A DNA stretch of 64,000 nucleotides from Flavobacterium pokkalii (lineage in GTDB: Bacteria; Bacteroidota; Bacteroidia; Flavobacteriales; Flavobacteriaceae). A model generated the notes under the pieces. It was given only the letters and a program-made list of their open reading frames with translations, searched no databases and was not told the DNA's origin. Shown here one piece after another: positions 1 through 64,000 of the stretch (position 1 is its first letter; every line of letters begins with the position of its first letter). Location: positions 1-64,000 of the forward strand of contig NZ_NASZ01000013.1 of the NCBI RefSeq assembly GCF_014596575.1, written 5' to 3'. Position numbers and translations under genes: made by a program.

Positions 1-63
1 ATAAAGCTGAATTTAAAAGGAATGAGCCCGATACAATATCGAGCTCATTATTATCAAAATTAA
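1..63 (+). CDS. IS3-type transposase, C-terminal fragment (cut by window edge)
   Basis: The last 20 codons read KLNLKGMSPIQYRAHYY and a stop. This is the typical C-terminus of the DDE integrase subunit (OrfB) of IS3-family, IS150-subgroup transposases, where the GMSPxQYR motif is conserved. Only this tail is visible, so whether the full transposase is intact cannot be judged. The frame is open to base 1. Confidence 0.7.
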   Translation: MKLNLKGMSPIQYRAHYYQN

Positions 64-97
64 TTATAAATTTGTCTAAACTTTTGGGGGCAGTCTA
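1..97 (+). mobile_element. Right end of an IS3-family-like insertion sequence
   Basis: The left edge holds the end of a transposase reading frame (stop at 61-63) followed by an IS-like terminal sequence at 73-97. That terminus carries a TGTCTAAACTTTTGGGGG core, which resembles the right inverted repeat of IS150-type IS3 elements. The left end of the element is outside the window, so the exact boundary and any target duplication cannot be checked. The terminus does not finish in the usual CA, so it may be slightly decayed or the boundary may lie a few bases further right. Confidence 0.7.
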
Positions 98-136
98 AAT
101 TTACAATTGGTCCTTTTTTATTTTTTTTCTTAAAAA

Positions 137-916
137 TTAAATATCTTTAATTTTCTTAACTGCGGCTTTAATTCCGCGGATTAATGACGAACTAAATCCG
201 TGTGATTCCATTTCGCTTAGTCCGGTAATCGTACATCCCTGGGGCGTTGTTACACGGTCAATTAACTGTTCCGGATGGATTTGTTCTTCCATCACCATTT
301 CGGCAGCTCCTTTAACGGTTTGTGCGGAGATTGCCAAAGCCGTTTTCCAGTCAAACCCAATTTCGATTCCTGCCTGCATTGAAGCTCTGATGTAGCGCAA
401 AGCAAAAGCAGTTCCGCTGGCAGCTAAAACCGTTGCAGCATCCATTAATTTTTCATCAATAACCGGTGCAGTTCCTAATTCCTGAAAAATAGTTACTAAT
501 TTCTGACCTTCAGCAGCGTGTTTTTCATTGAAAGTAATACAGGTTGCTGATGCGGCATACTGTGCGGCAATATTTGGCATGATACGAATAGCCTGATGGT
601 CTTCGCCAATTTTTTTCTGTAAAGTTTCCGTGGAAAGTCCCGTTACAGCCGAAGCGATAGTTTTATTGGAAATTACAGGTAAAATTTCAGCTAAAACGGT
701 ATCTACCTGATACGGTTTGATAGTTAAAATAATAACATCCGCTTCCTGAATATTGTGTTTGTTATCTGAAGAAACGGTAACGCCTAATTTTTCCAAATAA
801 AGAATGTTGGCGGTATTTCTTCTGGTAACTGTAATTTGGTGTTCGCTGGCATTTTTAGCCATTCCCAGAGCGATGGCAGCACCTAAGTTACCACCTCCGA
901 TGATATGTACTTTCAT
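137..916 (-). CDS. proC: Pyrroline-5-carboxylate reductase
   Basis: Catalyses the NAD(P)H-dependent last step of proline synthesis, 1-pyrroline-5-carboxylate to L-proline, in the cytosol. The 259-residue length fits the family. A Rossmann dinucleotide motif (GGGNLG, residues 7-12) opens the protein. The C-terminal helical dimerisation domain carries the conserved ASGTAFALRYI segment and the TTPQGCTITGL signature, a variant of the usual TPGGxT. It starts 12 bases downstream of the mgtE stop on the same strand and is probably last in an rsmA-mgtE-proC transcript. Downstream lies only the IS3 end. Confidence 0.93.
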   Translation of the reverse strand: MKVHIIGGGNLGAAIALGMAKNASEHQITVTRRNTANILYLEKLGVTVSSDNKHNIQEADVIILTIKPYQVDTVLAEILPVISNKTIASAVTGLSTETLQKKIGEDHQAIRIMPNIAAQYAASATCITFNEKHAAEGQKLVTIFQELGTAPVIDEKLMDAATVLAASGTAFALRYIRASMQAGIEIGFDWKTALAISAQTVKGAAEMVMEEQIHPEQLIDRVTTPQGCTITGLSEMESHGFSSSLIRGIKAAVKKIKDI

Positions 917-928
917 TAAATAATTTGT

Positions 929-2278
929 TTAAATTCCTAAAATCATTTTGGCTACTGCAAAATAAAGGATAATCCCGAAAATGTCATTGGCAGTAGTTAT
1001 AAAGGGTCCTGTTGCAATAGCAGGATCAATTTTGTTTTTGTGTAGAAAAAGCGGAACTAATGTTCCTAAGGTAGCAGCAAATAAAATTACTACCAACATC
1101 GAAATGGAAATCGCCAGACCAACTAAATATTGTTGGTACATAGCCGAATGATAACCTAGCAAAAGCAGGGAAATAATCGTTCCCGAAATCATCGCTACCG
1201 AGACTTCTTTGCTAAAATACACACGGCTAAATTCTTTCAGCGAACCATTGGCCAATCCCTGAACTACGATTGCCGATGCCTGAACTCCAATGTTTCCGGC
1301 GGTTGCCGAAAGTAGCGGTACAAAAATAATTAAGGTTTCGTACTGTCTGAAAGCATCTTCGTTTCCTTTTAAGACTATCGAAGCAATCAATTCGATGACC
1401 ATTCCGATAAGAAGCCAAGGCAAACGCGCTTTGGTTAATTCTAAAACGCTGTCATTAGTCTCTACGTCCTGCGTAATACCCGCTGCTAACTGGTAATCTT
1501 TCTCAGCTTCCTCTTTAATCACGTCTACGATGTCATCGATGGTAATACGTCCTACGAGACGACCTAATTCGTCTACAACCGGAATGGCCTCTAAGTCGTA
1601 TTTTTGCATGATACGGGCTACTTCCACATCTTTATCGTCAACTTTTACCCAGTTTAATTTTCGGATATAAACATCACTAATGTGGGTTTTAGTTGAAGTA
1701 GTTAATAAGTCTTTTAGTGAAAGTCGGCCTTTTAAGCGGTTTTCATCATCTACCACATAAATCGAATGTACTCTGGAAACATTTTCGGCCTGAATGCGCA
1801 TTTCTTTCACGCAGGTCAAAACATTCCAGTTTTCGTTTACTTTTACCAACTCTTTTCCCATCAAACCTCCGGCCGTATTCTCGTCGTAACGCAACAAGTC
1901 CACAATGTCCTTGGCGTGTTCCACGTCCTGAAGTTCCGAGATTACCTCGGCTTTGATGTCCTGAGAAAGTTCGGCGATAATATCGGCCGCATCATTAGTG
2001 TCCAGCTCGTCCAGCTCTTCGGCAATTTCCTTTGGAGAAAGACGGCTTAATATATTTTCACGCAAATCATCTTCCAGTTCCAGAAGAATTTCTGCGGTTT
2101 GTTCGCTGTCTAATACTTTAAAAATATAGGTAGCTTCGTCAAAATCAAGTTCGTCCAAAACCTCGGCTATATCAGCATGGTGCATGTCATTCAGCAAGGA
2201 TTCCAGTTCCTTGTCACGATTGTTTGCAATGTGCTGTTTTAGTTCGAGAATTAAGTCTTTACTGATTTTAAATTCCAT
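929..2278 (-). CDS. mgtE: Magnesium transporter MgtE
   Basis: Mg2+-gated inner-membrane channel for magnesium uptake. The 449 residues follow the MgtE order: an acidic helical N domain of repeated LxxLD units (about 1-130), paired CBS domains (about 135-255, including [18 protein letters not shown]), and five transmembrane helices (about 285-449). The pore aspartate sits in the last helix region ([13 protein letters not shown]). Cytosolic N and CBS domains are known to sense Mg2+ in the family. The start overlaps the end of rsmA by 11 bases, which implies translational coupling. Confidence 0.95.
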
Positions 2279-3047
2279 CGGCTTCTATTTTTTGAGTAAG
2301 TTCGATAAATTGTGCAACATCCAATTGCTCCGGACGGAGGTCAAAGATACTATCTTCTCTTAAATTATCCGATAAATTCAGCGTTTTTAAACTGTTACGT
2401 AAAGTTTTGCGGCGTTGTTGAAAAGCCGTTTTAACTACCGTAAAGAATAATTTTTCGCCACAAGGCAAACTAAAATTTTCTTTTCTGCGCATGCGCATTA
2501 CTCCAGATTTTACTTTTGGCGGCGGATTAAAAACATGTTCGCTAACGGTAAATAGATATTCGGTATCATAAAATGCCTGAGCTAAAACGGATAAAATTCC
2601 GTAAGTTTTGCTTCCTTTTTTCTCGCAAATACGTTCGGCAACTTCTTTTTGAAACATGCCTGAGAATTCCGGAATTTGTTCCTTCAAATCCAAGACTCTG
2701 AAAACGATTTGGCTCGAAATATTATAGGGGAAGTTACCAATAATAGCAAATTGTTTGTTTTCAAAAACCTCGTTGATATTGTATTTCAGGAAATCTTTAG
2801 AAATGATTTTTCCGTGTAATTTTGGATAATGGGCATTTAAATAGTCTACCGATTCGGTGTCAATTTCAATTACATAGGTGTTAATAGGTTTGTCTAATAC
2901 ATATTTAGTCAAAACACCCATTCCCGGACCTATTTCCAGTACATCATCATATCCTTGTAAACTCAAAGTATCGGCAATGTCTTTTGCTATACTTTCGTCT
3001 TTTAAGAAATGTTGTCCGAGGTGTTTTTTGGCTTTTACTTTATCCAT
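2268..3047 (-). CDS. rsmA: 16S rRNA (adenine1518/1519-N6)-dimethyltransferase
   Basis: Dimethylates the two adjacent adenines in the 3' terminal hairpin of 16S rRNA during 30S assembly, using S-adenosylmethionine. The start [17 protein letters not shown] is the conserved KsgA N-terminus. The SAM-binding motif [10 protein letters not shown] is near residue 40, and the catalytic motif is GNFPYNISS, with Phe replacing the usual Leu of NLPY. The 259-aa length is normal. Its last 11 bases overlap mgtE, and the DUF4286-like gene lies 53 bases upstream on the same strand. Confidence 0.95.
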
Positions 3048-3100
3048 GTTTGTTGCTTTTTTATACGAAAACAGAAAGAAACTGCTTTCTGAATACTAGA

Positions 3101-3412
3101 TTAGTGTTCTGAAATTAGCTGTAGTTCGGTCTTGAAAGTGAGCATTTTTTCGCCAAAAAGTTTTTGTCCTTCTGCTTGAAAAACAGCCTCATTCTCCTGA
3201 TAGAATTTTTCTAAAGTAGCCAGACTGTCGGTAGTAAACTGAGCCGAATAAGTAACTCCGCCCATTTCTTCTTCAACTAAAACACGAACCAGTTTGGCAT
3301 TAGTAAATTTTCCCGTTGCCAGCATTTCCGGAATGTGTTTGTGTTGCATCCAAATCATCCATTGGTCGTGAACGCTTTCGTGTATATTAGTTGTTACGTT
3401 GTAAATTATCAT
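3101..3412 (-). CDS. DUF4286-like small protein
   Basis: A 103-residue cytosolic protein that starts MIIYNVTTNIHESVHDQWMIW. It has no signal peptide or membrane segment. The N-terminal pattern and length match the DUF4286 family, ferredoxin-like (alpha/beta barrel dimer) proteins of unknown function common in Bacteroidota. It lies just upstream of rsmA on the same strand and may be cotranscribed. A hairpin at 3421-3476 separates it from the TPR gene upstream. Confidence 0.65.
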   Translation of the reverse strand: MIIYNVTTNIHESVHDQWMIWMQHKHIPEMLATGKFTNAKLVRVLVEEEMGGVTYSAQFTTDSLATLEKFYQENEAVFQAEGQKLFGEKMLTFKTELQLISEH

Positions 3413-3420
3413 TCTCTATT

Positions 3421-3476
3421 GTTTAATCGTTGATTTGTTTAACCGCTTAATCGAATCAACGATTAACCGATTAAAC
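3421..3476. repeat. Intergenic inverted repeat
   Basis: Imperfect palindrome between the TPR gene and the DUF4286-like gene. GTTTAATCG at 3421-3429 pairs with CGATTAAAC at 3468-3476, and an inner TTGATT pairs with AATCAA. It ends two bases before the TPR stop codon region, so it may act as its terminator or an RNA-processing hairpin. Confidence 0.55.
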
Positions 3477-3478
3477 TT

Positions 3479-5287
3479 TTATAAGTTTTTATCGCCTCTT
3501 AATTCCCGGAATTTTTTTCTGGCTTCTACAAAATAAATGCTGTCCTGATGATTAAAAATAATCTTTTCGTACAGTGATTTGGCTTTTCCGGCGTCGTTTA
3601 ATTTTTTATTGTAAATCTCCGCCGAAAAAAACAAAGCTTCGTCTATGTAAATTCCGTCACTGTGATTTTCTATAATTGCCTGATATTGGCTTAAAGCCAA
3701 ATTAAATTCTCCGGTTTTTTCGTAAACTTTCCCCAATCGTAACTGGGTTACTGCTTCGATTTGCTTCGCCTGTTCGGGCATAGCCCTCGAGTCCTGATTT
3801 TTAAATGTTTTTAAAATCAACTGAAATTGTGTGATAGCTTCGGTATTTCGGTTTTGATATAACAAATAATCGCCTTTGGCAAAGGCTTTTAAAGCCGTTT
3901 GTGTCGAATCGGCAACGGTGTTGTCATTGATCAATAAAAAATATTCCAGCGCATCATTGGCTATCAACTGCGTGTTAGCCGATTTTAATTCTTTAAATTG
4001 CTTTAAAGCCCAGTCAAAATCTCCTTTGAAATAACTCGTTTTGGCCGCTTTTAAACTGGCTTCGTGCGCTACGGCATCATTCTTTAAATCCATTTCTATT
4101 TGCGAATAATACAACAACGCCTGATTGAATTTTTCTTCGAAAAGGAAAATATCAGCCAGTTCCATTTTGGCTTTTGCCACTTCGTAGCTGTTCAATTGCA
4201 AATCCAAAGCTCTTTTTACAATTTCTTTTCCCTGCTCCGGTTTTTTTAAATGAAAAGTCACAAAATGCGCCTGAATCAGCTGCAAAGATAAGGTAAAAGG
4301 AGATATTTCAAATTCTTTCAGCAAAGCTTCTATTTCGCCGTTGATAGCGGCGTAATCTTTGTCGGTGGCTTTGTCGATTTTGATTTGTATCAAATAGGTG
4401 TGCGCCTGAACCAGTAGTCCTAAATCTTTAGTGTTTTCAAGGATGAAATTCAGAATTTCTCCGGCCACTTCCTGATTTTCTTCTTCAATAGCCAAATTAG
4501 CTAAGTTTAAAATGCCGGTCAGTGATTCCGGATTGCGCTTGTATATGGCTTTTTCCTGAATGAATGCTTTTGAGAATTCTTTTTGTTGCACATAAAACCA
4601 ACTTAAATAACGGTTCCAAAATAAATCCTGACTTTTTTGCACTTTTAGAATCAAGGCTTTTCGCAAAGCATCGCTAAAGGAATTGTCGGCTTCATCGGTC
4701 ATGAAACGCGATAATTGATTTTGAATTATAATCGAGTTATGAGGATTCGTATAAGCTTCGTCCAAAAAAGTACTAATCATTTTGTCGAAATTGCCCAGTT
4801 GTCCGTAAATCAGCCCTTGTTGGTAATTAAAGTTAAAATTGGGTTGTATTTCAGTGGCCGTTTGATAGGCTTTTAAGGCAAATTCTAATTGAACTTTTCG
4901 TTCAAAAGAATTGGCAATTCCGTATACTTCATTCGGGTTTTTGCGAATGCGTTCTATGGCTTGTTCGTAAAAATTCTTTGCTTTAATGTCGTTTTTTTGC
5001 AATTGGTAATTATAGCCTAATTCGACTAAAAGACTACCCTGATTGTATTTAGTCAATCGGGCTTGAATGGCTTTTTCAGCCAGATCAAATTGTTGTAATT
5101 GCTGGTAACAATCAATGGTTCTCAGGAAATATTGGGTGTTTTGGGGAATGTTTTCTAGCAATTCCTCATAGCTGATTTTAGCTTTTTCAAAATCGCCTTT
5201 GTCGTAGTAATACTCCGCTAATTGTTCGTTTTGACCAACCGCAAACAGCGAGAATAACAAAGTGATATAAAGAAAGAGCTTTTTCAT
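3479..5287 (-). CDS. Secreted/periplasmic tetratricopeptide-repeat protein
   Basis: A 602-residue protein with a cleavable signal peptide (MKKLFLYITLLFSLFAVGQN) and then almost wholly TPR-type helical repeats, for example YYYDKGDFEKAKISYEELL near residue 26 and repeated LGxxYxxxGxxxxAxxxY patterns to the C-terminus. No catalytic motif is visible. Bacteroidota carry many such periplasmic scaffolds, so a binding partner cannot be named. It is 130 bases downstream of serS on the same strand, but a strong palindrome at 5333-5391 lies between, so it probably has its own promoter. Confidence 0.8.
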   Translation of the reverse strand: MKKLFLYITLLFSLFAVGQNEQLAEYYYDKGDFEKAKISYEELLENIPQNTQYFLRTIDCYQQLQQFDLAEKAIQARLTKYNQGSLLVELGYNYQLQKNDIKAKNFYEQAIERIRKNPNEVYGIANSFERKVQLEFALKAYQTATEIQPNFNFNYQQGLIYGQLGNFDKMISTFLDEAYTNPHNSIIIQNQLSRFMTDEADNSFSDALRKALILKVQKSQDLFWNRYLSWFYVQQKEFSKAFIQEKAIYKRNPESLTGILNLANLAIEEENQEVAGEILNFILENTKDLGLLVQAHTYLIQIKIDKATDKDYAAINGEIEALLKEFEISPFTLSLQLIQAHFVTFHLKKPEQGKEIVKRALDLQLNSYEVAKAKMELADIFLFEEKFNQALLYYSQIEMDLKNDAVAHEASLKAAKTSYFKGDFDWALKQFKELKSANTQLIANDALEYFLLINDNTVADSTQTALKAFAKGDYLLYQNRNTEAITQFQLILKTFKNQDSRAMPEQAKQIEAVTQLRLGKVYEKTGEFNLALSQYQAIIENHSDGIYIDEALFFSAEIYNKKLNDAGKAKSLYEKIIFNHQDSIYFVEARKKFRELRGDKNL

Positions 5288-5332
5288 AACCGAGTAATGG
5301 TTTGAAATTAAAATATTAAGATTTCTCTTTTT

Positions 5333-5391
5333 TAAACCATTAAGAAATTAAGGTTATTAAGCTTAATGTTTCTTAATTTCTTAATGGTTTA
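5333..5391 (-). terminator. Large nested palindrome downstream of serS
   Basis: A perfect 20-bp inverted repeat (5333-5352 with 5372-5391, TAAACCATTAAGAAATTAAG and its complement) encloses a second perfect 12-bp palindrome ATTAAGCTTAAT (5356-5367). It sits in the serS-TPR gap. The strong hairpin makes a terminator or mRNA 3' stabiliser likely, although there is no clean U-tract. Confidence 0.55.
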
Positions 5392-5417
5392 TTAAGGTTA
5401 ATTCTGGTTCAACAGAA

Positions 5418-6689
5418 TTAATTGATAATATCAAAACCACAGTAAGGGCGTAAAACCTCTGGGATTACGATTCCTTCCGGAGTTTGGTAGTTTTCTATAA
5501 TTCCTGCTAAAACTCTAGGCAAAGCCAAAGAACTTCCGTTTAGGGTGTGAGCCAATTGATTTTTACCTTCTTTGTCTTTGAAACGCAATTTCAAACGATT
5601 CGCTTGAAAAGTTTCAAAGTTAGAAACCGAAGAAATTTCTAACCAGCGGTCTTGTGCGGTTGAAAATACTTCGAAATCATAGGTCAATGCTGAGGTGAAT
5701 CCCATATCACCACCGCAAAGGCGCAAAATTCTATATGGTAATTTCAATTCATCTAAAATTCCTTTTACGTGTTCTACCATGCCGTCTAAAGCCTCATAAG
5801 ATTTTTCAGGATGCTCGATGCGTACAATTTCAACTTTGTCAAATTGATGTAAACGGTTTAGTCCTCTTACGTGCGCTCCGTAAGAACCAGCCTCACGACG
5901 GAAACAAGGTGTGTAAGCCGTAGTTAAAACAGGTAAGTCATTTTCGCTTAAAATAACATCTCTGAACAAGTTGGTTACCGGAACTTCAGCCGTTGGGATT
6001 AAATATAAATTATCCACGGTTGCATGGTACATTTGTCCTTCTTTGTCAGGTAATTGTCCTGTTCCATATCCTGAAGCTTCGTTTACCAAGTGTGGTACCT
6101 GAACCTCATTATAACCTGCAGCTGTATTTTTGTCTAAGAAATAATTGATTAACGCACGTTGTAAACGCGCTCCTTTTCCTTTGTAAACCGGGAAACCAGC
6201 ACCTGTAATTTTATTTCCTAATTCAAAATCAATGATGTCGTATTTTTTTACCAATTCCCAGTGCGGTTGCGCGTCATCGTGCAAAACAGGGATTTCACCT
6301 GCCTGAAAAACATTCAGGTTGTCATCGGCTGATTTTCCTTCTGGAACAATATCTGCCGGAAGGTTTGGTAAAGTATATAGTTTTTCAGTAAGCTCGGCAG
6401 CAATAGCATCGGCAGTTTCGGCCAGTTGTTTGCTTTTTTCTTTGTTGCTAACTGTTTTTTCTTTCAAGATGGTGGCTTTGGCTTTTTCGCCGGCTTTCAT
6501 TAATTCGCCTATGTCCTTGGATAATTTATTAGATTCAGCTAAGATGTTGTCTAATTCTACTTGCGTAGCACGACGACGCTCATCAAGTTCGACCACTTCT
6601 TCCACAATGGTTTTGGCATCCAAATTTCTTTTGGCCAAAGCCTGGATTACTTTTTCCTGATTCTCTCTAATAAATGCAATTTGTAACAT
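5418..6689 (-). CDS. serS: Seryl-tRNA synthetase
   Basis: Class II aminoacyl-tRNA synthetase that charges tRNA-Ser (and tRNA-Sec). The 423 residues show the N-terminal antiparallel coiled-coil arm (about 27-100, rich in Lys/Glu/Ala) that contacts the tRNA long arm. Class II motif 2 (CFRREAGSYGAHVRGLNRLHQF) is visible, as is motif 3 near the C-terminus (SSLALPRVLAGIIENYQ). Full length, with no odd residues seen. No T-box-like leader is visible upstream. A -7-like TAAATTTG lies at 6730-6737 on the minus strand, about 40 bases before the start. Confidence 0.96.
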   Translation of the reverse strand: MLQIAFIRENQEKVIQALAKRNLDAKTIVEEVVELDERRRATQVELDNILAESNKLSKDIGELMKAGEKAKATILKEKTVSNKEKSKQLAETADAIAAELTEKLYTLPNLPADIVPEGKSADDNLNVFQAGEIPVLHDDAQPHWELVKKYDIIDFELGNKITGAGFPVYKGKGARLQRALINYFLDKNTAAGYNEVQVPHLVNEASGYGTGQLPDKEGQMYHATVDNLYLIPTAEVPVTNLFRDVILSENDLPVLTTAYTPCFRREAGSYGAHVRGLNRLHQFDKVEIVRIEHPEKSYEALDGMVEHVKGILDELKLPYRILRLCGGDMGFTSALTYDFEVFSTAQDRWLEISSVSNFETFQANRLKLRFKDKEGKNQLAHTLNGSSLALPRVLAGIIENYQTPEGIVIPEVLRPYCGFDIIN

Positions 6690-6874
6690 AGTTGGATTTT
6701 TATAACTATAAATTTTCTAATAACGGAAGCAAATTTAAGGAAATGTTTATTAGTAACACGACAAAGTTTGGATTGTAGGCTAACAAATGTGTAAAAAAGA
6801 GTTGAAGTCTTTACAATGTTGCCATTGATACTAAGAATGTGGAATCAGAGCGGGCTGTTTTGTTTTTTGAAAAA

Positions 6875-8272
6875 CTACAATTTATGGCTGTCTGGAATGC
6901 TGAAAATAAAAGTACTTCCTTTGCCGGGATGGCTTTTAACCCAAATTTGACCGCCGTGTTTTTCGACAAAATCTTTGCAAAGCATCAATCCCAGTCCGGT
7001 TCCGGTTTCGTTATTGGTTCCCGAAGTGGTTTGTCTGTGGTTGATGTTAAAAAGCGTTTTGATTTTTTCCGGGGCAATCCCAATGCCGTTGTCCTGTACT
7101 GAAAATACAAACTGACGGTTTTCTTTTTGCATCGAAAGACTCACTTCTCCATTGTTTGGGGTGAATTTAATAGCATTGGAAATTAAATTTCTAAAGACTG
7201 TTTCGAGCATGTTTTTATCGGCAAAAAGATACTGGTCGGTATCAATTGCAGTATTTAAGGTGATATTTTTATTCTTAGCAATATTGGCTAATAAATTGAT
7301 ACTTTTGTTAGTAATGGTTTTTATTTCCAGGTTTTTAGGATTGAATTCCAGATTTCCGGTTTGCGATTGCGACCAGGTTAGCAGATTGTCTAGTAACGAA
7401 AAAGTATTTTTGGATGATTGATGAATGAGTTCAATAAATTCGTTGGTTTCTTCCTGGTTTAATTGATTGTCTTTTTCTAATAATAGTTCGGACAATCCTA
7501 TAATTCCGTTAAAAGGGCCTCTTAAATCGTGGGCAATGATGGAAAAGAAAGTGTTTTTGTCGTCCAGTAATTTTTTGATTTGATTTTCCTTTTTTTCCTG
7601 TAACAAAAGCAAATAACCCACTCCGCTTATCGTCATCATCAGAAATATAATTAAAAAGATGATTTTTTGTGTGTAATCTGTTGAATATAGACTGGTAGAA
7701 GTTTTAAATAAAGGATAAAAGATTCTGAAAATAAGTGTTACCAATAAGATAATATAGTTAAAACCAAGAATTCTTCTGAATGTACTGCCATTGGATTCCA
7801 ATAAAAAAAGTGTTGTGGGAACAATAAGCAGTAAAAATATATTAACCGATGCTAAAGAAACACGGATATTGGCAGGAGCTTTCATAGCAACAGCAATATA
7901 AAAGCTTAAAAGTGTTGTAACAAAAAGAATAAATTGGTTTTGAAATGATTTTTTAGATTGGTTTTTTACAATCATTAGCATGGCTACTGATTCTAAATAA
8001 TAGCCAGAAAAAACCAAAGTATTAGTAACGATAAACTTTATTGGGTTGTAGGAAACAGTATCCACTCGCAAAAAAAAGGCTAGCCAGGCAAATGCTAGTA
8101 AAATCTTAGAACAACCAAAAACCAGTAATTGATTATGCGATTGTTTACTCATGAAGGTAAACCGAAAAGTAAAAACAAGAATAGCTAATATGAAATTTCC
8201 CCAAAACAAAATTCCCATTGTATTGCGAATGTCTAATACAAATAATTTCGAAAATTGGTAAAATAGCTCCAT
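6875..8272 (-). CDS. Membrane sensor histidine kinase (orphan)
   Basis: A 465-residue kinase. Residues 1-225 are strongly hydrophobic, with about six to seven predicted transmembrane helices and no sizeable extracytoplasmic domain. The HisKA domain follows with H-box FSIIAHDLRGPFNG (phosphoacceptor His248), then HATPase_c with N-box LISNAIKFTPNN, G1 box VQDNGIGIAPEK and G2 box GTGLGLMLCKDFVEKHGG. All catalytic boxes look intact. No response regulator or receiver domain is adjacent, so the partner is encoded elsewhere. The membrane-embedded sensor suggests detection of a lipid-soluble or membrane signal, but this is inference. Confidence 0.85.
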   Translation of the reverse strand: MELFYQFSKLFVLDIRNTMGILFWGNFILAILVFTFRFTFMSKQSHNQLLVFGCSKILLAFAWLAFFLRVDTVSYNPIKFIVTNTLVFSGYYLESVAMLMIVKNQSKKSFQNQFILFVTTLLSFYIAVAMKAPANIRVSLASVNIFLLLIVPTTLFLLESNGSTFRRILGFNYIILLVTLIFRIFYPLFKTSTSLYSTDYTQKIIFLIIFLMMTISGVGYLLLLQEKKENQIKKLLDDKNTFFSIIAHDLRGPFNGIIGLSELLLEKDNQLNQEETNEFIELIHQSSKNTFSLLDNLLTWSQSQTGNLEFNPKNLEIKTITNKSINLLANIAKNKNITLNTAIDTDQYLFADKNMLETVFRNLISNAIKFTPNNGEVSLSMQKENRQFVFSVQDNGIGIAPEKIKTLFNINHRQTTSGTNNETGTGLGLMLCKDFVEKHGGQIWVKSHPGKGSTFIFSIPDSHKL

Positions 8273-8392
8273 AAATTAATTCTAGTGCTTTTTAGTATAA
8301 AGTTATACAAGTTATACCTACAAAAATAAATTTATTTTGGGAGTAAACTAAAAAACAAGTAACTAATTTTGAGTAAATTGCTTTAAATAGTT

Positions 8393-8944
8393 TTAGCTTC
8401 TTTTGATTTCGCGTTCCAAATAATCTTCCAAAAGTTCAAAAATAGCTTCTACCGGAAGGATTTGAGTGTCTGGATGGTTTTTTAAGAAATTAGCGTTCAA
8501 TGTCACAAGGTTTTCATCACCTAAAACTTCCGGATTAAAAGCAGTTCCGGTGTTTAGAGCATCTCTTAAAGGATTTACACCTTCTAATTTTCCTTTCAGG
8601 AATTTGGCCAATTTGACACTACTCATTAAACGCAATTTTTTACTTTGTTCTTGGAAAAGTTCCAGGTGTTTTTCAGCTCCAATAATTTGGAGACCTTCTT
8701 CAATAAGCTCGTTTAATTCCTTATTCCATCCGGAATTGTACACAAACTGAGCAAAATTGCCCTGAATACATAAAGAATGATAATAATCCAGATAGTAACT
8801 CATTAAGGCATCTTCGTGAATGTTTTCATCGTCGATTTTTTCTTCGCGCATCAGGTTGACAATCGAAATGTTGGAATTGATAATGTCTTGAGGATTTTCG
8901 CTGTTAGCCGCGTTTTCTGAGATTAAAATACTTCCAAATTCCAT
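8393..8944 (-). CDS. DUF4375 (DMP19-like) hypothetical protein
   Basis: A 183-residue soluble protein without signal peptide. The central part has a DMP19/DUF4375-like pattern (YYLDYYHSLCIQGNFAQFVYNSGW) in which a short helical region ends in a QF-xxY/F-NS motif. Biochemical function is not established for bacterial members. It is downstream of the orphan kinase on the minus strand with a 120-bp gap on its 3' side, so a functional link is unproven. The family call rests on pattern memory only. Confidence 0.5.
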   Translation of the reverse strand: MEFGSILISENAANSENPQDIINSNISIVNLMREEKIDDENIHEDALMSYYLDYYHSLCIQGNFAQFVYNSGWNKELNELIEEGLQIIGAEKHLELFQEQSKKLRLMSSVKLAKFLKGKLEGVNPLRDALNTGTAFNPEVLGDENLVTLNANFLKNHPDTQILPVEAIFELLEDYLEREIKRS

Positions 8945-8984
8945 GAGTTTGTTTTAAGAATGGACTGCAAATTTCGGTTTTTTT

Positions 8985-9003
8985 GCCACAGATTACACGG
9001 ATT
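8985..9003. repeat. GCCACRGATTAYACGGAT-type dispersed repeat, solitary copy
   Basis: GCCACAGATTACACGGATT at 8985-9003 resembles the 21-bp inverted repeats that bound the GxxExxY gene at 38302-38322 and 38756-38776. This copy stands alone between the DUF4375-like gene and the small basic ORF. Confidence 0.5.
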
Positions 9004-9046
9004 GCTACTGATTTTTTTGAAGCTGCTATTTTGTTTAACCGCAAAT

Positions 9047-9220
9047 TTATTCAACAGCAGAAGAATTGTTGTTGTCCTTTTGCTGATTCATTTTAGTTAC
9101 TATAGCTTTCAAACGAATGGCTCTTGCTGCTTTCTCTTCCTGCAATTTAGTTTTTTTTCGATTGAGCAATTTGGTGTGTAAAGCTTTGTTTTTACCGTCT
9201 TTTTCAGGTCCTTTGGGCAT
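9047..9220 (-). CDS. Small basic hypothetical protein (57 aa)
   Basis: A 57-codon frame begins at the ATG complementary to 9218-9220 and stops at 9047-9049. It reads MPKGPEKDGKNKALHTKLL onward, is very rich in Lys, Arg, Gln and Asn, and is predicted to be one long amphipathic helix (KKTKLQEEKAARAIRLKAI). No family is recognised with certainty. Its regular helical pattern and charge make a real nucleic-acid-associated small protein plausible. It lies between a dispersed repeat and the MITE-like element. Confidence 0.5.
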   Translation of the reverse strand: MPKGPEKDGKNKALHTKLLNRKKTKLQEEKAARAIRLKAIVTKMNQQKDNNNSSAVE

Positions 9221-9262
9221 GGTTTAATATTTGAAATTAAAGAAAAGGTTTTTGAATTTATA

Positions 9263-9460
9263 TTAATGTAATCCGTTGGGTGAAATTAGTTTTTGATGGT
9301 GATTTTTCGTCAGTTCAAGTGATTTTCGGTAGAAAATCGTATCGAGAACAAGAAAAATTGCATTAAAAACTGTTCTCGATACATTTTTTGTTTCGTTTCA
9401 CTACACAAAAAACACTCGAACAGACGTTTTTAATAATTTCACCCAACGGGTTAATGTAAT
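9263..9460. mobile_element. MITE-like element with terminal inverted repeats and direct-repeat flanks
   Basis: The element at 9273-9450 (178 bp) is bounded by perfect 16-bp terminal inverted repeats, CCGTTGGGTGAAATTA (9273-9288) and TAATTTCACCCAACGG (9434-9449). Inside are a subterminal 14-bp inverted pair with two mismatches (9308-9321 with 9413-9426) and a perfect 12-bp inverted pair, GTATCGAGAACA (9339-9350) with its complement (9371-9382). The 10-bp sequence TTAATGTAAT lies directly on both outer sides (9263-9272 and 9451-9460), as expected of a target-site duplication. No coding capacity is present. This fits a non-autonomous transposon; the mobilising transposase is unknown. Confidence 0.75.
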
Positions 9461-9469
9461 AATATTGAA

Positions 9470-10378
9470 TCATGTAATTTCGTCAAATGGAGGAATGTTT
9501 ACAAAACGGTCAAAACTTACTCCAACCCCAAATTTTTTAATTTCTATTAGAGGTAATTTATTAAACTCAGCAGAAATTAATTTTGCTTTTTCGGGTCTTA
9601 AAACTTTTAAATTCGAAATTTCATTTTCAAAAGGCTCAAAATATTTTTCAAATTTATTCATTATAGCTTGATATAATATTATTCCGCTCTCTTCTTTAGT
9701 TTTAAAAAAAGATTTTATTGTCTTTTTTATTATTACTAAATCAACAGGAGGTAGAATGATTGGAATGTGTTCGGGCCATACACAACCAGTATAAAGTTTT
9801 CCATCTGTATTGCCCTTTATCATAAAATAACTAGGAATAAAAATATCCTCAATTAAGTTATTTTGAAGTTTTTCTCTATTACTCAAATATCTCCATATAA
9901 AGTTTGATTTATCCAATGGATAATATTCAAAATTCATTTCTTCATAATGCTCTCTAATTACTTGCTCATTATGATTAATCCATTGGTTTTTTAAATAATT
10001 GGGTTCGAATTTTTCAGGAAAATCTGTGTTTTTGTCATCTTGTGGATTAAGTACCCATAAATTATTTTCTTCAAGAATTTTTTCAAGTATTGGAAAAGTT
10101 TCCATGCCAAAAAAATTGGCTCTGAAAAAATTTATTCCAAAGTTGAAATTTAGATTTATAAAGTCATCAAATTTGTCGAAAAGTTGAATATCTGCTTCCT
10201 CGGTGTTTGGTTCGTTCCAATCAAACCAAAAGCATACACCTGTTTCTGGATTTTCATAAATCCATTGATGAGGATTATCACTAATGTTGTGTTTTAGATT
10301 TTTGGTTAAATATTCTGAAAATAAGTCTTCTGTTAAGCCACTATTTTTGTGCTTGTATAAATATAAATCGTAACTCAT
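9470..10378 (-). CDS. Hypothetical protein, unrecognised (302 aa)
   Basis: Starts MSYDLYLYKHKNSG and contains many aromatic and acidic residues (for example VCFWFDWNEPNTEEADIQLFDKFDDF near residue 48). No signal peptide, membrane helix, metal motif or nucleotide-binding loop is visible, so it is probably a cytosolic globular protein. Base composition looks more AT-rich than its neighbours. It lies between the MITE-like element and a structured repeat, which suggests acquired DNA. The opening resembles small solitary proteins found near polymorphic-toxin immunity genes, but no toxin gene is adjacent and no function is assigned. Confidence 0.6.
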   Translation of the reverse strand: MSYDLYLYKHKNSGLTEDLFSEYLTKNLKHNISDNPHQWIYENPETGVCFWFDWNEPNTEEADIQLFDKFDDFINLNFNFGINFFRANFFGMETFPILEKILEENNLWVLNPQDDKNTDFPEKFEPNYLKNQWINHNEQVIREHYEEMNFEYYPLDKSNFIWRYLSNREKLQNNLIEDIFIPSYFMIKGNTDGKLYTGCVWPEHIPIILPPVDLVIIKKTIKSFFKTKEESGIILYQAIMNKFEKYFEPFENEISNLKVLRPEKAKLISAEFNKLPLIEIKKFGVGVSFDRFVNIPPFDEIT

Positions 10379-10491
10379 TGCTTTAATAAATCTAAAAGAA
10401 ACTTAATAATGTTTTTAAAATTAAGAAAATAATCTAATAAATGAGATTACTTTTACTTTTGAATATCAAATATTGTGAAAAACTCAAATCC

Positions 10492-10572
10492 CTAGCCCTG
10501 ATCGCAGCAACATCCTTTTCTTGCTTTCTTTAAGCAAGAAAAGATAAAGCGAAGAGCAGGAAAATGCTCCAA
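10492..10572. repeat. Structured dispersed repeat upstream of metG (flavobacterial type)
   Basis: A conserved-looking element with a perfect 12-bp hairpin, CTTTTCTTGCTT (10515-10526) and AAGCAAGAAAAG (10532-10543), with a 5-nt loop. The hairpin lies inside flanks CCCTGATCGCAGC and GCGAAGAGCAGG, where outer CCTG and CAGG can pair. This arrangement recurs between genes in Flavobacterium genomes as I remember them. It lies upstream of the metG -7 box, so it is more likely a transcribed RNA of its own, on either strand, or a mobile repeat than a metG leader. Confidence 0.6.
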
Positions 10573-10604
10573 ATAAAATCCGTACGATTTTCAATTGGAT
10601 TCCT

Positions 10605-10612
10605 TATTTTTG
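10605..10612 (+). promoter_or_regulatory. metG -7 box
   Basis: TATTTTTG matches the Bacteroidota TAnnTTTG consensus and lies 19 bases before the metG ATG. No well-spaced TTG -33 element is evident. Confidence 0.5.
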
Positions 10613-10631
10613 CGCTCTATAAAATTGAATT

Positions 10632-12701
10632 ATGCTACAAAATCCAGAAAGATATACGATTACGGCTGCTTTGCCATATACAAACGGACCTATTCATATT
10701 GGGCATTTGGCGGGTGTTTATGTTCCTGCGGACATTTATTCGCGTTATTTGCGTTTGCAGGGAAGAGATGTTTTGTTTGTTTGCGGAAGCGACGAACACG
10801 GGGTTGCCATTTCTATGAAAGCCAAAAAAGAAGGCATTACTCCGCAGGAAGTAATTGACAAATACGATGGAATTATCCGTAAATCTTTTTCTGATTTTGG
10901 AATTGCATTTGATAATTATTCCAGAACTTCCTTGCCTGTTCACCATGAAACGGCTTCGGATTTCTTTAAGAAATTATATGACAATGGTGATTTTATCGAA
11001 GAGGTAACCGAACAATTGTATGATGCCAAAGCGAATCAGTTTTTGGCTGACCGTTTTGTGACAGGAACTTGTCCTAAATGTGGTAACGAAGAAGCCTATG
11101 GCGACCAATGTGAAAAATGTGGTTCGACTTTGAACGCTACCGATTTGATTAACCCAAAATCGACTATTACTGGTGAAACACCTGTGTCGAAATCAACAAA
11201 ACACTGGTTTTTGCCTTTAGACAGATATGATGCTTTCTTGAGAGAATGGATTTTGGAAGGACATAAAAACGACTGGAAACCAAATGTTTACGGACAAGTA
11301 AAATCTTGGATTGATGGCGGTTTGGAGCCTCGTGCGGTAACCCGTGACTTGGATTGGGGAATTGATGTTCCGGTTGAAGGTGCTGAAGGGAAAAAATTAT
11401 ATGTGTGGTTTGATGCGCCTATTGGTTATATTTCTTCTACCAAAGAATGGGCAGCCAGAGAAGGAAAAGATTGGGAGCCGTATTGGAAAAATGAAAACAC
11501 CAAGTTGGTTCACTTTATTGGGAAAGACAATATTGTTTTTCACTGCGTAATTTTTCCAGCGATGTTGAAAGCGGAGGGAAGTTTTATTTTACCCGACAAT
11601 GTTCCGGCTAATGAGTTCCTGAATTTAGAAGGAAACAAATTATCGACTTCTAAAAACTGGGCGGTTTGGTTACACGAATATTTGGAAGAATTCCCAGATC
11701 AACAGGATGTGTTGCGTTATGCCTTAACTTCTAATGCACCGGAGACAAAAGACAATGATTTTACCTGGAAAGATTTCCAAGCCAGAAATAACAATGAATT
11801 GGTCGCAATTTTTGGTAATTTCATCAACCGTGTGGTGGTGTTGACCAATAAATATTACAATGGAATTGTTCCTGCACCTAACGAATTTACTGAAGTAGAC
11901 GAGCAAACTTTAGCCGAACTACAGGCGTATCCGGAGGTGATTTCAAGTTCACTGGAAAGATATCGTTTCCGTGAAGCTTTGGGCGAAATGATGAATGCAG
12001 CTCGTTTAGGAAATAAATATTTAGCTGATGAAGAGCCTTGGAAAGTGATTAAAGACAATCCGGAGCGTGTGCAAACGCAAATGTATGTGGCTTTACAAAT
12101 CGCTGCTGCTTTGAGCTCGCTTTGTGAGCCTTTCTTACCGTTTACTGCGACTAAATTGAAACGGATTTTGAATGTCACATCGAGCGCAGTCGAGATGAGT
12201 TGGAAGTCAATTTCTGAATCAACTGATTTATTAGCAGCAGGACACCAAATTGGGCAAGCAGAATTATTATTTGCTAAAATTGAAGACGAAGCCATTCAAA
12301 AACAAATAGATAAATTGGAAGCTACAAAAACAGCCAATCAGGCAGAAAATAAAAAGGCGGAGCCTCAAAAAGATTTGATTCAATATGAGGATTTTGCAAA
12401 AATGGATCTTCGTGTTGGAACCATTATTGAAGCCGAAAAAATGCCAAAAGCGAATAAGTTATTGGTCTTGAAAGTAGATACCGGAATTGATGTTCGTACA
12501 ATTGTTTCGGGAATCGCCGAGAGTTTCAAGCCCGAAGATATTGTTGGAAAAAGAGTTACTGTTCTAGTTAATTTGGCTCCAAGAGCTTTACGTGGTGTAG
12601 AAAGTCAGGGAATGATTTTGATGACTAATAATGCTGAAGGCAAACTGGTTTTTGTTAATCCGGATGCTGAAGGTGTGATGAACGGCGAGACTATTAATTA
12701 A
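10632..12701 (+). CDS. metG: Methionyl-tRNA synthetase
   Basis: Charges tRNA-Met and tRNA-fMet. The class I HIGH motif is in [13 protein letters not shown] near residue 20. A zinc knuckle [18 protein letters not shown] is near residue 150, and the KMSKS loop appears as KLSTSKNW. The C-terminal ~110 residues form a Trbp111/EMAP-type OB-fold tRNA-binding domain ([20 protein letters not shown], ending GMILM). At 689 aa it has the usual long dimeric form. An extra palindromic stretch at 12178-12197 encodes about eight residues (VTSSAVEM region) in the anticodon-binding part; see findings. Shorter starts upstream are not supported. Confidence 0.96.
12178..12197. repeat. Dispersed palindromic repeat inside metG
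   Basis: CATCGAGCGCAGTCGAGATG matches the TCTCGACTGCGCTCGA-type repeat that is widespread between genes in flavobacteria. Here it lies in frame inside metG and encodes residues around SSAVEM without breaking the reading frame. Confidence 0.55.
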
Positions 12702-12707
12702 TTGAAT

Positions 12708-12765
12708 ACCGCAAATTCGCAAATTTTATTTTAAAGTTTTAAAAGGTAATTTGCGAATTTGCGGT
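12708..12765. terminator. Perfect 18-bp inverted repeat after metG
   Basis: ACCGCAAATTCGCAAATT (12708-12725) and its exact complement (12748-12765) enclose a 22-nt AT-rich loop, six bases after the metG stop. It is probably the metG terminator and belongs to the CCGCAAA-type repeat family seen elsewhere in the window. Confidence 0.6.
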
Positions 12766-12839
12766 TAAAAATAACTTCAAAGCTTTTGCTTTTATAAACA
12801 GATAAGCTACTTTTTAAGCAAAATTATTTTCTTTAGACA

Positions 12840-13712
12840 ATGAAAATTAACAAACCTCAATTTGCTTTATTTGCTGGTATTGTCTGTATTTCCATTTTTC
12901 CAATTTTGGTGCGACTGCATTTAACCGGTGGGCTGATTTCGGCGTTTTATCGTATGTTTATTGCGGCTCTTTTATTGTTACCGTATGTTTTTCTTTCAAA
13001 GAAATTCCGATTGCCTTCAACCGAATTATTGTTACTTTCCTGTGTTTGCGGAATTATTTTCGCCACCGACATAGCCATTTGGAACATCGCCATTCAAAAA
13101 TCGAGTGCCACTCAGGCGACTTTGTTGGCGAATCTCTCTCCGGTTTGGGTAGGAATTGGTTCTTTCTTTTTTTTGAAAAATAAGTCTGGGGTCAATTTTT
13201 GGCTAGGAACGGCTGTTGCGCTTTTGGGAATGATTGTTTTGGTAGGGTTTGAAACTTTTAGTGAACTCAATTTTGATTTAGCTTTTGTATTGGCTTTGCT
13301 GTCAGGAATGTTATATGCAACTTATATTTTGATAAGTAAAAATATATTGGAAAAAGCAGATGTACTTTCCTTTTTGAGTATTGTTTTAATATCGTCCAGT
13401 ATATTTTTGGCTATTGTTTGTGGCTTTTCCAGAGAAAATTTTGCTGGTTTTTCTAATACCGCCTGGTTAGTTTTATTTGTTCAGGGAGCCGTTTGTCAAT
13501 TAATGGCCTGGTTGCTGATAAGTTATGCTACACAACATTTACGAGCTACCCGTGTTTCGCTGAGTTTGTTAGGACAGGCAGTGCTGGCCACTTTTCTGGC
13601 TTGGTTTTTTTTAGGAGAAACTATGAGTTGGGATAGGATTTTGGGTGCTGTTTTTTTACTTTTAGGTATCCGAATTACTTTTTACAATAAATCTGTTTTG
13701 ATAAAATCATAA
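12840..13712 (+). CDS. EamA-family (DMT) transporter
   Basis: A 290-residue integral membrane protein with about ten hydrophobic helices arranged as two EamA repeats (about 5-137 and 150-282). Each repeat contains the typical small-residue-rich helix pairs, and a family hallmark reads SVCQLMAWLLISYA-like near residue 215 (here GAVCQLMAWLLISYATQHL). Members export metabolites, amino acids or drugs across the inner membrane; the substrate cannot be inferred here. It is four bases upstream of the HAD gene, so the two are an operon. Confidence 0.85.
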   Translation: MKINKPQFALFAGIVCISIFPILVRLHLTGGLISAFYRMFIAALLLLPYVFLSKKFRLPSTELLLLSCVCGIIFATDIAIWNIAIQKSSATQATLLANLSPVWVGIGSFFFLKNKSGVNFWLGTAVALLGMIVLVGFETFSELNFDLAFVLALLSGMLYATYILISKNILEKADVLSFLSIVLISSSIFLAIVCGFSRENFAGFSNTAWLVLFVQGAVCQLMAWLLISYATQHLRATRVSLSLLGQAVLATFLAWFFLGETMSWDRILGAVFLLLGIRITFYNKSVLIKS

Positions 13713-13716
13713 AATT

Positions 13717-14403
13717 ATGTCTTTTAAAGTTATAGCTTTTGATGCCGATGATACGCTGTTTGTAAATGAAACTTATTTTCTGGAAACTGAAGAGAAGTTT
13801 TGTGAATTAATGAGTGATTATCTGTCGCATCAGGGGCTTTCTCAGGAACTTTTCCGAATTGAAATTGCCAATTTGAAAATTTACGGATACGGAATCAAAG
13901 CCTATATTCTTTCAATGATTGAGGCCGCGATGACGATTTCGGATAATACGATTCCTGTGAGTGTAATTGAAAAAATTATTCAGTACGGTAAAGAATTATT
14001 AGAAAAACCTATTGTGCTTTTGGATGGAGTGGAAGAAACTTTGGAAGCTTTATACGGTAAGTACAAACTGGTTGTGGCGACTAAAGGTGATTTGTTAGAT
14101 CAAAGAAGAAAACTGCATAATTCCGGTTTAGGGAAATATTTTCATCATATTGAAGTGATGTCCGACAAGCAGGAGCAGGATTATCTGGATTTGATAAAGC
14201 GTTTGGAAATTAAACCTGCTGAATTTTATATGATTGGGAATTCTTTAAAATCGGATGTTTTGCCGGTTTTAAATATTGGCGGTCATGCGGCTCACGTTCC
14301 GTTTCATACTACATGGGCTCACGAGAAAATTGACCATGAAATCAAACATGAAAATTTTAGTGCTTTTGAAAATATAAAGGAGGTTTTGAAAATTATTTCT
14401 TAA
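13717..14403 (+). CDS. HAD-superfamily hydrolase
   Basis: A 228-residue cytosolic phosphatase-like protein. Motif I is FDADDTLF, with nucleophile Asp9 and acid/base Asp11. Motif II is VVATKGD, and the motif IV region reads MIGNSLKSDVLP with the metal-binding Asp. A helical cap of about 110 residues sits between motifs I and II (C1 cap), as in phosphoglycolate or nucleotide phosphatase-like members. The specific substrate is not deducible. Translation probably couples to the EamA gene four bases upstream. Confidence 0.85.
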   Translation: MSFKVIAFDADDTLFVNETYFLETEEKFCELMSDYLSHQGLSQELFRIEIANLKIYGYGIKAYILSMIEAAMTISDNTIPVSVIEKIIQYGKELLEKPIVLLDGVEETLEALYGKYKLVVATKGDLLDQRRKLHNSGLGKYFHHIEVMSDKQEQDYLDLIKRLEIKPAEFYMIGNSLKSDVLPVLNIGGHAAHVPFHTTWAHEKIDHEIKHENFSAFENIKEVLKIIS

Positions 14404-14519
14404 TCAGGTTGCTTTAGGTGATTTTTGTTCTTTATCAAATGAGTTACAATTTGGTTTATGGAGAATTGCTTTATTTTCTTTAACTTTACTCAAAGTCTAA
14501 TTTTAAAAATACTGAATAT

Positions 14520-15038
14520 ATGTTATCAAAAAATATAGAAACTGCCTTAAATAATCAAATTCGAATTGAAGCCGAATCTTCTCAAACCTATTTGTCAATG
14601 GCTTGCTGGGCTGAAGTGCATGGATTGGAAGGGATTTCACAATTTATGTATGCACAGTCCGATGAAGAACGTGCTCATATGCTTAAATTGATTAAATATG
14701 TAAACGAGCGTGGCGGACATGCTCAGGTTACCGATTTGAAAGCGCCAAAAACGACTTATACCACTTTTAAAGAAATGTTTGAAGCTTTGTACGAACATGA
14801 AGTTTTTGTGTCGAATTCGATTAACGAATTGGTGCATATTACGTTTTCTGAAAAAGATTATGCAACGCACAACTTCCTGCAATGGTACGTTTCGGAACAA
14901 ATTGAAGAAGAAGCTACCGCAAAAACCATTTTGGATAAAATCAACCTGATTGGGGATGACAAAGGAGGTTTGTATTTATTTGATCGCGATATTCAGCAAA
15001 TCTCGGTAACGAGTTCGGTTGCAATCAATCCGAAATAA
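14520..15038 (+). CDS. ftnA: Bacterial non-haem ferritin
   Basis: Iron-storage protein that forms a 24-subunit cage and oxidises Fe2+ at a di-iron site. The 172 residues show the ferroxidase ligands at positions matching E. coli FtnA: Glu17, Tyr24, Glu50 and His53 (SDEERAH), with further Glu/Gln ligands in the third and fourth helices (NELVHITFSEKDY; SEQIEEEATAKTIL). No haem-binding Met of bacterioferritin type was identified. It is monocistronic, with a 116-bp gap upstream and a small Lys-rich gene downstream. No Fur-like box was recognised. Confidence 0.94.
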   Translation: MLSKNIETALNNQIRIEAESSQTYLSMACWAEVHGLEGISQFMYAQSDEERAHMLKLIKYVNERGGHAQVTDLKAPKTTYTTFKEMFEALYEHEVFVSNSINELVHITFSEKDYATHNFLQWYVSEQIEEEATAKTILDKINLIGDDKGGLYLFDRDIQQISVTSSVAINPK

Positions 15039-15117
15039 AAAAGTTAAAGTTTATTTAGAATATATAAAAATAATATTTTTTGATTTATATTTGCTTCAGT
15101 TTTAAACTGCTAGCAAG

Positions 15118-15303
15118 ATGGGCAAAAAAGAAAAGGAAAAAGACAAGAAAAAGAAGAAGAAAGACAAAAAGAAAAAAGAAGCTCTTGTTGTTATTAAGAA
15201 GGTAGAAAATTGTAAATCTTCCTGTTGTGAAAAGTTCAAAAAATCGGAAAGTAAGCGTTGTAAACGTTGCCCAATGTACGATTTGATTCAAAAAGTAGCC
15301 TAA
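15118..15303 (+). CDS. Lysine-rich small protein with C-terminal cysteine motif (61 aa)
   Basis: The N-terminal third is almost pure Lys/Glu/Asp (MGKKEKEKDKKKKKKDKKKK). The C-terminal part carries five cysteines in the order C-x3-CC-x(10)-C-x2-C, ending CKRCPMYDLIQKVA. The poly-Lys tract alone could be an A-rich artefact, but the Cys-rich tail with its CxxC spacing is not expected by chance and looks like a small metal or RNA-binding knuckle. It follows ferritin by 79 bases and ends 43 bases before a strong terminator. No family name is known to me. Confidence 0.6.
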   Translation: MGKKEKEKDKKKKKKDKKKKEALVVIKKVENCKSSCCEKFKKSESKRCKRCPMYDLIQKVA

Positions 15304-15346
15304 TGTCCAGTCCTGAAAAAGTGATACAGGATTAATAAAAAATATT

Positions 15347-15381
15347 AAAACCCATCTCGTTTTAAAAATGAGATGGGTTTT
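15347..15381 (+). terminator. Rho-independent terminator
   Basis: A perfect 12-bp stem, AAAACCCATCTC (15347-15358) and GAGATGGGTTTT (15370-15381), follows the Lys-rich gene. It has T-rich sequence on the plus side and an A-rich run on the other, so it can act on both strands. Confidence 0.8.
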
Positions 15382-15402
15382 CTGTTTTATCTAAATCCTT
15401 AC

Positions 15403-15636
15403 TTAACCGCAAAGAACACAAAGTTTTTCGCAAAGTCCGCAAAGTTTTTAAAAGAAACCATTAAGACATTAAGTTTATTTAAGAACTCTTTCTTTTGTTT
15501 TTGCTTTGCGTAAAAAAATGCATCCTTTGCTGTTAATTTTAAAATTAAAAACCGCAAATTCAAATCGAAAAATCTGTTAATCTGCGGTAAATAATTCAGT
15601 GAGCTTTGCGTAAAAACTTAGCGAACTTAGCGGTTA
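15403..15636. repeat. Inverted CCGCAAAG-type intergenic repeats
   Basis: This gene-free stretch between the Lys-rich gene and ssb starts TTAACCGCAAAGAACACAAAG and ends with an inverted relative (CTTTGCG...CTTAGCGGTTAA). A further AACCGCAAATTC...TCTGCGGT pair lies at about 15549-15588. Related sequence occurs at 12708, 40793 and 42065. No ORF of note is seen inside. Confidence 0.5.
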
Positions 15637-15650
15637 AAAATCCATTTAAC

Positions 15651-15986
15651 TCATGGTTTTCCTAGCAAAAGTAAATCAGAAACCACCACTTCCGTTACAT
15701 AGCGTTTTTCACCGTTTTTGTCTTCATAACTGCGATGCGTTAGTTTGCCTTCAATGGCAATTTCTCTGCCTTTGGTTACATATTTTTCAATGATTTCAGC
15801 GGTTTTTCCCCAGGCTACTAAACGATGCCATTGTGTTTCTTCCACTTTTTCTCCTTTGTCATTTTTGTAAACTTCATTGGTGGCTAAGGTAAAATTGACT
15901 AATTTTTTTCCTCCTTCAAAATTTTTAATTTCTGGTTCATTTCCTAAATGACCGATCAACTGTACTTTGTTTCTTAATGCATTCAT
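15651..15986 (-). CDS. ssb: Single-stranded DNA-binding protein (short form)
   Basis: A 111-residue OB-fold protein with SSB hallmarks: MNALRNKVQLIGHLGNEPEI, WHRLVAWGKTAEIIEKYVTKG and REIAIEGKLTHRSYEDKNGEKRY. It binds ssDNA in replication, repair or recombination. It ends VVVSDLLLLGKP, so it lacks the flexible acidic tail and DDDxPF tip that recruits partners in the housekeeping SSB. It may therefore be a secondary SSB. It is alone on the minus strand, with convergent repeats on its 3' side. Confidence 0.9.
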   Translation of the reverse strand: MNALRNKVQLIGHLGNEPEIKNFEGGKKLVNFTLATNEVYKNDKGEKVEETQWHRLVAWGKTAEIIEKYVTKGREIAIEGKLTHRSYEDKNGEKRYVTEVVVSDLLLLGKP

Positions 15987-16185
15987 GGCGTGTAAAATTT
16001 AATTGTTAATATTTTTTTATTGCTATTGTCATTGAAATTGGCAATGTTGTTTCTTTTCGACAGTACAAAGTTGCATCGGTTGTCAGGCTTTATTCGGTTA
16101 TTAGCTACTTACTTTCGGTTGTAAATATTTGTAAACGTTTGTAAACGGATATTTTTTTGTATCTTGCAGTAAATCAAGATATTTT

Positions 16186-17715
16186 ATGAAATCAGAAATT
16201 AATAAAGTCGAGTTACGCAATCTGAAAATTCAGGATTATAAAGATTTAAAAGCGTCAATGATTGAATCCTATCCTGAAATGGTTGACGATTATTGGAGAG
16301 AATCGGATATTAAAAAATTACTCAAAATATTCCCCGAAGGACAATTGGTTATTTTAGTAGATGATATTGTGGTGGGAGCTGCTTTATCACTTATTGTGCC
16401 GGAAGATTTGGTAGATCAAAACCATGATTATGCTAAAATTACCGGAGATTATACTTTTTCGACCCATACTTCAAAGGGGGAAGTCTTGTACGGAATTGAT
16501 GTTTTTGTGGTGCCAAAATACCGCGGTTTGCGTTTAGGACGCCGATTGTATGATGCCCGAAAAGAAATTTGCGAACAGCTGAATTTAAAATCCATCGTTT
16601 TTGCAGGACGAATTCCAAACTACGGGAAATATGCTAACGAGCTGACGCCAAAAGCTTATATTGATAAAGTAAAACGCAAAGAAATTCACGATCCGGTGTT
16701 GTCGTTTCAATTGAGTAATGAGTTTCATGTGATGCGCGTGATGCGCAATTATTTGGAAGGTGACCGAAAATCCAAGCAATTTGCGGTTCTCTTAGAATGG
16801 AATAACATTTATTATGATGAAAGTCCACAGATTATTAATACGACTAAAAGTGTTATCCGATTAGGATTGATACAATGGCAAATGCGTTCGCTGAACAATT
16901 TGGAAGCATTGTTTGAACAAGCCGAGTTTTTCATCGATGCCGTTTCGGGTTACGGAAGCGATTTTGCTGTTTTTCCGGAATTGTTTATTGCGCCGTTAAT
17001 GGCCGATTATAATCATTTGTCCGAGGCTGATGCTATAAGAGAATTAGCTAAATATTCGGAACCTATTCGAAAAAGATTTCAGGAATTGGCCATTTCGTAT
17101 AACATAAATATTATCACAGGAAGCATGCCTACTTTGGTTGACGGAGTGCTTTACAACAGTGGTTTTTTATGCAGAAGAGATGGAACCTACGAAACCTATA
17201 CCAAAATTCATATTACACCAAATGAAGTATTTCATTGGGGGATAACAGGAGGAAATTCCATTCAAACCTTTGATACCGATTGTGGAAAAATTGGAGTTAT
17301 CATTTGTTACGATGTCGAATTTCCGGAACTTTCCCGATTAATGGCCGATGAAGGGATGAATATTTTGTTTGTTCCTTTCCTGACCGATACGCAAAATGCC
17401 TTCACCAGAGTGAAACATTGTGCGCAGGCCAGAGCCATAGAAAATGAATGTTATGTGGCTATTGCCGGCTGCGTAGGGAATTTACCAAAAGTAAATAATA
17501 TGGATATTCAATTTGCGCAATCGGCTGTGTTTACCCCGTCTGATTTTGCCTTTCCAAGTAATGGAATTAAGGCCGAAACAACTCCGAATACCGAAATGAC
17601 CTTAATTGTGGATGTCGATTTAGATTTACTCAAAGAATTACATGAACACGGAAGTGTTAACATAATGAAGGACCGTCGTCATGATTTGTACCGAATCAAA
17701 AAACTAAAAAGTTAG
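16186..17715 (+). CDS. GNAT acetyltransferase-nitrilase fusion (carbon-nitrogen hydrolase)
   Basis: A 509-residue two-domain protein. Residues 8-160 form a GNAT acetyltransferase fold (VPKYRGLRLGRRLYDARKEI is the acetyl-CoA loop). Residues 224-500 form a nitrilase-superfamily hydrolase with the complete triad Glu265 (FPELF), Lys340 (YTKIH) and Cys374 (VIICYDVEFPEL). The fusion is a known domain architecture in bacteria, but its substrate is not established. Possible roles are amide hydrolysis or deacylation linked to acyl transfer. The start codon is two bases before the zinc-ribbon gene's partner spacing, and the next gene begins three bases after the stop, indicating an operon. Confidence 0.88.
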   Translation: MKSEINKVELRNLKIQDYKDLKASMIESYPEMVDDYWRESDIKKLLKIFPEGQLVILVDDIVVGAALSLIVPEDLVDQNHDYAKITGDYTFSTHTSKGEVLYGIDVFVVPKYRGLRLGRRLYDARKEICEQLNLKSIVFAGRIPNYGKYANELTPKAYIDKVKRKEIHDPVLSFQLSNEFHVMRVMRNYLEGDRKSKQFAVLLEWNNIYYDESPQIINTTKSVIRLGLIQWQMRSLNNLEALFEQAEFFIDAVSGYGSDFAVFPELFIAPLMADYNHLSEADAIRELAKYSEPIRKRFQELAISYNINIITGSMPTLVDGVLYNSGFLCRRDGTYETYTKIHITPNEVFHWGITGGNSIQTFDTDCGKIGVIICYDVEFPELSRLMADEGMNILFVPFLTDTQNAFTRVKHCAQARAIENECYVAIAGCVGNLPKVNNMDIQFAQSAVFTPSDFAFPSNGIKAETTPNTEMTLIVDVDLDLLKELHEHGSVNIMKDRRHDLYRIKKLKS

Positions 17716-17717
17716 TT

Positions 17718-18065
17718 ATGAAAAACTGTTTAGAATGTGGTGAAAAAATTATAGGTCGCGAAGACAAAAAGTTTTGCAGCGATGGTTGTCGCAATGCCTA
17801 TAATAACAAGATGAATAAAGACAGCAATAATATTATGCGTAACATTAATAATAAATTGCGCAAAAATTATCGCATTCTCAGCGAACTGAACACGGACGGA
17901 AAATCAAAAACAAGTCGGACCAAATTATTAAGTAAAGGTTTCGATTTTGATTTTTTTACCAACATTTTAAAAACAAAAACAGGAAATACATACTATTTTC
18001 TGTATGATCAGGGTTATATGTTATTAGAAAATGATATGTATATCCTTGTCAAAAAAGACAACTAA
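17718..18065 (+). CDS. Zinc-ribbon hypothetical protein (115 aa)
   Basis: The N-terminus is a four-cysteine zinc site, MKNCLECGEKIIGREDKKFCSDGCRNAYN, with spacing C-x2-C-x12-C-x3-C. The remainder is a basic helical region and a short beta-rich tail (YYFLYDQGYMLLENDMYILV). The ribbon resembles DUF2116-type zinc-ribbons. It starts just after the GNAT-nitrilase stop and 21 bases before the M28 peptidase gene, so all three are probably one transcript. No enzymatic motif is seen, and a regulatory or RNA-binding role is only a guess. Confidence 0.7.
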   Translation: MKNCLECGEKIIGREDKKFCSDGCRNAYNNKMNKDSNNIMRNINNKLRKNYRILSELNTDGKSKTSRTKLLSKGFDFDFFTNILKTKTGNTYYFLYDQGYMLLENDMYILVKKDN

Positions 18066-18086
18066 AAAAATCCCAATCTGCTTAAA

Positions 18087-20504
18087 ATGAAAAAAGATCT
18101 CTCATCCATAGTTTATGTGCTGTTTTTTTCGGCCGTTCTCGCTTTCGTTTATCTCAGCATCATGCCACGATGGACCGTTAATGATACGAAGCCACTTGCT
18201 GAGTTTTCGACCAAAAGAGCTTTGGTACACATAAAAAAAATCAGTCAGCAGCCACATTATGTGGGCTCCAATTATCACAATCAGGTGGCTAATTATTTAC
18301 GATACGAATTGACTAAATTAGGTCTCGAAGTCAGTTATCAGGATGGTTATACTTTGACAGAATGGGGAAATCTAACCAAGTCACATAATGTTATTGCCAG
18401 ATTAAAGGGAAGTGAAAATGGAAAAGCTTTGTTATTGCTTTCCCATTATGACAGTGCACCGCATTCGGCTTCCAAAGGAACCAGTGATGATGCCACCGGA
18501 GTAGCTACTATTTTAGAAAGTGTGCGCGCTTTTTTGTATGCCAAAACCCCTCATAAAAACGATATTATCATTCTGTTTTCCGATGCAGAAGAATTAGGTT
18601 TGAACGGAGCGGCTCTTTTTGTAACCCAGCATCAATGGGCTAAAGAAGTAGGATTGGCGCTGAATTTTGAAGCCCGGGGAACTTCCGGACCTAGTTATAT
18701 GCTGATGGAAACCACAGATGGAAATGCGGCGATGGTGAAACATTTTGCGGAAGCGAATCCGAATTTTACAGTATCTAATTCTTTGATGTACAGTATTTAC
18801 AAAATGCTGCCTAATGATACCGATTTGACGGCTTTCAGAGAACAGGGCGGAATTCCCGGTTTTAATTTTGCGTTTATTGACGGACATTATAATTATCATA
18901 CGGCGCAGGATGATGTGCAACATTTAGATATCAATTCCTTAGTGCATCAGGGTTCTTATTTGATGCCTTTATTGCATTATTTTTCGAATGCCAATTTGGA
19001 TAGTCTGAATACAGCCGATGACGATGTTTATTTTTCCATTCCCTTTGGTTTTATCAATTACCCTTTCAGTTGGGTGATTCCAATGTTGTTGATTGCTTTT
19101 GTGTTGTTTTTGTTTTTTATCTTTTTAGGAATTGCCAAAAGAATTTTGACTGTCCCAAAAATGCTTTCGGGTTTTGTTCCGTTTTTGGGTTCATTATTTG
19201 CTTCCGGTTTGATTACCTTTTTAGGTTGGAAATTAGTGTTGCAAATTTATCCGCAATACCAGGATTTACTTAATGGTTTTACTTATAACGGACATGATTA
19301 CATTGCGGCTTTTGTGTTGTTAAGTCTGGCGGTTTGCTTTGTATTTTATCGCTTTTTTGCTCCAAATAAAATCAGCGCCAATGATTTTGTAGCGCCATTA
19401 TTGGTGTGGTTACTTTTAAATTTCGGAATTGCCTTTGGCTTAAAAGGCGCTGGTTTTTTAATTATTCCGGTTTATTTCGGAATTTTTACATTCGGATTTT
19501 ATATTCTTACCCAAAAATACAGTCCGATACTTAACCTGATTTTTTGTATCCCGGCTTTGTTAATTATTGCTCCTTTTATCGAAATGTTTCCAGTTGGATT
19601 GGGATTGAAAATTCTGTACGGAAGTGCCATACTTACGGTGCTTTGTTTTGGCTTGCTGTTGCCGGTTTTTGGGAATTTTGTTCAAAAAGGAAGCTGGTCG
19701 GTTTTGTTTCTTTTAGTTGCGATTGGATTTTTTATCAAAGCAAATTCCGAATCGGATTATGAAAAAGGAAAAGCCAAATCGAATAGTTTGGTTTATCTGT
19801 TTGACGCCGATGCTAATGCTGCACAATGGCTGACGTATGATAAAAATTTAGATGTTTGGACAAAAAACTATTTGGGTGAAAATCCGCAAAAACCCAAGGG
19901 GCTTGAAGCGATTCCACTTTTTAGTAAATACGATTCCGGATTTACCTTTGCTGCCAAAGCGCCTTTGAAGAATATTCCGCAACCTGCAATTGATTTTTTA
20001 ACCGATAGCATTGCCGATAATCAACGTTATTTGAAGATTCGAATTTCCCCCAATCGGAAAGTGAATCGCTATGATATTTTTGCCAATGAGAAAATGGATT
20101 TGTACAATATCAAAGCGAATGGGGTTTCTCATTTAGAACAAAAAGGAAAAATTTACGAAAGAGAAGGAAAGCGGTTGTTGAGTTATTATGTGGTGAACAA
20201 TGATCCTTTGGTTTTAGAGTTTAATATCAATGCGGCAACCGTTATGGATATGACTTTGTTGGAAAGTTCCTTTGATTTGTTGCAAAATCCAATGTTTCAC
20301 CTTCGCAAAAGAGCCGATTGGATGATGCCAACACCTTTTGTATTGAACGATGCCATAGCGATTAAAAAAACAATCCGTCCGAGTCCGAGAGTGGTTCGGG
20401 ATACGGTTCCGGTTGTAGTTCCTAAAGCCAGATTTGTGAAACCTCTTAAAGTGGAAGCAACGCCCGACTTCGAAAGTGCCGTTGTAAAAGATAGGGTTAA
20501 ATGA
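18087..20504 (+). CDS. Membrane-anchored M28-family zinc metallopeptidase
   Basis: An 805-residue protein. It has an N-terminal membrane anchor (about 8-27), then an M28 aminopeptidase-like domain (about 45-310). The di-zinc ligands are visible in order: His120-Tyr-Asp122, the GTSDDATG loop, FSDAEELGLNGA with catalytic Glu, NFEARGT, and YHTAQDDVQHLD. About eight transmembrane helices follow (about 330-560), and then a C-terminal periplasmic domain of ~240 residues. This is the layout of ERMP1/FXNA-type M28 peptidases, with the active site outside the cytosol. The substrate is unknown. A 13-bp tandem duplication spans its stop codon. Confidence 0.88.
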   Translation: MKKDLSSIVYVLFFSAVLAFVYLSIMPRWTVNDTKPLAEFSTKRALVHIKKISQQPHYVGSNYHNQVANYLRYELTKLGLEVSYQDGYTLTEWGNLTKSHNVIARLKGSENGKALLLLSHYDSAPHSASKGTSDDATGVATILESVRAFLYAKTPHKNDIIILFSDAEELGLNGAALFVTQHQWAKEVGLALNFEARGTSGPSYMLMETTDGNAAMVKHFAEANPNFTVSNSLMYSIYKMLPNDTDLTAFREQGGIPGFNFAFIDGHYNYHTAQDDVQHLDINSLVHQGSYLMPLLHYFSNANLDSLNTADDDVYFSIPFGFINYPFSWVIPMLLIAFVLFLFFIFLGIAKRILTVPKMLSGFVPFLGSLFASGLITFLGWKLVLQIYPQYQDLLNGFTYNGHDYIAAFVLLSLAVCFVFYRFFAPNKISANDFVAPLLVWLLLNFGIAFGLKGAGFLIIPVYFGIFTFGFYILTQKYSPILNLIFCIPALLIIAPFIEMFPVGLGLKILYGSAILTVLCFGLLLPVFGNFVQKGSWSVLFLLVAIGFFIKANSESDYEKGKAKSNSLVYLFDADANAAQWLTYDKNLDVWTKNYLGENPQKPKGLEAIPLFSKYDSGFTFAAKAPLKNIPQPAIDFLTDSIADNQRYLKIRISPNRKVNRYDIFANEKMDLYNIKANGVSHLEQKGKIYEREGKRLLSYYVVNNDPLVLEFNINAATVMDMTLLESSFDLLQNPMFHLRKRADWMMPTPFVLNDAIAIKKTIRPSPRVVRDTVPVVVPKARFVKPLKVEATPDFESAVVKDRVK

Positions 20505-20631
20505 TATGGTTAAATGATATGGTTTGGAATTAGTAGTTCAATCTTCAAAAATGCAGTTCGTCGGAAAAATGTTTTTTCAAATGACTTGGTTTAGTTCATT
20601 TGCCTAAAATAATTAAACCAACCAAATAACT

Positions 20632-22632
20632 ATGAAAAAACTAATCGCATTAATTCTCATTTTGGTAGTTACAAGTTCTATTTTTGTTTCTAAAAATGAC
20701 ACATCTTTAAATATAAATATAGCAAACGATAAAAGTAAAAATCCCAATCAATACAATAAAAATTGGGAATATGTAAAAGATCGATTGTTTGATGGAGAAA
20801 CTGAAATAGTATATAAGCGTGAAGGGCCAATACTTATATCGCTAAAATATGCTTCAAAACAAGATAGCCTGATTGTAAACGAAATTATTCGGGAATTACG
20901 AACGGTTATTCCAAATAAAACCATTGATTACTTTGATAATTTTACCGGAGTATCTGTTGATATTGCTTTTCGTAATGGTTATAACGAAAAATACAAGGGA
21001 ATCTCTTTATGGGATTTATTAAGATCAACAACTGAGTTGGGTTTTTACAAAAGTTCAGGAGTTGACAATAGACTTGAATCTGAAAAACACATATGGTACC
21101 TTATGCCTCCTAAGGTAGATTCTGAAAGAAATATAGATTATCGATTGCCAAATGAAATTGGGACAATAACAAGAGAAGTTTTTGATTCAAAATCACAAAA
21201 TATTTATAAGCCGATTTCTATTTCTTTTGACATCAATAAAGAGATATCTTATAATGAAAGAAAAACATACATTCAATATGAATTATTAAGGTCGCTTTGT
21301 TATATTCAAGATGCTAATTTTATTCCTGTCGTCTATGGGAAAGAGAATGTCAATAGTGTTTTTAGGTCTGCACGAGACAATCCGGAAAATTCAAAATTTA
21401 CAGATAGTGATAAATTTTTATTGCAAAAACTTTATTCAGATGACTTTATAGAGCAATTTGAAACCTATATGTATGCCAATTATCCTTGGCGTTATGCCAG
21501 TAGTTTTACCAATAAAAAAATGCATGAATTTAAGGTTTGGGGAATTATTATTGGTGAAGGTATTATTGTTTTTATTTTAATGTTTAGCTTTTTTCAAAAC
21601 AGAAAATTTAGGTATAATTATCTTAATTACTTATTTTCAATTTTCATTATACTAATGGCTTTTATAAGTTTTAGTAATTTTCATAAATTGATGACAGATT
21701 TTAGAGTTTTTGTTAGTTGGTGGAATGCACTTTTCTCGCTCTTGGTGGCTCCGATTTTATTTGCTCTGTTAATTTCCTTTGTGTTATGGGGATTAGAAAA
21801 AATTAGTTTAAAAAGAAACGAAAGTTTTAGCTATCAATTGATTATCAAAGTAATTTTTACATTTATTTCTTTTATAGCACCACTTACTTTAATATTTTTA
21901 GAATCAGATAGAGAAGGATTTTTTGAATTTATTTTGCCTTATGTTTTTTTCTCAGCTGCATTGGCAATTGGTAGGGGATTGTTGTTGTATTTGAATCATT
22001 TTTCAGCATCTTTGGTTAAAGAAAAAGACGTTGAATTAAGTCGTTTGAGGGAAGCCAAAGCAGAAGCTGAGTTCAAAACATTGCAATCACAAATCAATCC
22101 GCATTTTTTGTATAATGCGTTAAATTCAATAGCCGGTTTAGCACATATTGATGCAGATAAAACCGAAAAAATGGCTTTGTCCTTGTCGGATTTGTTCAGG
22201 CATAGCATCAATCGAAAAGGGGCAAAAGTAAATACCTTGGGTGATGAGTTAAGTTTGGTTCAAAATTATTTGGAAATTGAACAAATCCGTTTTGGCGACC
22301 GATTAGATTTTAGTATTGATGTTGATGCTGAATTGTTAACTATAGAAATTCCAAGGTTTATATTGCAGCCTTTGGTAGAAAATGCCATCAAACACGGAAT
22401 TTCTAAAATTGAAGGACATGGAAAAATATTGCTGAAAGTAAGTAAGAAAGATAATGGTATTTTGATTTCAGTACAAGATAACGGTCCCAATTTTCCGGAA
22501 GGATTAGTCAGTGGTCATGGATTACAAACAGTTTATGATTTGCTGAAATTTAGCTATGCAGAAAAAGCTGAAATGAGTTGGCACAATGAACCTCAAAAAG
22601 AAATTATAATTCGTATAAATGCTATTTTATAA
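20632..22632 (+). CDS. LytS-type sensor histidine kinase
   Basis: A 666-residue kinase. Order: signal anchor (1-20), an extracytoplasmic domain of ~275 residues, four to five transmembrane helices (about 305-455), then a short coiled coil and a His_kinase domain with QINPHFLYNALNS (phosphoacceptor His491), and HATPase_c (FILQPLVENAIKHGI; VQDNGPNFPEGLVSGHG). The extracytoplasmic part has FDGETEIVYKREGPILIS and a later LLRSLCYIQDANFIPVVY pattern; I see a weak resemblance to DUF2927-type putative peptidase domains. The stop overlaps the start of the response regulator by one base (TAATG), so the two are translationally coupled. Confidence 0.88.
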   Translation: MKKLIALILILVVTSSIFVSKNDTSLNINIANDKSKNPNQYNKNWEYVKDRLFDGETEIVYKREGPILISLKYASKQDSLIVNEIIRELRTVIPNKTIDYFDNFTGVSVDIAFRNGYNEKYKGISLWDLLRSTTELGFYKSSGVDNRLESEKHIWYLMPPKVDSERNIDYRLPNEIGTITREVFDSKSQNIYKPISISFDINKEISYNERKTYIQYELLRSLCYIQDANFIPVVYGKENVNSVFRSARDNPENSKFTDSDKFLLQKLYSDDFIEQFETYMYANYPWRYASSFTNKKMHEFKVWGIIIGEGIIVFILMFSFFQNRKFRYNYLNYLFSIFIILMAFISFSNFHKLMTDFRVFVSWWNALFSLLVAPILFALLISFVLWGLEKISLKRNESFSYQLIIKVIFTFISFIAPLTLIFLESDREGFFEFILPYVFFSAALAIGRGLLLYLNHFSASLVKEKDVELSRLREAKAEAEFKTLQSQINPHFLYNALNSIAGLAHIDADKTEKMALSLSDLFRHSINRKGAKVNTLGDELSLVQNYLEIEQIRFGDRLDFSIDVDAELLTIEIPRFILQPLVENAIKHGISKIEGHGKILLKVSKKDNGILISVQDNGPNFPEGLVSGHGLQTVYDLLKFSYAEKAEMSWHNEPQKEIIIRINAIL

Positions 22633-23396
22633 TGAAAAGTCAAGCGTATTCCTCTTTGATTATAGATGACGAACCGCCTGCAAGAGCTCGTTTACAAAAA
22701 TTACTGGAGCATTTTCCGGAGACTTTTAGGGTGTTAGACGAAGCTAAAAATGGAATTGAAGCCGTTGAGAAAATCAATAAATTCAAGCCGGATGTAATCT
22801 TTCTGGATATTGAAATGCCAGGATTGAACGGTTTTGAATTATTGGAGCGTTTGGAGAAAATTCCCATTGTGATTTTTTGTACTGCTTTCGATCAATATTC
22901 TTTGAAAGCTTTTGAAACCAATAGTATTGATTATTTGTTGAAACCGGTTCGCTTGGAGCGTTTGCAACAAACGGTTGAGAAATTGAGTAGTTTGAAAACG
23001 AATCTTTCTTCATCTGATATTATGTCGGTTTTGAAGGCTTTTTATGAGCAAAAAGAAGAAAAAAAGATGACTTCTATAACCATCAAAAAAGGGGAAAAAC
23101 TTATTTTTATAAAATTGGATGAGGTTACTCATTTTGAAGCCGATGAAAAATATGTTACGGTTTATACCAACAAAGAAAACCATTTGATTGAGCAATCCTT
23201 ATCTCAATTAGAATCGAAATTGCCACAGGAATTTATACGGGTACATCGTGCCGTAATTTTAAATAAAAATCTGGTGCAGGAAGTTCAAAAGTACTTTAAT
23301 AGTCGTTTTGTGATTACGTTGAATAACAATAGAAAGACCAGTATTACTTCTGGAAGGAGTTATAATACGGCTATTAAAGATTGGATTGGGATTTAA
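22632..23396 (+). CDS. LytTR-family response regulator
   Basis: A 254-residue regulator with an N-terminal receiver domain (SLIIDDEPPARARL; phosphoacceptor Asp59 in VIFLDIEMPGLNG; Lys in YLLKPVRLERL) and a C-terminal LytTR DNA-binding domain from about 145 (EVTHFEADEKYVTVYT; FIRVHRAVILNKN). It is the evident partner of the LytS-type kinase immediately upstream, with a one-base overlap. LytTR proteins bind direct repeats near their targets; none was identified here. A strong terminator follows. Confidence 0.93.
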   Translation: MKSQAYSSLIIDDEPPARARLQKLLEHFPETFRVLDEAKNGIEAVEKINKFKPDVIFLDIEMPGLNGFELLERLEKIPIVIFCTAFDQYSLKAFETNSIDYLLKPVRLERLQQTVEKLSSLKTNLSSSDIMSVLKAFYEQKEEKKMTSITIKKGEKLIFIKLDEVTHFEADEKYVTVYTNKENHLIEQSLSQLESKLPQEFIRVHRAVILNKNLVQEVQKYFNSRFVITLNNNRKTSITSGRSYNTAIKDWIGI

Positions 23397-23406
23397 GAAT
23401 TTAATC

Positions 23407-23440
23407 AAACTCGACAGATATTTAAAAATCTGTCGAGTTT
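23407..23440. terminator. Bidirectional terminator between response regulator and radA
   Basis: A perfect 13-bp stem, AAACTCGACAGAT (23407-23419) and its complement (23428-23440), lies between convergent genes with T-rich sequence on the plus side. Confidence 0.85.
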
Positions 23441-23455
23441 GTATTTTCAAATAAT

Positions 23456-24817
23456 TTACCCAAATAGCATACTGGCTACATCTTCAATTTTGGCGACTAG
23501 TTCAATTTTAATCCCTGTATTTTTTAAGGCAATTTTATTGTATTTCGAAACAAAAATGGTTGAGAATCCCAGTTTTTCGGCTTCCTGAATGCGCTGATCG
23601 ACACGGTTCACGGGGCGTATTTCTCCTGAAAGTCCAACTTCACCGGCAAAACAAAAACCTTTGTCCACCGGAATGTCTTCATTGGAAGATAAAATTGCAG
23701 CTACGACAGCCAAATCAATTGCCGGATCATCAACTGAAATTCCTCCCGTTACATTCAGGAAAACGTCTTTCGCACCGAGTCTGAATCCGGCTCTTTTTTC
23801 TAAAACAGCAAGAATCATGTTCAGTCTTTTGGCATTGTAACCCGTGGTGCTGCGTTGCGGTGTTCCGTAAACTGCTGTACTCACTAAAGATTGAATTTCT
23901 ATCATCAACGGGCGCATGCCTTCGAGAGTGGTGGCAATGGCCGTTCCGGATAATTCTTCGTCTTTGTGTGAAATCAATATTTCGGAGGGATTCGAAACTT
24001 CACGTAATCCGCTGCCCAGCATTTCGTAAATACCAATTTCGGAAGTAGAACCAAAACGATTTTTTAACGAACGAAGGATTCGGTAAATGTGATTTCGATC
24101 GCCTTCAAATTGCAAAACGGTATCAACCATGTGTTCCAAAATCTTTGGACCGGCAATATTTCCGTCTTTGGTAATGTGACCAATAAGAATGACCGGAATG
24201 TTAGTTTCTTTGGCAAACTTAATCAGTTCGGCAGTAGTTTCTCTGATTTGCGAAATGCTTCCCGCTGTCGATTCAATATAATCGGTATGCAGGGTTTGAA
24301 TCGAATCGATAATGACGATTTCGGGTTCAATGGTTTCAATTTGTTTGAAGATATTTTGGGTTTTGGTTTCTGTCAGAATGTAGCAATTATCGTTGCTTGG
24401 CGTAATCCTTTCCGCGCGCATTTTTATTTGTTTCTGACTTTCCTCACCCGAAACATATAGGGTTTTATAAGGTAGTTTTAAGGAAATTTGGAGTAAAAGG
24501 GTACTTTTTCCAATTCCGGGTTCACCGCCTAAAAGTGTCAGAGAGCCGGGAACAATTCCGCCACCCAATACCCGATTCAATTCGGCATCTGTAGTATCCA
24601 TTCGAATTTCCTGGGTCGAATCGATTTCGGTAATTTTTAAAGGTTTTGGCGCTCTGTTAGCGGGTGTTGGTTCGCTTTTCCAGGCTACCTTGTCTTGTTT
24701 TTGAATGATTTCTTCGGCAATGGTATTCCATTCTTTGCAGGCGTTGCATTGCCCTTGCCATTTGGCATAAGAAGTTCCGCAACTCTGGCAGAAAAAAGAG
24801 GTTTTAACTTTCGACAT
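23456..24817 (-). CDS. radA: DNA repair protein RadA
   Basis: A 453-residue RecA-like branch-migration helicase for recombination intermediates. It has an N-terminal zinc finger (CQSCGTSYAKWQGQCNACKEW), Walker A GGEPGIGKSTLL, the RadA-specific KNRFG motif (LKNRFGSTSEIGIYEM), and a Lon-protease-like C-terminal domain (LNVTGGISVDDPAIDLAVVAAILS). All diagnostic elements are present. It lies two bases downstream of the esterase-fold gene on the same strand and is convergent with the LytTR regulator. Confidence 0.96.
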   Translation of the reverse strand: MSKVKTSFFCQSCGTSYAKWQGQCNACKEWNTIAEEIIQKQDKVAWKSEPTPANRAPKPLKITEIDSTQEIRMDTTDAELNRVLGGGIVPGSLTLLGGEPGIGKSTLLLQISLKLPYKTLYVSGEESQKQIKMRAERITPSNDNCYILTETKTQNIFKQIETIEPEIVIIDSIQTLHTDYIESTAGSISQIRETTAELIKFAKETNIPVILIGHITKDGNIAGPKILEHMVDTVLQFEGDRNHIYRILRSLKNRFGSTSEIGIYEMLGSGLREVSNPSEILISHKDEELSGTAIATTLEGMRPLMIEIQSLVSTAVYGTPQRSTTGYNAKRLNMILAVLEKRAGFRLGAKDVFLNVTGGISVDDPAIDLAVVAAILSSNEDIPVDKGFCFAGEVGLSGEIRPVNRVDQRIQEAEKLGFSTIFVSKYNKIALKNTGIKIELVAKIEDVASMLFG

Positions 24818-24819
24818 TA

Positions 24820-25965
24820 TTATTTAACGGTTAAACTTTTCATATCATCGTACTTGTTGTACATCATTTCTTTGGTCAAATTGCCAATTTCTTCTAATTG
24901 AGAAGCACGTTGGTATTTTTGGGCGGCTCTTTTAGCATCGCCTGTTTTTTCATACATCAACCCCAATTCGTAATCGGCAAGCATGGTTTTTGGATAATTT
25001 TTATTGGCTAATTGTGCTAGTTTTTCCAATTCGTCGTAGGCTTTGTTTTTTAAAATAGCAGCTTCGATGGCTTTGAAATCATTAATTCGGATAGGAACCT
25101 GTAAGCCTAGTTTTTCTGTAGTGTTGTCGTATTTTTTAGTCAAATAATCCACGTATCCTGAAGGCAAAATAGCGATTTTTTCGGTGAATTCGGTTGAAGA
25201 AATTGGTTTGTAGCTATCGAAAATCTGATACAAAGCGTTTGGAATGGAAAATAGAACTAACGAATAATGCGAAGCATTGTTGAATTTGTCGTATTGGTAA
25301 TTGATTAAAGGGTTGTTGGCTGCCGCCGCTTTGATATTGCTGTCCAATTCTTCAATGGGTTGCCGTAATTGTTTAATATCGCCGTCAGCAGAAGACTGAT
25401 AGTAAAACAGATTTTTTTTGGTATTGGTCAAAGTGGTGGTAATCTGATTGCCCATTCCAGGGGCGAGTTCCGGACTTAAGGAAATATAAGCGTTGAAAAA
25501 CGGATTTTCTTTGTACAAAAAGAAATTTAAAAATCCGGCAGTGGTGTCGTGTCCGGCAATGATTCGGAAAGGAGCTGTGCGGTATTTTTTTTCGACAAAA
25601 GGCATTAGTTCTTCTCCAATAAAATTATAAAATGCTGCCGATCTTTTGGTTGGCATTCCTTCAACTTCATCGATGCCGCAATCGCTCATGCGGCTGCTTT
25701 TTTGTTTGATGCCGATGATGATAATTTCCGGCAAATCGTCCCAGTATTCACCATAATCCAGTGCGCCCTGAAACGGATTCATCAAATAATCACCGTCCAA
25801 TAATAATAAAACGGGATATCTTTTGGCAGGGTTTGTTTCGTAAGAAGGAGGGAGGCTCACGAGAATTTCACGGGTTTCAGCCAGTTTGGTCGATTTGATT
25901 AATTCGGTTTTTTGTTGTGCAAATAATGAAATCGTAAGAAAGAATAAAAGTAGAGCTTGCTTCAT
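24820..25965 (-). CDS. Esterase-fold secreted protein with degenerate nucleophile plus C-terminal TPR
   Basis: From the Met at 25965 the protein is 381 residues and begins with a good signal peptide (MKQALLLFFLTISLFAQQ); a longer frame upstream starts without one. Residues 20-270 match the putative esterase fold (COG2819, Fes/IroE-like): YPVLLLLDGDYL, an IIIIGI strand and a late HYSLV His. The nucleophile elbow is GHDTTAG, where family enzymes have GHSxGG, so Ser is replaced by Asp140. The C-terminus has a TPR-like pair (LADYELGLMYEKTGDAKRAAQKY). It may be a non-catalytic binding protein. It ends two bases before radA. Confidence 0.75.
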   Translation of the reverse strand: MKQALLLFFLTISLFAQQKTELIKSTKLAETREILVSLPPSYETNPAKRYPVLLLLDGDYLMNPFQGALDYGEYWDDLPEIIIIGIKQKSSRMSDCGIDEVEGMPTKRSAAFYNFIGEELMPFVEKKYRTAPFRIIAGHDTTAGFLNFFLYKENPFFNAYISLSPELAPGMGNQITTTLTNTKKNLFYYQSSADGDIKQLRQPIEELDSNIKAAAANNPLINYQYDKFNNASHYSLVLFSIPNALYQIFDSYKPISSTEFTEKIAILPSGYVDYLTKKYDNTTEKLGLQVPIRINDFKAIEAAILKNKAYDELEKLAQLANKNYPKTMLADYELGLMYEKTGDAKRAAQKYQRASQLEEIGNLTKEMMYNKYDDMKSLTVK

Positions 25966-26048
25966 AATTTGGAGATTTAGGTTGGAATGCAATCGGTACA
26001 GCAAGATACTAATTTTTGATGAAAGTAAAATAAAGACTATAAAAACAA

Positions 26049-26073
26049 GAAGCGTTTCTTTTGGAAACGCTTC
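26049..26073 (-). terminator. panC-panD terminator
   Basis: A perfect 10-bp stem, GAAGCGTTTC (26049-26058) and GAAACGCTTC (26064-26073). It lies about 25 bases after the panD stop on the minus strand and is followed by a T-rich run in that direction. Confidence 0.75.
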
Positions 26074-26098
26074 GAAATTAATTTTTTTGAATTTTCAT

Positions 26099-26449
26099 TT
26101 ATGTTAATGAATTGTTTTTTTCATTTGGAAAAATAATCCATGGTTTGAAAGTTTTGGCTTCTTCAAAGTCCATCGAAGCATACGAAATAATGATGATAAT
26201 GTCATCTCTCTGTACTTTTCTGGCTGCCGGACCGTTAAGTGTGATTTCGCCGGAATTTCTTTCTCCTTTTATGGCATAAGTGTCAAAACGTTCTCCGTTG
26301 TTGATGTTAACAATAGAAACTTTTTCTCCTTCAATGATATTAGAGGCTTCTAATAAGGTTTCATCGATGGTAATACTGCCAATATAATTTAAATCGGCTC
26401 CTGTTACTTTTACCCGATGAATTTTCGATTTTAAAACTTGAATTTGCAT
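26099..26449 (-). CDS. panD: Aspartate 1-decarboxylase
   Basis: A pyruvoyl enzyme that makes beta-alanine from L-aspartate for pantothenate. The 116 residues contain the self-cleavage site Gly24-Ser25 in YIGSITID, which yields the pyruvoyl group on the alpha chain, and the conserved [14 protein letters not shown] opening. It is 14 bases downstream of panC. A -7 box at 26454-26461 lies only four bases before the ATG, which suggests an additional, leaderless promoter. Confidence 0.96.
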
Positions 26450-26453
26450 GGTG

Positions 26454-26461
26454 CAAAAGTA
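26454..26461 (-). promoter_or_regulatory. Possible panD -7 box (leaderless)
   Basis: TACTTTTG on the minus strand fits TAnnTTTG and ends four bases before the panD ATG. A start of transcription at the usual distance would fall at the start codon itself. No clear -33 element was identified. Confidence 0.4.
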
Positions 26462-26463
26462 AA

Positions 26464-27312
26464 TTATTTTAATGAAATGGTATCAATTAAACGAATATTA
26501 TTAACAAATACGGCAATAAATGCGCGATAATTTTTATCTTTTAATTTTGCTTCACAAGGGGTCAGTGTTTCTTCGTTGGCGATTTCAAAGTATTCTAAAT
26601 CAAACATTTCGTTTGTTTTGAAAGTTTTTTCAACCCATTGTTTTACTTCCTCGCAGTTTTGGGTTTTGAATTTTTCTTTGGCTGCTGTCAGTATTTTATA
26701 AATCACAGCTGCCTGTTCTCTTTCGGTTGCCGAAAGACGCTCGTTTCGGGAGCTCATGGCGAGTCCGTTAGCTTCTCTAAAAATAGGACAACCGATGATA
26801 TTGACTTTCAAATGGTTTTTGTGAACCATTTTTTTGACAATTTGTAATTGCTGAAAATCTTTTTCTCCAAAATAAGCATTTGTTGGAGTTACAATTTCAA
26901 ATAGACGTTTTACAATAGTTCCTACACCGTTAAAATGTCCGGGTCTGAACTTGCCTTCCATTTGGTTTTCCAATCCGTCAAAATCAAAATCCTGTGAAGT
27001 GACATTGCCTTCGTAAATATCTTCGACAGATGGTGCATAAACAATAATGTTTGGGTCTAAAGAAGCTATTTTTTGAGTGTCTGCTTCCAGAGTTCTTGGG
27101 TATTTTTCCAGGTCTTCCGGATTGTTAAACTGAGTAGGATTGACAAAAATACTCACTACAGTATGTTGGTTTTCTGTTAGTGATTGTTGCATTAAGGAAA
27201 GGTGTCCCTGATGTAAGGCACCCATTGTAGGAACAAAACCAATAGTGGAATTTGACGTTTTAACAGAATTTAAAAATTCGGTCAAAGTTGCTTTTCCATA
27301 GAAAATAGGCAT
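26464..27312 (-). CDS. panC: Pantothenate synthetase
   Basis: Joins pantoate and beta-alanine with ATP. The start at 27312 ([13 protein letters not shown]) gives 282 residues and matches family N-termini; an upstream ATG at 27342 adds ten residues and cannot be excluded. Hallmarks are [17 protein letters not shown] (HIGH-like ATP site), [20 protein letters not shown], and the KMSKS-like MSSRNERL. It forms an operon with panD. The gene is divergent from the glycogen-synthase-like gene, with about 80-110 bases between them. Confidence 0.95.
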
Positions 27313-27374
27313 GATCGTTTTATTAAAATTGAGTGCAAACATAATATATTAGTTAATAACTGCATAAAATTTTG

Positions 27375-27382
27375 TAATTTTG
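27375..27382 (+). promoter_or_regulatory. -7 box of the glycogen-synthase-like operon
   Basis: TAATTTTG fits TAnnTTTG and lies 39 bases before the ATG at 27422 in the panC-divergent gap. Confidence 0.45.
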
Positions 27383-27421
27383 CATGGTTTTTATTACCAA
27401 CATAACTAACTAAATTACAAT

Positions 27422-28225
27422 ATGAAAGATAAGAGGATATTATATGTATCATCTGAAGTGGTGCCGTATTTGGCTGAAAATGAGGTTTCTTTAATGTCTT
27501 ATGATGTGCCTAAAATGGTCAATGATCAGGGGGGGCAAATTCGAATTTTTATGCCGAGATATGGTAATATTAATGAAAGAAGACATCAATTACACGAAGT
27601 TATTCGTCTTTCCGGAATGAATTTGGTAGTAAATGACTTAGATATGCCATTGATTATTAAGGTAGCATCTATTCCAAAAGAAAGAATTCAGGTATATTTT
27701 ATTGATAATGACGAATATTTTAAAAGAAAAGCCACATTTGCTGATGAAGACGGAAAATTATATCCGGATAATGACGAGCGGGCTATCTTTTTTGCAAAAG
27801 GTGTCGTTGAAACGGTAAAAAAATTAAACTGGGTTCCTGATATTATTCACGTTCACGGTTGGATGGCAGCGATGTTACCAGTGTATATGAAGCATTTTTA
27901 TAAAAATGAAGCTTTGTTTTCGGATACAAAGATTGTGACTTCGGTTTATGGTCAGTCTTTTGACGGGACTTTGGATGTTGAAATGATTAATAAAGTTAAA
28001 ATGGATGGTGTGCCTCAGGAAGCGGTTGATATGCTTTCGACTCCTGATTATGAGAATATTATTAAAGCTACCGTAATGCACTCAGATGCGGTAATTGTGG
28101 CTTCATCAAATCTTAGTTCAAGTTTAACAAAATTTATTGAAACTTCCGGTAAACCTTTTTTACCTTACGTCCCTAAAGATGCTTTCGCTGACGCGTACAG
28201 CAATTTTTATAAAGAAATGCTTTAA
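27422..28225 (+). CDS. Truncated glycogen/starch-synthase-like protein (GT5 N-domain only)
   Basis: A 267-residue protein equal to the N-terminal Rossmann domain of GT5 glycogen synthases: ILYVSSEVVPYLAENE, IRIFMPRYGNINERR, IIHVHGWMAAMLPVYM and the late DAVIVASSN. It lacks the whole C-terminal GT-B domain (usual enzyme ~480 aa), and the KTGGLADV ADP-glucose loop is replaced by LAENEVSLMSYDVPK. It is therefore unlikely to synthesise glycogen. The same short form is found next to DUF4270 genes in flavobacteria as I recall them. It is 23 bases upstream of the DUF4270 gene, in an operon with glmS. Confidence 0.8.
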   Translation: MKDKRILYVSSEVVPYLAENEVSLMSYDVPKMVNDQGGQIRIFMPRYGNINERRHQLHEVIRLSGMNLVVNDLDMPLIIKVASIPKERIQVYFIDNDEYFKRKATFADEDGKLYPDNDERAIFFAKGVVETVKKLNWVPDIIHVHGWMAAMLPVYMKHFYKNEALFSDTKIVTSVYGQSFDGTLDVEMINKVKMDGVPQEAVDMLSTPDYENIIKATVMHSDAVIVASSNLSSSLTKFIETSGKPFLPYVPKDAFADAYSNFYKEML

Positions 28226-28248
28226 CCCTCAATTTTTAGGTATTTAAT

Positions 28249-29964
28249 ATGCGTAATACTTCTTCTTTTTTTAAGATCATTCTATTATTTGTAACTATTG
28301 TTTTTCTGGCATCCTGTGATAAAGACTATAACTCCATTGGGGGCGATTTAATTGGCGATGAACATTTTGGTTTGGAAAGCGAAAGTTATAATGTGCTTTC
28401 ATATAATCAAAAAGTCGGGGCAGTACAGTCCAGTAATTTGCCGGTTAATGCTTTAGGTGTTTATGAAGACGCTGTTTTTGGGACTACTACGGCAAGTTTT
28501 GTGACTCAGGTCGTTTTGAATTCTCCTAATCCAACAATAGATATGAGTCTGAATCCTTTGGTTGATAATGTAGTTTTGTCAATTCCTTATTTTAGTCATA
28601 TTGATTACAACGCAGTGAATGAGGTTGAAGGAGATAATACTTATATTTTGGATTCTATTTATGGTCCAGAAACAGGGAAAATAAAATTAAGTATCTATGA
28701 GAGTGGTTATTTTATGAGAGATTTAGATCCTGCAACGGGTTTTTTAGAGGCGCAAAAATATTATTCTAATCAAGGAAGTGACTTTGATGGCTTGAAAAAA
28801 TCGACATTGTTGAATGATAGTATAGTTTCTCAAAATGAGGAATTTTTCTTTGATGGAAATGAAATAAGAAAAACTACCACAACTACAACAGATGGTGTAG
28901 AAACAAAAACGACAACGCGTACAGCTCCTGCTATGCAATTGGCTTTGAATAAAAGTTATTTTCAAACAAGAATTATTGATGCGGCAGCATCTGGTGTATT
29001 GGTTACTAATGATGTTTTTAAAAATTATTTTAGAGGATTGTATTTTAAGGTAGAAAAGAATGCTTCTTATCCAGGGCGTTTGGCTATGATGAATTTTAAA
29101 ACAGGTACGGTTACTATTAATTATAAAGAAGATTACCATTATACTGAAAAAGACGAGAGTGGTAATAATGTTGATAAGGTTAAAAGAGTTCTTAAATCTA
29201 TTGTCCTTAATTTGACTGGTAATACTGTAAATTTGTTATCAAATAGTAATAATACAACTTATGAAACCGTTGTTAACAATCCGAATACGACTTCGGGAGA
29301 TGAAAAGTTGTATTTAAAAGGAGGAGAAGGGGCAATGGCTGTTTTAGATCTTTTTGATAAGGCGGATGTTTTAAGTTATGATGAAAACGGGAATGAAGTT
29401 TCCGTTGCTAATGGAGTTCCGGATCAATTGGACGAATTAAGACGTAAAGATCCTGTAACTGGAAAGAAAAAGTTAGTGAATGAAGCTAATTTAGTTTTTC
29501 ATATGGATCATACGGCGATGGGAACAAATAGAATACCAAGCAGAGTTTATTTGTATGACTTGACGAATGCGACTACGGTTTTGGATTATTTGTATGATGG
29601 AACAACCGGAACAAATGCTAAAAACGGATTGTTGATTTACAGTGGATTGTTAGATAAAACGAAAACAAGCGATTACACTTATAAAATCAGAATTACGAAT
29701 CATATTAAAAACTTAATAAGAAATGCTGATTCCACCAATGTGAAATTAGGAGTGGTAGTTACTGAAGATATTAATAACAGTGCCATGAATAAGTTGCGTA
29801 CATCAGTAGTCTTACCGGATGGGACGCCAAGCGGAACAGTATTGTCTAAAGTGCCTCAGGCTTCGGTGATGAGTCCGATGGGAGTGGTGCTGCACGGTGG
29901 AAACTCTTCTGTTCCGGATGATAAAAGATTAAAATTAGAAATATATTACACAAAACCGAATTAA
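28249..29964 (+). CDS. DUF4270 lipoprotein
   Basis: A 571-residue outer-membrane-type lipoprotein. The signal peptide (IILLFVTIVFLASC) has a lipobox whose Cys is followed by DKDYNSIGGDLIGDEHF, the conserved opening of DUF4270 proteins. The rest is beta-rich, with long Ser/Thr/Asn-rich loops and a C-terminal PMGVVLHGG...LKLEIYYTKPN. Function is unknown; members are typically one per genome in Bacteroidota and sit next to glycogen-synthase-like and glmS genes, as here. The gene ends 9 bases before glmS. Confidence 0.85.
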   Translation: MRNTSSFFKIILLFVTIVFLASCDKDYNSIGGDLIGDEHFGLESESYNVLSYNQKVGAVQSSNLPVNALGVYEDAVFGTTTASFVTQVVLNSPNPTIDMSLNPLVDNVVLSIPYFSHIDYNAVNEVEGDNTYILDSIYGPETGKIKLSIYESGYFMRDLDPATGFLEAQKYYSNQGSDFDGLKKSTLLNDSIVSQNEEFFFDGNEIRKTTTTTTDGVETKTTTRTAPAMQLALNKSYFQTRIIDAAASGVLVTNDVFKNYFRGLYFKVEKNASYPGRLAMMNFKTGTVTINYKEDYHYTEKDESGNNVDKVKRVLKSIVLNLTGNTVNLLSNSNNTTYETVVNNPNTTSGDEKLYLKGGEGAMAVLDLFDKADVLSYDENGNEVSVANGVPDQLDELRRKDPVTGKKKLVNEANLVFHMDHTAMGTNRIPSRVYLYDLTNATTVLDYLYDGTTGTNAKNGLLIYSGLLDKTKTSDYTYKIRITNHIKNLIRNADSTNVKLGVVVTEDINNSAMNKLRTSVVLPDGTPSGTVLSKVPQASVMSPMGVVLHGGNSSVPDDKRLKLEIYYTKPN

Positions 29965-29973
29965 TAGAATTAT

Positions 29974-31818
29974 ATGTGTGGAATAGTTGGTTATATAGGT
30001 CATAGAGAGGCTTATCCTATTGTTATCAAAGGTTTGAAAAGACTGGAGTATCGTGGCTATGATAGTGCCGGAGTAATGGTTTATGATGGTTCGATTAAAG
30101 TTTGTAAAACCAAAGGAAAGGTAGCCAGTCTGGAAGAATTAGCTGCAAAACAAATTAGTACCAACGGAACAATTGGAATTGGACACACCCGATGGGCAAC
30201 TCATGGGGTTCCGAATGACGTGAACTCGCATCCGCATCTTTCTAATTCCGGTGAATTAGCTATTGTTCACAACGGAATTATAGAGAATTATGCTCCTTTA
30301 AAAGAAGAGTTAATCAAGCGTGGTTATGTTTTTCATTCGGATACGGATACCGAAGTATTGGTCAATTTGATTGAAGAAGTTCAGAAGAAAGAAAAAATAA
30401 AATTAGGAAAAGCGGTTCAATTGGCATTAAATCAGGTGGTTGGTGCTTATGCGATTGCTGTTTTTGATACTAAAAATCCGGATGAAATTGTGGCGGCTCG
30501 TTTGGGAAGTCCTTTGGCAATCGGAGTTGGAGAAGAAGAGTATTTTATTGCTTCGGATGCTTCGCCTTTTATTGAATATACTTCTAATGCGGTTTATTTG
30601 GAAGATGGAGAAATGGCTAATATTAGTTTGAAAAAGCCAATCAAAATCAGAAAAATTAAAGATGATAGTTTGGTGGATCCTTATATTCAGGAGCTTCAGA
30701 TGAATTTGGAGCAAATTGAAAAAGGAGGTTTCGATCATTTTATGCTAAAAGAAATCTACGAACAACCAAGTGTTATTAAAGATACTTATAGAGGACGTTT
30801 GCATGCTGATAAAGGGATTATTCAGATGTCAGGAGTGGAAGATCATTTAGAGAAATTCCTGAATGCCGACAGAATTATCGTTGTTGCCTGCGGAACTTCC
30901 TGGCATGCCGGTTTGGTAGCAGAATATATTATCGAGGAATTTGCAAGAATTTCGGTAGAAGTAGAATATGCTTCTGAATTTAGATATAGAAATCCAATTA
31001 TTAAGAGTACGGACGTGGTTATTGCAATTTCGCAATCAGGTGAAACTGCCGATACTATGGCGGCTATTAAGTTGGCTAAAGAGCAAGGTGCTTTTGTTTT
31101 CGGAGTTTGTAATGTAGTTGGTTCTTCGATTTCCAGAGAGTCTCACGCAGGAGCTTATACGCATGCCGGACCTGAAATTGGAGTGGCTTCAACAAAGGCT
31201 TTTACTACTCAAATTACAGTATTGACCATGTTGGCACTGCGTTTGGCAAAAGCCAAAGGAACGTTGTCGCATTCTGATTTCCACAGGTATTTGTTGGAGT
31301 TAGAATTGATCCCTGAGAAAGTAAAAGAAGCTTTGGGGACTATCGATAGAGCCAAAGAAATTGCAGCTGCTTTCAAAGATGCGCCAAATTGTTTGTATCT
31401 AGGACGTGGTTATAATTTCCCGGTTGCTTTAGAAGGAGCTTTAAAATTAAAAGAGATCTCTTATATTCATGCAGAAGGTTATCCGGCTGCGGAAATGAAA
31501 CACGGGCCGATTGCTTTGATTGATGAGCAGATGCCGGTGGTTATTATTGCACCGAAACAAGGGCATTATGATAAAATTGTAAGTAATATTCAGGAAATTA
31601 AATCCAGAAGCGGAAAAATTATTGCTGTGGTAACTAAAGGAGATACTCAGGTTAGGGAATTAGCCGATTATATCATAGAAATTCCGGAAACTTCGGATGC
31701 GTTGTCGCCTTTGATTACAACAATTCCATTGCAGTTATTGTCTTATTATATTGCAGTTTACAGAGATTGTAATGTAGATCAACCACGTAACCTGGCTAAA
31801 TCAGTAACGGTAGAATAG
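29974..31818 (+). CDS. glmS: Glutamine-fructose-6-phosphate aminotransferase
   Basis: Makes glucosamine-6-phosphate, the first step to UDP-GlcNAc for peptidoglycan and LPS. The 614 residues begin MCGIVGYIG, with the amidotransferase nucleophile Cys2 exposed after Met removal. An N-terminal glutaminase domain (about 2-225) is followed by two SIS isomerase domains (about 285-455 and 455-600), with VACGTSWHAGL and AISQSGETADT sugar-phosphate loops. It ends in DQPRNLAKSVTVE, the usual C-loop. No glmS ribozyme-like leader is expected or seen, since the gene follows DUF4270 directly. Confidence 0.97.
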   Translation: MCGIVGYIGHREAYPIVIKGLKRLEYRGYDSAGVMVYDGSIKVCKTKGKVASLEELAAKQISTNGTIGIGHTRWATHGVPNDVNSHPHLSNSGELAIVHNGIIENYAPLKEELIKRGYVFHSDTDTEVLVNLIEEVQKKEKIKLGKAVQLALNQVVGAYAIAVFDTKNPDEIVAARLGSPLAIGVGEEEYFIASDASPFIEYTSNAVYLEDGEMANISLKKPIKIRKIKDDSLVDPYIQELQMNLEQIEKGGFDHFMLKEIYEQPSVIKDTYRGRLHADKGIIQMSGVEDHLEKFLNADRIIVVACGTSWHAGLVAEYIIEEFARISVEVEYASEFRYRNPIIKSTDVVIAISQSGETADTMAAIKLAKEQGAFVFGVCNVVGSSISRESHAGAYTHAGPEIGVASTKAFTTQITVLTMLALRLAKAKGTLSHSDFHRYLLELELIPEKVKEALGTIDRAKEIAAAFKDAPNCLYLGRGYNFPVALEGALKLKEISYIHAEGYPAAEMKHGPIALIDEQMPVVIIAPKQGHYDKIVSNIQEIKSRSGKIIAVVTKGDTQVRELADYIIEIPETSDALSPLITTIPLQLLSYYIAVYRDCNVDQPRNLAKSVTVE

Positions 31819-31843
31819 TTTATATAAAAACATATTTTTTAGA

Positions 31844-31872
31844 AAAGCGGGATGAAAGTCTCGCTTTTTTTT
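31844..31872 (+). terminator. glmS terminator
   Basis: AAGCGGGA and TCTCGCTT form a stem (one G-T pair) around TGAAAG, followed by an eight-T run, 26 bases after glmS. Confidence 0.85.
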
Positions 31873-32036
31873 GTTTGTAATTTTAGGTAAACAAGCAGGT
31901 TATCAATGGTGTTGAATTGGTAATTTGATAATGGAAGTTGGTTTTTTTGGTTGAATTTTTAAAAAGAGGGCTTTATATTATTATTTTGTTAAAATTAGTA
32001 TTATTTTAGTAGTCCAAATCATAAACTTAACCAATT

Positions 32037-34922
32037 ATGAAAGCTTATCTATTTTTCTCGTTTCTGTTTTTTTGTAGCGTAAATTTTGCTCAAAATACAG
32101 TTGAAGGTTCAATTGTTGAAAAGAACAATTTGCCAGTTGTAGGTGCTAATATTCGTGTTGTTGGTGAAACTGCTGCGACAGTAACTGACAGCGATGGAAA
32201 GTTTCTTTTAAGTACGTCTTTGCGTTTTCCTTATGAACTTGAGGTAAGTAGTGTAGGTTTTAAAACCAAAAAAATTACGATAACTTCTAAAAAACAGTTG
32301 ATCGGGATTTTTCTTGAAGAAGAGCAAAATGTGTTGGATGAAATTGTAGTTTCGGCTTCCAGAACTCCGGAACGGATTTTTGAATCGCCGGTTACTATTG
32401 AAAGAATGGGGATTTCGGATGTGAAGAAAACGGCTTCGGCAACTTTTTATGACGGTTTGGAAAATCTGAAAGAAGTACAAATGAATACCAGTAGTTTGAC
32501 TTTTAAATCGATTAATACCCGTGGTTTTGCTACGGTAGCTAATACTCGTTTTATGCAATTGGTGGATGGCATGGATAATTCTTCTCCTTTATTGAATTTT
32601 GTTCTGGGAAATATGGTTGGTATTTCTGAAATCGATGTGCAAAGTGTCGAATTGTTACCTGGAGCTTCTTCGGCTTTGTATGGGGCGAATGCATTTAACG
32701 GAATTCTGTTTATGAATAGCAAGAGTCCGTTTAATTATCAGGGAATTACCGCTTATGCAAAATACGGACAAACGAGTCAAAAAGCGGCCAGAACTAATGA
32801 TTTTGTAGATTATGGGATTCGAATGGCGCATGCCTTTGATAAACATTTTGCTGCCAAAGCTAATTTTGCTTACATGAGAGGTACAGATTGGTATGCGACA
32901 GATTATAGAGATAGATTTGTGGATGGAAGAGATAGAACAAGCCCTAATTATGATGGAACGAATGTTTATGGTGATGAGGTGAGTACCAATATTTATAATG
33001 TAGGACAAAAAATGATTACGAGCGGTGCCTGGGCAATGACAGGTTTGCCGGATAGTTTTGCGGAATATTTGCCTAAGGAAAATGTGTCGAGAACCGGATA
33101 TAACGAAGTCGATTTAACCGATAATAAAGCCAGTAACACTAAAATTGATTTGGCACTTCATTTCAGACCTTTTGGGAATGAGAATTTTGAAATTATCTGG
33201 TTGAGTAAGTTTGGTTTTGGGAATGCCGTTTATCAGGGAGCGAATCGTTATTATTTGAATAACTTTTTTATGCAACAACATAAATTAGAATTCAAAGGGA
33301 AGAACTTTTTTCTAAGAGGGTATACCACTTCTGAAGATGGAGGGAATTCCTATGATATGCTTTTTACAGGGATTAATGTAAACAGAGCATGGAAATCGGA
33401 TGAAACCTGGTTTGGGACTTATGCAGCAAATTATGCCGGGGTTTATGGGAATCCGGCGAGTCCTTTGTATAATAATGCTGCCGGCGCACATGTTTATGCG
33501 AGAGCTCAGGCTGATGTAGGTAGATTGATGCCGGGAACTGCGGCTTTTAAAGCGGCTTTTAATAGTGTTATTGCTGAACCGGATGTTTTGACGGGCTCGA
33601 GATTAGTAGATAATTCTAAAATTTATCATTCGGATGCAAATTATAATTTTAAAGATTTAATCCAATTTGCTGAAATTCAAATTGGAGGTTCGTTTAGAGA
33701 ATATCAGTTGAATTCTCACGGAAGAATTTATACGGACGACAATGGGCCAATTCATTATAATGAGTACGGCGCTTATACACAATTGATGAAAAAGTTTATG
33801 GAGGAGCGTTTGAAATTTACAGGTTCCATACGTTATGATAAATCGCAAAATTTTGATGGGAATTTTTCGCCAAGACTTTCATTGGTTTACGCAGCTGGTG
33901 AAAATAAACAGCATAATTTCAGAGCTTCGTTTCAAACCGGTTTTAGAAACCCGACAACGCAGGATCAATATATAGGTTTTAATATTGGAAATGCAGTTTT
34001 AATTGGTTCAGCTCCGGATAATTTATCTAGATATTCGGAAACATTACCGGTTAGTACAGCTGCCGGGCAGTCTTACGCCGGTGGGACTTCGGCTATTATG
34101 ACGGGAAATGAGGCTTATAATAATTCGTATACCGCAAGTTCGGTGCAGGCTTTTGAAGCTTTTGCTGCTGCTAATCCCGGAAATAAACCCGGAGCTGCTG
34201 CATTATTGCGAAAAACAGCCATTAATTATGTGAAGCCAGAAGAAGTGAAGGCATTTGAATTGGGTTATCGTTCTAGGGTTAAAGAGGTGATAATTGATGT
34301 TAGTGCTTATTATAACATTTATAATAATTTTATAGGAAATGTAAATGCTGTTGCGCCTTTGTATGGTAAGGCGTCTAATACTTTTGATTTTGCTTCCGGA
34401 GCGCCTACTTATGGTACAAATCCTGAAGTGCAGTCTTTACACGCTTTGGCAAATGGTAATTATCGCATTTATCAGTTGTATACCAATACGAATGTAGAAA
34501 TTAAATCATTTGGATTGGGTGTTGGGCTTTCGCGAAAAGTTTATAAAAATTTCGAATTAGGAATGAATTACAATTATGCTGAGTTTGATTTTGATCAGGC
34601 AAAAGATCCAAGTTTTGAAGCTGGCTTTAATACACCGAAACATAGAGCGAAAATTTCTTTAGGCAATGAAGAATTATTTAAAAATTTTGGATTTAACATC
34701 AGCGGTCGATGGAATTCTGATTATAAGTGGGAATCTTCAATGATTGATGGTATGGTAAAATCGGCTACGGTTGTCGATGCTCAAATGAATTACAGAATCC
34801 CTTCACTTAAATCGACTTTAAAAGTTGCGGCTTCTAATATTGGAGGAAAAGAGTATATGCAGGTTTTAGGAGCGGGATTAATCGGGCAGCAGTATTTTGT
34901 TTCCTGGACGGTAAATCCGTAG
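32037..34922 (+). CDS. TonB-dependent receptor
   Basis: A 961-residue outer-membrane receptor. The signal peptide is MKAYLFFSFLFFCSVNFAQN. A carboxypeptidase-regulatory-like domain (about 20-95; VGANIRVVGETAATVTDSDGKFLL) precedes the plug (LDEIVVSASRTPERIFESPVT; ASSALYGANAFNGILFMNSK). A large beta barrel runs from about 240 to 961. No SusD-like partner or uptake accessory is adjacent, so it is a stand-alone TBDT and its ligand cannot be read from context. The gap 31819-32036 contains only the glmS terminator and AT-rich sequence. Confidence 0.92.
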   Translation: MKAYLFFSFLFFCSVNFAQNTVEGSIVEKNNLPVVGANIRVVGETAATVTDSDGKFLLSTSLRFPYELEVSSVGFKTKKITITSKKQLIGIFLEEEQNVLDEIVVSASRTPERIFESPVTIERMGISDVKKTASATFYDGLENLKEVQMNTSSLTFKSINTRGFATVANTRFMQLVDGMDNSSPLLNFVLGNMVGISEIDVQSVELLPGASSALYGANAFNGILFMNSKSPFNYQGITAYAKYGQTSQKAARTNDFVDYGIRMAHAFDKHFAAKANFAYMRGTDWYATDYRDRFVDGRDRTSPNYDGTNVYGDEVSTNIYNVGQKMITSGAWAMTGLPDSFAEYLPKENVSRTGYNEVDLTDNKASNTKIDLALHFRPFGNENFEIIWLSKFGFGNAVYQGANRYYLNNFFMQQHKLEFKGKNFFLRGYTTSEDGGNSYDMLFTGINVNRAWKSDETWFGTYAANYAGVYGNPASPLYNNAAGAHVYARAQADVGRLMPGTAAFKAAFNSVIAEPDVLTGSRLVDNSKIYHSDANYNFKDLIQFAEIQIGGSFREYQLNSHGRIYTDDNGPIHYNEYGAYTQLMKKFMEERLKFTGSIRYDKSQNFDGNFSPRLSLVYAAGENKQHNFRASFQTGFRNPTTQDQYIGFNIGNAVLIGSAPDNLSRYSETLPVSTAAGQSYAGGTSAIMTGNEAYNNSYTASSVQAFEAFAAANPGNKPGAAALLRKTAINYVKPEEVKAFELGYRSRVKEVIIDVSAYYNIYNNFIGNVNAVAPLYGKASNTFDFASGAPTYGTNPEVQSLHALANGNYRIYQLYTNTNVEIKSFGLGVGLSRKVYKNFELGMNYNYAEFDFDQAKDPSFEAGFNTPKHRAKISLGNEELFKNFGFNISGRWNSDYKWESSMIDGMVKSATVVDAQMNYRIPSLKSTLKVAASNIGGKEYMQVLGAGLIGQQYFVSWTVNP

Positions 34923-35086
34923 TTTTTGGAGGGTTTGGAAAAACCAAATTTCTATATTTTTTGAAAAAATTGATAATTGTTCCAAAATCATATCTGATTG
35001 TTTTAAGGTAATATGGCTTTCAGAAGCGGTTTTTAAAGCGGTTTTTAGGGATGGTTTTATTTTTTTATGTTTTTTAAATAAAATTG
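34923..35086. other. AT-rich gene-free spacer
   Basis: No ORF, RNA gene or clear hairpin is visible between the TonB receptor stop and the atpD promoter. One near-tandem GCGGTTTTTA-like pair lies at about 35026-35048. Confidence 0.5.
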
Positions 35087-35116
35087 TTGATTTTTTATTT
35101 TAAAAAATTATCTTTG
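35087..35116 (+). promoter_or_regulatory. atpD-atpC promoter
   Basis: TTG at 35087-35089 and TATCTTTG at 35109-35116 fit the Bacteroidota sigma-A consensus (TTG, 19 bp, TAnnTTTG). This gives an untranslated leader of about 80 nt before atpD. Confidence 0.7.
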
Positions 35117-35196
35117 CGCTCTGAAAAAACACCTAAACAGTAAATTTTAAAGGTGTGTATTTCATAAACCTAAATAGCTGTTTAATAAATACATAA

Positions 35197-36711
<1,515 letters not shown>

Positions 36712-36719
36712 AATCAGTA

Positions 36720-36773
36720 AGCAGTTTTCAGTTGGCAGTTTTCAGACTTCTAACTTCTAACTTCTAACTTCTA
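36720..36773 (+). repeat. Short tandem repeats in the atpD-atpC gap
   Basis: AGCAGTTTTCAG and GGCAGTTTTCAG (36720-36731 and 36734-36745) are followed by four perfect copies of the 7-mer ACTTCTA (36746-36773). The whole 73-bp gap between atpD and atpC is made of these repeats. Confidence 0.8.
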
Positions 36774-36784
36774 ACTCAAAAAAT

Positions 36785-37066
36785 ATGATTTTAGAAATAG
36801 TATCACCAGAAGCATCTTTGTTTAAAGGAGAAATCACATCAATCACTTTGCCGGGTGTGGATGGTAGTTTTCAGATATTAAACAATCACGCTCCAATAGT
36901 TTCCTTACTTCAAAAAGGAACTGTAAAAATTACAGCTCCTAGTTTTAAGTTCAACAAAGAAACAGCAGCATTGTTTACTAAAGTAAATGATCAAAACTAT
37001 ACGTTGGCTATTTCTTCAGGAACTATTGAAATGAAAGACAATAAAGTAATTGTTTTAGCCGACTAA
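36785..37066 (+). CDS. atpC: F1F0 ATP synthase subunit epsilon, short form
   Basis: A 93-residue protein with the beta-sandwich of epsilon (MILEIVSPEASLFKGEITSITLPGVDGSFQILNNHAPIVSLL). It couples gamma to the c-ring. The C-terminal helical hairpin that inhibits ATP hydrolysis in E. coli (about residues 88-139) is absent; the protein stops at KVIVLAD. Short epsilons are common in Bacteroidota. The gene has a repeat-filled spacer from atpD and a terminator 20 bases downstream. Confidence 0.95.
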   Translation: MILEIVSPEASLFKGEITSITLPGVDGSFQILNNHAPIVSLLQKGTVKITAPSFKFNKETAALFTKVNDQNYTLAISSGTIEMKDNKVIVLAD

Positions 37067-37086
37067 GACAATCAAGGTTAATATAA

Positions 37087-37117
37087 AAACGTCAAGCATT
37101 GCTTGGCGTTTTTTTTT
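37087..37117 (+). terminator. atpC terminator
   Basis: AACGTCAAGC and GCTTGGCGTT form a near-perfect stem with a 3-nt loop, followed by eight T. The bioF -7 box starts at its last T, so the two genes are packed tightly. Confidence 0.85.
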
Positions 37118-37124
37118 ACTTTTG
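37117..37124 (+). promoter_or_regulatory. Possible bioF -7 box (leaderless)
   Basis: TACTTTTG fits TAnnTTTG and is only five bases before the bioF ATG at 37130. It follows directly on the atpC terminator, so bioF needs its own promoter. Confidence 0.45.
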
Positions 37125-37129
37125 TTTTT

Positions 37130-38305
37130 ATGAAAAAATTACCCAACAATCTTAAAGCAAAGTTAGAGGCTAGAATAAAAAACAATGCCTTGCGGCAGTT
37201 GCCAAAACCTAATGGTTTAATCGATTTTGCTTCCAATGATTATCTTGGTTTTTCAAAATCAGAGGCGATTTTTAATGCTGCGCATCAGTATTTATTAGCG
37301 AATAATTGTACCCAAAATGGCGCCACAGGTTCACGTTTAATATCTGGAAATCATCAAATATATCAAGAAGCAGAAAACTATATTGCTCAATTCCATCAAT
37401 CGGAGGCGGCATTGATTTTTAATTCGGGATATGATGCTAATGTTGGGTTTTTTAGTTCGGTGCCGCAAAAAGGAGATTTGATACTTTATGACGAACTTTG
37501 TCATGCTTCCATTCGTGACGGTATTCAGCTATCAAATGCTAAATCATATAAGTTTAAGCACAATGATTTTGAAGACTTAGAAAGACTTATTTTACGGTCT
37601 AATGGTAACGAAATTATACCAAATGAAGCTGAAGTGCAACTCACAACTGTTTACATTGTTACTGAATCTGTTTTTTCAATGGATGGTGATTGCCCAAATA
37701 TTGAAGAATTGCTTGCAGTTTCCGAAAAGTATGGTTGTTATGTTGTGGTTGATGAGGCGCATGCTTTGGGGGTTTTTGGTATTAATGGATCTGGATTGGT
37801 GCAGCAGTTTGCTCTACAAAACAAGGTTTTTGCTAGAATTGTGACCTTTGGAAAAGGATTGGGATGTCATGGTGCAGCAGTTGTAGGGAGTGAGGAATTA
37901 AGAGCATATTTGGTCAATTTTGCTCGTTCTTTTATATATACCACAGGGCTTTCGCCTCATTCAGTTGCGACAATTTTAGTTGCGTATCAGCAATTGGAAA
38001 CCGAACAAAATGATGTTCATTTGTTGAGAGAAAATATCGTTCATTTTAATCAGCAAAAGAATTTGTTGGGTTTAAAACCGCTTTTTGTTAGATCTAAGTC
38101 AGCAATTCAAAGTGCGATTATTCCAGGGAATGATAAGGTAAAATCGATTGCTAATAAGCTTCAGGAAAAAGGATTTGATGTGAAACCGATACTTTCACCA
38201 ACAGTTCCAGAAGGACAAGAGCGTTTGCGTTTTTGTTTGCATGCTTTTAATTCTAAAGAAGCCATTACTGAAGTTTTAACTTTGTTGAGTACTTTTGTTT
38301 TTTAG
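37130..38305 (+). CDS. bioF: 8-amino-7-oxononanoate synthase
   Basis: A PLP enzyme that condenses pimeloyl-ACP or pimeloyl-CoA with alanine in biotin synthesis. Starting at 37130 (MKKLPNNLKAKLEAR) it has 391 residues; the longer TTG-started frame from 37103 begins inside the atpC terminator and is rejected. Visible are FASNDYLGFS, TGSRLISGNHQIYQEAE, VDEAHALGVFG and the PLP Lys242 in FGKGLGCHGAA. It is the first gene of the biotin cluster; the next intact one is bioD beyond the GxxExxY insertion. Confidence 0.95.
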   Translation: MKKLPNNLKAKLEARIKNNALRQLPKPNGLIDFASNDYLGFSKSEAIFNAAHQYLLANNCTQNGATGSRLISGNHQIYQEAENYIAQFHQSEAALIFNSGYDANVGFFSSVPQKGDLILYDELCHASIRDGIQLSNAKSYKFKHNDFEDLERLILRSNGNEIIPNEAEVQLTTVYIVTESVFSMDGDCPNIEELLAVSEKYGCYVVVDEAHALGVFGINGSGLVQQFALQNKVFARIVTFGKGLGCHGAAVVGSEELRAYLVNFARSFIYTTGLSPHSVATILVAYQQLETEQNDVHLLRENIVHFNQQKNLLGLKPLFVRSKSAIQSAIIPGNDKVKSIANKLQEKGFDVKPILSPTVPEGQERLRFCLHAFNSKEAITEVLTLLSTFVF

Positions 38306-38322
38306 CCACGGATAATACGGAT
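38302..38322. repeat. Left 21-bp inverted repeat bounding the GxxExxY gene
   Basis: TTAGCCACGGATAATACGGAT is the exact reverse complement of 38756-38776. It starts within the bioF stop codon region. Confidence 0.9.
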
Positions 38323-38346
38323 ATAACTGATTTACACAGATGAAAT

Positions 38347-38744
38347 ATGGTAGACCTTTTGCATAAATCTATAACGGATTCAATTTTAAAAGTTTATTAT
38401 GAGGTTTATAATGAACTCGGTTCAGGTTTTCTCGAAAAAGTGTATCAGAATGCGATGTATTTTGAATTGATTGCAAGGGGTTACAAGGTTGAAGCACAAA
38501 AGCAAATCAAAGTTTATTTTAAACAACAGCTTGTTGGGGAATACGTTGCAGATTTGTTAGTTGAAAATAAAGTTATAAACTTAAGGCTTGCGAATTACTT
38601 ATGAATGTTCACGTGGCACAAACAATGAATTATTTAAAAGCTACAGAAATTGAAGTTGGCTTATTATTAAATTTCGGGGAAGAACCAGAATTTAAAAGGT
38701 TTATATATACAAATGATAGAAAAATAAATTTAAAAAATCAGTGA
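38347..38744 (+). pseudogene. GxxExxY-family protein gene with a one-base frameshift
   Basis: The first 75 codons read MVDLLHKSITDSILKVYYEV, then GSGFLEKVYQNAM (the GxxExxY signature) and YVADLLVENKVI. The frame then reaches an early stop at about 38602. In the +1-shifted frame the family's expected continuation appears: ELKACE-like LKACELLMNVHVAQTMNYLK, then EVGLLLNFG and PEFKRFIYTN, ending at 38742-38744. The total length of 398 bases is one short of 132 codons plus stop, so a single base was lost near 38581-38586. GxxExxY proteins have a predicted PD-(D/E)xK-like nuclease fold with no proven role. A sequencing error in the A-rich site is possible. Confidence 0.85.
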
Positions 38745-38755
38745 TAATCCGTACT

Positions 38756-38776
38756 ATCCGTATTATCCGTGGCTAA
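38756..38776. repeat. Right 21-bp inverted repeat bounding the GxxExxY gene
   Basis: ATCCGTATTATCCGTGGCTAA, exact complement of 38302-38322, ends seven bases before the bioD ATG. Confidence 0.9.
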
Positions 38777-38782
38777 ACATAC

Positions 38783-39400
38783 ATGAAATTATTTATAACA
38801 GGAATTGGTACCGATGTAGGTAAAACGATTGCTTCAGCAATAATAACGGAATCCTTAGAAGCAGATTATTGGAAACCTATTCAGGCGGGCGATTTAGAGA
38901 CTTCTGACAGTCATAAAATAAAGGGATATTTATCAAATGATAAGACAGTAATCCATCCAAACAGTTATGCTTTAAATACACCGGCGAGTCCACATTTGGC
39001 AGCCGAATTGGATAATGTAATTATTGATTTGGAAAAAATTATCGAACCAGTTACAGCTAATCATCTTGTGGTGGAAGGTGCAGGAGGAATTTTTGTTCCG
39101 CTAAATGATACCGATTGTGTAGTTGATTTGATAAAACCCGATTATAAGGTGATTGTTGTTTCCCGACATTATTTAGGAAGTATCAATCATACATTGCTAA
39201 CTATTGAAGCTTTAAAAGCCAGAAATACTGCCATTGCAGGAATTCTTTTTAATGGTAAAGAAAATGAATCTTCTGAATCTATTATTTTGAATAAAACAGG
39301 ATTAAACTGTATTGGCAGAATTGACGAAGAACCTTATTTTGATCAAAATGTAATTCGGGAGTATGCCGATTTGTTTCGTGAGAAATTATTGAATTTATAA
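38783..39400 (+). CDS. bioD: Dethiobiotin synthetase
   Basis: ATP-dependent ring closure of 7,8-diaminopelargonate to dethiobiotin. The 205 residues start MKLFITGIGTDVGKTIASA, the family's P-loop (GTDVGKT). VEGAGGIFVPLN is the second conserved loop. The length is a little short of E. coli BioD (225 aa) but complete. It starts seven bases after the repeat that bounds the GxxExxY insertion, so its transcription may be affected by that insertion. Confidence 0.95.
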   Translation: MKLFITGIGTDVGKTIASAIITESLEADYWKPIQAGDLETSDSHKIKGYLSNDKTVIHPNSYALNTPASPHLAAELDNVIIDLEKIIEPVTANHLVVEGAGGIFVPLNDTDCVVDLIKPDYKVIVVSRHYLGSINHTLLTIEALKARNTAIAGILFNGKENESSESIILNKTGLNCIGRIDEEPYFDQNVIREYADLFREKLLNL

Positions 39401-39401
39401 C

Positions 39402-39500
39402 AGAGAATAGAGGGTAGAACAAAGAGAATAGACTTTCTTATCTTTGTTCAAAATTATAGCGTTTAGTCTTTATTCTAATCTCTATTTTCTATATTCTTAA
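39402..39500. repeat. Imperfect inverted repeat in the bioD-bioA gap
   Basis: AGAACAAAGAGAATAGACT-type sequence on the left and its approximate complement (AGTCTTTATTCTAATCTCT) on the right fill the 103-bp gap. It can fold into a long imperfect hairpin of the sort common between genes in this window. Confidence 0.45.
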
Positions 39501-39503
39501 AAC

Positions 39504-40775
39504 ATGACTTTAACAGAAAAAGACAGCCAATACCTTTGGCATCCTTATACCCAGCACAAAACCGCTCAAACTCCAATTGCAATAACCAGAGGGGAAGGCG
39601 CTTTGCTTTGGGATGAAAATAACAAACAATATATTGATGCAATAGCATCCTGGTGGGTGAATCCTTTTGGGCATTCCAATAAATTTATTGCCGATAAAAT
39701 ATACAAACAACTTACAACCTTAGAACATGTGCTATTTGGTGGTTTCACCCATGAGCCAGCTATTCAGGTTGCTGAGAAATTGATGAAATTATTGCCAGAA
39801 AATCAGCAAAAAATATTTTTTTCTGATAATGGCTCGACTTCAGTGGAAGTAGCAATCAAAGTAGCTTTGCAATTTTTTTATAACAAAGGGGAAAAACGAA
39901 CCACGATTATTGCCTTTGAAGATGCCTTTCACGGTGATACTTTTGCGGCAATGGCTGCCAGCGGAATTTCCTTTTATACACAGGCTTTTCAGGGGATGTT
40001 TATTGATGTGGTACGTATTCCGGTTCCAATAAAAGGAAAGGAACAACTTAGTTTTGATACTTTAAGAAGAGTCATTTCAGAAAATAATTGTGCCGGATTT
40101 ATTTTTGAACCTTTGGTACAAGGCGCCGCTGGAATGGTGATGTATGAGCCAGAAACTTTGGATGAGCTTATAAAAATTTGTCGAGAAAATAATGTGTTGA
40201 CTATTGCCGATGAAGTAATGACGGGTTTTGGTAAGACCGGAAAAACCTTCGCAATGGATTATTGCGCTGAAATTCCAGATATGATGTGTTTGTCCAAGGC
40301 ATTGACTGGAGGAACCATCCCGATGGCAATTACCACTTTTACTCAGGAAATATTTGAGGCTTTTTATGATGAAGATATCAATAAAGCCTTGTTTCACGGA
40401 CATACTTTTACCGCCAATCCTACAGGTTGTGCAGCTGCTTTAGCCAGTTTTGAATTGTTGCAAACTCCTGAAATGCAAGCTAATTTGGTTCGCATCAATC
40501 AAAAGCATTTGGATTTTCAGGAATATATTAAAAAGCATCCAAAGGTTACGACGACCCGAGTTTTAGGTACTATTTTCGCCTTAGAAATAAAGAAAGAAAA
40601 TGAAGAAACCTATTATGGAACAATGCGTACTAAGCTCTATAATTTCTTTATCGAAAATGGTGTTATTCTGCGTCCGGTAGGGAATATCGTTTATATCCTG
40701 CCTCCATATATCATCAGCGATGAGCAATTGGATAAAATATACGAAGTAGTCGAAAAAGCACTAGAAATAGTTTAA
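39504..40775 (+). CDS. bioA: Adenosylmethionine-8-amino-7-oxononanoate aminotransferase
   Basis: A PLP class III aminotransferase that converts KAPA to 7,8-diaminopelargonate with SAM as amino donor. The 423 residues carry YLWHPYTQHKTA (the BioA N-terminus), WWVNPFGHSN, the DEVMTGFGKTGK loop and the PLP Lys265 (LSKALTGG). The order bioF-bioD-bioA implies cotranscription, apart from the GxxExxY insertion and the 103-bp bioD-bioA gap. Confidence 0.96.
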   Translation: MTLTEKDSQYLWHPYTQHKTAQTPIAITRGEGALLWDENNKQYIDAIASWWVNPFGHSNKFIADKIYKQLTTLEHVLFGGFTHEPAIQVAEKLMKLLPENQQKIFFSDNGSTSVEVAIKVALQFFYNKGEKRTTIIAFEDAFHGDTFAAMAASGISFYTQAFQGMFIDVVRIPVPIKGKEQLSFDTLRRVISENNCAGFIFEPLVQGAAGMVMYEPETLDELIKICRENNVLTIADEVMTGFGKTGKTFAMDYCAEIPDMMCLSKALTGGTIPMAITTFTQEIFEAFYDEDINKALFHGHTFTANPTGCAAALASFELLQTPEMQANLVRINQKHLDFQEYIKKHPKVTTTRVLGTIFALEIKKENEETYYGTMRTKLYNFFIENGVILRPVGNIVYILPPYIISDEQLDKIYEVVEKALEIV

Positions 40776-40902
40776 ATTTGTCAAAAAAAATTTCAGCAAA
40801 GATTCACAAAGGAAGTTTAAAGTTCCGCTAAATTATTTTATTGATTTTGTGTGTCTCTGCGAAAATTCTTTGTGAATCTTCGTGCAATAAAACAAAAAAG
40901 TC

Positions 40903-42057
40903 TTGTCACAAATTATATCAATTACAGGTCTAGCCTCCATTTCTCCATTAGGAAATAGTTCTAAAACCATTTGGGAAAAATACCTTAGTCCGGAACATAG
41001 TTTTTCTAAAAAAAAGTTGGACAATCAGGAAACATGGGTGGCGGAATTGGATGAAACCTCTCAAAAAATAGTTGCCGAATTACAGCATTCGGATGTGAAA
41101 TACAAGACTTTGGATAAATCGGTTTTGTACGCAATGGCAGCTTCGCGTGAGGCAGTTGCTCAAGCCGGATGGGATAAAAATTCGGTTTTCGGAATTAATA
41201 TTGGTTCTTCACGAGGCGCAACCGAATTATTCGAAAATCATTATAAAGAATATTTGGAAACCGGAAAAGCACATACTTTGGCTTCTCCAACGACTACTTT
41301 GGGAAATATTTCATCCTGGGTGGGGCACGATTTGCAATGTACGGGGCCACAAATTTCGCACTCTATAACCTGTTCAACAGCTTTGCATTCTTTATTGAAT
41401 GCTGTGGCTTGGTTGCGTTCTGGGATGGCTGATAAATTTTTGGTAGGAGGCAGTGAAGCTCCTCTAACTGATTTTACTATTGGACAAATGCGGGCCTTAA
41501 AGATTTATTCGCATAGCGAAGAAGCCTATCCTAATCAAGCACTGAATTTGGATAAAAAACTCAATTCGATGATTTTGGGTGAAGGAGCAGCAGTTGCCTG
41601 TTTAGAGCTGGGGAAAAAGGACAATGCTCTGGCTTTTGTGGAAGGTGTTGGCTACGCTACCGAAATTTTGGAACATAATATTTCGATTTCGGCAGAAGCG
41701 ATTTGTTTTCAAAAATCGATGAAAATGGCTTTGCAAAATATAAATCCTGAAGAGGTAGATGCGATTGTAATGCACGCTCCGGGAACTAAGGCCGGAGATT
41801 TAACTGAATATAAAGCCATTCAGAAAATTTTCGGAGAAAAGCTGCCGTTACTGACTACTAATAAATGGAAAATCGGGCACACCTTTGGTGCTTCGGGCAT
41901 ATTGAGTGTGGAATTGGCCGTTTTGATGCTGCGACACAATCAGTTTGTGGGAGTTCCTTTTGCGAAAGCGCAAACACAAACAAAGCCTATTCGAAAAGTA
42001 TTGGTAAATGCAGTTGGTTTTGGTGGAAACGCGGTGAGTGTTTTGTTGAGTTTGTAA
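40903..42057 (+). CDS. Beta-ketoacyl synthase-like protein linked to biotin genes
   Basis: A 384-residue thiolase-fold condensing enzyme. The catalytic triad is complete: Cys157 in HSITCSTALHS, His291 in MHAPGT and His326 in GHTFGASG, as in FabF/FabB. It is shorter than FabF (about 412 aa) and divergent. The start is TTG at 40903; an in-frame stop lies 12 bases upstream and no ATG is available. It follows bioA by 127 bases. With no bioC or bioH seen, it could extend a malonyl-type primer toward pimelate, or serve another acyl chain. That is inference. Confidence 0.8.
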   Translation: MSQIISITGLASISPLGNSSKTIWEKYLSPEHSFSKKKLDNQETWVAELDETSQKIVAELQHSDVKYKTLDKSVLYAMAASREAVAQAGWDKNSVFGINIGSSRGATELFENHYKEYLETGKAHTLASPTTTLGNISSWVGHDLQCTGPQISHSITCSTALHSLLNAVAWLRSGMADKFLVGGSEAPLTDFTIGQMRALKIYSHSEEAYPNQALNLDKKLNSMILGEGAAVACLELGKKDNALAFVEGVGYATEILEHNISISAEAICFQKSMKMALQNINPEEVDAIVMHAPGTKAGDLTEYKAIQKIFGEKLPLLTTNKWKIGHTFGASGILSVELAVLMLRHNQFVGVPFAKAQTQTKPIRKVLVNAVGFGGNAVSVLLSL

Positions 42058-42061
42058 ATTG

Positions 42062-42115
42062 GTTTTAACCACAAAGGGCACAAAGTTTTTTCGCTAAGTT
42101 CCGCAAAGATTATAA
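42062..42115. repeat. CCGCAAAG-type dispersed repeat
   Basis: TTTTAACCACAAAGGGCACAAAG followed by TTCGCTAAGTTCCGCAAAG resembles the copies at 15403-15460, 40793-40890 and 12708. It lies 3' of the ketoacyl synthase gene, before recX. Confidence 0.45.
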
Positions 42116-42207
42116 CAAAATGCATCCAGATAGTTTCGGGATTGCCATAAAATCATTTACAGAGGGCAAAATTTAAGCTGGTTTTGCTCTCTGAATACTG
42201 CTACTGA

Positions 42208-42684
42208 TCACTGAATACTGTTTTCTAATTCCCTGACTTTCTCATAAACAAGATTGCTTTCGAAACCTTTGCGAAGCATAAAATCGCAGAACTTCTTTCT
42301 TTTTTTAAGTGCATTTGTTTCGCGAATGGATTCCCAATTTCTATTGGCTAAAGTCTCGAAAGTTTCGTAGTATTCTTCGGGGCTGATTTCTTTTAAAGCG
42401 GTATTAATTAGTGTTTGATTGATCCCTCTGAATTTTAATTCATTAGTAATTCGGATTTTTCCCCAATGTTTGATGCGGTGTTTTCCTCGGGCAAAACTAC
42501 AGGCAAAACGTTCTTCGTTAAGGAAATTATCGCTAATCAATTGACTGATAATTTGGTCAATTTCTTCCGAATTCATTTTCATGCTTCGTAATTTTTGAAT
42601 TACTTCTTCATGGCAACGTTCCTGATAGGCGCAGTAATGTTCGATTTTTTGAACGGCTTCTTTAATGGAAAAAACGTCTTTCAT
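42208..42684 (-). CDS. recX: Regulatory protein RecX
   Basis: A 158-residue helical-repeat modulator of RecA filaments. It has the RecX pattern of three-helix units: CAYQERCHEEVIQKLRSM, ISDNFLNEERFACSFARGKHRIKHWGKIRI and KRKKFCDFMLRKGF. The length is typical. It stands alone on the minus strand and is not linked to recA here. Confidence 0.9.
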   Translation of the reverse strand: MKDVFSIKEAVQKIEHYCAYQERCHEEVIQKLRSMKMNSEEIDQIISQLISDNFLNEERFACSFARGKHRIKHWGKIRITNELKFRGINQTLINTALKEISPEEYYETFETLANRNWESIRETNALKKRKKFCDFMLRKGFESNLVYEKVRELENSIQ

Positions 42685-42997
42685 TATTATTTTAATTATT
42701 CGTCATAAAGATACTTGTTTTCGGTAAAAAGTATGTTTTTGTCTGTGAAATAGCTGTTTTTCTGTGGAAAAACCAAATTAGAAATTACGGTCTTAGATAT
42801 GAAATTTCGCTTGTTAAAGCCTTATGAATAAAGAGGTTTGAGAAGAAAAATGTACTTCAACGAGAAAATAAGTACATCAACGTTTTTACTTTTTCGAATA
42901 AAAAAATACAATTAATCTTGCCTCATAATTACTGTTTTTATCAGTTGAGGATTAAAGTTTTAAAGACTTGTATGCTCCCAAATCTAAAGCGTTTTTT
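42685..42997. other. 313-bp spacer upstream of the first giant T9SS gene
   Basis: No gene is seen. It is divergent spacer DNA between recX and the T9SS protein. A near-direct repeat GTACTTCAACG (42852-42862) and GTACATCAACG (42872-42882) is spaced 20 bp, one mismatch, and could be a regulator site. AT content is high and no strong hairpin was found. Confidence 0.45.
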
Positions 42998-45900
42998 ATG
43001 AGATTGAATTTTACTTTTAATAGCTTTTTGTTTTCTATATTAAATACTTTTTGTAAAAAAGTAGTTTTAGCATCTGTTTTGTTTTTGTTCCAAGTGGTAG
43101 TGTTTGCAGCTACAAACACCTATACTGGTTCAACTGGTGGTAATTGGAATACAGCTTCAAACTGGTCTTTAGGAACAGTTCCTACGAGTACTGATGATGT
43201 TGTAATCCCGTCAGGAAAAACAGTTGTGCTTAATGTTTCTTCGGTTAATGCTAAAAGTGTAACAGTCTCGGGAGAAATTGAAATCCCTTCTGATAGTAAT
43301 ATTAGTATAAATTCATTATTAATTGTTGTTACGTCTCCTTCAGGAAGGATTTTTTTTAACAAAAAATCTATAATTACATTACCTCAAGATGCTGCTTTAT
43401 ATCTTCAAAATGGTTCAAATAGTTTGGATACCTCGGATAACGGAGTTTGTAGTAATAACACAGAGATTCATGTAGGTACAACTAACTATGCTGTTTGTAC
43501 AGGTGGAGGTGCTTTGTATTCATTTGATCAAGTAGAGACTGCCGGAGGTATTAATATTGTAAGTGCCGGAGAAATTGGAAGTTCGCAAACTATCTGCAGT
43601 GGTTTTGTTCCAAATAGTTTAACATCAACTACAGCGGCTACAGGAGCCGGAATAAAAACGTATGAATGGCAAACGAATGCCAGTGGTAATTATGTTGCGA
43701 TTGGGGGGGCAACATCAGAAACTTATTCTCCTCCGGTTTTAAATACGACTACTAGTTATAGAAGAAGAACTGTTTCTGTAATTAATGGGCAAACATTTTA
43801 TTCTCAATATACTTCAGCTGTTACAATAACAGTCAATCCAGCAAGTGTAGGAGGGAGTATTGCGGGAAGTACTTCTGTGTGTGCAGGAACTAATAATTCA
43901 ACTTTAACATTAAACGGTTACACCGGATCTGTTGTTAAATGGCAATCCTCAAATTCGAGCAGCTTTTCATCCTCAGTAACAGATATTGCTAATACAACTA
44001 CGACTTTAACAGTTACTAATTTAGGGGCAACTACTTATTATAGAGCTGTTGTAGTTAATGGGACATGTAGTGCTGCTAATAGTTCAATAGCTACTATTAC
44101 TGTTACAGCTAATAATACAGTAAGTACAGCCTCGTTAACTTCAGCATTATGTTTTAATACAGCAATGCCTAATATTACTCATACAACTACCGGTGCTACC
44201 GGGATAGGTTCAGCTATAGGATTACCAACAGGAGTTACGGCATCATGGTCGTCAAATACCATTACTATCAGCGGTACACCTACGCAAACGGGTACTTTTA
44301 ATTATAGTATCCCTTTAACAGGTGGATGTGGAAGCGTTAATGCAACGGGTGTGCTAACCGTTAATAGCTTGCCTAATAATATAACGAATGGTTTTTCGGC
44401 AACTACTATTTGTGCCGGTGGTAGTCCGGAACTGACTTTTGATGCTGAAGATGCTACTTTTTCGACACCTTATAGTATTACTTATAAAAACGATGACACT
44501 TCTGTTCAATATACTGTTTCAATTCCATCTGCAGCACCTTATAGCTTTACTCCTGGGGATAATCCCACATCGAATACGGGTTATACTTTAGTTTCTATTT
44601 CGAATGCAACTTGTGTCAGAACGAGTGGTTTTGCAAATCCCGGAGCAAATTTAATTGTTCGTCCAATACCTACTGCTACTGTAAGTGGTACAACAAGTGT
44701 TTGTGTTGGTGCTTCGTCTCCAAATATTACATTTACGAATCCTCAAACAGTTGCTATAACCATAACTTATAACATAAATGGAGGAACAAATCAAACGGTA
44801 AATGTTGTAGGAGGAGGAAATAGTTCGACAAATGTAGCGGTTTCAACAGCATCAGCAGGTGATTTTGTTTATAATTTAGTTAGTGTGGTTTATCAAAGCA
44901 CACCCAATTGTTCGAACACACTTTCTGGTAGTGCAACGGTAACTGTGAATAGTAATTCTGTTGCGCCAACAAGTATCACTGGAACAACGACTATTTGTAG
45001 TGGAGATTCTACAATTTTGACTTTGAGTGGAGGGACAGCGGGAACAGGGGCTGTGGCCAAATGGTATTCTGGTTCTTGTGGAGGGACTTTAGTTGGAGCT
45101 GGAAGTAGTATAAATGTTTCGCCAACTTCAACGACTACTTATTTTGTTAGATATGAAGGAACTTGTAATACAACTTCTTGTACTTCTGCAACTGTAACTG
45201 TGAATGATAATAATACAGTAAGTGAAGCCTCATCAAGTCCAATATTATGCGCTAATGCTACTATGACTAATGTTACGCATACTACTACCGGAGCAACAGG
45301 AATAGGTGTAGCCAGTAATTTGCCGGCAGGAGTTACAGCTTCTTGGGCTTCTAACACAATTACTATCACTGGAGTTTCTACTGAATCAGGGACTTTTAAT
45401 TATAATATCCCTTTAACAGGAGGATGTGGAAATGTTAGTGCTACAGGAACGATTGTTGTTAATCCTCTTCCAACGACTCCAATAGCAGGTACCCCAACGA
45501 ATCCAACTTGTACAAGACCAACAGGTAGTGTGCCTTTGAGTGGGTTGCCTTCATCAGGGACTATTGTTCAAACAGGATACAAAGAAGATACTTATGCAAT
45601 TACAGGAGGTGGGACACAAACAATTTCAGGGCTTTTGCCGGGAACTTATTATTTTGCAATTGATAATGGAAGTTGTGTTTCTGGTACAGTGACTGTTGTT
45701 ATTATTGCTCCGGTTACTAATACCTGGTCAACCGGTTCCTGGTCGGATGGGACACCTACAATTAATCAAAGATTAGTTTTTGCTTCAGATTACACCAATG
45801 CAAATGATGTTGATATCGAAGGTTGTTCCTGCCAGGTTACGGGTTCAACAACAGTTACCATAAAATCAGGGCGTACATTGAAAATTGAAAATGGGGTTGA

Positions 45901-47350
45901 AGTTCAGTCAAATGCAAAATTGATTTTCGAGAACGATGCTAGTTTAGTTCAAATGAATGATGCTGCTGTAAACTCTGGAAATATCAATTACCATCGTCAT
46001 ACTGGCTTTGTAAAACGCTATGATTTTACCTATTGGTCATCACCTGTTGCGGGACAAACTCTAAAGGCTTTATCTCCCAATACACTTTACGATAAATATT
46101 ACAGTTATAATCCAACTTCGGGATGGAAAATAGAATATAATGGAGCTGCTATAATGGAAAAGGGACGTGGGTATATTATTAGAGCGCCGCAAACATTTAG
46201 TATTACTGTGCCGGCTGTTGATACAGCTCCTGAGTTTGTTGGGGTGCCTAATAATGGATTAGTTTCTTATGCTGTGCTCCCTAATTTGGTAAACCTTGTA
46301 GGGAATCCTTATCCATCGGCCGTTGATGCAGATAAGTTTATTGCTGCAAATTCAGCTTCATTGGAAGGGACACTTTATTTTTGGACTCATAATACATCGC
46401 CAAGTAAAAATATCGAAGGAGATGCTATTTATAATTACACTGCCAATGATTATTTTGTTTATAATAAAACAGGAGGTGTTGGTGTTTCTGGAAAAATAGC
46501 AGCAGGTCAAAGTTTTTTTGCACCATCAAGTACAACTGGAGGAACAGTACTATTTAATAATGCGATGAGATATACTGAAGGACAACCTAATTATGATAAT
46601 TCACAGTTTTATAAATTGGGAAGCACTTCTAAAACAACTACTAAAGCCGAGGTCGAAATTAAAAAAAGCCGTATTTGGTTGAATTTAACTAATAAAGATG
46701 GTGCTTACAAGCAAATGTTAATAGGTTATATTGACGGAGCTACTAATAATTATGATGCAGGTTTTGATGGTGTGACTTATGATGGAAACCAATTTGTTGA
46801 TTTTTATAGTGTGAATAATGCGGTAAATTTGGCTATTCAGGGTAGAGCTTTGCCTTTTGTAAAACAGGATAGTATAGCTTTAGGGTATAAATCAACAATT
46901 GCGGGTGATTTTCAAATAAGTATTGATCATGCCGATGGTGTTTTAGAAACTCAGAATGTGTTTTTAGAGGATAAAACACTAAATGTGCTTCATGATTTAA
47001 GAAAAGGAGCATATACTTTTACAACAGCAAAAGGAGTCTTTAATAATCGTTTTATATTGCGTTATGTAGATAAAAATGCGGTAGAGGAAGTTGCTGCTCC
47101 GGTTGTATCAGAGGAATTAAGTAATGAAGTTCTAGCCTCAGTTAAGGATGGAGTAATTACTGTGAATTCGACAGTTGGAGCTTTAAAAACAGTTGTTATC
47201 TATGATGTTTCAGGTGGAATCTTGTATCAAAAAGATAATGTTGATTCGAATGAATTAGTGATTCAACAATTAATTTCCAGCCATCAGGTTTTGGTGGTTA
47301 CCATAGTTTTGTCGGATGGGACAAGTTTGAGTCGAAAAGTGATTTATTAG
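42998..47350 (+). CDS. Giant secreted protein with Ig-like repeats and T9SS type C signal
   Basis: From the ATG at 42998 the protein has 1450 residues (a TTG ten codons earlier is not needed). The signal sequence includes [18 protein letters not shown]. The body is Ser/Thr-rich, with G8-like and Ig-like modules; two ~85-residue units near nt 44107-44355 and 45205-45455 are nearly identical ([29 protein letters not shown]). From about 45715 a module shared with the next protein begins ([40 protein letters not shown]). The end, [15 protein letters not shown] to SLSRKVIY, matches T9SS sorting signal type C. Probably a cell-surface or adhesin-like protein. Confidence 0.82.
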
Positions 47351-47372
47351 TCAATTAAGAAATAGTTTTAAA

Positions 47373-47407
47373 AATCCCGATTGTAGTTTGTAATCGGGAT
47401 TTTTTTG
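47373..47407 (+). terminator. Terminator after the first giant T9SS gene
   Basis: AATCCCGATT (47373-47382) and AATCGGGATT (47392-47401) form a perfect 10-bp stem followed by six further T. Confidence 0.85.
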
Positions 47408-47616
47408 GTTTAGAAAATTTTATAAGCTATTGGTTTAGCGATTGTTTGTATTGAGAACAATAATTTTTTCGAATCATAACTGTATTTTAACAGTAAAAAA
47501 CTACACTTAATCGATTTTTTACCTACTTTTAGTACGGATTTTTTTACCCCCAAAAAAGTCGCTCTCAACCGAATATAAGGTATTCGGCGGTTTGTCTATT
47601 TTTTTAATTGAAGGGT

Positions 47617-50600
47617 ATGCGTCCAAATTTTTTTACTTTCCAATCCTTGCTACAAAAGCCCGTACATACTGGTTTGCTATTGTTTCTTTGTCTTTTTCAA
47701 TCCTTTTTTTTATTTAGTCAAACGACTAAAACATTGACTTCGTCAGGTACATTAGAAGTGCCGGCTGGTGTTACTAGTTTGTCTGTTCAATGCTGGGGAG
47801 CCGGTGGCGGTGGTGGTGGTGCGAATGTGTTAAGTGGTGCTGGTGGAGGCGGAGGCGGAGGAGCTTTTGAAAAAAACACCAATTTTATAGTTGGTACGGA
47901 TAAGAACAATGTAAGAATACCATACACCGTGGGTGCTGGTGGTGCAGGTGGAACTTATTCTTCAACAAATGGACAGAATGGTGGTACTACTACTTTTGGT
48001 TCTGTTTCGGCTGCTGGAGGTGAAGGAGGTGGCGGAACGTCTTTAAGTGTTAGTTTGGGGATTTTTGGAAAAGGAGGAATAGGTGGAGTAGGAGGTTTTT
48101 CCGGAGGAAATGGGACTACTGCTAATAATGTTCTTGTGGGGTTAGGAAGTGGAAGTGGTGGTGGTGGCGCAGGTTCCGGAGGTAATGGAGGAGTAGGAGG
48201 GTATAGTCTTTTATTGTTGCCGTATGCCGGATCTGGTGGTATTAGTGATGCAAGTGGGACAGGAAGTGGTGGTAATGGAGGTGTTGGCTCTTTATTAGCT
48301 GGTTCAGGAAATAATGGAGTGGCTCCCGGCGGTGGTGGCGGTGGCGGTGTAATTTTGGCGAGTTTGCTTGGAAATGTAGTAGGAGGAAACGGAGGAAATG
48401 GTCAAATAAAAGTAACGTATACCTGTCCAACGTACAGTGTTTCTGGTGTTTCTGCTGCAAGTGCATGTACTACTTTTGGAACTACTTTAATTACGTTAAC
48501 TTCTTCAGCTGCTGGATTACCGGTTGGGACTTATACGGTAACTTACGACAGAAGTGCGCCTGTGGCTACTGGACTTACCGCAACTATGGTAGTCGAAACA
48601 GCCGGAACGGGAACTTTTACAGCCACAGGATTAACAGCGGCAGGAACAAGCAGAATAACGGTTAAAAGATTAACTTCTGTCGATTGTTTTACGGATATTA
48701 GTAATCAATATGTTGATTTGACTGTGAATACTGTGCCTGCTCAACCGGGAACGATAAGTGGTTATAATAGTCAATGTGCTGGAAATACTTCACAGACTTA
48801 TAGCATAGCAACTGTTGCTAATGCTTCGTCATACAATTGGACTGTCGATACGGCTTCAGGATGGGCTATTACTTCGGGACAAAATTCGAATTCGATTACA
48901 GTTACTGTTGGTACTGCTGCTGCCAATATAAGTGTGGTAGCGGTTAATGAATGTGGCAATTCGACTGCGAGTACATTGGCAGTCAATTTAAATATTCCGG
49001 CTCCAACGGCATCTGTTACCTTGCAGCCTACTTGTTTAGTAAATACAGGAACAATCACGGTAACGAGTCCTGCTCCGGCTGCCGGTATTAGTTATAGCCG
49101 GGACGGAATTGATTATTCAAATACCAGTGGGGTTTTTACTTTGGTGCCTATTGGTGATTATAGTATAACTGCAAAATATCCTTCCGGCTGCATCTCGGAA
49201 ATAGCTACTATTGCGATGGAATCTTCGGTTGTTGTAAGAACATGGAACGGTTCCTGGGATTCTGGAGTGCCTACTATTGAAGAAAAAGTCGTTTTCGAAT
49301 CCGATTATGATGAAGATGAAAGTATTGAAGCCTGTTCCTGTGAGGTGAACTCAGGAGCTGATGTGGAAATAAAATCAGGACGGTATATGAAACTTCGCAA
49401 TGAATTAGTGGTGGAGGATGGAGGTTCTTTAACTTTTGAGAACAATGCCAGTTTGGTTCAGATTAATGATGACAGTGAGAATTCAGGTGAAATAATTTAC
49501 AAAAGATATACGAAACCTGTAAAGCGGTATGATTTTACCTATTGGTCTTCTCCTGTTGAAGGGCAGACATTAAAAAAGCTTTCGCCAACTACTTTAGCGG
49601 ATAAATATTATAGTTACAACCCTAATACAGGTTGGGTGATTCATTATAATGGAAATAAGATTATGGAGCCGGGAGAAGGTTATATTATCCGCGCACCTCA
49701 AACTTTTAGTATTACCGCTGCGACCATTGATTATAATCCTAAGTTTGAAGGGCCGCCAAATAATGGAGAAATTACTAAAACTTTAGAAGGGAATAAAGTG
49801 TATCTTCTCGGAAATCCCTATCCGTCAGCCATTGATGCCGATGCGTTTTTGAATCTAAATTCGGATTTAGAGCTTGATGCAGAGGACAGAGTTTTAGAAG
49901 GAACACTTTATTTTTGGACGCATAATTCGCCACCAAGTGACAATGTTGGTACTTTTCCGGGGAATGACCCTGCAATTTACAATTATACAAGTAGTGATTA
50001 TGCTGCCTATAATCGTACCGGAGGTGTAGCAACCCATGCGGCTGTTGTAGATGATGATGAAAATGATCCAAATGATAATAATAATTTAAGTGAACCGACA
50101 GGGAAAATAGCCTCTGGACAGGGCTTTTTTGCGCCCACAACTAAGGGAGGAGAAATTGTTTTTAATAATAGTATGCGACTTATTGATGATGTGGTGATTG
50201 ACAATTCGCAGTTTTTTAAATTGGCAACTACTGCAAAATCAGCTAAAGCATTAGAGAAAAACCGACTTTGGCTGAATTTATCCAATGCTCAGGGCGCTTT
50301 TAAGCAGACTTTAATTGGTTATGTGACTGGCGCGACTAACGGATATGAAGGAAGTTTTGATGGTGTAAGTTATGACGGAAATCAGTATGTAGATTTTTAT
50401 ACTGTTAACCAAGGGGCAAATTTTTCTATTCAGGGAAGAGCTTTGCCTTTTCAGAAAAAAGATAGCATTGTTTTAGGTTATAAAACGGCTATTGTGGGTG
50501 AATTTCAAATTAGTATCGACCATGCTGATGGGAAGTTGGCTTCGCAAAAAGTATTTTTAGAAGATAAAATGCTGAATGTATGGCACGATTTGAAAGAACC

Positions 50601-50928
50601 TTACGTTTTTACCACTGAAAAAGGAATTTTTAACGACCGTTTTCTATTGTTTTATCAGGATAAAAATGCGGTGGAAGAAGATACAGTTGATACGGAAGTT
50701 GCGGGAGTAGTGATTGCTGTAAAAGACAAAACGATTACCATTAATAGTGCTGATTCATTAATAAATACCGTTGCTGTTTATGATTTTTCAGGACGCTTAG
50801 TTTATTCTAATTCTGTTATTAATGCTAATAGTACAGCAGTTAGGAATTTGTTTGTCAATCATGCGGCTTTAATTGTGCAGCTTGAATTAGAAAATGGTAA
50901 AAAAGTAAACCGGAAAATAATTTATTAA
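47617..50928 (+). CDS. Giant secreted glycine-rich protein with T9SS type C signal
   Basis: From the ATG at 47617 the protein has 1103 residues (a TTG start three codons upstream is rejected). A long signal peptide (LLLFLCLFQSFFLFSQ) precedes a glycine-rich domain of about 230 residues (GGGGGGAN, GAGGGGGGGAF), resembling Gly-rich adhesin or phage tail-fibre-like regions. Ig-like modules follow, then the shared ~540-residue module from about nt 49225 ([41 protein letters not shown]) and a T9SS type C end (NDRFLLFYQDKNAVEE to KVNRKIIY). It stands next to its homologue but has a different N-terminal region. Confidence 0.82.
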   Translation: MRPNFFTFQSLLQKPVHTGLLLFLCLFQSFFLFSQTTKTLTSSGTLEVPAGVTSLSVQCWGAGGGGGGANVLSGAGGGGGGGAFEKNTNFIVGTDKNNVRIPYTVGAGGAGGTYSSTNGQNGGTTTFGSVSAAGGEGGGGTSLSVSLGIFGKGGIGGVGGFSGGNGTTANNVLVGLGSGSGGGGAGSGGNGGVGGYSLLLLPYAGSGGISDASGTGSGGNGGVGSLLAGSGNNGVAPGGGGGGGVILASLLGNVVGGNGGNGQIKVTYTCPTYSVSGVSAASACTTFGTTLITLTSSAAGLPVGTYTVTYDRSAPVATGLTATMVVETAGTGTFTATGLTAAGTSRITVKRLTSVDCFTDISNQYVDLTVNTVPAQPGTISGYNSQCAGNTSQTYSIATVANASSYNWTVDTASGWAITSGQNSNSITVTVGTAAANISVVAVNECGNSTASTLAVNLNIPAPTASVTLQPTCLVNTGTITVTSPAPAAGISYSRDGIDYSNTSGVFTLVPIGDYSITAKYPSGCISEIATIAMESSVVVRTWNGSWDSGVPTIEEKVVFESDYDEDESIEACSCEVNSGADVEIKSGRYMKLRNELVVEDGGSLTFENNASLVQINDDSENSGEIIYKRYTKPVKRYDFTYWSSPVEGQTLKKLSPTTLADKYYSYNPNTGWVIHYNGNKIMEPGEGYIIRAPQTFSITAATIDYNPKFEGPPNNGEITKTLEGNKVYLLGNPYPSAIDADAFLNLNSDLELDAEDRVLEGTLYFWTHNSPPSDNVGTFPGNDPAIYNYTSSDYAAYNRTGGVATHAAVVDDDENDPNDNNNLSEPTGKIASGQGFFAPTTKGGEIVFNNSMRLIDDVVIDNSQFFKLATTAKSAKALEKNRLWLNLSNAQGAFKQTLIGYVTGATNGYEGSFDGVSYDGNQYVDFYTVNQGANFSIQGRALPFQKKDSIVLGYKTAIVGEFQISIDHADGKLASQKVFLEDKMLNVWHDLKEPYVFTTEKGIFNDRFLLFYQDKNAVEEDTVDTEVAGVVIAVKDKTITINSADSLINTVAVYDFSGRLVYSNSVINANSTAVRNLFVNHAALIVQLELENGKKVNRKIIY

Positions 50929-50930
50929 AG

Positions 50931-50967
50931 AAAAAAATCCATTAGAAATACCTAATGGATTTTTTTG
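50931..50967. terminator. Bidirectional terminator between the T9SS gene and bioB
   Basis: AAAAAAATCCATTAG and its complement (CTAATGGATTTTTTT) flank a 6-nt loop. It ends seven bases before the bioB stop codon and serves both convergent genes. Confidence 0.85.
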
Positions 50968-50973
50968 TTGTTA

Positions 50974-52059
50974 TTATTTTTCTTTGACAGAAGCTTCAAT
51001 ATTTCGTTCAATTACGTGTCCCGGGCGTGACCATTTTGGTTTTTCGCCTAAGGAAGCAAATTGAGAATCTTCGGCTTCAACTGTTTTTGGCTGAGAGATT
51101 TTTGTAAATGGTTTTTGTGGATTTAAACCAAGCATTTCAAACATTTTCATGTCTTCATTAACATCCGGATTTGGAGTAGTTAAAAGTTTGTCTCCTGCAA
51201 AAATCGAATTGGCGCCGGCAAAGAAACACATCGCCTGACCTTCACGACTCATATTTGTTCTTCCTGCTGAAAGACGTACCTGAGTTTCCGGCATCACGAT
51301 ACGGGTAGTAGCCACCATACGAATCATTTCCCAGATTTCTACTGGTTTTTCTTCTTCTAACGGTGTCCCTTCCACGGCAACTAAGGCATTGATTGGCACA
51401 GATTCCGGTTGCGGATTTAAGGTAGAAAGAGCCACTAACATTCCAGCGCGGTCTTCAATACTTTCTCCCATTCCGATGATTCCTCCGCTACAAACCGTAA
51501 CATTGGTTTTACGAACGTTTTCAATAGTTTCCAAGCGATCTTCAAATCCTCTCGTTGAAATCACTTCTTTATAATATTCTTCAGAAGTATCTAGGTTGTG
51601 GTTGTAGGCGTACAATCCGGCTTCGGCTAAGCGTTGCGCTTGGTTTTCAGTAAGCATACCTAAAGTACAGCACACTTCCATGTCTAGTTTGTTAATAGTA
51701 CGCACCATTTCTAAAACCTGATCAAATTCAGGTCCGTCTTTAACGTTTCTCCAGGCTGCTCCCATACATACACGGGAAGAACCACTTTCTTTAGCACGCA
51801 AAGCCTGCGCTTTTACCTGACTTACCGACATTAAATCATTTCCTTCAACCTTAGTGTGGTAACGTGCTGCCTGAGGGCAATACCCACAATCTTCCGGACA
51901 ACCTCCTGTTTTGATAGATAATAAAGTAGAAACCTGAACCACATTTGGATCGTGGTGTTCTCTATGAATTGAAGCTGCTTCAAAAAGCAAATCCATCATA
52001 GGTTTATTATATATAGCGATAATTTCTTCTTTTGTCCAATTGTGTTTTGTAATACTCAT
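50974..52059 (-). CDS. bioB: Biotin synthase
   Basis: Radical SAM enzyme that inserts sulfur into dethiobiotin. The 361 residues contain the [4Fe-4S] motif CPEDCGYCPQ near residue 55, a [2Fe-2S] site with Cys further on (SRVCMGAAWR, VCCTLGML) and the C-terminal QVRLSAGR. It lies 9 kb from bioF-bioD-bioA and is oriented opposite to them. No BirA-type operator was recognised upstream. Confidence 0.97.
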   Translation of the reverse strand: MSITKHNWTKEEIIAIYNKPMMDLLFEAASIHREHHDPNVVQVSTLLSIKTGGCPEDCGYCPQAARYHTKVEGNDLMSVSQVKAQALRAKESGSSRVCMGAAWRNVKDGPEFDQVLEMVRTINKLDMEVCCTLGMLTENQAQRLAEAGLYAYNHNLDTSEEYYKEVISTRGFEDRLETIENVRKTNVTVCSGGIIGMGESIEDRAGMLVALSTLNPQPESVPINALVAVEGTPLEEEKPVEIWEMIRMVATTRIVMPETQVRLSAGRTNMSREGQAMCFFAGANSIFAGDKLLTTPNPDVNEDMKMFEMLGLNPQKPFTKISQPKTVEAEDSQFASLGEKPKWSRPGHVIERNIEASVKEK

Positions 52060-52154
52060 TGTACTGTTTTTTTTGATGGCTCAAAAGTAGTCAAATTGTT
52101 CAAAATGACAATACAATCGCTTTAAAAAGGATGGATTAGAAAGAAGTTGATTTT

Positions 52155-52592
52155 TTAATCAGTTGAAAATCGATTGTTCCAATACAGCATTAGCATTAAG
52201 GTTACAATTACCGATGAGGCAAGTCCTTCAAACAATAATGAAATGGAGTACATGTCAATAGACGGATTTCCGCCAAAAAGGAAGGTTTCTGATAATGACT
52301 GTACAAAGGCATCGCCACCCTGTAAATAGCTGTAAATGACCAGTGCGATGATGCTCAAAAAAACACTAACTACGGAGGTGTATAGTGCTGATACGGCATT
52401 TGAAACAAATTTTTTCTTTCCTTCGATGAGGTTCATCTGAATGGTTCGGTTAACTCCGTAAAAAACAAAAATAATGTTTAAAAATCGTAAATAAAATAAA
52501 TGTGCTAAGCCTAATGCTTCCATGAGTAAAAAGTAAATAGCAATGGCAATGAAGATGATAAATCCGTTAGTGATTTCTTTAGGTGGTTTCAT
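52155..52592 (-). CDS. Four-helix membrane protein, paralogue 2
   Basis: A 145-residue protein with four predicted transmembrane helices (about 10-28, 34-52, 70-93, 118-138). It shares length, helix placement and about half its residues with the gene upstream (common IIFIAIAxYFLLMEAL, NxxFVxYGVN, SISLLFEG, SSVIVTLMLMLYW). No family is recognised; it recalls DUF4199-like small membrane proteins. It is 75 bases downstream of its twin on the same strand. Confidence 0.65.
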   Translation of the reverse strand: MKPPKEITNGFIIFIAIAIYFLLMEALGLAHLFYLRFLNIIFVFYGVNRTIQMNLIEGKKKFVSNAVSALYTSVVSVFLSIIALVIYSYLQGGDAFVQSLSETFLFGGNPSIDMYSISLLFEGLASSVIVTLMLMLYWNNRFSTD

Positions 52593-52667
52593 TTTGGCAG
52601 GATTAAGATTAATGGTTTAATTTTAAAAAAAAATGGTTGGTTTTAGAGATGCTGTACTTTGTTTTTT

Positions 52668-53105
52668 CTAGTCTGAAGGATATTTCTTTTTCCAAAATAA
52701 CATCAGTGAGAAAGTAACAATTACCGCCGATACAATTCCTTCAAAAAGTAAAGAAATGTTATAGGTCATTACGGAAGGGCTTCCTACGAATAATAATGTA
52801 TCCGATAAGGTTTTAATGTAGTCGTCTCCTCCTTTGGCGTAGATATAGGCAACTAAGCCTGAAATACTTAAAAATACACCAAATAATGCAGTTAGTAATG
52901 CCGAAATGGCGTTGTCTGCAAAATTAGTTTTGCCTGCTGCAAAATTAGATTTCAGGGTTTTGTTTACACCATAATAAACAAAAACAATGTTGAATAATCG
53001 CAAGAAGTAAACATTAGAAAGGTGAAGCGCCTCCATCAACAAAAAGTAAAGAGCAATACCTATAAAAATAATAACTCCATTGTAAAATTCTTTTGAGAGT
53101 TTCAT
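52668..53105 (-). CDS. Four-helix membrane protein, paralogue 1
   Basis: A 145-residue twin of the next gene: MKLSKEFYNGVIIFIGIALY opens like MKPPKEITNGFIIFIAIAIY. It ends NISLLFEGIVSAVIVTFSLMLFWKKK. The pair looks like a tandem duplication that has since diverged. No catalytic motif; the function is unknown. Neighbours (bioB, ribF) give no clear clue. Confidence 0.65.
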   Translation of the reverse strand: MKLSKEFYNGVIIFIGIALYFLLMEALHLSNVYFLRLFNIVFVYYGVNKTLKSNFAAGKTNFADNAISALLTALFGVFLSISGLVAYIYAKGGDDYIKTLSDTLLFVGSPSVMTYNISLLFEGIVSAVIVTFSLMLFWKKKYPSD

Positions 53106-53218
53106 ACGCTTAATTTTTTAGGGTTAAAAAATAATAGTTTGATAAACAGGGTATTGTCTATCAAATTTACGTAAAATACAGGAGTTATTGTAAAAAAAGT
53201 AGTTGTTTTTTATTAATT

Positions 53219-54148
53219 CTAAAGATTTTCCAGGTAAGAAAGGGTCTGAATTTTGTCTTTCTCAATTTGTGCTTTTAATAAATCTACAGAATCAAATTTT
53301 TCTTCGCCACGAATGCGTTTCAGGATAGAAACACTGACTTGTTGGTTGTATAAATCGGCGTTAAAATTTAAATAATGAATTTCTACCGACAGTTTTTCAC
53401 CACCCACGGTAGGATTGAGTCCGATATTCATCATTCCAAAAACTTTTTCACCGTTGAGTTGACTACTCACAATATAAACACCTTTTTGAGGAATTAGTTT
53501 GTAATCTTCCTCAATGTTGAGGTTGGCTGTGGGAAAACCAATCGTTCGTCCCAGTTGTTTGCCTTTGATAACCGTTCCGGTCAGGAAATAATCGTAACCC
53601 AGATACTTGTTGGCCAGATACATATTGCCTTCCTGAATAGCATTTCTGATTTTAGTCGAACTTACCGAAATATCGTTGATTTCCTGTGCAGAAATTTGTT
53701 CGACTTCAAAGCCGTATTTTTCGCCAAATTCAATCAGATTGTGAATATCGGCGGTGCGGTTTCTTCCAAAACGATGGTCGTAGCCAATAATAATTTTGTG
53801 AATTTTAAATTGATCAACCAATACTTTTTTTACAAAATCTTCGGCTGTCAGTCTGGAAAAACTCTCGTCAAAAGGATGGATTACCAGATTTTGAATTCCT
53901 AATTGTTCCAGAAGATTGATTTTTTCAGTAATCGTATTGAGTAATTTGATTTCTGAACGTTCCTGTAAAATCATTCTTGGATGCGGAAAAAAAGTCAACA
54001 CCAGACTTTCGTATTTTTCGTCAAGGGTGTTTTGAATTACTTTTTCAAGTATTTTTTTATGTCCAATATGAACTCCGTCAAAAGTGCCTAAGGTCAGGAT
54101 AGTTTTTTTAGGAGAACTGAAATCTTTTATAGAATGAAAAATCTTCAA
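53219..54148 (-). CDS. ribF: Bifunctional riboflavin kinase/FAD synthetase
   Basis: Phosphorylates riboflavin and adenylylates FMN. Motifs are LTLGTFDGVHIGHKKIL (nucleotidyltransferase HIGH site), YDHRFGRNRTAD, and the C-terminal kinase TVIKGKQLGRTIGFPTANL. I place the start at the TTG at 54148 (residue Leu-Lys-Ile-Phe-His-Ser-Ile). The longer frame begins at a TTG at 54172, but a -7 box TAAATTTG (54170-54177) covers that codon. A TAAAA ribosome site lies eight bases before the chosen start. Length about 309 aa. Confidence 0.93.
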   Translation of the reverse strand: MKIFHSIKDFSSPKKTILTLGTFDGVHIGHKKILEKVIQNTLDEKYESLVLTFFPHPRMILQERSEIKLLNTITEKINLLEQLGIQNLVIHPFDESFSRLTAEDFVKKVLVDQFKIHKIIIGYDHRFGRNRTADIHNLIEFGEKYGFEVEQISAQEINDISVSSTKIRNAIQEGNMYLANKYLGYDYFLTGTVIKGKQLGRTIGFPTANLNIEEDYKLIPQKGVYIVSSQLNGEKVFGMMNIGLNPTVGGEKLSVEIHYLNFNADLYNQQVSVSILKRIRGEEKFDSVDLLKAQIEKDKIQTLSYLENL

Positions 54149-54169
54149 AGCAATTATTTTATAGTAGTG

Positions 54170-54177
54170 CAAATTTA
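54170..54177 (-). promoter_or_regulatory. ribF -7 box
   Basis: TAAATTTG on the minus strand matches TAnnTTTG and lies about 21 bases before the chosen TTG start, which decides against the upstream TTG at 54172. Confidence 0.5.
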
Positions 54178-54357
54178 GACTATCTGAATTAAATTTAAGC
54201 GCAAGCCGATTCTATTTTTTTGTCGGTTTTTAGATGATTCATACAAAAGTTTGTGTGTGTTGAATTAATGAATTGATTTTCTAGGGTTAATTCCTAATTT
54301 GTTGAATATATTTTGGTGGAAATGCTTTATTTTTGAAATGTAAAAAATAAACTGGTC

Positions 54358-57033
54358 ATGAGGATAAATAGTCTGTTTGTAATTCTTTTGTTGTGTTTTT
54401 CAGTGGTTCGTGCTCAGGATAAAGAACCTTGGAAGCGAATGGATTCTTCAAAGGCTCAGGTTTCGGAAAAATTGCTAAGTGGAAAGGGAATTTCAAAGGC
54501 AGTTTTGTTTCAATTGAATGAGGAAGTTTTGCAAACAAGGCTGAAACCAATTCAGGACAAAAAGCAATCAGTGGCTCGTTTAGAGATTACTATTCCTAAT
54601 GCGAATGGTGTTTTAGAACGGTTTTCAGTGCGTGAAGATTCTAATTTTGATCCCGAATTGCAGGCTAAATATCCCGAGATTCGCTCTTATTCCGGCGTTG
54701 GACTTACCGATGCTACTGCAGTGGTCAATTTCAGTATGTCTCCGTTGGGAATTCAAACGATGATTACCCGAAAAAACAGTCAGGTAGAATTTATTGAAAA
54801 AGATGCTGAATCGGCCAATTTATATGTCGTTTATAATTCTAAAAGTAAGTTAAAAGAGCGTTTTCTTTTTAGTTGTACTACGGCTGATGCAGTCAATTTA
54901 AGTCAAAAAATTAGCAGTCAGAGTGCTAAAATAGTATCCAGTGATAAAAAGTTCCGAACCCTGCGTTTGGCTTTGTCTTGTACGGGTGAATATGCGGAAT
55001 ATTTTGGAGGAACTGTAGATGGAGCTTTGGCGGGGATGAATGCTACGATGACCAGAGTAAATGGAATTTATAATCGGGATTTGGCGGTAAAATTAATTTT
55101 GATTGCTAATAATAGTCAGATTGTTTATACCAATGCTGTTACTGATCCTTATGATGACGCTGAAGCAGGTGTGGGGACTTCTACAGTTGAAGGAACTTGG
55201 GGAATGCAGTTGCAGAATAATTTGACTTCTGTAATTGGAAATGCTAATTATGATATTGGGCATTTGTTTGGTGCTTCCGGAGGTGGTGGAAATGCGGGTT
55301 GTATTGGTTGTGTGTGTGATGCGGGAAAAGGAAGTGGTTATACATCGCCATCTAGTGATAAGCCGGAGGGAGATACTTTTGATATTGATTTTGTAGCTCA
55401 CGAAATGGGACATCAATTAGGTGCCAATCATACGTTTTCTTATGATATTGAAGGAACGGTGGCGAGTGTAGAGCCGGGAAGTGGTTCTACGATTATGGGT
55501 TATGCCGGAATTACAACCGATTATGACGTAGAGCAGCATTCGGATGATTATTTTTCTTTTATCAGTATTGCTCAAATTCAAGATAAGCTGGCAACCAAAA
55601 GTTGTCCTGTGGTAACTACAATTAGTACGGCTGCACCCACAGTGAATGCCGGAGCAGATTATACGATTCCTAAAGGAACTGCCTTTGTGTTGAAAGGAAC
55701 AGGAGGTGCTTCGGAAGCAGTGACTTATACATGGGAAGAAAATGATCCGGCTACTTCGGCCAGTGGCGATTTAAGTTTGGCTGTAAGTACTAAAACGAAC
55801 GGGCCGCTTTTTCGATCGCTTCCCCCAGAGAGTAGTGCTGTTCGATATATGCCAGGCTTTGATAATGTTTTGGCGGGAAGATTGAGAGGGAAATGGGAGT
55901 CGGTCTCGGACGTGAGTAGAACTTTACATTTTGTTTTAACGGCTAGAGATAATGGAGCGGAAGGTTTGGCTCAAACCTTATCAGACGAAATGGTCGTAAC
56001 AGTAAATGCAAATGCCGGACCTTTCGAAATTACCTCTCAAAATATTGATGATTTAAGTTGGTTTCAAGGAACAGAACAAACGATTACATGGAATGTTAAT
56101 GGAGCAAATGTTTTGCCGGGAGCTGCGAAGGTAAATATTAAACTTTCGACTGATAATGGAGAAACCTTTCCGGTTACTTTGGCTTCAGCGGTGGATAATG
56201 ACGGTTCGGAGAAAATAACTGTTCCAAATGTATCTTCGCAACTTTGCAGAATATTAATCGAGCCTGTTGATAATATTTTTTATGCAGTTAATAGCAAAAC
56301 TTTTGCAATAGGTTATACAGTGACATCTGATTGTCAAACGTATGCTTTGCCTGAGACGCCTTTGTCTATCCCGGAACAAGCAAATTTCAGGACTAAAACC
56401 ATTACGGTTCCGGCTACTACGGCTTTAATCTCGGATGTGAATTTTAATATTGATTTTTCACATGATTATTTTTCGGATGTACAGATGGAATTGGTAAGTC
56501 CTCAGGGAACTGTTGTTAAGTTGTTTTATAACAGTTGCGGGACTGGTAGTGGAAGTTTGTTGTTAAAGTATGATGATGCCGGAGCTGATTTGTCCTGTGG
56601 AAATGCAGCTTTGCAAACGGTTAAAGCTTTAGGGGTTTTGAGTGATTTTAATGGGGAGAATCCTCAGGGGAACTGGACTTTGCGTTACAGAGATATTTAT
56701 TTGACGGATACCGGAACTATTAATTCGGCTTCAGTTGAAATATGTACACAGAGCTTTACTTTAGTTCCTTATGAAGATATAAGTAAGGAGATAATAGTGA
56801 GTTCGGAAAAATATGACGGGAATTTCAATGTAAAATACATTAGTACTTCTGCTAATGATATTGATATTTTTGTTTTTGATCTTTCAGGGACAAAAGTTTT
56901 TGAACAACGATACGCCAATACGGGAGGTTTTGACAAGAATATAGAGTTGTCGGATTATTTGCAATCGGGGATTTACTTTGTTGTTTTAAAAGACGGAAGT
57001 GTAGAAAAAAGGGCTAAAATTATTATTAAGTAA
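54358..57033 (+). CDS. Secreted reprolysin-type zinc metalloprotease with P-domain and T9SS end
   Basis: An 891-residue protein. Signal peptide MRINSLFVILLLCFSVVRAQ; a propeptide-like region to about 200; then a metzincin domain with HEMGHQLGANH (zinc His348, His352, His358; catalytic Glu349) and a Met-turn STIMGYAG. Ig/PKD-like domains follow, then a proprotein-convertase P-domain (about 655-800; PLSIPEQANFRTKTITVPAT, HDYFSDVQMELVSPQGT). The end (DIFVFDLSGTKVFEQRY to KRAKIIIK) resembles a T9SS type A signal. Domain order is like other flavobacterial extracellular proteases, whose likely role is protein degradation outside the cell. Confidence 0.88.
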   Translation: MRINSLFVILLLCFSVVRAQDKEPWKRMDSSKAQVSEKLLSGKGISKAVLFQLNEEVLQTRLKPIQDKKQSVARLEITIPNANGVLERFSVREDSNFDPELQAKYPEIRSYSGVGLTDATAVVNFSMSPLGIQTMITRKNSQVEFIEKDAESANLYVVYNSKSKLKERFLFSCTTADAVNLSQKISSQSAKIVSSDKKFRTLRLALSCTGEYAEYFGGTVDGALAGMNATMTRVNGIYNRDLAVKLILIANNSQIVYTNAVTDPYDDAEAGVGTSTVEGTWGMQLQNNLTSVIGNANYDIGHLFGASGGGGNAGCIGCVCDAGKGSGYTSPSSDKPEGDTFDIDFVAHEMGHQLGANHTFSYDIEGTVASVEPGSGSTIMGYAGITTDYDVEQHSDDYFSFISIAQIQDKLATKSCPVVTTISTAAPTVNAGADYTIPKGTAFVLKGTGGASEAVTYTWEENDPATSASGDLSLAVSTKTNGPLFRSLPPESSAVRYMPGFDNVLAGRLRGKWESVSDVSRTLHFVLTARDNGAEGLAQTLSDEMVVTVNANAGPFEITSQNIDDLSWFQGTEQTITWNVNGANVLPGAAKVNIKLSTDNGETFPVTLASAVDNDGSEKITVPNVSSQLCRILIEPVDNIFYAVNSKTFAIGYTVTSDCQTYALPETPLSIPEQANFRTKTITVPATTALISDVNFNIDFSHDYFSDVQMELVSPQGTVVKLFYNSCGTGSGSLLLKYDDAGADLSCGNAALQTVKALGVLSDFNGENPQGNWTLRYRDIYLTDTGTINSASVEICTQSFTLVPYEDISKEIIVSSEKYDGNFNVKYISTSANDIDIFVFDLSGTKVFEQRYANTGGFDKNIELSDYLQSGIYFVVLKDGSVEKRAKIIIK

Positions 57034-57046
57034 TAGTTGTTAAAAT

Positions 57047-57078
57047 AAAAATGGCAGGAAAATTATCCTGCCATTTTT
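57047..57078. terminator. Bidirectional terminator, protease/pth
   Basis: AAAAATGGCAGGA (57047-57059) and its exact complement (57066-57078) form a 13-bp stem. Its right arm overlaps the pth stop codon. Confidence 0.85.
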
Positions 57079-57703
57079 ATTTTCCATTGAAAGTTGTCAT
57101 CGTGTTTTCCAAGCCTGCTGTTCCAAAAGATTTAATGGCTTCAGAGGCGATTTCTAAACGTTCCGGAAGCGCATTGTTTTCGGCATCGTTCCATTCGCCA
57201 AGGACATAATCTACTTGCTTTCCTTTTTTGAATTCGTCGCTGATTCCAAAACGGAAACGCGTATATTGATTGCTGTTTAATACCAGATTGATGTTTTTTA
57301 ATCCGTTGTGGCCGCCATCGCTTCCTTTGGGTTTGATGCGGATAGTTCCAAAAGGTAAATTCAAATCGTCAGTTATTACAAATAGATTTTCTAAAGGAAT
57401 TTTCTCTTTTTCCATCCAATATTGAACTGCTTTTCCGCTAAGGTTCATGTAGGTGTTAGGTTTTAATAGAAAAAAGCTTCTTCCTTTAAATTTGTATTCT
57501 GCTAATGAGCCTAATTTTACGGTTTGGAAATCGAGGTTTTCTTTTTTGGCTAAATAATCTAATACTTTAAATCCGATATTGTGACGGGTATTTACATATT
57601 CGGCTCCAATGTTACCAAGTCCTACAATTAGAAATTTCTTCATATAATCTGTGTTCTCCTCTGTTTTTGATTTTGTAAAGAGGTTATTCAACCAATTTTT
57701 CAT
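57077..57703 (-). CDS. pth: Peptidyl-tRNA hydrolase
   Basis: Releases peptides from peptidyl-tRNA. Starting at 57703 (MKNWLNNLF) it has 208 residues including a ~20-residue extension before MKKFLIVGLGNIG, the true family start; translation from that second Met (57643) is also possible. The longer upstream frame is not supported. Motifs TRHNIGFKVLDYL (catalytic His with Asn), LKPNTYMNLSGKAV and SDGGHNGLKNI are complete. The -7 box ends four bases before 57703. Confidence 0.93.
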   Translation of the reverse strand: MKNWLNNLFTKSKTEENTDYMKKFLIVGLGNIGAEYVNTRHNIGFKVLDYLAKKENLDFQTVKLGSLAEYKFKGRSFFLLKPNTYMNLSGKAVQYWMEKEKIPLENLFVITDDLNLPFGTIRIKPKGSDGGHNGLKNINLVLNSNQYTRFRFGISDEFKKGKQVDYVLGEWNDAENNALPERLEIASEAIKSFGTAGLENTMTTFNGK

Positions 57704-57707
57704 GTTG

Positions 57708-57715
57708 CAAAAATA
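57708..57715 (-). promoter_or_regulatory. Possible pth -7 box (leaderless)
   Basis: TATTTTTG on the minus strand lies four bases before the ATG at 57703. Transcription from it would begin about at the start codon, or it would serve a start further inside. Confidence 0.4.
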
Positions 57716-57831
57716 AGTATAAATTTCAATTACAGCGGTCAATGTCAATTTCAATAATCAACTTAATGTATGTGGTATGGTTTGTTTTTTGCATTACAAT
57801 TGCAATTGATTTTTGTTATTGACATTTGTTT

Positions 57832-57867
57832 CAAAAAAAAAGCACCAATCTTTCGATTGATGCTTTT
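57832..57867 (-). terminator. rplY terminator
   Basis: On the minus strand, AAAAGCATCAATC and GATTGGTGCTTTTTT form a stem with a GAAA loop and a T-tract, 20 bases after rplY. Confidence 0.85.
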
Positions 57868-57887
57868 GGTGTATGATTGAAAAAAAA

Positions 57888-58499
57888 TTATTTTTTCTTT
57901 CCTTTTGCTGGTGCTTTTGCTGCTTTTGCTGCTTCTTGAGCTGCTTTCATAGCCGCACGAGACATCTTCACCTGACAGATTACTGTGTTGTCCGGGTGCA
58001 TGATTTTGAAGTTTTCAGAAGGAACTTTAGTGATATAAAGTTTGTTACCCATTTCAAGTGGAGTAATATCAGCAACAACATAATCTGGAAGATTTGCTGG
58101 TAAAGCTTTTACTTTTAATTTACGGTTTGTGATACGTAAATCTCCACCTGCCATAACTCCTTTAGAGTTACCAGTGATTTTTACAGGAACTTCTACAGTT
58201 ACTTCTTTGTTGTCGAATAATTGGAAGAAGTCAATGTGTAAAATTTTGTCAGATACCGGGTGAACCTGGATATCTTGTAAAATAGCATTGAAAGACTTAC
58301 CGTTTCCAAGGTCAATCACAACTGTGTGAGCGTTTGGAGTGTAAACCAAGTTTTTGAATGCTTTTTCTTCTGCTGAAAAATGAACTGGTTGATCTCCTCC
58401 GTATAACACGCAAGGAACCGCTCCAGCATTACGTAAGGCTTTAGTAGCAACTTTGCCCACGCTTTCTCTTTCTGATCCTTTAATTGTAATCGATTTCAT
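57888..58499 (-). CDS. rplY: 50S ribosomal protein L25/general stress protein Ctc
   Basis: A 203-residue protein with the L25-like 5S-rRNA-binding N-domain ([35 protein letters not shown]) and the C-terminal beta domain of the long Ctc form ([26 protein letters not shown]). It has a Lys/Ala-rich tail ([10 protein letters not shown]). It is 104 bases downstream of prs on the same strand, the conserved prs-rplY-pth order of many bacteria. Confidence 0.96.
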
Positions 58500-58562
58500 T
58501 TTAAATATTTATAGTTATTAATACTCTTTTTTTTGAGCACTATATTTTAGTGCTTTTTATAG

Positions 58563-58603
58563 TGAGATTGCTTTGTTCTGATAGCTATCGGAACTCGCAA
58601 TGA
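58563..58603. repeat. Dispersed intergenic repeat next to the prs stop
   Basis: GAGATTGCTTTGTTCTGATAG with CTATCGGAACTCGCAATGAC forms an imperfect palindrome of a type common between flavobacterial genes. It ends at the prs stop codon. Confidence 0.5.
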
Positions 58604-59545
58604 CTACATGATAAACTTTCCGCTGATGGAATTGTTGTTTTGTACCATGTGCATTACTTCTGCAAAAAGTGGAGCGCAACTTACCACTTTAATTTTCTTA
58701 GATTCTCTCTTTAATGGAATAGAATCGGTAACGATTAATTCGCTTAATTTTGACTCTTCAATTCTTTCGTATGCTGATCCGGAAAGAATTGCGTGAGTAC
58801 AGATGGCTCTAACACTTAAAGCTCCTCTCTCAATCATTAAATCGGCAGCTTTTGCTAAAGTTCCTCCGGTATCAATCATGTCGTCTACTAAGATAACGTT
58901 GCGTCCTTTAACTTCACCAATCAATTCCATGGTGTCAATAACGTTAGCTTGTTTTCTTTGTTTGTAACAAATAACAACGTCAGATTCTAAGAATTTAGAG
59001 TAAGCATAAGCTCTTTTAGAACCACCCATATCAGGAGAAGCAATAGTTAGGTTTTCTAACTTTAAGCTTTCTACATAAGGAAGGAATATTGTTGATGCAA
59101 AAAGATGATCAACTGGTTTTTCAAAGAATCCTTGGATTTGATCAGCGTGTAAATCCATAGTCATAATCCTTGTTGCTCCGGCTGCTTCTAGCATTTTAGC
59201 AATCAATTTTGCTCCAATTGGAACTCTTGGTTTGTCTTTTCTGTCTTGTCTGGCCCAACCAAAGTAAGGCATAACAGCAGTAATGTGTCTTGCTGAAGCA
59301 CGTTTTGCAGCGTCAATCATCAATAACAACTCCATTAAATTCTCTGAATCAGGGAATGTAGAGCAAATTAGAAAAACACGTAAACCTCTGATTGATTCTT
59401 CAAATGATGGTTGGAATTCGCCATCACTATAATGGGATAAAGAAACCTTCCCTAGCGGAATTCCGTATGCTTCGGAAATTTTTTCAGCTAGATAGACACT
59501 TTTTGAACAAGCAAAAATTTTAGCTTCTGGTTCTCTTTGTGACAT
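58604..59545 (-). CDS. prs: Ribose-phosphate pyrophosphokinase
   Basis: Makes PRPP from ribose-5-phosphate and ATP. The 313 residues show PRPP-synthase class I landmarks: the flexible ATP loop near 100 (YFGWARQDRKDKPRVPI), the metal site DLHADQIQGFF and the PRPP loop VILVDDMIDTGGTLAKA. It is full length and upstream of rplY and pth on the same strand. A TAATTTTG -7-like box lies at 59665-59672 (minus strand), about 120 bases before the start. Confidence 0.97.
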   Translation of the reverse strand: MSQREPEAKIFACSKSVYLAEKISEAYGIPLGKVSLSHYSDGEFQPSFEESIRGLRVFLICSTFPDSENLMELLLMIDAAKRASARHITAVMPYFGWARQDRKDKPRVPIGAKLIAKMLEAAGATRIMTMDLHADQIQGFFEKPVDHLFASTIFLPYVESLKLENLTIASPDMGGSKRAYAYSKFLESDVVICYKQRKQANVIDTMELIGEVKGRNVILVDDMIDTGGTLAKAADLMIERGALSVRAICTHAILSGSAYERIEESKLSELIVTDSIPLKRESKKIKVVSCAPLFAEVMHMVQNNNSISGKFIM

Positions 59546-59738
59546 TTAATTTGTTTTTTATTCCGTTGTGCTCGATACAATCCCGTTTTACTTTGTTTAA
59601 AAGTTTAGAATGTATATAAGTACCTCGGATGGAGTGTGTTAGTATATGTTGTTTTATCGAGCTGCAAAATTAGAAAATTAATTTGACTGTGAAAGTAAAA
59701 TTTTCAGAAAATTTATTAGAAACTTTAATAATATTTTT

Positions 59739-59746
59739 TACATTTG
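59739..59746 (+). promoter_or_regulatory. tRNA-Leu -7 box
   Basis: TACATTTG matches TAnnTTTG and lies 80 bases before the tRNA. The -33 region is AT-rich without a clear TTG. Confidence 0.45.
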
Positions 59747-59826
59747 CACCGTCTTAAGGAAATGAAATCTTAAACAGAGTGAAGTTTTCTTAAATACCAA
59801 TGAATAATTTATTATTCACGTCCTGA

Positions 59827-59906
59827 GCCCAGGTGGCGGAATTGGTAGACGCGCTGGTCTCAAACACCAGTTCTTAGGAGTACCGGTTCGATCCCGGTCC
59901 TGGGTA
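59827..59906 (+). tRNA. tRNA-Leu (anticodon CAA)
   Basis: A complete cloverleaf can be drawn. The acceptor stem GCCCAGG pairs with CCTGGGT (59899-59905) and A is the discriminator. The D arm contains AATTGGTAGA. The anticodon loop CTCAAAC gives anticodon CAA, read between CTGGT and ACCAG arms. There is a short type-II variable arm, and the T arm is ACCGG-TTCGATC-CCGGT. The 3' CCA is not encoded. It decodes TTG. Confidence 0.95.
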
Positions 59907-59907
59907 C

Positions 59908-59938
59908 AAAAGCCTCTTCTTTCGAAGAGGCTTTTTTT
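59908..59938 (+). terminator. tRNA-Leu terminator
   Basis: AGCCTCTT and AAGAGGCT form a stem with loop CTTTCG, followed by seven T, right after the tRNA. Confidence 0.9.
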
Positions 59939-63343
<3,405 letters not shown>

Positions 63344-63373
63344 GTTAATTGTTTTTTGGTGTGTTTTTTAGGG

Positions 63374-63403
63374 AACCTATGATGTTTTTTCATAGGTTTT
63401 TCT
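63374..63403 (+). terminator. Beta-galactosidase terminator
   Basis: AACCTATGA and TCATAGGTT form a 9-bp stem around TGTTTTT, followed by a short T run, 30 bases after the stop. Confidence 0.75.
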
Positions 63404-63488
63404 AATTTTAGAAATTTAAGCTTGTTTTTTTTGTGATGAAAAGAGATTAGTGAAAGAGTTGGATTAAAAAGAAATGTAATTAACCTTA

Positions 63489-64000
63489 ATGCTATATTGT
63501 GTTTTGAGAAATATCCTGTTTGTTTTATTGCTTTTAGTAGTTTTTCCAGTCAAGGCACAAGTTGTTGGCGGAATAGCGGTTTCCGGATATCATCAGGAAA
63601 AATATGATATTGATTATATTGGGATTGAAAACGGATTGGCTAATAATGCGGTTACTTCCGTTTATAAAGACAAACGTGGGTTAATGTGGTTTGGTACTTA
63701 TGATGGAATTAGTCGTTTTGATGGTTATGATTTTTTAAATTTTAGAAATGAGCCTAATGACTCCAATTCGCTTATAAATAATCGGGTTGTAAGTATTTGC
63801 GGAACCCAAAATGAGATTTGGATAGGAACTAAGCAGGGAATAAGTGTTTATAGTTATTTAACGAATAGTTTCAGTACCCGATATTGCGAAAATCCTAAAA
63901 CGACTAAAAGAGAATTAATTGATGTTGCGATTAATCAGATAAAAGATTATAAATCCAGAATTTATATTGCGACAGCAGGTAAAGGCTTGATGCATTGTTT
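63489..64000 (+). CDS. Hybrid two-component system (HTCS) regulator, N-terminal part, cut by window end
   Basis: An open frame from ATG at 63489 runs off the window (170 codons). A signal peptide (ILFVLLLLVVFPVKAQ) precedes the propeller repeats characteristic of HTCS sensors: GLANNAVTSVYKDKRGLMWFGTYDGISRFDG and NEIWIGTKQGISVYS. Full proteins are about 1300 aa and add Y_Y_Y, kinase, receiver and AraC-type domains; these are outside the window. By known logic it would sense a carbohydrate and control neighbouring genes, here probably the GH2 enzyme. Confidence 0.85.
   Translation, partial: MLYCVLRNILFVLLLLVVFPVKAQVVGGIAVSGYHQEKYDIDYIGIENGLANNAVTSVYKDKRGLMWFGTYDGISRFDGYDFLNFRNEPNDSNSLINNRVVSICGTQNEIWIGTKQGISVYSYLTNSFSTRYCENPKTTKRELIDVAINQIKDYKSRIYIATAGKGLMHC

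Follow-up and report, generated by a model that had tools for sequence, protein, structure and literature searches.

Inverted arrays of short units frame GxxExxY nuclease genes and point to a probable minimal selfish element

Between bioF and bioD in the window (the whole 64,000-nucleotide stretch of Flavobacterium pokkalii DNA analysed here) lies a broken gene of the GxxExxY family, framed by two matching arms in inverted orientation. The reading that we think probable, if only just, is that a minimal selfish element has decayed here, one in which a GxxExxY nuclease would read its own arms, with a life cycle resembling that of REPINs and RAYTs.

Results

A broken GxxExxY gene between inverted arms in the biotin operon

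A preliminary description of the window had reported an identical 21-bp repeat at 38302 and, inverted, at 38756. The window does contain TTAGCCACGGATAATACGGAT as a single copy per strand, starting at 38302 (+) and 38756 (–), and the repeat proves longer than described: the perfect inverted match extends to 23 bp (38301–38323 / 38755–38777), at the outer ends of whole arms of 41 nt each that are 85% complementary, with 395 nt between them (Table 1). The enclosed gene had been assigned to the GxxExxY family, correctly (PDDEXK_3), since the window pieces reach 75.2 and 42.1 bits against a curated cut-off of 35 (TIGR04256 / PF13366), though this copy is broken. Its family match is split over two frames, 38368–38577 and 38577–38699, and no single frame has the whole motif of E, D, ExK, Q and Y. 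At ExK a short deletion shifts the frame and reduces the longest open reading frame there to 85 codons, where about 125 would be expected. The window copy is a pseudogene, and with its reading frame broken it could be mobilised at most in trans.

The open reading frames bear out the earlier statement that the unit separates bioF from bioD. The TAG stop of bioF lies inside the left arm; the best model for this gene, TIGR00858, scores 346 bits against a cut-off of 426, and bioD and the next gene, bioA, both clear the cut-offs of their NCBIfam models. At three orthologous loci (L224, L227 and L232, in genomes G007, G029 and G051) the bioF stop has seemingly shifted into the left arm, in which case the element would encode the C-terminus of BioF. 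The possibility of an RNA family was dropped, as a search of 37000–40000 against Rfam gave just one match, a below-threshold miRNA at 37065–37132.

Table 1. Arms, genes and gene-free repeats in the window
Feature	Position	Strand	Remarks
Left arm	38301–38341	+	Four units, starting at 38307, 38316, 38325 and 38335 (spacing 9, 9, 10)
Right arm	38737–38777	–	Inverted copy; outermost 23 bp those of the left arm
Broken GxxExxY (PDDEXK_3) gene	38347–38699	+	5' piece 38347–38604; 3' family match 38577–38699, in another frame
bioF	37103–38305	+	Best model TIGR00858, below cut-off; stop overlaps left arm
bioD	38783–39400	+	TIGR00347 over cut-off; 5 nt past right arm
Solo arm, gene-free	8985–9013	+	Three units
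Gene-free hairpin	12708–12765		CGCAAAT units; ssDNA fold of 12705–12767 –22.6 kcal/mol, z –8.3
Gene-free arm pair with nested second pair	15403–15637		CGCAAAG/CACAAAG/CGCTAAG units; mostly missing in G462
Gene-free hairpin	40796–40885		CACAAAG units; z –3.2
Solo arm	42063–42108	+	Four units; complete hairpin here in G462

The host genome (3.89 Mb in 68 contigs) carries six more full-length GxxExxY genes, which score 117.7–144.1 bits against a cut-off of 22, and one fragment. These copies are diverse in sequence, so that no recent burst is in evidence. Aligned with G462, the closest relative found, the window shows about 94% identity as far as bioF and from 42221 on; between 38304 and 42053 identity is 79.5% over bioD and 85% over the following stretch, and this interval is likely, from the identity profile, to be a recombination tract starting at the element. 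Further along, at about 44108–50680, are glycine-rich stretches that resemble one another and that diverge strongly from G462 around 48046–48381, with well conserved flanks.

Arms accompany GxxExxY genes across genomes

An arm is built from about four degenerate units of about 9 bp in a row, with the consensus CRCNRA[T/G] (variants include CACGGAT, CGCAAAG, CACAGAG, CACAAAT, CACGAAG and others), and gene plus both arms make an element of roughly 450–550 bp. In strict triplets of the G type, units 1 and 2 are 9 apart, as the pattern dictates, and units 2 and 3 are 11–13 apart in 41/55; in those of the T type the latter spacing is 10 in 5/8. The context before the first unit is by majority TTTAAC on both sides, among the arms holding a strict double unit (47 left, 64 right). 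More divergent words are CATATAAG in L003, a CAGAATTTA-like word in L342 and CGCAATG in the Dyadobacter loci L162, L172 and L202.

We pooled 145 loci, namely seven from the window's own genome (the window included), 29 from its genus, 29 from its phylum and 80 named loci; two of the named loci repeat genus loci (L141 and L199 duplicate L076 and L091), leaving 143 independent records. We took the unit pattern from the first 65 loci (own genome, genus and phylum), and the named loci, together with a second sample described below, were scored later. At least two units stand inverted on both sides of the gene in 91/145 loci (own genome 4/7, genus 20/29, phylum 20/29, named 47/80), as against four loci in the wrong orientation (0, 0, 1 and 3 in the same groups) and five in reversed sequence. 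Nine of the 145 have no CRCNRA[T/G] unit on either side, and at least four of these (L003, L162, L172, L202) have arms built of another word. Scored as inverted repeats, 91 of 143 own flank pairs reach 30 or more, compared with 1/134 for flanks at a distance of 600 nt, 8.6% when pairs are swapped and 30/143 for direct repeats. Other open reading frames in the same loci, used as a control, gave 1/32. The expectation that the same 21-bp repeats would surround GxxExxY genes in relatives thus held for the four-unit architecture, which recurs, and not for the exact 21-bp word.

Of 148 genomes from the window's phylum, 75 have GxxExxY genes, as do 32 of 200 in a second sample, drawn from the phylum of G540 (record title Methylobacter). 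The latter gave 29 new loci, six of which were left unscored because the motif search missed the gene; among the 23 scored, both arms are present in 19, none is in the wrong orientation and 16 have a repeat score of at least 30. In this sample L369 and L371 are armless, and the arms of L365 and L349 are weak. By their titles, the named loci comprise 70 from Bacteroidota, three from Ignavibacteriota, two each from Acidobacteriota and Pseudomonadota, one each from Chlorobiota and Planctomycetota and one unplaced; the ten outside Bacteroidota are metagenome bins, in which mis-binning is possible. A phage or plasmid origin was considered and dropped, relatives being scarce among viral_contigs (three loci) and plasmid records (eight).

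The two arms of an element agree, and follow the protein

Elements vary in unit sequence, yet the left and right arms of the same element match. Agreement is complete at unit position 7 (85/85), high at position 2 (79/82; permuted mean 42.4, maximum 57) and position 5 (77/82; permuted mean 46.0, maximum 61), and weak at position 4 (46/52; permuted mean 42.7, maximum 48). The T/G letter at position 7 also follows the protein: when the nearest protein of less than 70% identity is taken, the letter agrees in 120/122 (mean 94.1 and maximum 107 in 2000 permutations), and it changes three times on the protein tree, as against at least 12 times in 200 shuffles. Positions 2 and 5 track the protein among close relatives only.

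Many elements share a word, so an element's own right arm is seldom the best of all right flanks (26/143 loci, with 81 in the top 5%). Within the bioF–bioD orthologues, 27 in number after three of the 30 loci could not be parsed, the mean own-arm match is 43.2, compared with a permuted mean of 35.3 and a maximum of 40.4 in 5000 permutations, and the own arm ranks first in 7/27. Independent pairs on supported branches number two to four; they never run contrary to co-variation and are not significant, significance being out of reach with so few.

Gene-free pairs and solo arms

The preliminary description had the arms enclosing only a GxxExxY gene, which is true of the 38301/38777 pair; elsewhere in the window there are arms without a gene. 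Among them is the related solitary copy reported at 8985, here read as a solo arm of three units. Four gene-free pairs fold better than their shuffles (z –2.5 to –8.3). The lack of most of 15403–15637 in G462 was considered as a clean empty site and rejected: an arm-like remnant persists in G462, the interval aligns in G533 at least, and the nested hairpin was probably lost from G462, to judge by these alignments.

A strict three-unit pattern, run over the 148 phylum genomes, has 893 matches, compared with 36 for the reversed pattern. The 75 gene-bearing genomes hold 820 of them (control 28) and the 73 genomes without the gene hold 73 (control 8), making matches about 11 times commoner where GxxExxY is present. 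Gene and arm counts are correlated (Mann-Whitney p 2e-10, Spearman 0.61, both uncorrected for kinship; the own genome, G000, was taken to have eight genes, as two of its nine listed matches are halves of the window copy). Arm matches are missing from 18 of the 75 gene-bearing genomes. Arm pairs may be nested or interleaved (L267, L270) or clustered in tandem (L272, L273). The two clusters, both in G166, in which PF13366 was not detected, are long runs of arm pairs. In G162, a gene-free pair lies inside copies of a larger repeat, and its interior is inverted in L260 relative to L261–L263; recombination, or active inversion between the arms, may account for this.

The preliminary description held that repeats occurring widely in the absence of any GxxExxY gene would speak against a mobile unit. 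They do so occur. We judge this view too strict, because deletion derivatives should themselves yield gene-free copies (L390 retains a piece of the gene) and because the gene-free copies concentrate in gene-bearing genomes.

Gene-free arms bear on the alternative that we take most seriously, unlikely as we hold it to be, in which the arms are a general family of hairpins between genes, set moving by some other enzyme (such as a Y1/RAYT transposase of subclass 2.6) or by replication errors, and GxxExxY is their cargo. Not only are arms frequent without the gene, but 7/73 gene-less genomes have at least four matches (12 each in G166 and G104, eight in G196 and four or five in four more). Moreover, the passages of PMC6006769 on the Bacteroidetes RAYT subclass 2.6 report atypical flanking repeats with copies dispersed elsewhere in the genome, and members that also do without the GT[AG]G foot, which keeps this alternative alive. 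It is weakened by four features that a cargo gene would not need: the same architecture around GxxExxY in the G540 sample, an arm type that follows the GxxExxY clade, the roughly 11-fold excess of matches in gene-bearing genomes, and the purifying selection on the gene described below.

Turnover at orthologous sites

A fresh insertion into the biotin operon can be ruled out, since the bioF–bioD location is common to many species of the genus: GxxExxY is found there in about 30. At L255 just 12 bp separate the two genes. Elsewhere the site holds gene-free CACAAAG pairs (L247, L256), a solo arm (L237) or other palindromes (L248, L249, L253). In species without GxxExxY a DUF2007 gene may be present at the site (for example L238–L241 and L252; PF09413 scores 26.3 bits on L240, against a cut-off of 25.7). 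At L239 a gene of the DUF2007 type stands next to a leftover right arm. The other palindromes at bioF–bioD are of the CCCTGTCAGGG type, and at L385 palindromes of the GTCATTGCGAGGAACGAAGCAATC type likewise occupy an intergenic site used by the arms.

The six other elements of the own genome were compared in up to seven relatives. The flanks in G462 are close to those of the host (of twelve 300-nt pieces, 11 are 92–98% identical and one is 81%), and at the six sites G462 has one element conserved, two replaced and three without the gene (L001, L002 and L003). At L006 it carries the same gene (99.2% aa). At L004 it has a version of 70.7% aa with the arm word CACAGAT replacing CACAAAT, and at L005 one of 61.8% aa with CGCAGAT replacing CACTAAT/CACGAAT. 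At L005 the divergence is bounded near the arms: on the left identity drops from 95% to 62% and lower at 1409, the outermost unit being at 1427, and on the right, where the outermost unit is at about 1905, it is 85% from 1929 and 92% from 1969. At L004 identity is 60–77% over 1414–1933 (87% in one step of the comparison and 25% in another), and the nearest 160 nt of the left flank are already down to 80–87%. Closer versions exist in relatives whose flanks are less similar than those of G462, namely at 94.3% in G325 for L004, and at 91.9% in G031 and 90.3% in G325 for L005; similarity of the element therefore does not follow similarity of the flanks.

Other sites turn over in the same relatives. 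The L006 site holds a GxxExxY gene of another clade in G051 and G031 (36.7% aa to L006, 71–72% to L095), a deletion derivative retaining part of a gene in G005, a gene-free pair in G325, a trace in G533 and nothing in G466. The L003 site holds a gene-free pair in G005, a solo arm in G462 and G031, and nothing in G466. L390, which keeps its arms and a piece of the GxxExxY gene, is one clear case of internal deletion of the MITE type. Most 'empty' sites retain a solo arm or trace, and some absences are thus losses. No target duplication was seen by eye at 14 junctions or at the further ones read, and no transposition event was seen across the orthologous-site comparisons. The swap of one element for another at a site could be the work of homologous recombination between strains.

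Selection on the gene

Six of the 30 copies at bioF–bioD lack a full-length open reading frame (L234, of 128 residues, was flagged as broken by the pattern and is counted as intact), and in-frame stops occur in 8/144 loci other than the window. Among intact bioF–bioD copies the median dN/dS is 0.10 (157 unsaturated pairs); by this measure, the GxxExxY gene is under purifying selection.

A ratio of 0.10 and the allelic turnover at fixed sites would both suit a host gene, serving in repair, defence or regulation, that is swapped by homologous recombination and has its arms as an operator or terminator for autoregulation; the weak Cas4-like matches given by PADLOC point the same way. We regard this as less likely than the cargo alternative. 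It does not lead one to expect gene-free pairs and solo arms elsewhere, nor genomes with several divergent copies that each have a particular arm word, nor six broken copies in 30 at bioF–bioD, and two-sided symmetric arms are unexpected of an operator. Homologous recombination between strains likewise explains the exchange at sites, and explains neither the genome-wide gene-free copies nor the link between arm type and protein.

The GxxExxY protein

In an alignment of 25 relatives (A1) the residues G, E, Y, D, ExK, Q and Y are invariant. The AlphaFold2 model (pLDDT 93.7) has a PD-(D/E)xK fold, as the preliminary description had supposed for the family. Its best fold match is Cas4 SSO0001 (4ic1_G; Z 10.0, rmsd 3.1 over 98 residues) and the next has Z 7.9, matches that the structure comparison grades as middling; Foldseek against the PDB returned nothing at E≤0.001, with 4ic1_B at E 0.018, and a sequence search of solved structures gave no match. 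For three GxxExxY proteins, PF13366 alone among Pfam models passes its cut-off, and neither a Y1 HUH nor a known transposase domain was found. No column of A1 has cysteine in at least half of its 25 sequences.

In the open-licence PMC literature we found no description of repeat-framed GxxExxY units, a search that included arm words of 16–17 letters and CCACGGATT, and nothing on TIGR04256 or PDDEXK_3. The excerpts of that literature that name GxxExxY are a CRISPR-RT note and a line in an algal-virus table, and for this widespread family no assigned biology was found. Excerpts of PMC12306157 give REP counts by RepRanger for two Flavobacterium species.

Two further explanations can be weighed here. 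In one, the arms act in RNA: paired in a long stem around the reading frame, they would stabilise the transcript or serve its processing, and the protein would cut or bind RNA. That the arms stay complementary while their sequence changes, and that the four gene-free pairs fold better than shuffles, fits this account. The unit itself, however, is conserved in one orientation, beyond what pairing needs, solo arms persist, and the predicted PD-(D/E)xK fold belongs mostly to DNA enzymes; we consider the account very improbable. The other, chance or an assembly artefact, to which a draft of 68 contigs might lend itself, is already refuted by arms read at 27 orthologous loci (in other species or the window) and on both sides at 91/145 loci.

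Discussion

The earlier suggestion of a minimal mobile unit has stood up in part: there is a recurrent unit of gene plus arms, with co-varying arms, gene-free derivatives and, at fixed intergenic sites, a turnover that outpaces that of the flanks. That the unit moves, we infer from the association of gene and arms as a unit, the matching of the arms, the derivatives and the unit-wise turnover.

In the selfish-element reading that we favour, the GxxExxY nuclease would recognise the unit arrays of its own arms, either as dsDNA or as ssDNA hairpins, and would cut there, after which repair or re-joining would spread the framed unit. Gene-bearing units would spread in cis and gene-free pairs in trans, with intergenic sites already holding such arms being favoured. 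By analogy, the life cycle would be like that of REPINs and RAYTs, with a chemistry other than that of HUH enzymes. The re-use of sites by different elements suggests that arm-bearing sites may attract new ones, as in homing, and the existence of gene-free doublets hints at mobilisation in trans like that of REPINs.

A broader proposal, which we advance tentatively and to which we give somewhat less than even weight, is that GxxExxY units represent a new class of mobile element present in several phyla, in which a lone nuclease would recognise arrays of a degenerate 9-bp word, drive its own replacement or insertion at arm-bearing sites and mobilise gene-free pairs in trans. Such a class would be an analogue of the REPIN/RAYT system, of independent origin and different chemistry, with rapid co-evolution of word and enzyme. 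If the selfish-element reading is right, most GxxExxY genes have the substrate of their enzyme lying next to them, in naturally varying forms matched to the protein, so that specificity could be tested at once. Intergenic hairpins, as a large class, would have an explanation, these bacteria would be credited with repeats on a par with the REPIN system, and a very small sequence-reading nuclease would be on offer.

Comparison with known systems

Cas4 carries an Fe-S cluster. GxxExxY may resemble nucleases of the Cas4/RecB type in its predicted fold and in its E...D-ExK-QxxxY pattern, and its sequence match to them is weak; given the cysteine columns of A1, the cluster of Cas4 is not expected in it. 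Homing endonuclease genes include PD-(D/E)xK types such as I-Ssp6803I, and GxxExxY is like them a small nuclease gene, dispensable, often broken and replaced at fixed sites. Unlike them, it has inverted arms, and its gene-free copies retain both. With MITEs and IS elements the units share terminal inverted repeats and a derivative by internal deletion, but they have no recognised transposase and have repeats that are internally repetitive, and no target duplication was seen at the junctions read.

The closest likeness is to the REPIN/RAYT system. In the passages of PMC3116915 and PMC6006769 that describe its organisation, the gene is flanked by inverted repeats, gene-free doublets, solo remnants and tandem clusters occur, and the repeats differ between gene clades; according to the relevant part of PMC6006769, REPtrons do not appear to transpose as a unit. 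GxxExxY units too consist of one gene in inverted repeats, with clade-specific repeats and dispersed gene-free hairpin doublets, the latter linked to the presence of the gene. They differ in that the enzyme is predicted to be a PD-(D/E)xK nuclease rather than a Y1 HUH transposase, in that the arms have no GT[AG]G foot (outer consensus TTTAAC) and are arrays of about four 9-bp units, and in that there are several genes per genome, replaced along with the arms at a site. By organisation REPIN/RAYT is the nearest kind, from which the units are set apart by enzyme and foot: a repeat-framed miniature element with a GxxExxY enzyme would be a known organisation with a new enzyme.
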